Origin: Cornus controversa
Lineage: Eukaryota > Streptophyta > Magnoliopsida > Cornales > Cornaceae
Assembly: GCA_026545225.1 (NCBI GenBank)
Contig: CM048848.1
Coordinates: forward strand, 46,780,306-46,844,305
Direction of reading: 5' to 3'
Length of the DNA: 64,000 nucleotides
Positions 1 to 64,000 of the stretch are shown here, piece after piece. A model generated the notes under the pieces. That model worked only from the letters and a program-made list of their open reading frames with translations, was not told the DNA's origin and made no database searches. Position numbers and translations under genes: made by a program. Position 1 is the stretch's first letter, and every line of letters starts with the position of its first letter.

Positions 1-1117
1 TGACACGACTTTATATAGTGAATCATTTGAGTTCAAAGCTTAAGTCAATGTATCTAATAATCATAAATGATATGATTGAAAAATATGGTCCTCGTTATAG
101 CTTACTAGTTGAGTTTTTCTAAAGCTTATGATGACTTGAACTAACTCAATCATAGTAACGACCTCATGATGTTATAAGTGAAGTTCATAGCCTATCGCTT
201 ATGGTTTAAGGACTTATGAATGATATGAATGATATGCATATTCCTATAGTCCACTAAGTCAAGAGATGAGTTTTCAAAATAAGTTACTTAATAAATAACT
301 TTATATTAAATCTAACACTCACCCAAAACTAGCCTACCCAAGTCTTTTGATCTTCAAATCTTTAAACTTTTGGGTTCCTTCATCATGTGGCTTGGATTTA
401 CTTCAACTGCACACTCAAGTAAACTTAAATCTACACTACAATAATTTGTTATCATCAAAATCACCCAAATAACCTTGAGGTTAACAATTTATTATATAAA
501 TTAAAACTAAAAACATATAAGTAAGAATTGTAGCAAGGAAGAAAGAAGTAAATGAAGATTGTACCAAGAAAGAGACTTAGGGCCAGAGGTAGACTAAGTA
601 TCGATCGGTAGGTGAAGATGGAGTAGGGTTTGCTGACTTCTTCATTGACAACGAGCAGGATAAGATGGTATATAAAATCCTAGAAAGCCAATCAATTTAG
701 AAAAAACAACGGTTAAAAATTTCATTTTATATTTTATATATTTTAATCAGTAAGGATTTTTTTATAATTTTATCTCTTTTATTCAGTCTGGCGCAATATG
801 AGGTTTTTATTTTTTTAAAGTCCGAGAATTGGAGCCATTATAATTGAGGGGTTAAATTTGCTAGAACTTGATAAGGGTGTTTAGGACACTTTGGCGTTTT
901 TATTATTATTATTATTATTATTTTTCATGTTTACTGTAAGTAAATTTTTGGTCGGTAAACTGTTCATCATTAGAGTGATTTTCTCATCAAGAGTCATTTT
1001 CCTAGAAAAAAATATGAGGGGGAAAAATATATGGTTAGCATAGAATTAGAACTAGAAAAGTCTAATATCTCTCATTAGTGACACAAGTCGCCCAACTAGG
1101 TTGGGGTTTTAAGTAAT
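1..1117. other. upstream region of the LSM12-like gene, with a possible minus-strand LTR fragment
   Basis: No coding sequence is supported here. Around 303-330 the complement shows a purine-rich stretch followed by TGTTAGATTTAAT, which resembles a polypurine tract next to the start of a Copia-type LTR on the minus strand; the rest of that LTR would run off the left edge. A TTA/ATT trinucleotide run lies at about 899-922. A TATA-like motif (CTCTATATAC, 1171-1180) sits about 40 bases before the LSM12 start codon, which would leave a very short leader if it is the one used. The LTR reading is weak. Confidence 0.3.
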
Positions 1118-1217
1118 GTGAAGCTGCAATTCACTGCCGAATACCAAATTAGGGCGCCTTATTCATCTCTCTCTATATACACACACAGTGAAATTGTAGA
1201 ACAGGACCCAGACTGCC

Positions 1218-4200
1218 ATGGATGCGAACAACGGGGAAGAATTCGCAGTGGGCTGCATTCTATCCATCAAAACCACTCTGGGCGACGAGTTCGACGGCCA
1301 AGTTATCACGTTCGACCGACCCTCCAACATCCTCGTTCTTCATATCCTTTTCTTTATTTAACGTCACTACTTTGTCTCTCTTCATTGCTTAAACCCTAAA
1401 ATTTGATATCTGTTTGTGTTGTTGACATCTACAATTTGAATTCCATAACTGTGTGTTTGATTGTCACAAGAGGGTTTGAACTCTGGATCTGGACCAAAGC
1501 GAAACATTAGGCTATTGAAGGCCAACTACGTTAAGGAGTTCTCCTACTTGGGTAAAGCGGAAGACCCTCTTGATCTCAAAAAATGTTACCTTGATCTTCC
1601 TGGTCTCCAAGCTAGGGAAGATTCAGCCATTAGGTAATAATTAATATTTGATGACAATCCATTTTTTGAATTCTTTTGTTGTTTTCATTTTCCTATGTCA
1701 TTTCAATTTGTACTTTTTTTTTTTTCTTCTTAGTTATGATTTTATGAGCTGAAATGGTGAATTGCAGACAAGCAGAGATGGAAGCTGAGAGGATAGGTGT
1801 GGGTGTTACCCCCGAGGCTCAGAACATTTTTGACGCGTTGTCTAAAACGTAATAACTTTACCCTTTTCATTAATTACTATTATTTATTTATTTTTACTAA
1901 AGCCATAGTCTTTTGCATGTATAATAACCCCCTTTTAGACGATTACGTATTCCACAGCTTGTTCACTAACTCTGAGCATGTTGCAGTGCCTGATATCATA
2001 ATTATGCATTATATTCAACTTATATTGTCTTTCGACCAGTCAAGATCTTTTATTCTTTGTTTAAATGATCCCAGAATGTCATTTGAAGTGTACAATTGTA
2101 GGCCATTATCAATTTCTTGTTGGGACTTTATATGTACAAGAAAAAAATAACCAAGTTTGGAGAAATACTGAAATAGTGATAAAGGAACGTTACTTTAGCT
2201 GAATAAGAACTACAGCATGCATGTATTTAAGATTGACGATAAAAGATGCCGAAGGTTGAGGATTTTTGTTATCTAGGCTCTAGCAGTCATAAAGAGGATG
2301 ATATGGGCGAGGATGTTTCTCATGGTTTTAAAGGAAAATGGGTTAACTGGATGAGTGCTCATGGAGTATTGTGTGATTGATGTAAAACTATGAATTTGAA
2401 AGGAAATTTCTGCAAGTTAGTTATAAGACTAGTTATGCTATATAGAACTGATGTGGACAGTTAAGAAATGACAAATTCATGATATTACCTTGTATGAAAT
2501 GTATATGTTAAGATGGGGGTGTGATAAAACAATAAAATTAAAAGAGTGTGTGTGTACCGTGTCTATATATATATATATGCGTATTAGAAAATTGTAAAAG
2601 TAACACTAATTGGAGATAACATGGGAGAAAATTGATAATGATGATTCTGTCCTATGCAATGAGAACTAATATTTGCATGAGAGAGTGTCATTATGCACAT
2701 CGAGGATAATAATAAGTAAAGGAAAAACCAACACTAGTTATATTGCCGAGGCTCAGAACGTTTTTGATGAGTTGTCTAAAATATAATAACTTTACTGTTT
2801 TCGCAGCTTATTCATCTTATTCCTTCTCTCTCTCTCTCTCTCTCTTAAAGTGGTAGTCTTTTGCAAGTATAACTTGCCCTCCCTTAGTGACTACATATTC
2901 TGATGTTCCACAGCTTGTTCACCAACTCTAAGATGTTGCAGTGCTTTATATCATAATTATATATTATTTATAAATTATACTGTATGTAAACCAGTCGAGG
3001 ACCTTTCTTTATTCTTTGTTTAAATTTGCCCATTATGTCATTTGAAGTGTACAATTGTTAGTCATTATCAATTTTTATGTGAGGACTTTTTTTATTTTAT
3101 ATGATTTTATTAAAAAGCGTTCAAGAGGGGAGTGCTTCCAAGAGAATACAATTTTTATGTGAGGACTTCATATGTGCAAGAAAAAATAACCCAAGGTTAG
3201 AGTTGTGATATAAGGAATGCAAATTTAGAAATTGGCAAGTCTTCAAGAATGACGACAAGAGATACGGAAGACTGAGCATTTTTTGTTATCCAGGCTCTAT
3301 TAGTCATAGAGGATGATATTGGAGAGGATGTTTCTCATAGTTTTAAAGAAGGATGATATGTGGATGAGTGTTTATGGGGTATTGAGTGATTGATGTTATG
3401 TTACGATGTATAACTATGAATTTGAAAGGAAATTTTTTAAGTTAGATGTATCATATATGAATAGTTATGCTGCATAACCTTTTGAAAAAAAACAAAATTA
3501 GGTATGCTGCATAGAACCAATGTGGGTAGTTAAGAAATGACATTATGAATTAGTGTGTGGAAATGTGTATGTTAATATGGGTGTCATATGATAATAATTT
3601 TTTTTGATAAGTAGTGTCATATGATAATAAATGATAAAATTAAAAGCACACATATAATCGAAAATTGTAGAAGCAGCATTGATTAGAGATAAGGTTGGAC
3701 TTGGGAAGCAATTGATTATGATGAATTTTTTCTATGCCATAAAAACTAATTTTTGCATGATGAAGAGTGACATACACATTGAGAAATAACGATAAGGAAA
3801 GGAAAAACCAAAACTAACATAGTTTTAGTTAGAAAAGATTTTGTAGTGTATGACTACTAACTCAATGGAAGTTATGGCCATAGATGCTGTGAATGTCAAA
3901 ATAGGATTCTTGTAGCCAACTTCAAGTTCGTAATTGGTTTTTTTATTGTAAATAAGGCGTGTACTAGAAAATATAAGAGCAAAAAGATCTAGGACAAGGA
4001 ACTTCTTGAGCATTAGTCTCAAGCTATTCTGTAATATATGAAGGCATAGGATCAGGATTTGAGATATTGGCCACCTTAACATAAATATTGTATTGTCAGG
4101 GAGTGATATCATAACATGCTAATATATCGTCCCTTTTAAATTCCTAGGTCGTAACATTTATTACAACACCATAGCTACAATTTCAATAGTAACTCATTAA

Positions 4201-7200
4201 TCTTATTTATTTATTTTTTCTTTCAGAATTTGAGGATCCAAAACCCTCCCAAAACACACCATAATCCTAGATTTTTGTCTAAATTTACTGTTGGGTTGGC
4301 TCAAATTCCTATTGTGATTAGGTTTTTATTATAGAGTTGTATCTTATTAGGTAATTTCTTAGTAAACATATCCTAGTCTCAAGGAAGGAAAGTTTTTGTT
4401 AAGCAAATCTATGGTTCTAAGGGATTGTAATCCTTGTCCACCAAGGAATTGAGTTTTGCGCTCTATAAATAGTTACCTATGTTATAAGTTGAGATGAGTG
4501 AGAAGAGAAGAGGCAATACTCTCATTGTTTTTGAGAGAACACTTAGAGAGAGAATTCTTGTGTAGAATTTGTGATTTCCTTTTGATTGAGATTGGGTGTA
4601 TAAGGATTAAGGGTTAAAAGTTGAACGCACTCTTGATACAATCTTTCTACTTGTATTGTTACAATCTATATAGTGAAATTGGGCTCTCCGTGGACGTAAG
4701 CTTGTTTAGCTGAACCATGTATAATTCTTGATGTGTTTTTGCAATTTTTTTTGTGCTTGTTTACTTATCACATCGTAATATTTTGTGGTACGTGATTGGG
4801 GGCTTGTTTCTCGACAAATTGGTATCAGAGCTTCCAAGTACACACAAGGTGTTCGATAAAAGTCTTGTCTAGATTTTTCTTCATAATACGGGTGTTGTTC
4901 GTCTTGGACACTTGTGACAATCATGGCGGTAATATTATCACACAGTACAAGGTGGAGAGATTTGATGGTAAGGGTAGTTTCACCCTATGGCAAGGGAGGG
5001 TGAAAGACATCATAGTTCAACAAGGCTTAGCGCGGGCGTTGAAAGGGAAGATGGAAAGCCAAAAAAAAAATGTCAGTTGATGATTGGCAGGATATAGAGT
5101 CAAGGTGTGTTAGCACTATTTGACTTTGTATTGAGGATAACATCATTAACAATGTTAATGGAGAGGATTCAGTGCCGAAATTGTGGGAGAAGCTCTATCT
5201 AGCGAAAAACCTCTTAACTAAACTTAATCTAAAGCGGGATTTGTACAAGCTAAAGATGAAGGAAGGCAGAAACCTCTTGGAGCACATGAATGAATTTCAT
5301 AGAATTGTTGATCAACTTGAAAAGGTCGATGTGAAAATTGAAGAAGTCAAAGCCCTATTACTTCTTACTTCACTTCCAGATTCCTATAAGAACATAATGA
5401 CTACTGTCTTGTATGGCAAGGAATGATATGCTGAAGATGGAGGAAGTTGAGTCGACTCTCTTGTCCAACGACAAAAGGAAATCTCCCATTGATGAGAGTT
5501 CAAGTTCGGCTATGGTTGCTCATTGGCAGAATAGGGGAAGGCAGACTAACCAGGGATCTAATGATAACAGTAGGTCTAGATCAAGGGGTGGAGAAAAGGG
5601 TAAACAGTGCCACAGATGTCATGAGTGGGGCCACATTAGGAAGAACTGTCCACTTGCAAAGTGGAAGGATGATAGCGGCTCTGAGAATGGATCTATTGCA
5701 TATGCTTGAGATGTTCTCACAATTTTCAAAGGTGACACTCTTACTCAACATGAATGGTTTTTAGATTCTAGTTCATTGAACTATATTTGCTACGTGAAAG
5801 AATGTTTTGATTCATTTAAAGAACTTGATGATAGTTCTTTGACATTGCCTAATGGTGACAAGTGTGCCGTTGAGGGCGTGGGAACAGTGAAGTTCAAAAT
5901 GTTTGATGGGGTGGAACGCACTTTGGGGGATGTTGCTTATGCACCCAAGTTGCAGTGTAATCTAATTTTCTTGAGCCAGTTGGATTTCATGGGCTGCAAG
6001 TGCTCCATTGCAAGGGGAGTCATGAAGATCACCAAGGGCTGCATGGTATTAATGCAAGGAGAACAGAGTAGAGATTTGTACCGTCTGGTGGGGAGTGCTA
6101 ATAGCACTCAGATTTTGATTGTGGATAGGAAACGGGCTGCACATGGTAACAAGATCTTGAGACGTGTTTCGTTTGATTTATCGAAGACACGGATTGCATG
6201 TTTCCGGATAGATGAGGGTGAGATGAAAGTTCCTGCATGGAGAAGGGTTGTATTGAACCCCCCTTCTAAAGTCACTTGATAGTGTTGACTTGATACAGTT
6301 GCATGAATAAGTATTGTTTCATACTTGATTCGGGTTATGTAGTTGGAGTTTGAAAGGCCGATGAATCATTTGTGGATTTACAGACGGGAGTCTCGTGTAT
6401 TGAAGACTTATCAAAATTTTTGCCAAGAGGGAGATTTGTTGGGTTGGCTCAAATTCCTATTGTGATTAGGTTTTTATTATTAGGTTGTATCTTATTAGGT
6501 AATTTCTTAGTAGACATGTCTTGGTCTCAATAAAGGAAATTTCTTGTTAGGCTAGTCTATAGCTCTAAGGAATTGTAATAATTGTCCACCAAGAAATTGA
6601 GTTTTGGGCTTTATAAATAGTTATCTATATTATAATTGAGATGAGTGAGAAGAGAAGAGGCAATACTCATATTGTTTTTGAGAGGACACTTGGAGAGAGA
6701 ATTCTTGTTTAGAATTTGTGATTTCCTTCTGAGTGAGTTTGAGTGTATAAGGGTTGATGGTTGAGAGTTAAGCATACTCTTGAATCTTGATACAATCTTT
6801 CTACTTGTACTGTTACTGTCTATATAGTGAAATTGGGCTCTCCGTGGACGTAAGCTTGTTTAACCGAACCACGTATAATTCTTGGTGTGTTCTTGCAAAT
6901 TTCTTCTTGCTTGTTTACTTATCTTTACATCGTAATATTTCGTGGTACGTGATTGGGGGCTTGTTGAGAACACTTACAATATATAAGATTCTAAGCTTAG
7001 ATCTTGAATCAAGAGTTCGGGACACTTATTTAAGGGTTAAATACATTAACCTCCCCTGAGGTTTGGCCTAATTACACGCAGCTAAAACTTTTCAAAAATC
7101 TTGCACTGACCAACCCTCTAACAGAAGCAAACTTACTGACGTCAATTTGTTATTGTGAAATTACAATTGTACCCCCAATATTTTAACATTAAAAATGCCA

Positions 7201-10200
7201 AATTATCTAAAACCCTTTTGTACCGATCTGTAACATATTGCCTTTAGTTGTACCAATTGAAGATTACAATTGTACTGATACTCAACTCACTAGAGTACAG
7301 AACACCTATGTTGTTTGGGTGCACTACTTCACCATTTGAAAACTGTTCAAAACAATGTCAAGTGTTAGCTGAAGACTTTTTAATACATTCAGAACATGTC
7401 ACGCCTCGAAATCCAGACCGCCGGGACTCCTCCGGTCCGAGTCCAAACTCCGGGTTGTGATGTGTCATGATTGCCCGATCGTCATCCCATAACCCGAACA
7501 ATTATGGCAAGTTACCTTTCTCACCCTTGACTCCGTCGCAGACCACTAAGGTTAATTCGCAGAAGCTTAATCATTATCGTACCAACAATGTGTACATGCA
7601 TATATATATATATGAGTCAATTTTTAGAAATGGGTCCCTCATCGAAGCATATGCATACTTAAATCTCTTTATAAAAACTTGGTTATCACACAGTGCGATT
7701 GTTCGGGTTGTGGGATGACGACCGTGCAATCATGACACCTCACAACCCAGAGTTCAGACCAAAGGAGTCTCGGCGGTTTGGATTTCGGGGCGTGACAACT
7801 TGATATCAGAGCATCTAGGTTCGAACACCTAAGGACGAAGGGCAAGGGTCGGATCACATATGGATTTGGAATACTTAGAACCCTTAGGTTTGAAACCAAG
7901 TTATATGTATATGAACCGTGCTTATATGATAATGTGATTATGTACTTCTATGATAACATGCGTTATGTGTTATGTGTTGAGTTGAGAACACGTTTATGTG
8001 TTAAATGTGTGTTGAAAAGTACGTCTATGTGTTACATGTTTAAATGATAACATGTTTCTACGTTGAGTAGTATGTTGATTATTTTAAGTGCGTAGCATGA
8101 GATATTCGATTATTGTTGACTTATCTCTTAGCTATATAGCACTATGCCACCTAGACGTCGTGGGGTTCCTGAGGGAAACCGCTTGGTCACAGACATGACC
8201 GCAGCCCTTAGAGATTTTGTGAGGACCGCAACTGCTAAGATACAACAACTGGTTGCACAACTGGAAGAAACTGAAAGTGAGAGGTGCTTTAAGTTCATCA
8301 CAAAATTCAAGAAGTTGATGCCTCTTACTTTTGATGGAAGCTTGGATCCATTGGTGGCGGATAATTGGCTTGAACAAGTAGAGAAACATCTAAGAGTGAT
8401 GTTTGTGCCCGACGATGGAATGAAGGTGATACTAGCGTGGGTGACGGACATGATGTTGAGACCATGGGGTGGGAAGAGTTTAAAACTCTTTTTCTTGAGC
8501 ACTACTTTCCAAGGCCGAAGAGGAGCGCACTAAGGAAGGAATTTGATGAGATAACTTATGATGGCATGACAGTGACCGAATATGAGAACAAATTCACTTT
8601 TCTCACGCTTGCACCTGAAGTGGTGAGGGATGAGGAGGAGAAGACATGGAGGTTTGTAAATGGCCTTCACCATTCCTATTAGGCTAATGGTGTCTATATT
8701 GGGCATAAAGGTGTATGCCAAAGCGGTGGAAAAAGCTTTGATGGCTGAGGTCGAGGCCAGAGATAGGCAACAAAAGCGAGAGGCTTGGAGGCAGAATAAG
8801 GCTTTGACAATTGCTTCAGAAGGACACACAAAGAAGAGGTTTAAGAGTGGTCCTTCACATTCAGCGGGGTTAGTGGGACAGCCTATGGCACGTTCTACGC
8901 CAATTACTTCTATGCATTTGGGACATGCTAGGACAAAATCGGTGTTCCTAGCACCGTAACTTGCTTTAGTTGTGGTGATGCATTGTCCACAGCAGGGTGG
9001 AAGTGCCAAGGGTGGTCAGAGTACACAGCAGAGGCTAGCTCAGACCGGAACCATACAGTTAGGGCTGCAAATGAACTGAACCGAGCCGAGCTTTAGGCTG
9101 CTCGGGCTCAACTCGTTTGTTCATAGACTCGGCTCGGGCTCGTGATTAATGCAAAAAATTAAGCTCGAGCTCTGGCTCGGGCTCGTTTTAAAAAGCTCGG
9201 GCTCGATTCAGCTTGGCTCGTTTAAGAAAATAAATTTGAAATATTTAAATTCATTGTATTTTCAATTTTTTTGAATTTTTTAAACCATAAGATTTGAATT
9301 ATCTTTTATTATTTTTATATACATATTCATATACTGAAAGAGTGAAAGGTGATGTGTGATATAAGTTTAGATAAATAATACAATATAACGAGCCTATACG
9401 AGCCTAAACGAGTTTTAACGAGTAGAGCCTATTCGAGCCTACATGAGCCGAGCCTAACACTGCTCGGGCTCGGCTCGTTAATGAAACGAGCCTAAAAATT
9501 GGGCTCGAGCTCGGCCCGTTTCATTAACGAACGAGTCCGAAGCAAGCCCGAGCTGCTCACGAGCAGCTCGGTTCATTTGCAGCCCTACATACAGTCAGGT
9601 TATAAGGTATTGCCTCCACCACAGCCAGCTTTGTCAGCTCAGAGTGCACGGTCAATAAGGAGATCTACCCCTAGTGCGTCCACACAGTAGTATGGTTTTT
9701 GAGAGAGTAGAGCACATGAGCAAAGGACTCAGGGCAGAGTGTGTGCTGTGACACCTGCAGACTCTTCAGTTGGACCTTTAGTGGTCAGAGGTATATTTCT
9801 GGTATATAATTCTTGGGCTCGTGTATTAATTGATTTGAGTGCATCATACTCATTCATTGCTACATCATTTGCACGGGCATTGGGGCTAAAGGTTAGTCCA
9901 TTAGGTAGAACTATTTGTGTTGATACGCCAGTGGGTGATACAATGATTCTTGACGGAGTGTGCCGGGGATGTGCTATTGAGATAGCCGGACGGACACTTG
10001 AATTTGATTTCATTCTCCTTTACATGAGTAGTTTTGATATCATCCTTAGGATGGACTGGTTGTCAAAGTTCCATGCGACTATAGACTGTTTTAGAGGATG
10101 AGTGACGATTTGTACGCCCGTGAGAGATTGTTTTTGTTTTTTTGGGAGATCAGAGTGATTCCTATATTTCTCCGAGCTATGGTATTAGTAGTCGAGAACG

Positions 10201-11844
10201 ACATAGTTTCATCTTGGCCAGTCTTTTGATTGAGGGTGAGAAAGGTAACTTGCCATGATTGTTCGGGTTGTGGGATGACAACCGGGCAATCATGACACCT
10301 CACAAGACCGGAGGAGTCCCGGTGGTCCGGATTTCGGGGCGTGACAGAACATGTCGTAAAAATATTTTTATGCATCCCAAGCCATACCTAGTGCATGTGT
10401 CCTAATGCTAGTAAACTTTGTTCTCCAAGCTTCACTCAAGAATTGAGTTTCTTCAACTTTTGTGGTACTTGATTCACTTTGACACTTAAAAGAAGAGAAA
10501 ATAACAACACGAGGTTTTTATAACAAAATTTGCAAACTCTTAAGACACTTAAGTTCTAACATAAACATCAGTTAAGTTGATCATTCATTCAATAGTGTTT
10601 GCAGAGTATTTACTTACAAATTTTTTCTTTCGTGGTCATAAAATTCTTTCTTATTTCCCAGCACAGCTCCTGAATCTTCTTCTTCTTCTTTTCCCCCTGA
10701 AAATTCACATATATTGTAGATTGACATGCAAACTAATGGATTTTGATTAAAGAATTTTTCTTTAGAAAAGAAGGGGCACTCAATAGCTTGATTCATTCAT
10801 GTTGATTGGGCTTTTCTATAACTAATTAAGATTGTGAAATGCTTGTGATGTTATGTCCTCCCTTTTTTTTTCTTTTAGGAAAAAAATGTTTTGTCCTCAA
10901 AATTTTCTTTCTGGAGCTAATTGAATGATCTGATAATTCTTGCTGGGCAATCATAATCAGGAATCAGTTGAGTCATCTTGTGATCGTTAAACATTTTAGC
11001 CTGCATTAATACATACTTTGGGTGGGGGTATACTATTTAAATTTTTAACTACCATGTCTTTGTGAAATGAAGTATTCATTTGCATGGCCTTGAGAATAAT
11101 ATAACTTCACAACGTGTGGTAAAATTAATAGACTTGCAACCGTTAGGATGTGGCAGAAGTCATTTACTCACAATCGTTCATTTCTGCTACTGAAGGAGCT
11201 AGGATAAGCTTAAGATAAGAGGTGTCTACTCCAAATTTGTTTCTTGCTTGGGACTGTTAGACATTCAGGAGGGAAGACGACTGCTTCCTGTTTACCTAGA
11301 ATATATGTAGTTTCTATTTTTAAAGAGTTAGTGTGCACAGGCATATGTTAGAACCCAGATTTAGGTTGAGCTCATGCATCATTAAACTTATTGTTTGATC
11401 TTGGTTGCATTATAGTCTTTCAATGCCCTAAAAAATTTTGAACATAATATTTTTGCTACTTCAGGAACTAAGTTAGTATCTGCAAGAACTTACAATATTT
11501 ACTAATAAGTAACTATTGTTCGGCATTTGATATCATTGGCTATATAATCAGGCTTCCAGTGCGCTGGGACAAGACTGTCATAGTTGTGATGAATGAAGTG
11601 CGTGTTTGTAGTCCATATCTTCCTGAGTCCGTCAGTGGAGGAACTTCTGCTGCCAGGGAACGGGTGAAGAAAGTGGTAAGACACTCGAGGGAAAATACAA
11701 CTTCAGTTATGCTGAAAGTTTGATGAGATAAATTGTTTTATTTTATTTTTCTGTTTCACTTTTTTTTTTCTTTTTTCTTTTTTTCCTACTATTTAGCTTG
11801 AGCTTGAAAGGAAGAGGTTGCAATCTCGTGGTGCTGGTCAGTAA
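1218..11844 (+). CDS. LSM12: LSM12-like protein (LSm domain plus AD domain), five exons
   Basis: Exons joined by reading frame: 1218-1341, 1468-1633, 1768-1848, 11552-11675, 11797-11844, giving 180 aa and a TAA stop. Residues about 9-65 form the LSm-like domain ([19 protein letters not shown], then [20 protein letters not shown]). Residues about 80-170 fit the AD domain typical of LSM12 ([20 protein letters not shown]). The protein ends [15 protein letters not shown]. The length agrees with plant LSM12 homologues. LSM12 proteins bind RNA and in animals work with ataxin-2; the plant role is poorly known. Introns 2, 3 and 4 are GT-AG; intron 1 is best read as AT-AC. Intron 3 spans 9,703 bases and is filled with repeats, all inside one transcription unit. 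Codon phase is consistent at every junction. Identity is from recognition of the family, not from a search. Confidence 0.9.
1342..1467 (+). other. probable U12-type AT-AC intron (LSM12 intron 1)
   Basis: The 126-base intron starts ATATCCTTTT, an exact match to the U12 5' splice-site consensus, and ends in AC. TTCCATAAC at 1441-1449 differs in one base from the branch-point consensus TTCCTTAAC and puts the branch A about 19 bases from the 3' end, near the upper limit of the usual range. Splicing here gives NILVLQEGLNSG, which restores the VLQEG that I expect in plant LSM12 proteins. The alternative GT-AG pair (GTTCTT at 1335, acceptor after 1471) also keeps frame but drops four residues and has a poor donor. 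Confidence 0.8.
1812..3825 (+). repeat. tandem duplication inside LSM12 intron 3 that includes the end of exon 3
   Basis: 1812-2745 and 2746-about 3822 are two diverged copies with a period of 934 bases. Each begins CCGAGGCTCAGAAC within exon 3 and runs into the intron; shared landmarks include GTCATTTGAAGTGTACAATTG and GGATGATAT. In copy 2 the exon fragment persists (2746-about 2780), but its donor has changed from AACGTAATA to AATATAATA, so it cannot act as a normal 5' splice site. Copy 2 also gained a CT repeat (about 2824-2846) and a poly-T/A stretch near 3089-3118. Confidence 0.85.
3826..4283 (+). other. LSM12 intron 3 segment between duplication and Copia element
   Basis: AT-rich intronic sequence with no supported coding, RNA or repeat feature. 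The open reading frame on the minus strand here has no recognisable motif. Confidence 0.4.
4289..6972 (+). mobile_element. internally deleted Copia-type LTR retrotransposon in LSM12 intron 3
   Basis: Two LTRs share almost all their length: 4289-4816 and 6437-6972, both starting TGTTGGGTTGGCTC. A primer binding site complementary to initiator methionine tRNA (TGGTATCAGAGC, 4820-4831) follows the 5' LTR, and a purine tract (AAGAGGGAGA, about 6424-6433) precedes the 3' LTR. Flanking TTTAC (4284-4288) and CTTAC (6973-6977) look like a 5-bp target duplication with one mismatch. The last dozen bases of the two LTRs differ, so the outer end is less certain. The internal region holds gag and the start of pol only; integrase, reverse transcriptase and RNase H are missing. 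It lies in the same orientation as LSM12. Confidence 0.85.
4924..6279 (+). pseudogene. Copia gag and protease-region remnant
   Basis: The reading starts with a Gag amino terminus ([19 protein letters not shown], about 4951-5007), continues in another frame through a UBN2/gag-type segment ([20 protein letters not shown], about 5175-5235), then a CCHC zinc knuckle ([14 protein letters not shown], about 5610-5651) and the region after the protease ([12 protein letters not shown], about 5761-5796; [12 protein letters not shown]). The aspartate motif reads DSS where Copia proteases have D-S/T-G. An A-run near 5060-5069 shifts the frame, an in-frame TGA follows at about 5120, and further shifts occur near 5413 and 5710. 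The pol part after the protease is absent, so this is a dead, non-autonomous copy. Confidence 0.8.
6978..7391 (+). other. LSM12 intron 3 segment between Copia and Gypsy elements
   Basis: AT-rich. The stretch 7030-7200 (CCCCTGAGGTTTGG and onward) resembles the edge of the MITE type seen at 50100, but I cannot place a second end. No coding feature is supported. Confidence 0.3.
7397..7797 (+). repeat. Gypsy 5' LTR with about 105-bp terminal inverted repeats
   Basis: The first about 105 bases of the LTR and its last about 105 bases are inverted copies, differing at scattered positions; matching landmarks are CATCCCATAACCCGAACAAT on one arm and ATTGTTCGGGTTGTGGGATG on the other. About 190 bases separate them. 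The surviving 3' LTR end (10233-10346) is also an inverted match to the LTR start, extending to about 138 bases (7397-7535) and including GGTGAGAAAGGTAACTTGCC. RNA from this intron could therefore fold into a short-loop and a long-loop hairpin. Confidence 0.8.
8144..10101 (+). pseudogene. Gypsy gag-protease remnant interrupted by a MITE
   Basis: Gag begins at 8144 ([15 protein letters not shown]) and includes a retrotransposon-gag segment ([20 protein letters not shown], about 8330-8390). After about 8437 it continues in another frame ([20 protein letters not shown]), stops at 8680, and continues in the first frame ([20 protein letters not shown], about 8709-8768). A CX2C piece (CFSCGD, about 8962-8980) may be the rest of a zinc knuckle. 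The retropepsin-like domain is at 9739-10101 ([20 protein letters not shown], then [19 protein letters not shown]); the active-site triplet reads DLS where D-S/T-G is expected. Frameshifts, stops, the MITE at 9060-9587 and the missing pol make it non-functional. Confidence 0.8.
9060..9587. mobile_element. hAT-type MITE nested in the Gypsy element
   Basis: Perfect 8-bp target duplication CATACAGT at 9052-9059 and 9588-9595, the length made by hAT transposases. The ends are inverted: TAGGGCTGCAAATGAAC at the left, GTTCATTTGCAGCCCTA at the right, extending with GAACCGAGC/GCTCGG. Subterminal regions are rich in GCTCGGGCTCG and CGAGCC motifs. There is no transposase. Length 528 bp. Confidence 0.9.
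10352..11551 (+). other. remaining 3' part of LSM12 intron 3
   Basis: AT-rich intronic sequence with no recognisable element. It ends at the acceptor ATCAG before exon 4 (11552). I see no coding or RNA feature. Confidence 0.5.
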
Positions 11845-12472
11845 TGGTTTCACCTAGCATTGTAAGATTGCTGGGAAAAACAGCTTGAGGTATGAGTAAT
11901 GTGATGGCTATGTTGCTTGTACCCAACCTCATCTGAAAAAAAGGGAAAAACAAATTCTATTGACTAAGACATCTTTGGATTAATTAATGGAAACTGTTGA
12001 GTTTCTTATACTGTTAGCTATTCTTTCATTAGACTACTGCTTGATGACATCTTTTAGTTGTCGGGTAATGCCAAGTGAGTACACTGAACACAGTTGTCTC
12101 GGTTCATTTTACATACAGACTATACAGTTCAAGTAAAAATTTAGCTGTGTTCTGCTTCTTTATGTAAAATGTCATATAAGTCTGCCAATTACAAATTGTT
12201 CAGCTGATTCTTATGGTAATCACGATGAAGGGGTTGCTAAAATTGAAAGAAATTTACATGTAAAGTTGCAAGGATATTCTAATTTATTTGTCTTTCCCTT
12301 CTACAAATAGTAAAAATAAATGTTTATCAACTTATGGAGTTGACACCTTTCAACTTAAAGGTTATGACAGTATTATACCCCAATTTTGAGTATAAAATTT
12401 TAAATAGAGTTTATTTCAAATGGAAATGCAAGTTGAAAGTGAAGAAGAATGAACTCTTGGAAAGAGATCAAT
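11845..12472 (+). other. LSM12 3' untranslated region and following spacer
   Basis: Starts directly after the LSM12 stop. It is AT-rich; no single convincing poly(A) signal can be chosen and no other feature is seen. Confidence 0.4.
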
Positions 12473-12910
12473 GGTGGAGGTTGGAGATTTGAACCAGCAA
12501 ATCTGTCATTCTAAGAATATGCTGCCACTTGGGAATTTCAAGGTTGGATAAGAGGAAACTTCAACTCCACTAATGCTTATTTTGAGAGGTAAGATTAAAG
12601 GAATGCCTTGAGAGACATCAATCAGGTGTTGTGCTTGTGAGAGGAGAGAGGTGTGATTGTTACCGTCCACTCATCCAAACTACTTAACAGAGGTGGAGGT
12701 TTTGATATTTGAACCAGCAAATATGTCATTCTAAGAATATGCTGCCGCTTATGAATTTCAAGGTTGGATAAGAGGAAACTTCAACTCCGCTAATGCTTAT
12801 TTTGAGAGGTAAGATTAAAGGAATGCCTTGAGAGATACCAATCAGGTGTTGTGCTTGGGAGAGGAGAGAGGTGTGATGGTTACCGTCCACTCATCCAAAC
12901 CACTTAACAG
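12473..12910. repeat. two tandem copies of a 219-bp unit
   Basis: 12473-12691 and 12692-12910 match along their length with few differences (shared landmarks GAACCAGCAAAT, CATTCTAAGAATATGCTGCC, ACCGTCCACTCATCCAAAC). A third partial start, AGGTGTTGTGCTTG, follows at 12911. No coding potential is recognised. Confidence 0.85.
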
Positions 12911-15900
12911 AGGTGTTGTGCTTGTAAAGCCCTGATTCTCCTTGATCATCTTTACGCGTGGTCTTGAAATTGAAATATGAGACAACTGGAGGATATAGAA
13001 ATTGGTGGAACACCAACAACATATGCGTTTTGTATACAAGATTATGATGTAAATACTTATCTTCTATTTCATTATTTAACCATTATTTTTAGCTTATTGT
13101 AGGGTTATAAGGATGATTGTAACTTTCAACTGTTTTCCTAACAATCTGTTGGTGCCGGTAAAGAAGAGGGAACATGCTCTAAGGGAAATGGTTAGGTTAA
13201 CCATTTGATTATGCAGGGAATGTTTCTAACAGGGTTATATCTTGAATTAAGAATAATTGGGTAAGTGACAAGTGAAATTTTCAATTATAATTTGCTAAGA
13301 TCAAGGGTTTCCAACCTTTTCATGAATTAGTGATATTGGCTCAAAAAAAAAAAAATCGCGTACTCACGAGGCATGCACAAAACTATAGGAAACAGTTATG
13401 AACTAAAAGAATTTAAAAAGTCTAGGAAGGAGTAGGAGTGGCAATTCTTGAAGTTCTAGGAGGAAAGCAAAGCAAAAGTTAACCAGTCACTTCATAAGCT
13501 ATTAATTTTAAGGTAAGAGAGCTAGGGAAAGTATGTGGAAAGTAACTTCAGTAAAAGTAGTAGTATATATGTTGGGCTAGTAAAAAACTGATATTTGCAA
13601 GAGACTAGCACAATCAATTTTGTGATTTTAGATTGATCATTTGTGAGGAATGGATTATTGAAGTGGGGTTGCTGTCTGTGCATTAGGCCTGGACTTCTGA
13701 TGTTGAAATTACCTACGCTATGCAGACGCCGTATACCTATTAAGTTCGAAGGAAAAATGCCATAAGATGGCCAAAGACAAACCTTGTATAATTTGCTGGA
13801 ATGAGATCATTTTGATGGCTGAATGGTGTAATAAAAGAAGAGATAGATTGGCAGCTGAATGCTTTCACTATAAGACATGTTTAGAAGTGAATGTAGTGAA
13901 GAAGAGGATGGTGAGATGGATGATTGCTATAAAATAAGAAATGAATGTGTCAATGGATTGTAGGATATAAGACCAATTGAGAGCAAGAGAAATGGACTTT
14001 TGAGGGATAGAACTGGCACCCTAGGCTCTGTTAGGTTAGAGTATGCAATATCCCAGACTAGACCCAGTGGGGGTGAATAGGTCTCAAAACTAAAACAATC
14101 ACTTTAACATAAATTTAAACTTCTTGTATAAACTGAAATTCAAGTATAACTAACTAAGCAAGTAAAAATCCATAGCTTGCAGGAAATAAAGAGAACTTGC
14201 CAAATAAGAACAATAATTTTTTACGTGAAAAACTCCATAGGTAAAAAACCACATGACATAATCCAGGCACATCAACTCACTATATGAAAAAAGGAAATCA
14301 CAACCTTAGGTATTAAATTCTGACCCTAGAATCACCTAATTACATCTAAATCCAGACTCGTGTGAACTGTTCCTCCTCAGACATTGCTGTTGTTCAACGA
14401 ATCCGCTCTTATCGTGATCCACTACTCAACATGTGATTGATCTCATTTACTAGCTGTCCAAGCTTTAGGTTGTGTGGAATAAATTGTGTCGAACTCCTTC
14501 AAGCACTAGGATTGTAGATGATCAACACTCAAACACATTCAATGATGAATGAAAGAAATAAAATTTTAGTAATTTGATTGCTAGATTGCATCTACCATGC
14601 TTCTCAATGCAATGCTTATCTCTGTTTCTGATAAGATAGGGGTATTTTGATAAAAGTTTGAGGCTGAAAAGACTAGGTTTTAAAATTTTAAAATCTTTTT
14701 GGGAACTGCCAAATGTGTTAGATCGATCCAAAACCAGGTTCGATCGAACCTGGTCCAGTATTGATGCTTCGATCAATCAAACTTCCCTGCACTTGGATAA
14801 CTTAGGTTTATGTATGAAAACATTTTTTATGCTCTTAAAACATAATTTAAGGATCAAAACATGTATGTTATGAACCTTAACATGATTAACTGACTAGTGT
14901 TGGATTGATTAATATCTCTTGAACATGTCATCAGGAACCAATACTTTATAATAGGAGCCATAGCTGGACTGTTCTCGTATCTCCTCTGTTGTCCCAATGA
15001 ATAGAGGTGGTGTCAAAATCCAAAGCACCAAATCATGAATTTCTAGGAATTAGGGCAGAATGTATCGAGGCCTGAGTTTTGTATTCTAAGAAATAATGCA
15101 GGAAAAGAAAAAGTGACTTTGAACCAATGTTCCTAAAGTAGAAGTTGCTAGATTTCTGAGATCTAACTTATTCATGCAGCAGTTATGTCGGCAACATTTA
15201 TGTTAATGGTTTCTAATTGTGAAAACTAAAAAAACTAGTTTTTAGTGGTTAACATAACTGAACTGAGTGATGCTGGTTTTTTTTTCTTCTTCTTCAACTG
15301 ATTTTATGTTCTTTCTAAACATCTGTATCTAATTATACTTCTAGGTTGACCCTATTGTCGAGCTTTTCTTCCTATTCAGGGATACAAGATTGTTTGTTTG
15401 TCCTTGCATTGTTAGACGTAACTAGTGATGTCAATTTCTCAGTAGGTATGGCAACATAAATTTTGAGACTCGACCAAGCGAATGTGACATGAAATGGATT
15501 GGGTTTGACCACAAAACCTATCCAAATTGAGATCCATTTTGTTGATTTTGGATTTTAATTGTAAATCTGTAATTGAAATGGGTCAGATATGGATCTTCTT
15601 TGAAGTTCCACTGTGAATTAAGGTCAAAATTGGATATGAGTAGGCATGAAATGGATCTGTTTGACCAGATATTCGATCCAGACCATGTTCATTTTATTAT
15701 TTTAGGATTTGTTTGTACTATACATGGATTATATGGGTTGGGCGTGGATTATACCCACAGGATCGCACTCAGATTTGGATCTCGGCATGAATTTTGACAT
15801 TAAAATATGGTTTTGGTCTCGGAATTTACATGGATCCATTCCATTCAATGCCCTACTCAGGATCCCGCCGAGATAAGCCAAACTCTAGTCGTTCTCTCTG

Positions 15901-16260
15901 AGCTTAACTCGAGCTCAAGCAATATTTGAGCATCGCAAATTCCAACTTGTCCAGGTTTGAGCAAGCTGATACTTGGTTTGGGTAAATGGTCCTTTATGGT
16001 TTTCCTTTTGACTTGCTGCTTTTGAGAATCAGAGCCTTGAGGTGGAGCAGGATAGGCATGAAAAGATGGTTAAAGTTCAAGCACAGTAAAGATTTGGAGC
16101 TACGAAACTTTTCATAGATGTCATGTTTAGAGAAGGATTTTGCATAAAGTGGCTTTTCATGATGATTAGGGATTGATGGGAAAGAGTGCTTTGTTTTTAA
16201 TGAAAGGTAAACAGAAATCATAAGTTAAAATTCCCAGTTTGTCTCTGGTCATAGTTCTAG
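12911..16260. other. intergenic, with decayed repeat-like patches
   Basis: No gene is supported. About 14046-14500 (GGGGGTGAATAG, GTGAAAAACTCCATAGG) and 14700-14780 (GATCGATCC, CGATCGAACC) resemble non-coding parts of LTR elements, but I find no paired LTR or primer binding site. About 15420-15870 looks like a decayed MITE without clear ends. Confidence 0.3.
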
Positions 16261-16309
16261 ATTAGGTCAGCCAACAACTTGTTGCAGCCCTTTCAAAGGC
16301 TAATAATGT

Positions 16310-16680
16310 GGCACAAATAGAGCTCGTTTGGCAACCGCTGCTATTGTGTTTCTTTTTTTATCCTAAACAAAAACTACGGTTTTGTTGTATTGCGTGTTCA
16401 TTTGAGTGTGAAAACATGATTGGTAACGTAAAATTTGTTGCATTCATTTTGGAAACAAAAACATGAAACAACTAATTTACCAAACATGTTGCAGTGTTTT
16501 GCCAGTTACCGACACGCTACTGTTTGGGCTACAGTGCCAAAACATTAGAAAACACCAATTTGGTTTGGTGTTTTCTATTTAGGCCCTCTTTTTGGGAACA
16601 AATTGGTTATTGTTCAAATGGCAACAACCACCTGAAACACGCAACAAAAACACTTGCCATACATGGCCATAGATAATTCA
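16310..16680. mobile_element. possible MITE with weak inverted ends
   Basis: The left end GAGCTCGTTTGGCAAC and right end GCCATACATGGCCAT are weakly inverted. Internal repeats of CAAAAACA and GTTTTGTTG occur. I could not define a target duplication, so the class is left open. Confidence 0.3.
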
Positions 16681-17010
16681 TTTTTATGGACCTGTACCTG
16701 TACCTCTCTACAGTTAAGGAGGGTTTGGATAAAGATATTGTTGCCTCTGGTGCTGACAGCCCTAATCAATTCAAATAAAATTAGATTTCTATTAGGTTCA
16801 TAAATTTTAATGATATATTGAGTTATGAGCTATTCATTTTCATGGGATGACCTTGATTGGCAATGTTCAAGCTTGGCTCATTTCTTTTTATAATTTTGAA
16901 CTTGTTGAAGAAGCTGATTTTCTTGGGTTGCCAAATTCGACAATTCATGTTGGGTGTTGGAATCATTCAAAATGGTGATTTTTATAAGAAAAGGTAAATG
17001 TTTTAGGAAA

Positions 17011-17168
17011 ATGATACTTATTCTGAATTCGGTTGTTTCTGAATAAGTTTATACGAGTGTGGTGTGACATCATCATGACTTTATTATTTTAATGATGTTA
17101 TGATGATGGTATTCCCTACTCACGAAAATTCATTCGGATGTTGCCAAATTCGGCATCTATATTATTAC
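17011..17168. mobile_element. foldback MITE, copy 1 (relative at 62635)
   Basis: Nearly the whole 158 bp folds on itself: the left arm has GAATTCGGTTGTTTCTGAAT and GACATCATCATGA, the right arm CATTCGGATGTTGCCAAATTCGG. 62635-62794 is a second copy with the same arms, which shows it is a dispersed family. No clear target duplication was found. The outer ends are approximate. Confidence 0.7.
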
Positions 17169-18309
17169 TCAATCTTTTATAATGCAAATTAGCTCATCGT
17201 AAGGAGAGGCATTTTTTTTTCTTTCATGCAGTGCATTTTCTTTGTAACATAATGCAATTGTGCGGTAATTTTTTTTGTTTTACCTTGCATATGTTGATCG
17301 AAATTCACCGTTCCTAATTTTTTTGAAAAAATCTACGGTAATAAATATGGGTTTTTGATAAATTTTAACAATTTATTTTTTAAAAATGATTTAATACAAA
17401 TAATGACTTATACATGATTCAAGACAAAATTTGACACAACCCAAGTAGATCATGTATTTAATTCAAGATATAGCCTTAGTCACTGAGGATTTGTTTATTC
17501 ACAATTGGCTTGGCTTGATCTTTTTACGGAAAATGATTTATAAGACGACTGAGGAAGGCTGACTTAGTTAGCCGACTATCGTATAAAGTTTACATCTTTT
17601 TAAGTATCGATTTAGTGAGGAATTTATTCGGCTTGTAGAGCATGATGGTTCAAATTTGGTATTTTGGTATACTCTATCCGATATCTTAAATTTATTAATA
17701 TTTTTTCTTTTTAATTAAATAAAAATAATACATTATAAAATATCTTCTAATTGCTAGTTTTATTTTGATGCCTATAAACGGCTAAAATAAAATGGCTAAT
17801 TTATTGTAATTATAAAATACATTTTAAAAAAAATAATAGGAACTCATATATCAAAATAATGGAAAAAATTCATTTGACATACCATTTTTAAATTTGTCAA
17901 ATTTAACATATTTGATGGTAATGTCAAATGTCAAGTAGGCATTTGAAGTATCAGTTGGAGGAGTTTTTGATGTTAAATGGCATATATGAATGGATATATC
18001 GGTTGGAGATGCTCTAACATAGGTTTTTTTTTTTTTTCGAAGATTGGTATAAGTTAGTGGTTGTGACATTGTTTTGAGGGTTGGAGCCCATTATAGCACA
18101 TCTTTTGAAAGCACTAGGTAAATCACCTTCTAATAATCATTGTATTTTAGGGATCACATAAAGTGAGTAACCCTTTTCTATATAGCATATGAATAATATT
18201 CCCACTGATGAATTAATTTCAATTTATCTTTTATTAGCTTGAAAAAATGAAGTAAAAAAGTTTAATCTGTCTTCTATACCATTAAATAAATTATTGTATT
18301 GTCTAAGTT
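17169..18309. other. AT-rich intergenic spacer
   Basis: No coding, RNA or repeat feature is supported. Confidence 0.4.
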
Positions 18310-18338
18310 CACCGTGTCATCATGATGATGACACGGTG
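18310..18338. repeat. perfect 14+1+14 inverted repeat
   Basis: CACCGTGTCATCAT, one G, then ATGATGACACGGTG. The core resembles the centre of the foldback MITE at 17011 (GACATCATCATGA), so it may be the middle of a decayed relative. Confidence 0.8.
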
Positions 18339-18365
18339 CCATGGTGGACTAGATTAGTGAGAGTG

Positions 18366-18507
18366 AAGAAATTATTAGGTACTCTCAAACCAATAATCAG
18401 AGCATGACACATAAGCAAGTGTGTCAAATTTATTTTAAATTTTATTTGTGTGTCAAGTTTTGATGGACAGAAATCATTAATATGAGAAGTACCTAATAAT
18501 TTCTCAC
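18366..18507. mobile_element. short MITE with about 20-bp inverted ends
   Basis: The left end GAAATTATTAGGTACTCTCA and the right end TGAGAAGTACCTAATAATTTC are inverted copies with one inserted base. About 140 bp lie between and including them, without coding. The target duplication is unclear, and the family is not identified. Confidence 0.6.
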
Positions 18508-18509
18508 GA

Positions 18510-19640
18510 GGAGAAGTTGCTTAATTATTTTTAGAAATAGGTCCCTACCCAATGGGCTAGAAAGTAAGAGCCCAAAACTTAAAAGCTCATGGAATGGGCA
18601 CCACCACCAAGTTAGAGAATTTTTGTGACTTTTTAAGTGCTTCCAATTGAAGCCTCATTCATATATCTATGCTGGCTTGGAGCTTATTAAATTCTAATGG
18701 GCCCAGTCCTACAATTTTATATTTGGGCTCATGAATGATATGGGTCCCACTCAATCAAAAACTTCTTTAAAAAGTCAACATCTTGGTAATTGGACAAAAG
18801 GGAATATTAAAGAGTGTATTTCACTATTATAATCCTCCATCATACTCTTAATTAATTGACTATTATGTCCTCAACTACCTAGATTTGATGATTATTCCTA
18901 ATATTTACTTTAAACAATGGATCTTATTTATATTTTATTTTGGTTACCAAGAAGAGTCAAATCATTCATCAATTGGACATCATATAGTTTCTAGAGAATT
19001 CATTTGGTTTCTAGATAATTCCTGCATGTGCCACTAAGTTTTATAGAACTTCGCCAGCATTCGTTCCCCTTTTACATGCATAGTTACATACATTCATACA
19101 TATATAAAATACACACGCATATATGACATTAAATAGTTGTTTAGTATTGCTTGGGAAACAAATCGGAACAAATTAAATAGGATTTATTTTTTAATATTAC
19201 TTGTACCAGAAAGTCTTTTACTTTCAAAACTATTTTTTTTTGAAAGAAAATTAAACTAAATATGATTAGAAATTGAGTGAGCAAATCATACCACATTATT
19301 GGTATGTCCATCAAATAACAATGCACATTCAATAAAATTGATTCCACCTAGGAATAAAAATTATTCACAACAAACTAAATTATTGGTGCATTATCATTAA
19401 ATGGATATGCCAATTATATGGTATGTCAAGTTCACCCAATATTTTCTCAATTAAACATGCCTTTAAATTTTATGAGAAGACATATTGATTTTGTATTTAT
19501 GAAATTACATATGCCAAATAGGAGAAAGTCTTCAATACTCTCGGAATAGTTCCTATGTGGTACCCCAATTAGTGTAAGCTTTCCATTTTTTTTTTAATAA
19601 TGGAGAAATGAATAGTCTCAAGAGAAATGAAAACCTTACA
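18510..19640. repeat. segmental duplication, copy 1 (partner at 22388)
   Basis: Matches 22388-24640 in the same order and orientation: GAAGTTGCT, GGCACCACCACCAAGTT, GATATGGGTCCCACTCAATCA, GTCAACATCTTGGTAATTGG, TTTGATGATTATTCCTAAT, CCTGCATGTGCCAC, then AGTCTTTTACTTTCAAAAC and CATATTGATTTTGTATTT. It lacks the two insertions present in copy 2. No gene is recognised in it. Confidence 0.85.
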
Positions 19641-20814
19641 TTGGCTGAGAGTATCACATAATTCGTTAACTTAATAAATCGGATATGGATTATGGTCGAT
19701 CCGGTCCGAATTCAATCTGTTTACTACCAAGGTGTAAGCCTTCAAAATGATGCTTATAAGACAAAATGTAGTTATCTTTTATAATGAAAATTAGCATAAT
19801 GTAAGGCGAGACATTTTTTTTCCCTTCAAGCAACGCATTTTCTGTGTTCCTTTGAGAGATTCCGTCAACCATGGTTTTATAGAGGTGGTGTAATGGACGA
19901 TAAGCCGTATTCGACTAATGTAATAGAATTGGATACTATAGTCGTGAATTTTTTTTGACCTCGCATATAGGGCTTGGAATTCACCCAAATATATTTAATG
20001 CATGTAATGATTTGTACATAATTTAACACAAAAAAATTGAATAAAAAATCAAGTAGATCTTGTGTGAGATGTAATTGATTCAAGATCTAATAGATTGTGT
20101 ATTTTGTTGTTTTGAGAAATAAAACTAGGTGTTAATGGTATGGTAAGTTTAGGAGGGGAGAGAGAGAGAGAGAGCACCTAGAGAGAAAATGTGAAAAAAT
20201 GGCCCTTTTAAAGCTCGCCAAGCTACCCAACTCAGACGAGCCAGGCCTGAGCCTCCTGATGTCTACCAATTCCAATCTCAATCTCTTTGATTTGTTTCGA
20301 GTTGAATGAATTCGAAATCAGAAACAGTCTCTCCATGTCGAGATAAGACTGCGTACAAGAAAATCACTACTCCCATTGCGATATCGGTGTAACTTGAACT
20401 TGGCACTGACCGAGTCCACGAACCATGGTTGAGAGACGTGGATGAAACCCACCTAAAATGTTATTCGATTTGTTTTGGAAGGGCTTAGAATAACTCTGGT
20501 TTCATTAGTTTAGATGAAAAAGAAAAAGAAGTGGGTGTTATTAGCTTAAAAAGAAAAAGAAAAATGAAGAAAGAAAGTTTAATCTGTCTTTTATACCAAT
20601 TAAAATAAATTATTCTAAGTTTAATGTTATTTTTTTAATCTCTTTAAAGTAGAAGGTCAAGTGTTGAAGTTCTTGTAGGAACAAAAGTGAGTGAGTTTCT
20701 TGAGAAGGTAAAAAAGAACTATTTTTTGTCAGCAAAAAACTGAATGAATCAAAATAAATACTTATTATATAAATGAACTTTGAATGTCAATTTCTGCTAA
20801 ACTAACTGTTAAAT
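19641..20814. other. intergenic spacer
   Basis: AT-rich; a GA microsatellite is at about 20158-20176. Several A- and GA-rich runs follow. No gene is supported. Confidence 0.4.
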
Positions 20815-21846
20815 TGGAGAGTCAGAAGGTGGTTGAAGATGATTCAGTTCTTGTTGCTAAGCCGAAAGTTATTTTGATGAGTTTTTCGAATGATTATGAG
20901 GGATAAAGCTGATGGTGCATGTTATTCCTGGCGATGAGGGTGATGAATTGTGAAAACGGCTACCGATGATTGGTAGACTCTGATACCATGTTAGACATAA
21001 AGAAAGAGAATTGTGTATTGAATTTATAATAGTGAACAATACATAAAAGTCTATTTATAGGCACATAATCTTGGAGACTAAGTAAACTTAGGAAACAAGA
21101 AACCTGGATGGTTTAGGAAAAATGATATAAGAAATCCTAAATGGTATAACAGTAAATATATAATCTAATAGCCCCCCTCAAACTTAAGATGGATTATATG
21201 AAGCTAACTTGAGTTTGAAGACAAAATCTTGAATGCAACTCGTGAAAGCAATCTGGTGATGTTACCAACTGTGATTGCAAACACATACAAAGAATCTGCA
21301 AAATAACAGCTCGGTAGACAAAAGCAACTCGTTGGAGTGACAGTAAGATTGAAAATGGCTCGTTGGAACGAAAGTAAGACTGAAAATAGCTTGTTGGAGT
21401 GAAAACTGATTTGAAAATCAAACAGTGCGTGGATCGAAAGTAGCTCAACTGACGAAGAAAAAAAACTGTCAAAATCAGTCGATAGTACTGAAAATAATAT
21501 ATATATATAAGGTGGAAGCTATTTTGACGATTGCCCGCCAGGGATGAAGCCGATGGTGTCATCCCCGACGGTGACGTAACGGAATGTGAAGACTTCTAAA
21601 GATTGGTAGGCTTTGATACCATGTTAAATTGGAGAGTCAGAAAGTAATTGGAGATGATTCAGTTCTTGTTGCAAAGGCGGAAGTTATTTTGATGGGTTCT
21701 TCGAATGACCACCGGGATGAAACCGATGGTGCATGTCATCCCCGACGGTGTGAGCGATGGATTATGAAGACTAGATGGTTTAGGAAAATGGTATAAGAAA
21801 TTCTAAATAATTTAGGAATGGTATAACAGTAAATATATAATCTAAC
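20815..21846 (-). mobile_element. decayed TRIM-like LTR element, minus strand
   Basis: 20989-21170 reads on the minus strand as an LTR of about 182 bp (beginning TATTAGATTATAT, ending TTATGTCTAACA). It is flanked on one side by the complement of a primer binding site (ACTCTGATACCA, 20977-20988) and on the other by the complement of a purine tract (GCCCCCCTCAAAC, 21171-21183). A second LTR piece is at about 21765-21846 and a second primer site (GGCTTTGATACCATG) at about 21605-21620. The leader region (GGAGAGTCAGAAG, GATGATTCAGTTCTTGTTGC) occurs at 20815 and 21630. No gag or pol is present. The layout suggests a tandem or recombined non-autonomous element. Confidence 0.55.
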
Positions 21847-21849
21847 ACT

Positions 21850-22387
21850 AACAATAAAAGGGATTTATTGCAAAAAACCTACAGTACACTTTATTACCAC
21901 ATCCATGACCCTTTTTTTACTTTGTACAAATTTGAAAGAGAATAGTATGAGATTGTACTGTTGAGATTTAGTATCAAATTAATTTACAGTAAATCACTGT
22001 AAATTCAATTGACAAATGGAATTATCATCTTTGACTAGTTTGTATGATTTTATTTTAATATATTTTGACATAATTTTTGTATGGCTTATTACGAGTAACT
22101 TGGGAAATATATTTCGTGCGCTCGGCGCACATGCACCGAGCGCATCTAGGTCATTCGTGCATCATTCGTGTGTCACACGTGCCGTAAGCCCCACTGTGCA
22201 TGTGACGCACGGACGGCCCAGATGCGTCCGATACACACTACATCGGGCGCAATGAACTCAGCAACTTGATAATATGATCAATGAGTGATTTTTTGTGCTC
22301 CAAATATACCAATTTAAGAGAGTTTATAACAATTACTATGAGGCGCAACTCATAACATATTTATCTTTATTATTGCTTAGATATAGT
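21850..22387. other. spacer containing a GC-rich islet
   Basis: Most is AT-rich, but about 22115-22255 is strikingly GC-rich. It opens with an imperfect inverted repeat (TGCGCTCGGCGCACATG, then CACCGAGCGCA) and ends CATCGGGCGCAATGAAC. It may be the remains of a short transposon, but I could not fix its ends. Confidence 0.4.
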
Positions 22388-22418
22388 GAGAAGTTGCTAA
22401 TTAGGTTTCAGAAATAGG

Positions 22419-22603
22419 AGAAAAATTTTAACGAAACAAAAATACTGATAACATGATATTACACTGACATGTATTGGTATGACATACAGAAATAGTTGTA
22501 TTTTTTTTGTGTAAAGTTATTGATTTACGACACTTAGGGTACTGTAACCTTGAAGTATTGTATAATTTTTCGGACTCTGACTCAAAAAAGAATTTTTTTT
22601 TTC
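22419..22603. mobile_element. possible SINE-like insertion with 13-bp direct repeats
   Basis: TTTCAGAAATAGG occurs at 22406-22418 and again at 22604-22616, while copy 1 (about 18530-18542) has one such site. The 185-bp insert ends in a T-run. A long target duplication and a homopolymer end suit a non-LTR retroposon, but no RNA polymerase III promoter boxes are evident, so the class is uncertain. Confidence 0.5.
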
Positions 22604-23204
22604 TTTCAGAAATAGGTCCCTTCCCCATGGGCAAGAGCACTTAAAGCTCATGAATCGGGCACCACCACCAAGTTTGATGATTGTTATGGCTTTTGAGTGC
22701 TTCGAATTGAAGTATATCATAACTATGCTGGGAGCTTATTAAATTCTAATGGGCCAGGCCGACAATTTTGTATTTGGGCTCATGAATGATATGGGTCCCA
22801 CTCAATCAGAAACTTCGGCTTTAGCTCATTAAAAAGAACAATGACCCTTTGTGTCAAACTGGTTAAATGTGGGGCCAGTATGAAGTCAACATCTTGGTAA
22901 TTGGACAAAAAGGGTATATTAAAAGAGTGTATTTTACTATTATAATCCTCCATCATAGGCTTAATTAATTGGCTATTATGTCCCCAACGAACTACTTAGA
23001 TTTGATGATTATTCCTAATGTTTCCTTTTTTGAAAGCAACAATTGATCTTTTTATATTTTATTTTGTTTACCAAGAAAGGTCAAATCATTCATCAATAGG
23101 CATCATATAGTTTCGACCGAATTCCTGCATGTGCCACCAAGTTTTATAGTACTTCGACAACATTCTTTTCCATTTTACATACATAGGTTCATACATATAT
23201 AAAA

Positions 23205-23247
23205 CACACACACACACATATATACACACACACACACACACACACTA
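23205..23247. repeat. CA/TA microsatellite
   Basis: Two runs of CA separated by a short TA run, next to the start of the copy-2 insertion. Confidence 0.9.
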
Positions 23248-24191
23248 ACGGAGCCGAAAAATGATTTGAGAGGAAAGACTTTGAACAATAGTAAAATAAA
23301 AAAATTAAATTACATAATGAAAAAAGAATTTTCACTTAATAAATATTTTTATTTAAAAATATTCATACTTTTTTTTGAAATTATTTTTTTCTCAATTATT
23401 TATACTTTTTTGTTAGACCAAGATAATAATTGAAGACAATCTTTAAAAAAAAATGTTGTCAACCCAAATCGAAGAAACTCCACATATTAATAAAAATTTA
23501 ATAGATTAGAAAAATAATAAGCAATTTTAGAGAGACGTAAACAAATTATAAGTCTTAATTTCTTCCGTGTACATATATGTAATTAAAAACAAACCTATAT
23601 TTGGATTTAATTTTATAACCATGATAAAATTTCATTGACCTTTCTCCTAAAAGCATAGTGATCCTTCACAAATATAAGACAGTTTGATGATTGATGAGAA
23701 CACTGCTAATTCAAAAAAATATGGGATAATTAATTTTAGCTTTTCAATAATAAGTTAGATTGCATAATTTTGATTAGAGGGTACCAAATTGAATTATCTG
23801 ATCAGTTTTTCTGCATGAAATTGTAGCAATCTCACATTTGAAAGCATCTAAATTGAGTTCTCTCTGATAGAGAAAGAAGAAGAAAAGAGGAAAATATGAA
23901 ATTCTTCATCTATGTTTTAAAAAATTGTATGTCCAATCAATGTGATATATAAAGAGTGAAATATATTTTAGAGAAAGGAAATACTAAAAATTAGTAAAGG
24001 TATTATAGAATTTTGATAAACTCTCAAGAATGTAACATAGATAAATAAAATTGTTAGTGGGGCAAAAGAGAAAATGTTAATGATGAATGGGGGCAAAAGA
24101 GAAAATATTAGAGATTAGTGAGAACATTATTAAAATTTTAATAAACTATCAAGAATATAGTATAAAGCGGGTGCCTCATGTTGCTCCGTGC

Positions 24192-24194
<3 letters not shown>

Positions 24195-24236
<42 letters not shown>
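24195..24236. repeat. TA microsatellite
   Basis: About 21 TA units at the right edge of the copy-2 insertion. Confidence 0.95.
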
Positions 24237-24241
<5 letters not shown>

Positions 24242-24640
24242 TAATTTTTAATATTATTTGGACCAGGAAATCTTTTACTTTCAAAACCACTTTATTCTTG
24301 GATAAGCTGAATTAAACATGAGTAAATATTAGACGAGTGAGACATATCACATCAAATAGTACATTTTTATTAGATGGACATATCAATCACATAGTGCATT
24401 TTCATTAGATAGACATATCAATTACGCGGTATGTCTTACCCAATATCTCCTCAACTAAATATGTCCTTAAATTTTTATGAGAAAGCATATTGATTTTGTA
24501 TTTTATGAAATTACATACGAGGCTTTACACATGGTGGCTCTTGAATAGGAGAAAGTCTTGAACACTCTGGTGATACTTACTATTCGATATTCCTACTGGT
24601 TTAAGCTCTCCATTTTCCTATAAATGAATAATTATAGTTC

Positions 24641-26860
24641 GAGATTTTCTCATCATAGGATCTATATGTCATGAAATAGATAACATTTTTTATGCAAAAA
24701 ATGATAAATATTATGAAATAGTTTTTGTGATTTATATCATGAATGAATAAGTAACTCAAGTAAATAAATAATTAAGGTGACGATGGGCACATAATTTCCT
24801 TGATTTAAGGAAGTTAATTTTTGAACAAAAAAAATTAATATAATATACAACGTTTTATCATTCAAGATAAAAATCATGAAAATTATGTCATAATGTCTTG
24901 CTCTTTTTCTGCTTTAACAAGCGCGTGTCTACAAGAAAAATGATGTCATTTTGAATATAAAAGTCGTATCAGATTGACATATATATATTTTTGGAATATA
25001 TAACAACGGGAGCAAAGAGACAATGGACTGTTTTGGATGTAAACATATAGATGAAGTGAGCAAATGCAACAAATTTCCACTAGATCATTGTATTCATTTT
25101 TTTTTTCTTCATATTTTAATTTCTTTTCTTTGCTATCAAATAAAAAGAAGTATATTAATTTATGCAAAGCTTTTATTGTAAGTTTGTAACCCGTCAAAAA
25201 TATCTAAAATATTTTTGTTATCGATTGATAGTTATTGAGTTTAGCACTCTCTTAGAGTCGCCAAAAGCTTCGAATTCGCAACGCTCTCGTTGTGGTCGGA
25301 CCACCCTATTTACTCGGGATAGACCTAGATCTCTGAGCCGAGTGCTTAGCGTGATACCGGATCAAAAATTAAGTATGACTCTAATACCAATTGTAACGTA
25401 TAAGACGTTTACCAATAATTTAAAATTTTAAACTATTGAATAGTATTGGTTATCCGTCTATTTATACACATTTTCTTTTCCATTCGAATAACAAAGAATC
25501 AACCCCTTGCTATTGCTATTGTTTTTGCTTGTTAGCCGCTGTTCATTGGAGTTGCCAAAATATGGATGGATGGTTTTAGCATTACTCATATGCTTTATAC
25601 AATTGTAAACTATTTCACTAATTGCGGATATAAAAAATCATATAGAGTTCAGAAGAGTTTCAAAAGTGCATAATTTATATCGAATTGCATACTCACTCAT
25701 TCACATTATAAATAATAAAAAATTATTAATAATTTCAAATATATATATATATATATATATATGAAAAAAGATAAACTTGTTGATTGATTTTTGTTACCGA
25801 GTGTGAGAATCATTGAGTTTAACACTTTAAAAAAAAAAAGAAACACTATTCTTATCAAATACTGACAAAAATTCTTGTGAGACACTATTTATTGGAGTTG
25901 CCAAATACCGATCGGTGTTTATAACATTACTCATAGCGTATTACTTTTCTTTCAACATTTTAATTTGAAATTCTCAAAAAAATCGAACCATTTTTATTAT
26001 TAACAACTAAAACATTGTGTTTGATAGGGTGGAGTACTCAACTCTTTAAAATTGAAATTGAGATTCTATCAGTTCAACCTTAAAACCAGCTAGTTCTCAT
26101 TTCATTCCAACTTTAAGGTGTGGATTTCATACAATGGTATGGTTATTAAAATAAAAAATAAAAAAAGGTCGTAAAAAATTTTTGTCTGAGAAGGAAGGAA
26201 GCTATATATATAGGAGTTTGGTATAACAAAGACAAAAAATCTAATCTAATGGTCAAAAGTGATTAAAAAGTAAATTATGTGGTCCAAAATATCTTTGTTA
26301 TTGACGGTTTAAAATCACTTTATCTAACGATCACGAGTGCGAGTATATGGTAGGCATGGGTATACACTAGTGTGTGTGTGGATATATATATATATATAAA
26401 AGAAAAGTAAATGATAATCATAATTTATTTTTAAGGAAATTTATATTAATTCCACTTCAAAAGTATAAAGTTAAAATAGACTGGCCATATGAAAAAGTTG
26501 GTACATTTAAACTTGTATCTTTGAATTGTTCAGCTTCTGTTCCTCAGTTTACTGGAGTTAAGAGGTTCAGTAATTCATTAAAGAATCACTTTTCACTTTA
26601 CATTTCTCTTCTCTTCTCTTCTCTTCCCTTCCCTTCTTCTTTGGGCAAGTGGTGGGGCCTGGGTCCCTCAAAAAACACTTTTCGTTGTTCTTTACGCAAT
26701 GCAACATCATTTTCTTTTATTTTTTCACCCAAAATAAATAAATAAATAAATAAGAAAGAAAAAAGCAACTTCATTTTCTTTGTAAACCTAAGTGAAAGCA
26801 CTCTGGTGCACTCTGGATGGTTGGGTGCACTTTAAATTGAGGATACAATATAAACATTTA

Positions 26861-26895
<35 letters not shown>

Positions 26896-27142
26896 CATTG
26901 ATGTATACATTCATACATGTAATACTCATATAATATATTACATTAAGTCATAACAGTTTAATATCATAAATCGATAGTGCAAAACCTTTTCATCATTATT
27001 GTATTCTTGATTTAATATTGATATGCGGTGTTACATTCTCGATTTAATTACATTGGATGGTACTCAACTTAAATGTGAACGGGAGAGAATCCTAATTCAT
27101 TACCTAAAATGTCCACAACATTTGTTATTTTTATTTTGTTGG
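24641..27142. other. intergenic, with a possible minus-strand LTR leader fragment
   Basis: No gene is supported. Around 25376-25390, GACTCTAATACCAATTG resembles the complement of a methionine-type primer binding site next to an LTR end, and 25235-25375 has a higher GC content than its surroundings, as leader regions often do. No second LTR was found. TA runs lie at about 25738-25762 and 26865-26894. Confidence 0.35.
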
Positions 27143-27352
27143 CCTGTTTGGTTCAGTTCCGTGAGAATTGAAAATCCAAAATATATATAAAAACGTGTTT
27201 AGTTGACCGTTTCTAAAAATCGTTTTCAGATGATTCAGTTTTAAAAAAAGTCTGTTTTTTAAATTGTCTTTTATAGTTATGTGAAAACAGTTTTTTTTTA
27301 TTTTTTGGCTTCTTAAAAACTGTTTTTATAAAACTGAACCGAACCAAAGCGG
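27143..27352. mobile_element. probable hAT-like MITE
   Basis: The left end GCCTGTTTGGTTCAGTT and right end AACTGAACCGAACCAAAGC are imperfect inverted copies about 210 bp apart. No clean target duplication was found. Confidence 0.5.
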
Positions 27353-28640
27353 CACTAATTGTCAAATTAAAAGTAAAGGGGATAAGTTACCAAAAACTTA
27401 TAGTCCATCAAAATTTTAGCATTTTGTCCATTTGCATATTTCATCCAATTTCTTACTTGATTTGAACGTCTCGTGTGACCATCCTTTCTATTGCAATGTT
27501 CCTTCTGGTAAATTCTTTTAACATCTCTTCTAAGTTACGGATTGGGTAAGAAAAAAAATAAAACAAAGAAAAGATAATTCTGAATGGGATTATAAAAATG
27601 TTGTCTTTTGTTTTTTTTTTTATTTAAAAAAAATGGATTGATAAAGAAAGAGAATAAACAAAGAAAAAATAAAAAGAAAAGAGAATAAAAATGCTATATG
27701 AAATTAAAAATTTTCCCTTAATTTCTCACATCTCAACCCCCTATTTTTCCCTTATTTGTATGAAATAAAAGATAAAATTTCTATGAAATGTCTTCTTTTT
27801 CATCAGAGGAACTAAATGGAGACCTAAGTACTTGTTCATGATCAATGTTAAAGAAACAACAACTAAAGTCAAGCTGAATCTAAACAAGGAATGAAGTTGT
27901 CGTCGTCGTCGTCCTTGCCTTAATCCCAAAAGAATGAGATTGGCTACATGAATTCTCACCAATTGAATGAGAATTCATTAAAAAAAATTGACATAAATTT
28001 TACAGTCGATTATCTATCTAACACTAACCTACCTCTGTTTTACATCCGATGCGCCTTGAATACCGGCAACAAGAAATGAAGTCAAGGTTTGAAATTGATG
28101 CAGAGTCATGGCTTGAGGATAGTATCATTTATGTTTATTTTTAAAAAAATTATAAGTTTGATTCCCATTGCCTCATGTGAAACATCAAAATTAAATTGAC
28201 AAGTATGATAAGTTAATTTGACTGTGAGAACAGTCACTTTTCTAAAAGATGTCAAAAATTTTGAAATTGTTTGATTTGTCATTAAGAAAACAGTTTTTTG
28301 TTTTTAGAGAACTAAAATCAGAAAAAGTGTACAGAAACTTGTTATCAGAAAATTATTTTCTATTTTATGAGTTCAAAACTAAATCAAGCAGATGATTTTC
28401 ACCAATCTTTTGTTCAGTGATAGATTTAGAAAATTGTATGAGAAGGGATGGTTTTGAACAACAAGAATATATAGTGGGATATTATCAAAAATTGAGTAGG
28501 AGCATTTATAAGATTTGAAAAAAAATTATAGTAATTTTTTAAATAACAAATTTTTTTAGTGAGGGCGGCCGGGCCCTTAATTGGTCCGTCCTACTAACTT
28601 GTCTAGGTAATACCAATAATATAAGGAAAGGCAATATTTG
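27353..28640. other. AT-rich intergenic spacer
   Basis: A CGT/CGA trinucleotide run is at about 27899-27912. No gene or defined element is supported. Confidence 0.4.
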
Positions 28641-28849
28641 CACTTCACTTATCTACGCTTACACTCCACTTGCCTATTTTTTAAAAATGAAATGACAAAA
28701 AATTTCCTAAACTCATTAAAGTATCATCCCTTATTTTATAATACCACAACTACCTTAAATCTTTTATACTATAAACTTCCACTATTTTTACCTTCTTTAC
28801 AAATAATTTTTTCCTTACATCTTTTTTTTTAGGTACTTTTTTTATCTTA

Positions 28850-29180
28850 TCAAAAAAGATAATTTATTCACGAGAGATCACCTTTTTTTTGCACTTTTTT
28901 TTTCTGTTAAAAGAGATAATTTAATCAACAGAGATAACTTTTTTTTTTTGGTACAGTAAAAAAAGAGACTTTATTTAACAAAGATAAATTTTTTTTTTGG
29001 TCCAGTTAAAAGAGAGAATTTATTAAATAGAAATTACATTTTTTTTGGGTTTTTTTTTTTTTGCGTAGCATACTTTTTTTTTTCATGTCAAAAAAGATAA
29101 TTTATTCAACAGAGTTAACTTTTTTTAGGTCTTTTTTTTCGATTCTTATAAAAAGAGAATTTATTCAACAAAGATCACTT
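28850..29180. repeat. degenerate minisatellite, six units
   Basis: Units of the form AAAAGATAATTTATTCAACAG followed by GATAAC and a poly-T block recur near 28850, 28907, 28958, 29006, 29088 and 29147, spaced 48-82 bp. Unit length varies with the poly-T block. No coding potential. Confidence 0.8.
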
Positions 29181-29627
29181 CTTTTTCTTTTTATTTTATA
29201 TTTTTTTGTTTTGGGTCCTGATAACTTTTTTGGGTTTTTTTTTTGTATTTTTTTTATCCTGTCCAAAGAGACCAAAACATTAAAGATACAAAATAGAGAG
29301 GAGAATATTTGAAAGGGTAGTTGTGTAATTAAAAAAAAACATAATCATTCAGTTGTAAAGTTAAAAGTGTCATTTCATTTAATATGGGAGTGCAAAAGTA
29401 AAAAAAAAAGAATTGTGGATATCATCTCTTTACTAAAGAAATGATTAATGTTTATAGAAAGAGTAGTGATAGAGAGTTAGATTTGGACACTCTAAAACAC
29501 TCTAAAACACTCACAAGCTCTATGTGGCCCCACCAGTTGTTGTGGGGTCCACAAGTGACTTTTGAGTATCGCAGTGTTCTAGTTTGAACTCTTCATTATT
29601 TTCGTTATGAAAATATGGCTAAAATGT

Positions 29628-30280
29628 TAAGGGATGCAGCTTGGGTTGGTCAACCCAAATCTAACTTGAGCTCAATCCAATTTTGCACAGGGTTAAGCAA
29701 CTATTTTTATAATTACGGTTGGGATTAAGTTGAAAAATCTAAACCCGAACTCGAACCTGAACTCGAATTCTAATTTTATTTTTTTATATTATTTTTATTT
29801 TTAATATATTATATATAATATTCAAATTATAATCATCTTTTTATTTTTATAAATTATGATCATCTTTTTATTTTTAACTTCCTATGTCTAAATCTTTTTT
29901 TTTCTTTTGTATGTTTAACACTTTGGAGAATTAATTTCCAAAGAATTTGTTTGAAATTTTTTACAAATTTGCATCAAGGTTTTAATTTTTTTTATATTTT
30001 ATGTTTAGGAGTAATCTAATATAAAACTAATTCAATATCACATTAAAAATTTTGTATGCAGATTGGCTATATAGGCAACCTGAATTAATCTGACTATTTA
30101 AACCGAAATTTTAGCTTGAGTTGCAAACCTGAATTTAAAAATTAAAGAATAGGTTAGGCTCAAGTTGAGTAGTTATGGTTAAAGGTCGAATTGATTTGGG
30201 TTAGGGTTGCACATTTTATATCTTGGGTTGAGATTAAGTTGTACCTCCAACTCATTCAACTGGTCCGAATTGCAGCCCTA
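29628..30280. mobile_element. hAT-type non-autonomous element
   Basis: Perfect 8-bp duplication TAAAATGT at 29620-29627 and 30281-30288. Ends TAAGGGATGCAGC and GAATTGCAGCCCTA are inverted and related to those of the element at 9060. Subterminal motifs GGTCAACCCAAATC and GGGTTGCAC/GGGTTGAG occur. It is 653 bp long and has no transposase. Confidence 0.85.
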
Positions 30281-30427
30281 TAAAATGTTAGCCTAGTTAA
30301 CAATGCATGTTGAGAATAAAACCATAAATATGAATTCAAGTTTCCAATAGAACTTAAATATACTCTTCTAATTTTGTCAACAATGGTCAATGAGAAGAAA
30401 CCAAATTTGAAAGGGGTCTATTAGTTT

Positions 30428-31188
30428 GGAAAAATTATTTATACGTTCTACTTTTCAATTGTAAGGTCCAATAAGTTCCAAAAATTTTTTTAAGACAACT
30501 TAGTCTTACTTTTAACAAATATTTCCAACTAAGTTCACAATTCTATTAACAATATTTTTTTCCAACATTACCCTTTCTCATAAATGTCTTAAATGTTGTT
30601 TTTAATTAACATACTAAATATATCATTTACCTCTAAATTTTATAATTAATATCCATTTACAATAATAATGAAAAACTACATAGTTTTAATTGTCACCAAA
30701 ATTAGCAAAATTTTAAAATATTTAACAAGTTATTTAAATTTAACCAATTGTAATAAAAATAAATATTAAAACAAGCCAAACAATTTCACAATTTTTTTCA
30801 AGGATGTGTATTTATGTACAATTAATAATTTTTTTTCATTTTGTTCTATTTATATTGTTGTATAAATATATAATTTCAAGAATTAAAGATAATTTTATGT
30901 AAATTTAAGACTATGTTACAGACACGCGCGCGCGCGCGCACACACACACATATATATTTAAAGTTTATTAGGATGGTATAATTTTTTTTTTTGAATAATG
31001 TTATATAAGAATGACATTAATGATATTTCTATATAAAAAAGGGCACCATTGAAAGAAAACCAATGTGGGTGGAATTATGAACTTAATTGGAAATATTAAC
31101 TAAAAGTAGGACTTAATTGTCCTAACAAATATTTTTAGGACTTATTGGTCCTTACAATTAAAAAGTACGCCTTATAAGTAATTTTTCT
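30428..31188. mobile_element. Mutator-type non-autonomous element with about 125-bp inverted repeats
   Basis: Perfect 9-bp duplication TATTAGTTT at 30419-30427 and 31189-31197, the length made by Mutator-like transposases. The ends GGAAAAATTATTTATAC and GTAATTTTTCT begin inverted repeats that can be followed for about 125 bases (CAATTGTAAGGTCCAATAAG on the left; CTTATTGGTCCTTACAATT on the right). It is 761 bp with no transposase. The interior carries an alternating CG/CA/TA tract (30922-30957). Confidence 0.9.
30922..30957. repeat. alternating purine-pyrimidine tract (CG, CA, TA)
   Basis: A run of CG units followed by CA and TA units, inside the Mutator-type element. CG dinucleotide runs are unusual in AT-rich plant DNA, where methylated CG decays. 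Confidence 0.9.
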
Positions 31189-31197
31189 TATTAGTTT

Positions 31198-34100
31198 TCA
31201 TCAGTCATGAAAGAGTATTGCAAACAAAATTAATATTTAATACTAATTTGTCTAAAATAATAATTCCTCCATTTCAAAATTATTGTCTCAGCACAAAAAT
31301 TAATTTAGAAGGAATGTACAATTTTCAAAATATTCTTAGCTTTTGAAATATAATTCCAACTAATAATATAAAAAACAGACAACGCCCTAGGAAGTGCGGA
31401 CAATGGTACAACACGATAAAGATACAACGATATGACAAATATAAAAAAAGAGAATATAAACACGCAAGGCTACTTAATATATATATATATATAATTTTAA
31501 TTTTTGATTAGTTTTCATAACATTATGAATGTAAATGTGTTCACAAATGTGTTCATAAATAAAGAGGCAATTACATGAAATACAAAAAGAGAAACATTAA
31601 TCCTACAACATGATGACCCAAATTCTTACTAGACACTGGATCTCCCTTTTTCATCTCATTCTCTTTCTCTATTTCTCTCTCACTCTCAACTTAGGATTAT
31701 AAATCTTTTTTTTTTGTTTTATTTTCTTTTAAATAATGAACTTTTTATCATTTTTTATAAAACTAATTATAATTTTGTCTAGCCGTATTCCAAAAGTATC
31801 CTACCGTATCTTAGATGTATTCCAAAAATATCATTATGTATCCTAACTATATCTCAATCGTATTGACGTATCCGGTGCGTATCCGATATGGCCATAACAA
31901 CTTTAAGCAAGTATCTATTCTTCCTAGACAACGTCTTAAATTCATGTTGATCTCCTTAAAATTTGAACCCAAAAATGAATAATTTTTTTGAAATAAAGGT
32001 AGTATTATTACAATCAAATTTATCTTCTCAAGTTGGATAATTTCAACTTTACCATTGAATAAAACAATGTCCCTTAGTGAAAAGTACTAATTTGTCATTT
32101 GAAAAAAAAATGTCATTTGAAAAGAAAAGGGCCTTAGCCATCAATAAACAAAAGTTATGTTGAAACTTGTGTGACGTATATTTTTGTAATTGATAATATT
32201 TTGTGTCAAAAATAAACATGATCGAGTTATAATATTTTATTTATATTCTTGTAATTGAAATCTCGGAGTGAGCATAAAGTTTTACACCAAACATGCAAAT
32301 GATCTTCAAATACATGAAACTTGAAACATCGGAAGAAGTCATCCAATTATCGAACAAGGATTTGATTGTTTGAAATTTTCGAATGGTTTCGATTGCATAT
32401 GGACATTGTTAATCAAAGTATGAGAGTCACGTAGTCCAGGTAAAGTTGTGAGAACACATATATTTCAAACAGGAAGGTTCCGACTTTGAAAAGTAGAGTT
32501 TTTGAGCTGTTTTTATAAAATTTTAAGGTTAGATTGGTCCAAGCTTTTGTTGGATCAGTCTATGAGTCTTTAGGATCTCAAACAGAGATTTTCATAAAGC
32601 TAGACTAGTCCATGCTTCCTGGTTTGGCCATTTTGCACCATTTCTATTTCGACCGAGATTGGGCTCTGAACTTTCTTTAAACGTTGGGATTTGTTTTCAA
32701 TTGATTTTTAACTTATTTTTCAATAAAAATTAGGATTTTTAACATCTGTAAAAACCTCATATGTGTTCTTTCTCAAAAAGCTTTCAATACACATCGAAAT
32801 TATTATTTTTAAAAAGAGAGCATTGAGATGTTTTTAGGATAGAGAATTCTTCATTAATTCTTTGTTTATATTTCTTTGAAAGATCACACATATACACTGT
32901 GAGTGATTTATGTTATATCTCTCTCTAAGATTGCTTCAGATATTTTCTATTAATGAAGCTATTGGATCGTTTGGTTTCTTCTACAACTGTTCGTTGGTGA
33001 GGAAGGAAAAAAAGATCGCACTACGACGGGGACTGAATACTTGCTGAGTATTTGTGTTATTCCGGTTACCATTCTAAAAGAATTGTGACGTTAGCCGGGA
33101 GTGTACAACAATTGGACGAAGAATTGCAAGAGTAAGCTTGAAGTGTTCTGCATTAATTTCTTGTCAGAGTGGAGTTGATGCGAGTTTAGGACAGAGTTTG
33201 TTGTACTTTGTTTTGAAATAGTGAATTTTGTTTTCCGGACTGCAAGTCTCACATGTGATTTTTTCTTGATTTGAATTTTCAACATATATTTGGTACACTC
33301 TTTACTTCATTAGACTTTATTTTATTTATTTAATTTGTAAAATTACTTAAATTTTAATTAAACTTAAAATTAAATTAATTTAAAAAATTAAGAAAACGAA
33401 GAATTAAACTATTCAACCTTCTAAGTTTTAATAAAACTCTAGTGACCACTTCTATACTTCACAACTCACAGCTTAAAAAATATCATGACAAACAGCTCGA
33501 AGATATTTCATTTTCATTTTGTTTTCTTTTAATTTTTAAAAGTTTTTTTTTTTTTTTTTTCTAGAAAATTCGGGGTCGATCTTCAGATGTACGCCAAATA
33601 TGAAATTACCTGTTGCTTGTGTGCTAAGCCAGTTGGCATACCATGCCACGTGGCAAGGCGTGTTGATGTATCAGCCGTTGATTTTGACAGATAATGGTCA
33701 TCTGTCACTGTAGCACAACTGCAGCACCGAAATAACTTGGGATGTTGATTCTTGTCTGACAGTGACTGTGGTGTCTTGGTCCAAATAATTGCTGCCACGT
33801 GTCGCTACACTGTACCTGAATATATGCCTCTGAAGATCTCAGGATTAGACCTTACTATAAAATCAGGTGGGCCTTTTACCTGTTACTACTTTATTCTCAG
33901 ATTTTGATTTGGTGTGCAGGTTCAAATTCAAATACCCATTTTGGTCACAACATCAGAGTTTTGCATTTTGAACTTATGACATTGCAGTGCTTTTACTTAA
34001 CTTTCCAAAAAACAAAAAAAAATTTTAATTCGTCGCAGTGAAAAATAACAAATTTTATATTATAAAAAAAAGTGACATTGAAAATACAAAAATAATAAAT

Positions 34101-34973
34101 TTTATATTATAAAAAAAGAGTGACAAAAATAGAATATATGCATAATATGAGAGTCGGAGCGACAAATATTTAAAAAAATTGTAACGTAGTTAAAAATATC
34201 TATTCAAGTTTTGACTATAACACTTATCAACTGTAGCAGGTCTGTTTGATTCAAAAAGAAAAAAATTTAATTGAAATTTTTTTGAGATGATTAACCATTT
34301 TTTAATTATTAAAAAATAAAAAAATTGTTCTGAAAAACTAAACCAAACATGGTGTATGCCTCTCAATATTTTCAAAGACCACACAAACTGTGACAATTAG
34401 TAGCATCACAATATCTGTGTTCAACCCTCATATTAATAAAAATAATCCCATTAATCAATACAAAAGGTAATTAAAACAAATGATGAATGAACACTCTGGA
34501 GATGAAGACATTCCAAATCTGTAATCTTCTAATTTTGTACGCCTTTTCTGCCCCTACATAGAAATTTGGTTGATATATATATATATATATCTATACACAC
34601 ACTCACTCTCTGTATATATTTGCATTAAATTTGGTTTATATGAGAAGTGTACTATATGCATACAGCTCAGTCCCAACTCCCAAGTGTCGGGCAATGGTCT
34701 GAAAGAGAAGAGACACCATGGAAACGTGTAAATTAATGCATGTACACATTTGGTTTTTCAGTAAAAGAAAAGGACTAACCAGTCACGCAAAATCTGCAAC
34801 TTATTCATTTCATTTTTTTGACACTGCAATCTTAATCTTCAACTGAATTGTCTTGAAAGAGAACAAAATACCAAGAAATATGAGCTGTGTGGGTTGTCAT
34901 TTTCTTCTCTTTTTTCAAAACCTTAATCACTCTACAATCCTCATTGTGACTTTGCAGAGTGAGAGAGTCTGAC
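31198..34973. other. intergenic region, distal upstream of the NAT gene
   Basis: No gene is supported. About 33590-33840 is less AT-rich than its surroundings and carries two G-box-type motifs (see separate entry). The rest is AT-rich with no defined element. Confidence 0.4.
33645..33802. promoter_or_regulatory. two G-box motifs
   Basis: GCCACGTGGC is a perfect palindrome at 33645-33654 and CCACGTGT lies at 33795-33802. CACGTG is bound by plant bZIP and bHLH factors. The pair is about 2 kb upstream of the NAT start, so any link to that gene is inference. Confidence 0.35.

Positions 34974-35008
<35 letters not shown>
34974..35008. repeat. GA microsatellite upstream of NAT
   Basis: About 17 GA/AG units, 750 bp before the NAT start codon. 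Such runs are common in plant promoters and leaders. Confidence 0.9.
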
Positions 35009-35012
<4 letters not shown>

Positions 35013-35754
35013 AAGGGTATTGAATTTACGTTCTTTCTTTTTCATCTCTCGTTCTACTAACTGATACAAAGTTGAGAGTTTAATTAATACTAACATATAT
35101 AGCGGTAGTATATAGATATATATATATATATATGTGTGTGGGTGTGATTATTATGTGTACTATTTAATAGTCCAGCATAATAATAATAATAATTTTTGAT
35201 AAAGGTAAGGATGGAAATGCTTTTGTAGCTTTGTCTTTTTTTTGATGAGAGAAAAAGAAGTGCGAGACTGTGGACTTCAAACCCAGATTATAAAATACTA
35301 ATTAAGAGATTCCTTTTGGGACTTGGGATGGTCACAGAGGCATTTTGGTTTCTTTCTCACTTTGGGTTTGCAAGCTTTTGTTCTCTTTTCCTCTTCTTTT
35401 TCTCTTTGGCCACCTTCACTCTCTTTTATGTCTCTTGGGTGTCTTTAAGTTGGTTTTTACTGTAATACATTCCCTCCAGAGAACCCTTCACTGTTCTTCA
35501 ATCAACTTCTCAGAGAAAAGGGAAAAACAGATTTTTTTTTTTTAATTTAAAAAAAGCTCTATAGAGATATAGATACATGCATATATTTGGTTAGGCTTTA
35601 ATACAAGTGGTTTTGTAGGGTGGTGGATTTGTTTTTGGGATTGTGATATCTTGGTTTGAGAGATTTGGGATTTGGGTTTTGTGGCGATTTGGGTATTGTT
35701 GGTATAGTGTTTTAAGAGTGAGAAAGAAGAAGAGCAGGGGAAGAGAGAAGAGTG

Positions 35755-38700
35755 ATGGCAGGAGGTGGAGCTGCTGCACCGCCACCCAAACAGGAGGAGT
35801 TGCAGCCACATCCGGTTAGAGATCAGCTGTCCAACGTATCTTACTGCATCACTAGTCCCCCTCCCTGGCGTGAGTTTCCCCTCATTGTCTGTTCTATTTC
35901 ATCTTTATCTTTACACACAGACACAGACACAGACACACACATATATTTATATATATATATATGTGTATATGCTCTTATGTGTGTGTGTGTGTGTGTATAT
36001 GTGTTGTTAGCTTCTCTAGTTTGTTTTGGTACTTTAATATGCATTTTGTCTAACTTGGAGTCTCCTTTGATTCAGTTCTCAATTGGTACTGATTTGTTTT
36101 CCCCTTCTTACTTTATATGCATTTTTTTTTGACAATTATTATAGTTTCAGTGATTCAAATGAAACCCAGTTCATTTTCTTTCTTTTTATTTAGGAAATCC
36201 ATTTTGTTTTGCTTATTTGTGTTTTTGTTGCAATTAGTTGGCTTGACAGAACCCTGTTGAATAAGCACACAATTTTCGTTTTTCTGTTTTGGTTTCTGTT
36301 TATTTTTTTAAACCTGCATTTGTTTGTCATAATATAATTTTAATATGATTGTGATGAACTGTGGGCTGTTCCTAATGCAGCTGAGGCTATTCTACTTGGG
36401 TTCCAGCACTATCTTGTGATGCTTGGCACAACAGTTCTCATTCCTGCCAGTTTGGTTCCCCAGATGGGAGGAGGAAATGTAAGACTCTGGGAAAGACACT
36501 AATAAATGCGTCATCTTATTTCCTAGCTTGAGTTTCTGTATAATGGGTAATTATGCAAATATTTGTTAATCTAATAAGCTATTGACAATTTTCCTTAGGA
36601 AGAGAAAGCTAAGATGATCCAAACATTACTGTTTGTGGCTGGTTTAAACACGTTGACCCAGACATTGTTTGGCACCCGATTACCCGCTGTGATTGGTGGA
36701 TCTTATACCTTTGTGCCCACAACAATTTCAATTGTCTTGGCTGGTCGATATAATGAGCTTTTGAGTCCTCAAGAGGTTGCCTGATGAACCCTCACTTTGT
36801 TTCATTACTAGATATCTGTTGTATTTGTGTCAATCTGATTGACTGATTTGTGATGCTTATGCAGAAATTTGAGAAGATAATGCGAGGAATCCAGGGAGCC
36901 CTAATTGTTGCTTCTACCCTTCAGATTGTCATTGGTTTTAGTGGCCTTTGGCGTAATGTCATTAGGTTGGTTAAAAGCTTGTTGAATGCAAGTTATACTA
37001 AGTTTTTCTATTCGCGCTATACTAGCAGAATTGCTCCAAAAAACATCTAAATCCAATGCTGAATATTTTTATCATGGTTACATACAATTTGTGAAGTGAC
37101 TGAAAGTTATGCTAATTAATTTTATATGATTTTTACATGTTCAGGTTCTTGAGTCCACTCTCTGCTGTTCCTTTGGTAGCTCTAACAGGATTTGGGCTTT
37201 ATGAATTGGGTTTCCCTTTGGTATGTATTTATGTGGTTCTTGTGGGATGAAGTGAGCTGCAGAAATTACTCTCCTTCTCCCAAATTGTAATTGTACACTT
37301 TTTCACTGTTGACTATTGACTCTTGCATTGGATGTCTAGCTTGCAAAATGCATTGAGATTGGATTGCCACAGCTCATTATTCTAGTTATTTTTTCCCAGG
37401 TAATGTTTAATTGAGTATTGCTTTTTTCATTGCAATGATCTAGGTTTCGCACTTTTTACTCTTTTTTTTTCCTCCTTCATTAGAATCCTGAATCATTTTA
37501 AGCAGATCGGTGTTTTATCTCATCAGTGTCACACATCTTAATGTTTTCAGTTTATACCCCATCTAATGGGTGGGGAGAGGCATATCTTTGACCGCTTTGC
37601 TGTTATATTCTCGGTGGTGATTGTTTGGATTTATGCTCACCTACTCACTGTGGGTGGAGCATATAAGAACACACCAACAAAAACTCAATTTAGCTGCCGA
37701 ACTGATCGTGCTGGACTTATAGGTGCCGCTCCATGGTAAGGCTACTAGTTGTTTTTCTTCTAATTGATGCTTATGATCTTGTTATGATGCTTTATGCGGT
37801 CATGAGTTCCAGACAGTATATCTATAAAAAGTATGCTCAAATAGAAAAAATCATGCTAGTTAGCCTACTTTATGCAATAAGCTACAATTAAAGACTGGTG
37901 AATGAAAGGTTTAGCTGTTCTCCTGATAACTTAAGGATGCTTGGAAAGACATGGTGGGGTGTCATTGTTGATAACTGTTACTTATTTTTATACTGCACAT
38001 TTGCAGGATTAGAGTCCCCTATCCGTTTCAATGGGGAGCTCCCACATTCGATGCTGGAGAATCTTTTGCAATGATGGCTGCATCATTTGTTGCTCTTGTA
38101 GAGGTATTGTGATTGTGAGTTGAAGCTTGAGATATATCATTAGACATTTGGATTATTTCTCAGGGTCCCATCAACTTGTCTTTTCATATTGTTGTGTCCT
38201 GTTAAATATCCCTCGTGTTATTTATCTACTTGTGTCATGTTTAGTTTCTTATCTTATACAACCGGTCCCATTCCCTAGAAAAGGAGGTTGGTTGCATTAG
38301 GTAGCTTGATAGTTAGCTTTAAGCCATGAAACTTTTGTTGGGACTATATGAGTTGAGTTGTTTCTGCAACATGAGTCAGGCAGTATAAAATTGTTTGACA
38401 ACGTGTATGAAATATTTTATCCAAAGCTGTATTATTGCCTTTTGAAGCATAAACCCACACTCTTGTACATCCATCTTGCTCCTTGTTACGAACCTAAGTT
38501 TCTTGGCCATTCTCCAAGTAGAGTTCACATTGCCAAGTTCAATGGTTGTTCTCTGTTTTCCCACACTTTTTTTTTTTTTTTAATTGCTGTGTTAGGTATG
38601 GAGAGTTTGATTCTTTCATAATTGACATTTTGTACCATGCATAGCCACATCAATTCACTGATTTCTTTGGCAGTTCCTAATGTGGATAGCTTCAGGAATT

Positions 38701-40265
38701 TATTGGTTTCTTATTTACTTTTGACATGTCAACAGTCCACTGGTGCCTTCATTGCTGTGTCGAGGTATGCGAGTGCAACTCCTTTGCCACCTTCTATTCT
38801 CAGTCGCGGTGTTGGTTGGCAGGTAAAATTGACTTAGTGATAACTTTATTTGCATCTTCGTCTTCATTAACACCTCAGTGCTAAACTTAAAAGAGACTAC
38901 ATATAGCACAATTTTCCACCCTCAACTTGTACATGTGCTGCTTGTTTACCAATATGACTAATTAGGATTGCATGTCCTACTCAATGTCGTTGAACCTCCA
39001 CCCAACTAAGAAAAATGGTACATGTAATTTAACTAAAATTTCCATCTGACATGGTAGTGGCATTTGAGAAACATAATAGATGGTTCTTTGTCTTGAAATG
39101 ATGGGAAACTAATTTGCCATGTCACTTTGTATGTAATTCTTTTGGTCATGAATTCTGTTTGTAAAGTACTTCTCTAAATCTGACTCTGCATAATTGTTAA
39201 TGTCCTACGGTTCTAATCATCTTTATTCTGTTTTTTTATCGAAGGGAGTGGGCATATTGTTCTCTGGAATTTTTGGAACTGGGAATGGGTCCTCAGTATC
39301 AGTGTAAGATTCTTGTGCAATAAATTTATAAGCTGTGTTGCAAATTTCATTCTTAATTAGCATGGGAATTAACCTTGATTTTTTCTCCCCTTCTACAGGG
39401 AAAATGCTGGTTTGTTAGCATTGACACGTGTTGGCAGCCGAAGAGTGGTGCAGATATCTGCTGGTTTCATGATTTTCTTTTCCATACTAGGTAAGTTAGG
39501 AGTTGTGCTGCCTAAATAATGCAAATAATCAACAGTTTTATCCATAGAAAATAAGCCTTCAGTCCCAAGTACATTTGTTAAACATAAATTGCTATTCAGG
39601 GAAATTTGGGGCTGTCTTCGCGTCAATCCCAGCACCAATCATTGCAGCTCTATATTGCCTTTTCTTCGCCTACGTGGGTATGTGTTACCAAATGAAGAGT
39701 TCCCCTCATCTTCTAATTTTTTCTTTTTGAATCATGAAGCTGTTCAAGTTCAATCATTTTTCTTTAATTATGAATGAGCAGGTTCAGCAGGTCTCAGTTT
39801 ACTCCAGTTTTGCAATTTAAACAGCTTTCGAACCAAGTTTATCTTAGGCTTCTCGGTTTTCATGGGCTTATCAATACCACAGTACTTCAACGAGTATACA
39901 GCAGTAAACGGTTATGGTCCTGTCCACACTGGAGCAAGATGGGTATGCAATGCAGCTACCTCTGTCCTCTTCATACCTTAAATCAGTTCCCTAAAATTAT
40001 CTCTATTGATTTGGCCTCATCTAAGGTTTCACTTCTTATTTGACAGTTCAATGACATGATCAACGGGCCTTTCTCATCGGAAGCATTTGTTGCCGGCATG
40101 TTGGCGCTGTTTCTAGACGTCACACTGCATCACAGAGACAATGCTATTAGGAAAGACAGGGGCATGCATTGGTGGGACAGGTTCCGGTCGTTCAAGACGG
40201 ACACGAGGAGCGAAGAGTTCTATTCCCTGCCCTTCAATCTCAACAAGTTTTTCCCATCAGTGTGA
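35755..40265 (+). CDS. NAT6: nucleobase-ascorbate transporter, NAT6-like, 14 exons
   Basis: Exons: 35755-35869, 36381-36478, 36599-36775, 36865-36965, 37145-37220, 37340-37399, 37551-37735, 38007-38103, 38736-38822, 39245-39303, 39399-39490, 39600-39677, 39782-39942, 40047-40265; all introns are GT-AG and every junction keeps frame, giving 534 aa. It is a NAT/NCS2-family membrane transporter for purines, uracil or related bases, expected at the plasma membrane with 12-14 spanning helices. Visible marks: a soluble start (MAGGGAAAPPPKQEELQPHP), the QH motif in helix 1 (GFQHYLVMLGTTVLIP), and the NAT signature ENAGLLALTR in exon 11. The protein ends LPFNLNKFFPSV. The start follows a purine-rich leader. 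Overall wording matches Arabidopsis NAT6/NAT5-type proteins; substrate cannot be read from sequence. Intron 1 carries AC/AT/GT microsatellites. Confidence 0.95.
35918..36004. repeat. compound AC-AT-GT microsatellite in NAT intron 1
   Basis: Runs of ACACAC, then ATATAT, then GTGTGT, so the tract can fold on itself. It lies wholly in intron 1 of the NAT gene. Confidence 0.85.
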
Positions 40266-41842
40266 GTACTCTTTGGGATGAATCAAGTTCTTGAGGGCAT
40301 TGTGAATCATCAAGTCATGAGCCCCCAATAGCTCACTGTGGGTATTTTCACTTTGATCATCAATCTCTTTACTATATTTCTTTGCCTCTTTTTCATTTTG
40401 GTCCTTGATAAAAAAAACCATGTTTAGTGTAGATGAATCTCTTCTTCTTACAGCATTATCTGGTGAGCAGTTTTTGTGATTTCCCCTTTTAATCCCTGTA
40501 TGTTAAACTGGTTAAATGCAGTATGAGTATCATTTAGTTCAGTTACTAAGATTTTGCAAAACCCAGTGTGTATGTGTGTGTGTGAGAGATTAAGAGGGAG
40601 AGAGAGAGCTTCTTTTTATCCATCCATGCATTGAAGTGGCGCATACTATATTGTATCATTAGATAAATCATATATATGTGTCAGCTTTATATGGATAAAG
40701 TGAGATTAGAAACTTTTTTCAGAAATATAACTGATGTAGTGATGTGTATATATAGATAGCCATGTGGTACTATTTATTTTAGCTGTAAAGTCCCCTGTAT
40801 GCTTAAGAAAAGAACTATAAAAATTAAGTATAGTAGCTGGTTTAAGCCTTTAAGGTATCACTTTATCAGCAACTTAGATTGACAAATTAATGTGAGAATG
40901 GAGTTCAAATTTCAAACCATTTATGTGAGTTTATGTCTGATCTACTTCAACTCTCCTCCTTACCCCTTCAAACCCATATAATATATACATATATATATTT
41001 TAAAATAGAATTTTGAGAAGAAAAAAAAAGGACAATGGAATGAAAATTCTTTTCTTATTTCCTATATATATATACATATATCGTATTTTTCATTTAAACC
41101 AAACAAGAAAACTAGGGGTATGTTTGGTACAATTTTCTAAGAACAGTTCGCAAAAACTATAAAACTATTTTTAAAGAACTATAAAAACAGTTCCATGAAA
41201 ACACCACTTTTTTTAATTGAGTTTTCAGATATTGTCAACCTATTTTTTGATATTTAGTTCTCAAAAAATATAAAATTGTTTTTAGTAAACTGAATCGAAC
41301 CAAACTAAGTACTCAAGTTAGGACAGGAAATGAATATAACTAGTCTGGAATGGCGTATGCTTGCTTGTTAGAAGACTCAATAAGTAACGATTAACGATTA
41401 GTAATCATTCTTTATCATTAATGAACATCTCTAATTATTTGTCATAGTCATTAAACACGTCAAACTTCAATAATGGTCCTCTTTTTTCAAAATGAAAGGT
41501 GGAGGGTTCGAGTAAATGAAATGAAAGGCGGAGGGTTCGAGTGTTTCAAGAGTACGTTAGAGTAATAATCATAATCTTCTACTTGAATTCTTTACTCGGT
41601 AGGGTTGATAATTTAAGTTGCATTTTTTTTACATGTGTTTCTTTTCTAATTTTTTCTTTTTCCAACAAGAGCAAGAGCAAGATTAAAATGAAAAAGACTT
41701 TTTTTTTGACAGGTAAGACACAACAAACCTTCGTTTTATTTAAGTGTGAACTCCAACCCTCAAGCTTGTGGAAAGAAGAAATACCATTGGAATCATCCTC
41801 AGTGATATGACATAGACCTTACAAGATGCAAGTGTCTTTACA

Positions 41843-41892
<50 letters not shown>

Positions 41893-43420
41893 ACTGGAAT
41901 CATGTTCTCTAGACACTTGTGCAATTTAAGTGCTTGGATAGTTATATTGTCACCAACATATGCTACGAGGCACACTCAAGCAACTTGGAAAAAATAAGAA
42001 TTTGCTCAGAGAATAAATTCAAATTTGAAGAAATCAAACAATAAACGGGCCTTGACACGATAAGCTTGTTTCATTTTGACTTGAAGATTATGAATTCGAA
42101 AAGAGAAATAATCTTTCCGCATTCAAAGATAAAAATTGCATACATCTGACTCTCTCTAAATCTTGCAATGGCTGGAGCCTCACTAAACTAGCCTATAAAA
42201 TCAAGCAATAATTTTTCATGGACCGCCAAGTGTCTATTTCTTTATTTCAGCTAAAACACAAATTCATTGAGCTTGGACATGAGTGTTTGAACTTGTTCGG
42301 ATATTACTTATTAAGTTCTGACTCGTTTGGCTTGTTTTATCTGTACTTTATCCAATTTTGAGCTCAAACTTTAATCAACAAGTCATGAGTTCTTTGAATT
42401 CGAGTTGTTTGCTTAATGAGTTATTCGGATGACATCGTTTGCTCAGAAAGTAGAAGATGGACACGAATCCGAGCCTGAACTATTTTTTGAATCGATCAAT
42501 TTATTTGCAGCCCTAAATAAACAATGCTAAGTCCCCCAATGTCCACTTTAGATGAGTTAGAGAAAGCTAGTCATTTGAAATGTAACAGTCTTACTGTTTC
42601 CCTATAAAAAAAACATGAAGAAGGTGTTCATAAAAAAGAGAAAATACAAATTTTTATTAATCCTCAATTTGATTGTTGAGAAAATGAGGGAAATGAAAAG
42701 AAAAATAAAGCATTGAACACTTTTAATTTCTTAAACCAAAAAATAAATAAAGAATAATAATAGAAAATAAGACAAGTTGCGAAACAACTTTTGTGACAAA
42801 TACCACAAATTAAGAACACAATCAAATAATTGACAGAAAACACAAACACAAACACAAAGAACATAGATTTATGTGCTTCAGTGTAAAGCCTACATCCACA
42901 ATGAAGATTGTGCAAAAGATTTCACTATGTGAAAATCAGAAGTTTACAAGTTTTAGCCACGATCCTCTTTCTTTAAACACTCTCCAACTGTGGGTATAAG
43001 TGAACTCACACCACACACTCCAAATTCTAAACATCCTTGTGTGCTGGGCTACAAGAGAGTTCTAGAACTAGGGGTGCTGCCCCTGGACCCTGTGGATTTG
43101 GTGAGAAACTCATACAAAACTCATTTTTTGGGTCATGCAATCCAAGTGGAAACAAAATTTGGGTCACAACTTCACAAAGACTAAGTGCACAAGGGAGAGC
43201 TTAATGATTACAATGAGAGTAATGCTAGAGGAAAAAGAAGACCAAAATTAATGTGTAGAGTTGGTGAAAAATGATTATGAAATAAAATAAAGTTTGACTG
43301 AGGTTATGAGCTTATATAAAACATCGTTGATGTAACTGATCTAAAGAGTTGGAAAAATGGGAAATTTAATAGAACCATAATGGTTTCCTACATTTTCTCA
43401 GCAACCAAACGAGCAATAAT
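40266..43420. other. NAT 3' untranslated region and intergenic spacer
   Basis: The first few hundred bases are probably the NAT 3' UTR. About 41110-41300 has inverted MITE-like ends (GTTTGGTACAATTTTC and GAATCGAACCAAACT) without a clear target duplication. 41842-41889 is a TG/TA microsatellite. 42990-43230 (GGTGCTGCCCCTGGACCC) has a sequence style seen in LTR elements but no partner. No gene is supported. Confidence 0.35.
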
Positions 43421-46020
43421 GATCCTACTCTTTGAACTGAGAAAATGAAAAAAAGAGAAAAAGAAAAAAAAGACTTTCTCCATACTAAAATGTTTCTGCA
43501 GCTTTGAGTTACAAACATCAAAGCCATTATGGTCTGCTAAATGTCTCCAAAAAATTAAGGCAACATAGTTAGTGATCTTGTGAATTGAGATTCTCAACTC
43601 TAAGCCAACTTTCAATGTGAAGCCCTTTAAACATATGGTTTCACATGCGTAAAATTTTTATAAGAGTACGAAATTATCATTAAAATGAGACCATAAGCAC
43701 ATAAAATATGTTAATGTTGAAAACACACAATAATAATAACAAAAAATAGTCTTGGTATTTTATAAATAGCACTGATCCAATTCACATAAAAAAAGTAAAA
43801 GAAATTGGGCCTATAATTAAGTTACGTCGTGTTTCAAGAAATAATGAGCAGATTTTAGTTTAGATTGAGAAGAGAGTTGAGATGTAGAGAGTTTGAGATT
43901 AGATCATGTCATGTTTGAGAAAATAAAGAGAAAATTTTAATTTATAATTTAGAGGCCCTTGATAACCGCCTGGACTGCCTAGGCCTACGACCGACCCTAT
44001 CTGTAGAGCCCACTATAAACTCTTGTATCTTGTTTGGTAGTTCGGTTTCAACAATCAAGTCAAAGACATGTCCTGCCTACCCAAAAAAAATTAGCTAGCT
44101 TCAAATTCTTTGCATTCAAAGAAATGATCACAATCACTGAATATAAAAGTGAAGATAAGTTGTAACTTTTCATCATTCATGCATTTGCATGATGTAAAAT
44201 GGAAGAGAGGAGACAATTAATCAACTACCAAAGCTCACATCATTCTTCAATATGCTTGTTAATAAAACTAGTCAACTTTTCTAAGGTTGTATAGCAAAGA
44301 AATGAATTATTAATGCATTAAAATACTTTTTTTTCTTTTTTTTTTAGAAGTTAAAGATGACACACACCCATTTCCGCATTAAACCTCATTCTTCTAATTT
44401 AGCAATTCATTGAAAAAAAAAATCACAAATGAACAAAATTATCCGAAACTTCAACTTAAATTTTTTTTTTGAAAAGGAAAGATCATACTATTCGAACTAG
44501 AACTAGAGGCGAGTAAATGCATTAAGATACTTTGAAGCCAAATCCAACCCATCAAATTATGTTTCTAAAGTTGAAGCTTGGAAATGGTAGTGCTTCATCT
44601 TGTGGAGATGAAGATTTATTGATTTGTTTATCAGCTAACATCAGTTGAGTGTAACATAACTTAGATTGGTATGTGTGTGTACTAGTAATGGTTACAGCTG
44701 AATTTCTATCCCTATCCCTATGGTCCCCTGATAGCTAAGAGTGTTAGACCATAGGGTTTGAATGGTTCCTAACCCTATGGCCCCATATTAGTTAAGAATG
44801 TTAGACCATGGGGCTTGAATGGTTTCTAACAATAACTGTTAATGTTACCATACTTATCACCAAGTAATTTCTTAATTGAAATGATTGGTTGTTAACATAT
44901 TTCTATTCGGATTAATTTAATTTTTGATCATTTTTGATAGTCTAATTACAAATATGTCAAATTTTAAATAATATACGGTCAAAAAGCAATTTATACAAAA
45001 GTATTTACATATTCGACACTTTTCAATGTTTTTCAATACACATGACGAAATTATCCCTATGTAGCTCATTGTACACTCCTTAATATTTTGTACAGTAAAA
45101 TTATAACAAGATGCATTTAAAGTATTACATAAATGTAGTAAAATTATTACATTGTGTAATAAAAGTTTCATATTGTTACTAGATTTTTCGAATGGATACC
45201 TTTACAAAAAAAATGGTACACGACTTCATATTTTGTGTAGTAAAATTATAACATCATGCAGTTAAATGATTACATGAATGCAGTAAAACAATTATATTGT
45301 GTAATAAATTTTTAGTAAACTTATATGTGAAGGGTCTTAAGGGCAATTTGAATCCAAATAATATAAATTATCGTATTTGTAATTACTTTTTAAAAAACTG
45401 TTTTTAGGCCTGGTTATAAATTAAATTAACACTTTGTATTTTGACTTTATTTGTAATCTCTTTTTTTTTTAAGTTAAAACTCTTTTCTTTCTTGTAAAAT
45501 ACTTGTACAGCAACTTGTCAGCAAGTCTCTCATATTTTTTTTGAGAAACAAGTCTTCTCCCTCTTGTAATTTTTGTATATAATACAATTATAATGGATTC
45601 TCTCATCAATTAAGGAAGACATCACCAAAATCATGTGTAAGATTTATAATAATTGTTGGGTGGTTGGTTTTGGTTCCATTTAGAAATTGCATAATATTCC
45701 CCATATGTGTGTGTATATATATATATATAATGTTTTTCTTATATGTTGATCCTCCTATGTGGTTTCAAGTAAATTTGTTTATGTTATATAGTCCAGAATT
45801 GATTTTGAAGGTCTCTGCTCTGTTATTTTACTCTGCAGTCCTTCTTATGGAGTTTCTTGGTATCTTCACGTAGAGCTAAGATTCTTCTGTTTTTTTTTTT
45901 TTTTTTTTGTAGGATTTGTTTATCTTGATTACATTGGGATTTGCAATCTTTAGAATTTTTCTCGAGCTGATCACCTGTGGGTTGACTCTATAATGCTCAA
46001 AAAAGCTGTCAACCTGATAA

Positions 46021-46023
<3 letters not shown>

Positions 46024-46077
<54 letters not shown>

Positions 46078-46288
46078 AGGGCGTAGCCATTAAGACACTA
46101 GTGGGTACATTAGTATTCACTTAACTCTATAATTTTTTTTTATATATACAGTAAATATAATTTTTTGGGGTTTAAAATTGTAATGACCTATTAAATTTTG
46201 AGTGATGTACTCACTTAATTTTATAAAAAAATAAATTATGATTCGAACTTTTGCGTTCGTACCCACTTGTATAAATTTTTGGCTACGT

Positions 46289-46329
<41 letters not shown>
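46024..46329. mobile_element. copy-A-specific insertion between two TA runs
   Basis: Between TA runs 46024-46071 and 46292-46329 lies about 217 bp (46077-46293) with inverted ends AAGGGCGTAGCCA and GGCTACGTCCTT. Copy B has one uninterrupted TA run at the matching place (about 51680-51701). The duplicated target is TA-rich, so its exact length cannot be read. Confidence 0.7.
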
Positions 46330-46331
<2 letters not shown>

Positions 46332-47681
46332 CTGACCATGATCAATGAAAAAGCACAGCATTCCAAAAAGGCAATATTTAAATCAAATTTTTTTAGAAGA
46401 AAAGAGCTTAATAATGCTTTTCAATTTTTTAGCAATATATTACATATCATGCTGTATGGTTTTCTTTATAATTAGATGAGTCCCCCATTGATGCTGTTAA
46501 AAGATTAGATTCCTTTTAGGTTAAAAGTAAGGGCTGTTTTCACATGCAGAAATGCAATGAGATGCTTAATTCATTATTATCCAGTTAATCACAATTAGAT
46601 GCTCTATTAAATAATAATAGAATATATTCATTTGTTGATCATTTCCACTTTAAGATTTACTACTTGTGTTTTCTTGGCCACTGCAGTCTGTAGCCTTTGT
46701 TTAATGAATTAGTACAAAAGTAAAACAGCCCACATCTTTGACTCTAGTACCCCAGATTTTCGCCATAAGTACAGAGAGGGTCATGTGCACTAGGGATGCA
46801 CAAAAATTTGTCTATATCAAAAAATTGAATCAGATAGAATGAATTAGATAAAATAATTGAATTTTTTAAGATTTGATTCGGTCATAATTTTAAAAACTTT
46901 AATTTATAATTTTTTTTGGTTCAATTTATAATTATGTGTCAATCAAAATCGGACCAAATTGAACCGTGATTAGAACCGTTTCATCATGGTTCGATTTGGT
47001 TCGATTTTGATTCGGTTTCATGATTTAATAAAAGCGATCTATACGATTTGAGGTATTTTGAAATTGAACTGAACTGTGTGTATTTCTAATATTCACGTAA
47101 TTTTAATTTGTAGAAAGAGAGAATTTGTTACTTGTTTCTAATTTGCAAAATTACACATTATTTAAACTCAAGTGTTTTTGCATCCTGTGAAAATCAAACG
47201 TAGAATGTCCGAGTTTATGACTCGCTCTACGAGACCATGCACTGAGTCACCCGTGTGAATTTAATCTGTGCCCTCTGTCTTTGGGAGGTATTAGGAATAA
47301 AAAGCAGACTTAATCTTTGGAATGATTTTGTAGATTACTCTTATAGACTCTAATTTGAGATACTAAACTTGTCTATCTAACTTTTACCATTTGCATCCAA
47401 CGATGGCCTCTAAATATCTTCATCCACCACAATATAGGGAGTGAAAGAATTGATTTATGTATACATAAAACAAACCTGTTATTGTTTGGGTTTTTACTAT
47501 TAAACAGGGCCAAAGGAACATAGTTCTGATCATAACAGGGGGTTAAGGGCAACCAGTATGATGCCCTAGCAAGCCAAGGCTTACCATGTGGGACTCGCCG
47601 CATGGCAGTCCCCACATGTGGTTGCAATTGGTGAGCCTTGCCTCTTTTCTCTCTGTCATTCTCGTAAATCCCCTATGTATA

Positions 47682-47781
47682 CTCTCTTTGTTCCAAAATA
47701 TATGGGTACTTCGGAAACTTTGACTCACAAATTTGTGAGTCAAAGTTTCCGAAGTACCCATATATTTTAGAACGAAAGTAG
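47682..47781. mobile_element. Stowaway-type MITE, nearly perfect hairpin
   Basis: A 100-bp foldback with TA at both sides (47680-47681, 47782-47783) and ends CTCTCTTTGTTCC and GAACGAAAGTAG. The central arms are perfect inverted copies (GGGTACTTCGGAAACTTTG on the left). A degenerate version is at about 53126-53233 in copy B, so insertion came before the A/B duplication. Confidence 0.9.
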
Positions 47782-50099
47782 TATATTTTTATATATTTTA
47801 TTTAAAGTGGTCAGTCTAACAAACACCATATCGGTTACCTGAACTTGTCACAATTATGAAAAGTCATGTCAATCCAAAAACTGACTTGGCTCTCTGCATT
47901 TTAATAGTAGTCATTTGGATGGCTAGCCGCACCGGATGGTCTAAGTAAAATATAGTATAAAAATTTTTGGAACTTGATCCTACTTTTTGAACTGAGAAAA
48001 TGAAAAAAAAAGAGAAAAAAAGAGAATAAAATTAGACTCTCTCCATACTAAAATGTTTCTGCTGCTTTGAGTTACAAACATCAAAGCCATTATGGTCCGG
48101 TAAATGTCTCCAAAAGTCAATATAGTGAGTGAGTGATCATGTGAATTGAGATTCTCAACTCTAAGCGAACTTTTAAATGTGAAGCTCTTTAAACACAAGA
48201 TTTTACATGTGCAAAATTTTTATAAGAGTGCGAAATTTTCATTAAAATAAGACGTTAAACACATAAAATATATTAAGGTTAAAAACACAATTAAAAAAAA
48301 ATCCAGTCTTGGTGTTTTATAAATAGCACCATCCAATTTACTCAAAAAAGTAAAAAAAATATTCAACACTAGAGATAAAAGAAATTGGGCCTAACATTAA
48401 GTCATGTCGTGTTTCAAGAAATAATGAGCAGACTTTAATTTAGATTGAGAAGAGAGTTGAGATGTAGAGAGTTTGGGGTTAGATCATGTCATGTTTGAAA
48501 AAATAATGAGGAAACTTTAGTTTAGATTTTAGAATGGAATGAGTAATGGACTGATCTAGTGTTTACCCGTTTAATTGATAAGTTCGAAATTAGACTGAAC
48601 TAATAATATGACTTTAACAGTTGAACTAGAGATAAAAGAAATTTGGTCTATAATTAAAACACGTGTATAAATATGAAACTTTTCAAATTTAGAGGCCCTT
48701 GACAACCACCTGGACTGCCTAGGCTACAACCGATCATGTTTATAGAGCCCACTAAGAACTCTTATATCTTGTTTGGTAGTTCGATTTGAACGAGACAATC
48801 AAATCAGAGACATGTCCTGCCTACCCAAAAAAAATTAGCTAGTTTCAAATTCTTTCCATTCAAAAAATGACCACAATCACTGAATATAAAAGTGAAGAAA
48901 AGTTTTAACTTTGCATCATTCATGCATTTGCCTGATGTAAAATGCAAGAGAGGAGACAATTAATCAACTACCAAAGCTCACATCATTCTTCAATATGCTT
49001 GTTAATAAAACTAGTCAACTTTTCTAAGGTTCTATAGCAAAGAAGAAATGAATTATTAATGCATTAAAATACTTTTTTTTTATTTGAAAGTTAAAGCTGA
49101 CACACACCCATTTCGGCATGAAACCTGATTCTTCTAATTTAGCAATTCATTGAAAAAAAAATCATGAATGTTAAAATTACCCAAAATTTCAACTTCGACT
49201 TTTTTTTTTGAAAAGGAGATATCATACTATCGGACTAGAGACCCCGTGAATGCAATAAGATACTTTGAAGCCAAATCCAACCCATCAAATTATGTTTCTA
49301 AAGTTGAAGCTTAGAAATGGTAGTGCTTCATCTTGTGGAGATGAAGATTTATTGATTTGTTTATCAGTTAACATCAGTTCAGTGTAACATAACTAGATTA
49401 GTATATGTGTGTACTGGTAATGGTTACAGATGAATTTCTATCCCTATCCCTATGGTCCCCTAATAGCTAAGAGTGTTAGACCATGGGTTTGAATGGCTCC
49501 TAACAATAACTGTTAATGTTACCATACTTGATCACCAAGTAATTTCTTAATTCAACTGATTGTTTGACTGTTTGTTAACATATTTGTAGGGTTAATTTAA
49601 TTTTTGATGGCTTAATTAATATGTTAAGTTTTAAATAATATATGGTCAAAAAGTAACTTATACAAAAGTATTTATGTATTTGACACTTCTTCAATACACA
49701 TGACCAAATTACTCATCTGCAGCTCATTGTGCACTCCTAATATTTTGTACAGTAAAATTATAACACGATACAGTTAAAATATTACATAATTGCAGTAAAA
49801 TTATTACATTGTGTAATAAAAGTTTTATATTGTTACTATATCTTTCGAATGGATACCTTTACAAAAAAATGATACACTGCTTAATGTTTTGTGCAATAAA
49901 ATTATAGTATCATGTAGTTAAATGATTACATAAATGCAATAAAATCATTACATTGTGTAATAAAAGTTTTAGTAAACTGATATGTGAAGGGTCTTAAGGG
50001 CAATTTAGAACCGAATAGTATAAATTGTCGTATTTGTAATTACTTTATGAAAAGCTCTTTTTAGGCCACCAAACGTGGTCATAAATTAAAGAAAAATTA

Positions 50100-50456
50100 C
50101 ATTTTGACCTCCTGAGGTTTGTTCATATGTCAACTTGACCCCCTCACATTTGCAAATATTCATTTTCACTCCCTGTCAGTAGTTTTTGGTTGACTTTGGT
50201 CAACAAAATACTGAAATGACTAAACTATCCTATTGGAGGAAAAATTGATACAAATAGACACAGAAGTGTAAAAGGGCATTCTGGATATTTTTTGTTTACT
50301 ATTTGCATGATATAAGTAATCTGACAGTTAACAATGACACGAGGGACTAAAGTGATGTATAATTTCAAACCTCAGGGATGAAATAAAGATACACAAACGT
50401 GGAAGATTAGGTTGACATATAGACAAATCTCAAACGATCAAAATGTAATTTGCCTT
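50100..50456. mobile_element. copy-B-specific MITE
   Basis: Direct repeats AAATTAA at 50093-50099 and 50457-50463 flank 357 bp whose ends are inverted (AAATTACATTTTGACC on the left, ATCAAAATGTAATTT on the right). Copy A has the unoccupied site at about 45416-45426. The direct repeat is low-complexity and may be longer, so the superfamily is not fixed. Confidence 0.75.
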
Positions 50457-50579
50457 AAATTAAATTAACCCTTTGTATTTTGACTTTCTTTGTAATCTCT
50501 ATTTTTAGGTCGAAAATTTTCCTTTCTTGTAAAATAGGTGCAAGTCTCTCATATTTTTTCTAGAGAAACAAGTCTTCTC

Positions 50580-51243
50580 TAGGGGTGGCAATTTCCTCCG
50601 CCTCGACAGGTTTTCGCCCCGCTCCGCCCCTAATGGAGGGGATTTGGTCCGCCCCTAATAGGAGTAGGGGCGGATATGATTTTTTAAAAAAAATCCGGTT
50701 AGTACCCGCCCCGCCCCGATTATATACATACATACATACATATATATAGTGACATAATTGTATGAAATGTGCCATTTTTTTTATGTTTATATTACTTATA
50801 TAAATATAGTATACTAGATATACGGCAGCCACTAGGTTATCTTGTTCTGCTCTATAATATTCCTCTCTTTATCTTATGGCTAAAAGAAAACTTTATCTTG
50901 TGTATATAATAAATCTATAATAAAAAAAATTCTTGAAGATCAAAACCGTTTTTATCTCCATCTACATATGTATGTATGTTTGTGTCATTTTCTTTGCTTA
51001 TATATTGGGGTTTTGACAATAGGAGTGTTGTATCATCGTTTGGGTACATTTAATCCAAACATCGAATTCAAAGCAAATAAAACAAATGATTTTAAGGATT
51101 TTGTTATTTCTCTCTTTCTCTAAATGGGGCGGTGGTGGTATACTTACCACAAACCCGTTAGGATTCTTAACGGGAGATGGATTTTGTATTTCCTTGGTGG
51201 GGCGGGGTAGGATTTTGGCATACCCGCCCCATTGCCATCCCTA
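50580..51243. mobile_element. copy-B-specific hAT-type element
   Basis: Perfect 8-bp duplication GTCTTCTC at 50572-50579 and 51244-51251. Ends TAGGGGTGGCAAT and ATTGCCATCCCTA are perfect inverted copies for at least 9 bases and continue in GC-rich subterminal motifs (CCGCCCC, GGGGCGG). The empty site is present in copy A at about 45550-45562 (AAGTCTTCTCCCTC). Length 664 bp, no transposase. Confidence 0.95.
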
Positions 51244-52535
51244 GTCTTCTCCATTTGTAATTTTCGTATATAATACAATGATGATGGTTTCTCTCCTCAA
51301 TTGAGGAAGACATCACCAAAATCATGCGTAAGATTTATAATAATTGTTGGGTGGTTGGTTTTGGTTCCATTTAGAAATTGCATAATATTCCCCGTATATA
51401 CACACACACACACACACAATGTTTTTCTTATATGTTGATCCTCCTCTGTGTTTTCAAGTAAATTTCTTTATGTTATGAAGTCCAGAATTGATTTTGAAGG
51501 TCTCTGCTATGTTATTTTACTCTGCAGTCCTTCTTATTGAGTTTCTTGGTTATATAGTCCAGAATAGAAATTGTTTATCTCGATTACATTGGAATTTACA
51601 ATCTTTAGAATTTTTCTCGAGCTGATCACCCGTGGGTTGACTCTATAATGCTCAAAAAAGCTGTCAACCTGATAATACTATATATATATATATATATATA
51701 ATCTGACCATGATCAATGAAAAAGCACAGCATTCCAAAAGGCAATATTTAAATCAATTTTTTTTAAAAGAAAAGAGCTTAATAATGCTTTTCAATTTTTT
51801 TGCAATATATTACTTATCATGCTGTATGGTTTTCTTGATTAGATGAGTCCCCCATTGATGCTGTTAAAAGATTAGATTCCTTTTAGGTTAAAAGTTAGGG
51901 CTATTTTCACATGCAGAAATGCAATGAGATGCTTAATTCCTTATTATCCAGTTAATCACAATTAGATGCTCTATTAAATAATAATAGAATATATTCATTT
52001 GTTGATCATTTCCACTTTAAGATTTACTACTTGTGTTTTCTTTGGCCACTGCAGTCTGTAGCCTTTGTTTAATGAATTAGTACAAAAGTAGAACAGCCCA
52101 CATCTTTGACTGTAGTACACCAGATTTTCGCCATAAGTACAGAGAGGGTCATGTGCACTAGGGAACAGGGATGTACAAAAATTTGTCCACATCTAAAAAT
52201 TAAATTCGATTCTATCACGATTTTAAAAACTTTAATTTATAATTTTTTAATTTGATTACGGTTACATGTCAATCAAAATCGTATCAAACTGAATTGTGGT
52301 TAAAATCAAATCGAATCGTTTCATCGGTTCGATTTGGTTTGATTTTGATTCGGTTTTATGGTTTGATAATACTGATCTGTACGATTTTAGATATTTTAAA
52401 ACCAAATCGAACCGAATTGTATACATTCCTAATGTACACGCAGTTTTAATTTGTAGATAGACAGAATTTTTTACGTGTTTCGAATTTGCAAAATTACACA
52501 TATAATTTAAACTCAAGTGTTTTTGCGTCTTGTGA

Positions 52536-52715
52536 AAATCAAACATAGAATGTCCGAGTTTATGACTCGCACTACGAGACCATGCACTGAGTCACTCGTG
52601 TGGGTTTAATCTGTATCCTCTTTTTAAATCAAACGTAGAATATTTGAGTTTATGACTCGCTCTACGAGACCATACACTCAGTCACTCGTGTGAGTTTAAT
52701 CTGTATCCTCTATCT
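52536..52715. repeat. 90-bp tandem duplication within copy B
   Basis: 52536-52625 and 52626-52715 are two copies (landmarks GAGTTTATGACTCGC, ACGAGACCAT, GTTTAATCTGTATCCTCT). Copy A has one (about 47194-47278), so this arose after the A/B split. Confidence 0.85.
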
Positions 52716-53866
52716 TCGGAAGGTATTAGGAATAAAAAACAGACTTAATCTTTAGATTTATTTTGTAGATTACTCTTATAGTCCCCAATTTGAGATACTA
52801 AACTTGTCTAACTAACTTTTACCATTTGCATCAAGGATGGTCTCTAAATATCATCATCCACCACAAAATTGGGTGTGAAAGAATTGATTTATGTATACAT
52901 AAAACAAACCTGTTATTGTTTGGGTTTTTACTATTAAACAGGGCCATAGGAACATAGTTCTGACCATAAAAGGGGTTAAGGGCAACCAGTATGATGCCCT
53001 AGCAAGCCAAGGCTCACCATGTGGGACTCGCGGCAAGGCAGTCCCCACATGTGGTTGCAATTGGTGAGCCATGCCGCTTTTCTCTCTCCCCCTCTATATA
53101 TGCTCTGCTTTTCTCTCTCCCCCCTGTATATACTCTCTGTCCCAAAATATGAGTAGTTCGGGAATTTTGACTCACAAGTTCTTGAAGTTTGTGAATCAAA
53201 GTTTATGAAGTACTCATATATTTTGTGACAGATCATATCAATCCAAAAATTGACATGACTAAAATAGGCAATACAAATGGGTTGAAGTTTCATATTGTTT
53301 TTCGCTGTTGTCTCTAAATTGTTTCAACAGACAGTTCCTGTGTCCTCTCCACATTGGTAGAACACAAACTTTGTATCATACATGCTCTTACAGTTTGATC
53401 CCTTGTTCATGAACATACACAAATAACATCAATATTATTTCTTTATTGCTTCCTTCCATTGTCTCTATGATCTCAAACAACCACAATTTATTAATCTTTT
53501 TCTTTGTAGACATTCTTTAAAATCACTGTGTTTTGTGTTATGGGGAAGAATGTGGAGTAATAAACTCTAAAACCACATCCTTTACAGAAAAGAACAATAA
53601 CCCCAATCACAAGACTGCCCAACATATTAGAAATCAGAATGTTTAAAACTCTAAAGACAAACAAGACCTAAATATGTTGCCCCCACAAGGCACTACAAGA
53701 TGTGAAAAAGACAGTGGTTTCAGGTCCCTTTGCTTCTATGTTTAAAGCTGTCCAAATATGGAAATATAGGACCTCCATCCTTTAATATTTAGGGCTGCCT
53801 CACTCACAGCCATAAGAAGTTAAGCCCCCTTCATTTTATTTTAATGGTTGTAGTCCCCTACATGAG

Positions 53867-55565
53867 TTTAATGCTTTTCAATTTTTTTTGCAATATATTA
53901 CTTATCAATTATCATGCTAAAATGTACTGTTTTCTTTTTCAGATGGGACCAAAATCCTCTCCGGTGAGTTTTTGTTCGGTTCATCAAGTGTGTGAAGTTC
54001 ATCACTATTTATGATCATTTTCGTTATAAAAATGGTGTGAAGTTCACTTTTTTAATTTTGTTATAATTTGCCTTCACACTATTATTGTAACAAAATTTAT
54101 CACGAATAGTGATATATTTCACACATTTAATGGAACCGACACGAGAGAGGATTTTGATACTTTCAGATGAGGATGCTGTAAAAAGATTTGTTTCCTTTTA
54201 GGTTAAAAGTAAGGGTTGTTTTCACAAGCAGAAATGCAATGAGATGCTGCATTATTATCCTGTTAATGACATCATTTCATTTTAAGATTTAGTTATGTTT
54301 TCTTGGTCACTGCAATCTGTAGCCTTTCTTTAATGAATTAGTACAAAAGAAAACAGCCCACATCTTTGACTGTAGTTGAGCAATCTTAACCATCCAATAA
54401 ATAAGTTTTTATACAAGGGTTAACTGAATGTACGAGATTTCCGTCGTTGTGAAGCATAAAGGGTCATGTGCACACAACCTTACCTTTGGATGCGGAGAGA
54501 TTGTTTCCGTTTTGAATTCGTGTGTTCCATTTTCACAAGATATTAGGAGTGAAAAGCAAACTTAATCTTTGGAATGATTTTGTAGATAACTTTTAGACTT
54601 GAATTTGTGTTATTACACTTGTCAATCAAACTTTTACCATTTGCATCAAACAATGGTCCCTAGTGGTTTAGCTACTTGACCCTGATACCTTATGAAGGAT
54701 TAGGTTTAATGTTACTCTCCTAAAATGCAAACAATTTCTTAGATGCCACGCTCGTGGCATAAGTCGAGCTTTACCCGACCTGTATGGAGGGGGTGCTTTG
54801 CACGGTGTCCCAGAAATAAGTCGGGGCAAAGCACTGGATACCTTATTACCTGAAAAACAAAACCTATTATTGTTTGTGTTGTTACTAATAAATAGGGCCA
54901 AAGGAACATAGTTCTGACCACAAAAAGGGAGTTAAGTAAGATATAGTATCAAAATTTTTGGTCACTGTTCTGTTTGTAAATTGTTTCAACAAACAGTTCC
55001 TGTTCCTCTCCACATTGGTAGAACACAAACTTTGTATCAAACATGCTCTAAAGTTTGATCCCTTGTTCATGAGCATATACAAATAACATCAATATTGTTT
55101 CTTTATTGTTTCCTTCCATTGTCTCTATGATCTCAAACAACCACAATTTATTAATCCTTTTCTGTGTAGACATTCTTTAAAATACTCTAAATCATTCACT
55201 GTGTTTTGTGTTAGAGGGGAAGAATGTGGAGTAATACATTTTAAAACCACATCCTTTACAGAAAAGAACAATAACCCCAATCACAAGACTGCCCAAAAGT
55301 TGAGAGGTTCATTCATATTAGAAATCAGAATGTTTTAAAAGCCTAAAGACAAACAAGACCTAAAAATGTTGCCCCCACAAGGTACTACAAGGTGTGAAAA
55401 AGGCAGTGGTTTCAGGTCCCTTTGCTTCTATATTAAAGCTGTCCAAATATGGAAATATAGGACCTCCATCCTTTAATATTTAGTGGTGCCTCACTCACAG
55501 CCATAAGAAGTTACGCCCCTTTCATTTTATATTAATGGTTGTAGACTAGTAGTCCCCTACATGAG
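53867..55565. repeat. tandem segmental duplication, copy C (partial)
   Basis: Begins at TTTAATGCTTTTCAATTTT, matching A near 46405 and B near 51775, and ends at CCCCTACATGAG like copy B. It lacks the 5' three-fifths of the unit. It has no counterpart of the 47549-47940 block of copy A (and its copy-B homologue): GTTAAGTAAGATATAG runs on directly at about 54931-54947. It is the most diverged copy. Confidence 0.8.
53946..54160. mobile_element. copy-C-specific Mutator-type MITE
   Basis: Perfect 9-bp duplication TTTCAGATG at 53937-53945 and 54161-54169. Ends GGACCAAAATCCTCTC and GAGAGGATTTTGATAC are inverted at 14 of 16 positions. Length 215 bp, no coding. Copies A and B lack it. Confidence 0.85.
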
Positions 55566-55715
55566 TCATGTAAACATGAAATAGTCCATTTATCTAATAT
55601 TTGAGCTCAAGATTCCCAACACCTCACATGGGCTTACATAGACTGACATGAATCAGGGATGTGTTTACACATTTGAATCATGGAAGATTTTCAAACTTGG
55701 AGTTCAAATAGTTTA

Positions 55716-56037
55716 ACATGAACCAGATTTACAAGAGTCAAAGATCTTCACTAAGATCATTTTCTTTTAAGTTAATTCTAAGATTTGCCCCAAGCCCAAC
55801 TATATTTATAAAAAATAAATAAGAATAAGTTATGAATCTCTTTCTTGTTTAGTAGATATGATTTAAGGTTTCAATTTACATGAACCAGATTTACAAGAGT
55901 CAAAGATCTTCACTAAGATCACTTTCTTGTAAGTTAATTCTAATATTTGTTCAAACCCCAACTATTATTACATATATATATAGAAAAGAAATAATTTATG
56001 AAGCTCTTCCTTGTCTAGTAGATATGATTTAAGGTTT
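55716..56037. repeat. two tandem copies of a 162-bp unit
   Basis: 55716-55877 and 55878-56037 share ACATGAACCAGATTTACAAG, GTCAAAGATCTTCACTAAGA and GTAGATATGATTTAAGG. Confidence 0.85.
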
Positions 56038-56853
56038 CACAATGGACACCAAATAATGATAAGATGGACAAGTATTTTGAGAGAGAGGATAATTAGAAAT
56101 AGATTCTAATGAAACAACATCTCTGAATGCAGAGTTAAGACTGCATATATCTAACTCTTTCTGACCCCACAATGGTAGGAGCCTCGTGCACTAGACTTGT
56201 CTCTATTTTTTTTTTCCCTTCTAATGACATGTTCCACATCACTTCCCACTCACTCTAGTAGGAGGAGCCCAAAGCCAACCATTAACAAAGTTTGGCTCAT
56301 TAATGCTGCCTATTAAGCTTGTTAATTTATAGAAGAATCATATTTAGATAATCCAGATGTCTCTTTAAGTTTATTGAAATTGCATTGGAGTTTAAAGCTT
56401 TTAGAAGAAAAGTTGTGCCTAATGTTTAAATATTACCATAGAGAGATAGTGGGTGCTTTAGATGCCTTGGCACTGAAGTTCTGTAAGTTAAATAGTTCAA
56501 GAAAAGTGGATCAAATGGGTGCTTGCTTACACCACCAAACATTTTTGGTTGGTAATTGTTTTTCCTATAAATATTTCTTAAATGGATGAACTGTTATGAG
56601 AGGCACTTTACATCTAAGTCAGAGAATCAGAGCCAAGAACGAGAATAGTGTGAAAGTGAGAAATTTTATGTCGAAAAAGTGATAGAACGTACGTAAAACA
56701 CGAAAATAACACTTATTCAAAAGAATTATGTGACTTAACTTTATATCATGATCATACAATTTAAACAGCCAGCTCAGAAAAGTTACATGAGGCTGAGAGT
56801 ACCAACTATCAAGTTTTTGATGTAAAAGATCTACTACATATACATATGTATGC

Positions 56854-56889
<36 letters not shown>

Positions 56890-58075
56890 TTATACTTAGG
56901 CCTGCAAATAAAGGTTAGAGCACTTTAAGATACTAGCCATTAAAAGATAAGATAGTCTATGATTCTGCACAATCTGATTTAGCTTTTCTTTTAGAAAGAT
57001 ATCAATCTGAAGAAGCATTTAACATAATGTCATTCTTTCCAGAAGAAAAGGTAAAATCAGATTCTGCACCGTTTTACAGACTCATAAATGTAATTGAAGG
57101 GATCTGTTTGAGTGTGTTTAAAGCTTCTTTTATATATATCCTCTATGAACTTAAAATAATAATATAGAGAATAGTTGAAAGAATGTTCAGAAAGCAAATA
57201 TGATGTTACATAAAACAAATACTAGCATTTAGCTAACCTATTTATTAGGGTGGATGAAAATGACTCTTTGCGTGTATAGTATGAATATCTATATATATAT
57301 CAATTTGTCAATGGAGTGTGTTCATAAAGTTATTCTTTATTTTCACTTCGTAATACAACCTCACCAAAGAAGCACATGGGAAATGATGGGAAGTGCGGAG
57401 GTGTCCATGTATACCATCTGAATTTTTTGTAATTATTTGTTATTATTTTTGTTATAGTAAAAATTTTGCAACGTAAAAAACGTGGACCAGATTTTGGGTG
57501 AATTTTATAAATTCGTATGTCTTTGTGTATGTGTGTGATATTTTTCTCTATTAATTTTCGCAACAGAAAAGGTGAAGCCTTTTAAGTGCAGAATTAAATT
57601 CGATTTTGTTTAGTTTTGGGGCCGAACTAAACTCTGATTATACAAAAACTAGAGATAGAAATAGTATATATCTCCAATTCATAAAACAGATTCTTCTGCA
57701 ATATATTTTATTTGTTACGTGAGACTGCACTACTGATGTGACACAATGATACAATGACACATGTTTATTTTGAAATTTAAAAATGTAAAGAAAATAATAT
57801 AATTTATTTTTAATATTTCTTTTATTATATTTTAAATTCAAAACGGACATGTATAATTCTATTATTGTAAAAACGGATGTTCACATAAACCATAAACCAA
57901 AAACTATTATGTGGTGGAGTTGACAGTGGAATCTCACATGCTCGTTTTATATTTGGGCATTATTTCAAGACATTGTTGTTAAATGTGACTAAGAAAAATA
58001 TTCTTCCCCCAATACTAAATCTTGACCTATGGATACCGTCCATGTCGCCGGGCATGCCTCCAAGATCATGACCTC
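56038..58075. other. intergenic spacer upstream of the DUF4228 gene
   Basis: AT-rich; a TA microsatellite is at about 56857-56888. No gene is supported. Confidence 0.4.
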
Positions 58076-58093
58076 TGACGTCTTACCACGTGG
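58076..58093 (+). promoter_or_regulatory. ACGT-core cluster (TGACGTC and G-box)
   Basis: TGACGTC at 58076-58082 and CCACGTGG at 58086-58093 lie four bases apart, 358 bp before the DUF4228 start codon. Paired ACGT cores are typical targets of bZIP factors such as TGA and ABF types. DUF4228/PADRE genes are known to respond to stress, which agrees with this, but regulation is inferred. Confidence 0.5.
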
Positions 58094-58148
58094 GATCTCG
58101 TCAGCATCCAAGGTAAGGTGCCCAAGCCCACTGGTTGGTGACACAAAA

Positions 58149-58182
<34 letters not shown>

Positions 58183-58450
58183 AATCATAGTATATAATTA
58201 TTGTAAATCAGCCACCTAGAAGGAATTTAAATTGGTACCATAAGTTAGTTGGGGAGGGATGGAGGGACGGCATGCTTGAGTGAGACCCATTTTACATTTA
58301 CTGTAGGGTGGTGGGTACTGCTTGGAAAGAGACTGCTACTTCGTTACTAGTTCACTTCATTCTTCTACCTCCTTATCTATCTCATCTTCTTCCTCCTCCT
58401 CTTCTTCTTCTTCTTCTTCTTCTAGAGAGAGAAAGAGTTTAGAGAGAGAG

Positions 58451-59039
58451 ATGGGGAATTGCCAGGCTGTGGATGCTGCAGCACTAGTGATACAGCATCC
58501 AAGTGGGAGGATAGAGAGGATGTACTGGCCGGTGACTGCTACAGAGGTGATGAAAATGAACCCGGGGCACTATGTTTCTCTCATAATTCCATTGCCCATT
58601 TCTGGTGAAGAGAATTCAGATGACAAGACGGTGCGTTACACTCGTGTTAAGCTTCTTCGTTCAAGCGATACTCTCGTTCTTGGGCGAGCTTACCGGCTTG
58701 TCACTTCTCAAGGTTGGTCTGTTTCTATCTTTTTTCTTATACAGATCTTGTAGTTAGGTGTAAGTACAGTTTCTATGGAAGCCACGTGTTTTCTGGTTCA
58801 AAGGTTTGTTGGTTTCTATGGTTACAGAGGTTATGAAGGTGTTACGAGCAAAGAAGTATGCAAAAATGAACAACCGGCCTGAATTGGCTGAGAAGTTGCA
58901 GATGAATAAGGAGAAGCAGAGTTCAAATTGTGAGGCTGAAGCAAGAGGAGGGTCTGAATTGGAGAAAACCAGTCAGGTAACTCTCTTGCAAAGAAGCCAT
59001 TACCAATCTGGATTTGTCTATATGCATTAGTACACAGGC

Positions 59040-59079
<40 letters not shown>

Positions 59080-59680
59080 ATAATAAGAACAGTGCAAAAT
59101 TTGATGAAGCTATTCTATATGAGGAAGTCTGTCAAATTGTGACAGATATGTAGGTGATATAGCTTAATCTATGATAGTGCTGCTTGAAATACAGGAGTAA
59201 GATAAACAAACAGAGGAAGTAATTTAAGCAGCACATGAAAACATTTATCAGATAGAACACTTGTCACTAAAAGAAAAGCGGAAATAATTCGACTATCACA
59301 AAGATAATTCATATATATAATGCAAATCATCTCAATTTATTCAAAGCCCTGCTTCTGTTAATTGACACGTATTCACACATCTCATAAACTTGAAAAATTA
59401 AGATTGCATAGTAAGAAGAGAGAGATCGAGCAAGGGAATTTGTCAAGGTTTGCTTTGGTAAATAGAATTGAGAAAGAGAATTAGTCACAAAAGGTTCCAT
59501 TTTTCAAGAAGATATGTTCATTCTCATATGTGAAATGTGAATACTTATAAATCATACCAAATATTTCAGGCAATGAGACACGAAAGACTCCGGCAAAGAA
59601 CAGGATCAACAAACTTTGCTGCAGCAAGGTCAAAATCATGGCGCCCCTCCTTACAGAGCATCTCTGAAGCTGGAAGCTAA
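58451..59680 (+). CDS. DUF4228 (PADRE) domain protein, three exons
   Basis: Exons 58451-58712, 58828-58976 and 59570-59680 join in frame to 173 aa. The start MGNCQAVDAAALVIQHPSGR is the usual beginning of this plant family; glycine 2 and cysteine 4 make N-myristoylation and palmitoylation likely, hence membrane attachment. Residues about 8-95 hold the domain core (ERMYWPVTATEVMKMNPGHY, then LGRAYRLVTSQEVMKVLRAK). The second half is charged and probably disordered, ending RSKSWRPSLQSISEAGS. Family members respond to pathogens and abiotic stress; their biochemical role is unknown. The leader carries CT/TCT repeats (about 58383-58424) and GAGA. Intron 2 (58977-59569) holds a TA run at about 59048-59077. 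The minus-strand gene beyond it is convergent. Confidence 0.92.
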
Positions 59681-60005
59681 TTTGCTTCTGAGTGCAGCTC
59701 ATGAAAAGCATAGTGAATACCTCTTCCATTTAGAGATGCACTTTCATGATGGACTTCAAGACCTGAAAACAGAGAAACAGTAAATTCCTGGAAGTTGCCA
59801 CCAAGATTGCAAACCATTATCGACCACAACTTGAGTATTTGAACCACTTTGAGTAATACAAGTTCTGTATAGCTAAGGAAACAGCAATGAATCTGACATC
59901 GTTTTCATGACAAAGATTACATTGCCGATTTATATGTTGCCTTCAAGTTTTTCATACAATGATTTAACTTGTAAAATATAAAATGTATGAAAGAGTTGGA
60001 GACAA
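59681..60005. other. shared 3' flank of two convergent genes
   Basis: 325 bp between the stop of the DUF4228 gene (+) and the stop of the minus-strand gene. It probably holds both 3' UTRs; no terminator can be pinpointed. Confidence 0.5.
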
Positions 60006-60200
60006 TCACTTGGGTACTTTTGAGTTCCAAACTTCCCAGTCCTGATCAACATAATTTTGGGCCCATAACAGAGAAGCTCTTGCAGCCAAAGGTGCTCCAG
60101 GAAGTTGCTTCTCCTTGAGTGCAACCAACATATCAGTGAAAGGCTCCACCAATAATGTCCCGGGTCCGCCGTATTCCTTGTGCAAGAATTCACTAAATAT
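60006..60200 (-). CDS. last exon of an unrecognised minus-strand gene
   Basis: Read from 60200 down to 60006 it encodes 64 residues and a TGA stop. It opens directly after a CAG acceptor (IFSEFLHKEYGGPGTLLVEP), continues DMLVALKEKQLPGAPLAARA, and ends VDQDWEVWNSKVPK. Base composition, acceptor and residue make-up all look like a real conserved exon, and the sequence has the feel of a chloroplast-protein carboxyl end, but I cannot name the family. Exon-like pieces further upstream on the same strand (61069-61096, 62169-62230, 62446-62522) may belong to it. The first of these ends in a phase that does not fit this exon directly, so at least one exon or splice site is missing from my model. Confidence 0.65.
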   Translation of the reverse strand: MFSEFLHKEYGGPGTLLVEPFTDMLVALKEKQLPGAPLAARASLLWAQNYVDQDWEVWNSKVPK

Positions 60201-61068
60201 CTGAAGTCCACATATGAAGCTAGTTAATTGAGAGAATTTTGAACAATTTATATTAAATTTGAATCGTCTGTCATCAGTTTAAAGAATCACAAGTTCAAAA
60301 ACAGCTTGAGGAAAGTTGTCTAGATTATACTGTTTGTTTTGTTGTAAGGTCAGATCTTTCATTTGAGAGTCTAGTATTGAACTATTTGCAGGCCAAGAGC
60401 AAGCCAGACCTCTTAAGAAAAAGAAATAAATATTCAATAATTTCAAATAAAAAAATGTTTTGTGAAAGACTACAACCATCTGAAATTAGAAGAATTAGAT
60501 TAAGTTGGTGGGATAAGACAAGTAAATTATGTGCAACAAACAGGATGTGTGTGCGTGTGTGCTTATGCATCCTACTTTGCCAGTCTCCATTAAGCTGACC
60601 TAAAAAAAAATAATAATAAAGCTTGGACAATGACTGGCACTCTCGATTTGCCTTGGAACATTGCGTAAAATATAACAAAACAAATACAATCCCTCTCGTG
60701 TGACTACAAAAGCAAGATACAAATTCTGCTTCTCTCTCTCCCAGATGTGTCTGCAATATAAAGTGTCCTTTCCACAAACTCAATCCTTTAATATGGTTTA
60801 TTAATACATGTCACTCTTACTTTTGTTACCAGGATATATCCTTCAGTTATTATAATACTTGCATTCCCAGAAAAGTTAATAACCATCATGCAGGTAGCAA
60901 AAGTTAAATATTTAGTTTGATATCTCAATCAACTTCTGTTACTCAGGCAGATCAATTCTACCAATTTCTAACTAATCCACTAATTCTATACCCTCCAATA
61001 TGAGTAAAAGTTTCCCATCACGTAAACGAATAGCTTATTAAGGGAAGATTCAACAAGGCAAGTATTAC

Positions 61069-61096
61069 CAGGAATGGCTGCCAATTCAATCGGTTT
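61069..61096 (-). CDS. possible 28-bp internal exon of the minus-strand gene
   Basis: Between acceptor CCTTTAG and donor GTAATACT, encoding KPIELAAIP plus one base. Joined after the piece at 62169-62230 it is in frame, but joining it directly to the exon at 60200 creates a stop, so another small exon is needed (for example an 11-base piece near 60830) or this call is wrong. Confidence 0.35.
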
Positions 61097-61575
61097 CTAA
61101 AGGAAAGATGTGATTCATATTTCTAATATGATTCGTATTACGTACGTATATCATTGCTTGTGACTGGGACACAATTCTATGAGTATTACTATTACTTCAC
61201 TAATTTTGAAGAGTCCATGTAACATAACTTTCTCAATAAGAATTGAACTTCTGATTCAACTCACTTTCTTTAAGTTGAGACATGCCTTTCACCTAGCTAA
61301 GTCCACTTAAATAAAAGCAATAGGCATTTTCTGCTGAAGCATTATATTGCAGTGCAAATCAATTCTTTTAACAAATTGAAATAACATGCATATGAAATGA
61401 CAACAGTGACATCAAGGTAATCATCTCCTTTTCTTATTTGTACCATTAAGGGTTGAGCTCTGGATCCTCCTATTATGAAAAAGTTTAATTTTCTAATGAA
61501 TTTCTCATCTTAATAACCTATGCATGATAAAATATAATAAACTGATTCCCTTGTGCATATATAATTTCCCAGTGG

Positions 61576-61578
<3 letters not shown>

Positions 61579-61626
<48 letters not shown>
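61579..61626. repeat. TA microsatellite
   Basis: About 24 TA units, on the minus-strand gene model within an intron. Confidence 0.95.
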
Positions 61627-61629
<3 letters not shown>

Positions 61630-62168
61630 GAATTTGTTTACAATTGCTAATGAACCTTGAATTTACTATTCACAGATTGGTATTTTACTATTAGCAGTAA
61701 ATCAAGATTGCTGTATTGTAAATTCTAAAGGTTCTTGATTGTAAAACAGAATGGTATACACTTGTTGTCCTACTTGAAAAAGTCTGCTACTAAATTCAAA
61801 ATTATGGTGGGAGAACCTATTAGCTTCAATATAATCAGATCTACGGTAGATTTATAATCTAAAAAAGAATTTCTATAGTATTATATGGTCAAAGAATGAA
61901 AGGCGAGTTTTTGGTGCTTACATACACTTTCAAAGCATTCAATTGCTATAACATTTTCAGATGGCTAATTTTGTAACTGACAATCATTGGCAGGATATAG
62001 ATATATGGTTGATTTCTGATTGATTGACAAGCAGTTGATCAAACATTCGAATCTACTCTCTTTTTTAATACATGACTTCTCAATTGCATGAGATTGCCAC
62101 ATGATCTACTTAGTTGAATCTGTAGCGAGAACAAATGATCCCGCTACAAACTATTATAATACTCTAAC

Positions 62169-62230
62169 CTGTGGAATAATTGGGATAAGAAAAATGGTGG
62201 ACTCCAGAGATCTGGTCTTATAGCTTCCAT
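62169..62230 (-). CDS. possible internal exon of the minus-strand gene
   Basis: Between acceptor CCCGTAG and donor GTTAGAG. Read with two leading bases it encodes GSYKTRSLESTIFLIPIIPQ and ends in phase 0, compatible with the next piece (KPIELAAIP). Less AT-rich than its surroundings. No family is recognised. Confidence 0.4.
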
Positions 62231-62445
62231 CTACGGGCAGATATTAAAATTTTGATACCTTCTTGTACAATGAAAACCTTTCCTTCCTCATTACTAACCA
62301 TCTCCATTCATACTACATACAGGGAAGCAAGTAAAGCATTGCTCTTCATGAATTGCAATTATCCTGTGCTATACTGAGCAATATTCCGTCAGTTGGTTTT
62401 TCTCTCCATCATCTGATTTCTTCAAACACCTTGTGTAGTGATTAC

Positions 62446-62522
62446 CATACAGGAAATTCTGTTTGATGCTTAAAGTTTTTAGGGCCTTCAACCATGTCAA
62501 GGTCGGACAAACCAACAAACAA
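62446..62522 (-). CDS. possible internal exon of the minus-strand gene
   Basis: Opens after CTTAAG and reads LFVGLSDLDMVEGPKNFKHQ then TEFPV, ending before GTAATC. Its end phase does not match the piece at 62169-62230, so either an exon lies between them or one boundary is wrong. Confidence 0.3.
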
Positions 62523-62634
62523 CTTAAGTAGCTAATCAGAGTCGAAGTAATATGGAATAATTCATGTTAAATAGTGGGTTGTTCAAGTGCCATTAATGAG
62601 TTTAAACATCATTCAGTGCAATAACAAAATTGGA

Positions 62635-62794
62635 AAATGGTATATCTTCCGAATTCGGTTGTTTCTGAATGAGTTTATGTGAGTGGAGTGTGACATCATC
62701 ATGATGTCATTATGTTGATGACATCGTGATGATATCATCCTCTACTTACAAAAATTTATTCGGAAACTACCAAATTCGGCATCTGTATCATTAC
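62635..62794. mobile_element. foldback MITE, copy 2 (relative at 17011)
   Basis: Arms CCGAATTCGGTTGTTTCTGA and ACTACCAAATTCGGCATC fold together, with a GACATCATCATGATGTCAT core. It is the same family as 17011-17168 and more nearly palindromic. Confidence 0.75.
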
Positions 62795-63654
62795 TCAACA
62801 AAATTTGCAAGCATGTGTTTGTATTTGATTTGAGAATGCAGTAGCTTTTCCCTTGGACTCCACTACCACATGCTTAGATTTCTGCAGTTGTTTGCCATAA
62901 TCATATAGATTATTGTGTACATGCCACCCACAAATACCTAGGAATAACCACCTCACTCATAACAAAACAAAGTTCCCACATCTATAATCAGGTTTTGTTT
63001 AATTTTAATCTATTCAACTCTGAATCAGTTCTGGAACAGGATAAGGTAAGTTTCAATCAAGTTGAGCACGCTTGTAGAGTTAATGCTGCTCTCTTCAGAT
63101 CTAGTATATTGCCATCCTTATTAGGGAAGAAGACATACTTCATTGTGCTCTAATTATTAATCTGTCTCTTTCAGCAGACCATTAATTATAAATTTCTGAA
63201 GTGTTCAGGCACAACTAAGACAGTGAAGCTCCATTTTTTTCCCTCAACACATTTTTTCCAACTACAGTGCATGAAATTTTGATAGATAATGAAATATACT
63301 ACCACGTAGTCTCTCATTTGTTTTATTATTATGTAATCCTAACTGGATTTAACTGAGGTATATTAGAATTTGTTCTCCTATATATTAACTGTAATATATT
63401 TGTACCGTTGTCAGCTTATCAGATGGAAACCACTGTTGGACCAAACAGATTGGATTCCTAACATCATCCAATCGAACGAAAAGCCTACTACTAACTTGTA
63501 AAACAACACTGTAATGGGGGGCAACACCACATGGAAAGCACTAATATAAAGGAGCGAGAAAATGAAGAAGACCATGGTTCTATAATTTAGCAATAATCCA
63601 GTATAGGCAACACTACGCTCGCAGAATGTAAGATGTAGAAGTCTGTTGATGTGT
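62795..63654. other. probable intronic or intergenic sequence near the right edge
   Basis: AT-rich; no exon, RNA or repeat can be supported. Confidence 0.35.
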
Positions 63655-63807
63655 TTAATTATATTGATGAACAAGGGTATCTTGTGAGGTGTCGCCAAAC
63701 TTGAGTGGCTGTGATGTTTTGGAGGTCATTAGAAAGCACTCAGCAGCATTCTTCTCGTCTTGAGTAACTTCCAAAACCAAGTATGGGACTCCAAAGGCAA
63801 GCACATC
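63655..63807 (-). CDS. coding-like segment on the minus strand
   Basis: Reads DVLAFGVPYLVLEVTQDEKN then AAECFLMTSKTSQPLKFGD and reaches a stop at 63655-63657. It is clearly less AT-rich than the flanks (roughly half GC by eye). There is no ATG and no AG acceptor that opens the frame without a TGA just upstream, so it may be a decayed exon, a mis-bounded exon of the minus-strand gene, or chance. Confidence 0.25.
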   Translation of the reverse strand, partial: DVLAFGVPYLVLEVTQDEKNAAECFLMTSKTSQPLKFGDTSQDTLVHQYN

Positions 63808-64000
63808 AATTCAAACAAATCATGCTACTGCATATATAAAACCCTTTCTGACAAAAATATCTTTCTACGAAATTTGCCAAATTTTAATTTTTTACAGGAT
63901 GTAATATCCATTTGGTACTTTTTCCATTTTTTACTGGAAATTCCTTCCTGCAAACTCAGATAGAAATATGTCTGTATTGTTTTATCCAGTATGAAGAGAT

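Follow-up and report, generated by a model that had tools for sequence, protein, structure and literature searches.

Minor introns are removed by the minor spliceosome, in which U11/U12 are followed by U4atac/U6atac/U5. Described counterparts of the intron reported here lie in animal LSM12 genes. According to Table 2 of PMC2831892, the first of the four introns of Drosophila CG15735 (LSM12) is U12-type with GT-AG ends, and its human orthologue is U12-type too; the sixteen conserved pairs treated in that source have the same subtype within each pair. Splicing of the minor intron of fly lsm12a has been reported to respond to minor-spliceosome factors (PMC12084885, PMC6199344), and in fly minor-splicing mutants this intron is retained and the Lsm12a protein is reduced (PMC12084885).

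Published counts of deeply conserved minor introns include 7 human-Arabidopsis minor introns conserved as minor (PMC10639083), 20 U12 intron positions common to human and Arabidopsis (PMC2426677) and two shared U12 introns from U12DB, in EXOSC5 and BRCC3 (as told in PMC2831892). In the sections consulted of these three papers on minor introns common to human and Arabidopsis, LSM12 was not found. The literature searched, in its article text as distinct from supplementary intron lists, yielded no description of a minor intron in a plant LSM12 gene. We take AT1G24050 and AT1G70220 to be the gene numbers of Arabidopsis LSM12; a search for literature on AT1G24050 and introns found none, and AT1G70220 is named an Lsm-domain RNA-processing protein in one paper, whose passage on it does not mention introns.

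We identified a complete LSM12 gene of five exons on the + strand of the window (the whole 64,000 nt stretch of DNA that was analysed), extending from an ATG at 1218 to 11844. Removal of its four introns, one AT-AC and three GT-AG, gives an uninterrupted frame of 543 nt which encodes a protein of 180 amino acids and closes with the stop TAA at 11842-11844. The gene is laid out as follows.

1218..1341, + strand: LSM12 exon 1, coding part, 124 nt, from the ATG to base 1 of codon 42; open frame with LSM12_LSM match
1342..1467, + strand: intron 1, predicted AT-AC U12-type, 126 nt, interrupting codon 42 in phase 1; has U12 motifs at each end and gives the best family match once removed
1468..1633, + strand: LSM12 exon 2, 166 nt
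1634..1767, + strand: intron 2, GT-AG, 134 nt
1768..1848, + strand: LSM12 exon 3, 81 nt
1849..11551, + strand: intron 3, GT-AG, 9703 nt, full of retroelement sequence
11552..11675, + strand: LSM12 exon 4, 124 nt; AD domain
11676..11796, + strand: intron 4, GT-AG, 121 nt
11797..11844, + strand: LSM12 exon 5, 48 nt, with the stop TAA at its end

A first-pass annotation of this DNA had named the gene LSM12, which is borne out by the open 180-amino-acid frame together with matches to both Pfam domains of the family, PF21166 (the LSm domain of LSM12; 57.3 bits against a cut-off of 29.5) and PF09793 (the C-terminal AD domain; 88.7 bits against a cut-off of 23.4). The LSM12 gene, the copia- and RVP_2-type elements and the PADRE domain described below together suggest that the DNA comes from a plant. 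In collections that are essentially non-plant, searches by tblastn found no relative of the LSM12 protein among viral contigs (21 pattern matches) or genome contigs (168 pattern matches), and a search of PDB sequences turned up a single weak and unrelated entry (E value 0.81) and nothing from LSM12.

Exon 1 ends GTT CTT C (1341) and exon 2 opens AA GAG GGT (1468), and the intron between them reads ATATCCTTTT ... TTCCATAACT ... GTCAC. Three signals were located within it.

1342..1351, + strand: U12 5′ splice site ATATCCTTTT, with C at +5; consensus RTATCCTTT (PMC2846911)
1441..1449, + strand: U12 branch site TTCCATAAC, matching TTCCTTRAC at all but one position; 1448 is taken as the branch A
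1466..1467, + strand: AC 3′ splice site, the first AC past the branch motif; the first AG (1469-1470) lies 3 nt downstream

These letters and the limits 1342..1467 agree with what the first-pass annotation had claimed, namely an exact 5′ site, an AC end and a near-consensus branch site (the one mismatch). Both the 5′ site and the branch fit the U12 consensus given in PMC2846911 as RTATCCTTT and UCCUUAACU. The distance from branch A to the last base is 19 nt (18 nt after the branch motif), which is above the optima quoted as 10-15 nt (PMC2426677) and 11-13 nt (PMC6717393) and below the 21 nt after the branch motif in an AT-AC intron of T. spiralis (PMC2846911). Compared with plant U12-type AT-AC introns as described in parts of PMC7367187, PMC2846911 and PMC2426677, intron 1 is alike in its ATATCCTT 5′ site, TTCCTTAAC-like branch, AC end, location in the 5′ part of the gene and phase 1, and differs only by the rather long branch-to-end distance and the single branch mismatch. 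The earlier remark that very few plant introns are AT-AC was right, yet of the U12 class they make up 13-26 % in the four plants for which PMC7367187 gives figures. We assign intron 1 of this intact gene to a known class, the U12-type (minor-spliceosome) introns of the AT-AC subtype, an assignment which its splice motifs, reading frame and family fit make very probable indeed.

The choice of junction was examined by scoring three in-frame junctions of intron 1 against the Pfam model LSM12_LSM. The AT-AC junction scores 57.3 bits and aligns residues 7-65 with model positions 2-60, stretches of equal length, which provides support from the protein family that is independent of the splice motifs. 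A U12-type intron with AT-AG ends would share the 5′ site and the branch and use the AG at 1470, just 3 nt past the AC, and would keep the frame to give VLQG, with one glutamate fewer. Its protein still reaches 53.1 bits, but this is 4.2 bits lower and one residue short of the model, and the branch-to-end distance rises to 22 nt; we regard these ends as highly improbable in place of AT-AC, while the AT-AG form could also occur as a minor isoform alongside it. An ordinary U2 GT-AG intron at 1335-1472, leading to SNILGLNS, likewise keeps the frame and at 44.8 bits is above the Pfam cut-off. The first-pass annotation had held that the AT-AC reading keeps VLQEG and that the GT-AG alternative costs four residues of the LSm domain, and so it proved: 1335-1472 removes VLQE and loses 12.5 bits. 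Its donor CTC|GTTCTT has 4/9 consensus letters against 5-6 in the other three GT donors of the gene, its acceptor CACAAGAG has 9/15 pyrimidines upstream against 13/15 in intron 4 (though no more than 5 in intron 2 and 8 in intron 3), and the U12 motifs would be left unexplained, so that we give this reading hardly any credence. The 3′ end of the AT-AC intron itself has 9/15 pyrimidines, a count that does not discriminate here since the three GT-AG introns of the same gene have 5, 8 and 13/15. Retention of intron 1 was rejected because it brings an in-frame stop six codons in, after ...VLHILFFI. Splicing of the AT-AC intron by the U2 pathway was rejected too, since G stands at +5 in the known U2-spliced AT-AC introns, which belong to sodium channel genes (PMC2831892), and C in this one.

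The locus might instead be a decayed copy of LSM12 whose intron signals are fossils, as the 9703-nt intron 3 could suggest, with the retroelements in it and a disrupted second copy of where exon 3 ends. Against this, none of the five exons breaks the frame, their junctions are standard, and the 180-amino-acid product matches each of the two LSM12 domains across almost the full length of the domain; the last two exons (4 and 5), over 9 kb further downstream, keep the LSM12 frame open to a family-like end. We consider decay very unlikely and retain the reading of an intact gene with an AT-AC intron.

To what extent such motifs arise by chance depends on the region considered. Counting both strands, ATATCCTTTT occurs once in the window, ATATCCTT three times, at 1342 (+), 60836 (+) and 12277 (-), and TTCCNTRAC once, at 1441. 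A search for the motif pair, which combined an exact ATATCCTT, a branch departing from TTCCTTRAC in no more than one base, an AC 9-21 nt past the branch A and a length of 60-1000 nt, gave one match on the + strand and none on the - strand of the whole window. Dinucleotide shuffles of the whole window gave a mean of 0.61 matches, and the pair is not significant alone since 134/300 shuffles of this AT-rich window yield at least one; when one mismatch was allowed in both motifs the window held 11 matches against a shuffled mean of 11.2. A local test was confined to the 151 nt at 1330-1480, where the reading frame demands an intron, with limits that were set after the sequence was seen; here shuffles produced an exact ATATCCTT in the first 24 nt in 147/200,000 cases, branch and AC alone in 310/20,000, and ATATCCTT, branch and AC together in 2/200,000.

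Intron 1 is most likely removed by the minor spliceosome, judging from its motifs. Presumably U11 would recognise ATATCCTTTT by base pairing, as U12 would TTCCATAAC; the A near 1448 would act as branch point and attack 1342, and after the AC at 1467 the exons would be joined to restore VLQEG within the LSm domain. Full-length LSM12 would then depend on minor splicing, given the stop that retention introduces. One proposal is that slow removal of minor introns limits expression (PMC2426677), which may or may not hold for LSM12. An Rfam scan of the window detected no RNA family within it, a result that is uninformative on the rest of the genome.

The animal LSM12 U12 intron shares with intron 1 of the window its U12 type, its gene family and, in the fly, its place as first intron, whereas its ends are GT-AG where those of the window are AT-AC. 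Intron positions could be compared with the human gene, for which a guide RNA at the start of LSM12 exon 3, CCAGAAUGUCCCUCUUCCAG, has been published together with a numbering of SSSGKP as residues 45-50 of 195 (both from PMC8346516). When TCT TCC AG in this guide is read as S45-S47, TGT becomes residue 43, with AA before TGT and CCAG before AA. Residue 42 of human LSM12 we take to be lysine, the protein sequence used being consistent with the length and residue numbers in print. Since lysine 42 is not encodable by the contiguous GAA, human exon 3 would be expected to open with AA|TGT, the intron before it ending in CAG; guide RNA and human protein together thus imply a start of exon 3 after the first base of codon 42. 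The AT-AC intron of the window likewise splits codon 42 behind its first base (C|AA). Aligned with this human protein, the window's LSM12 is ungapped over the first ~69 residues, and residue 42 pairs with 42; it is 30 % identical over 178 columns and scores 190, where 1000 shuffles reached no more than 55.

The intron before human exon 3 and intron 1 of the window thus appear to agree in both codon (42) and phase (1), the human side of the comparison being deduced from the guide RNA and the presumed human protein sequence. A shared position of this kind indicates that the intron position is probably older than the divergence of plants and animals, the subtype perhaps having changed since. The presence of a U12 intron in LSM12 of both lineages, in combination with the identical position, makes the human codon-42 intron likelier to be the U12 one. 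We lean towards a minor intron that is ancestral in LSM12 and that neither plants nor animals have moved from its nucleotide position (codon 42, phase 1), while its ends have switched (AT-AC here, GT-AG in fly and human); this is a leaning, somewhat better than even, because both the human junction and the U12 type of the human intron at that junction are deduced.

The introns shared by human and Arabidopsis noted above are likewise minor introns held at one position since the plant-animal split, as we propose for LSM12, and with just 7 or 20 conserved cases counted a further case bears on the age and stability of minor introns and on the interchange of AT-AC and GT-AG. If true, the minor intron of LSM12, whose product is an RNA-associated protein, would be deeply conserved and yet have switched subtype, and it is the conserved position that makes intron 1 worth following. 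Gene models that make no provision for U12 introns would probably drop residues of the LSm core or put them in the wrong place, and the dependence of fly lsm12a on minor splicing (PMC12084885) could have a counterpart that is testable in plants.

Intron 3 and its surroundings contain a number of further features. An imperfect tandem duplication within intron 3 (1812-2473 and 2746-3542; pieces 75-88 % alike, spacing 934-1069 nt) takes in the end of exon 3, whose GT donor is AT in the copy. LTR-like direct repeats at 4289-4769 and 6437-6923 (pieces 88-91 % alike) bound the stretch 4289-6923, and between them lie a copia-type gag (5124-5423) and Pol_BBD (5710-6276); no reverse transcriptase was found in ten stretches scanned. 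At 7397-10346, inverted arms of about 115 nt, 93 % complementary and starting TGTCACGCC, flank a match to the retroviral-type protease RVP_2 (9703-10098), an unusual layout for an LTR element. Directly downstream of LSM12, a 220-nt unit is present in two tandem copies with 94 % matching (12473-12915). Further along the + strand, an open stretch at 58307-58750 with a match to the PADRE domain (PF14009, 66.8 bits) is probably a separate gene.
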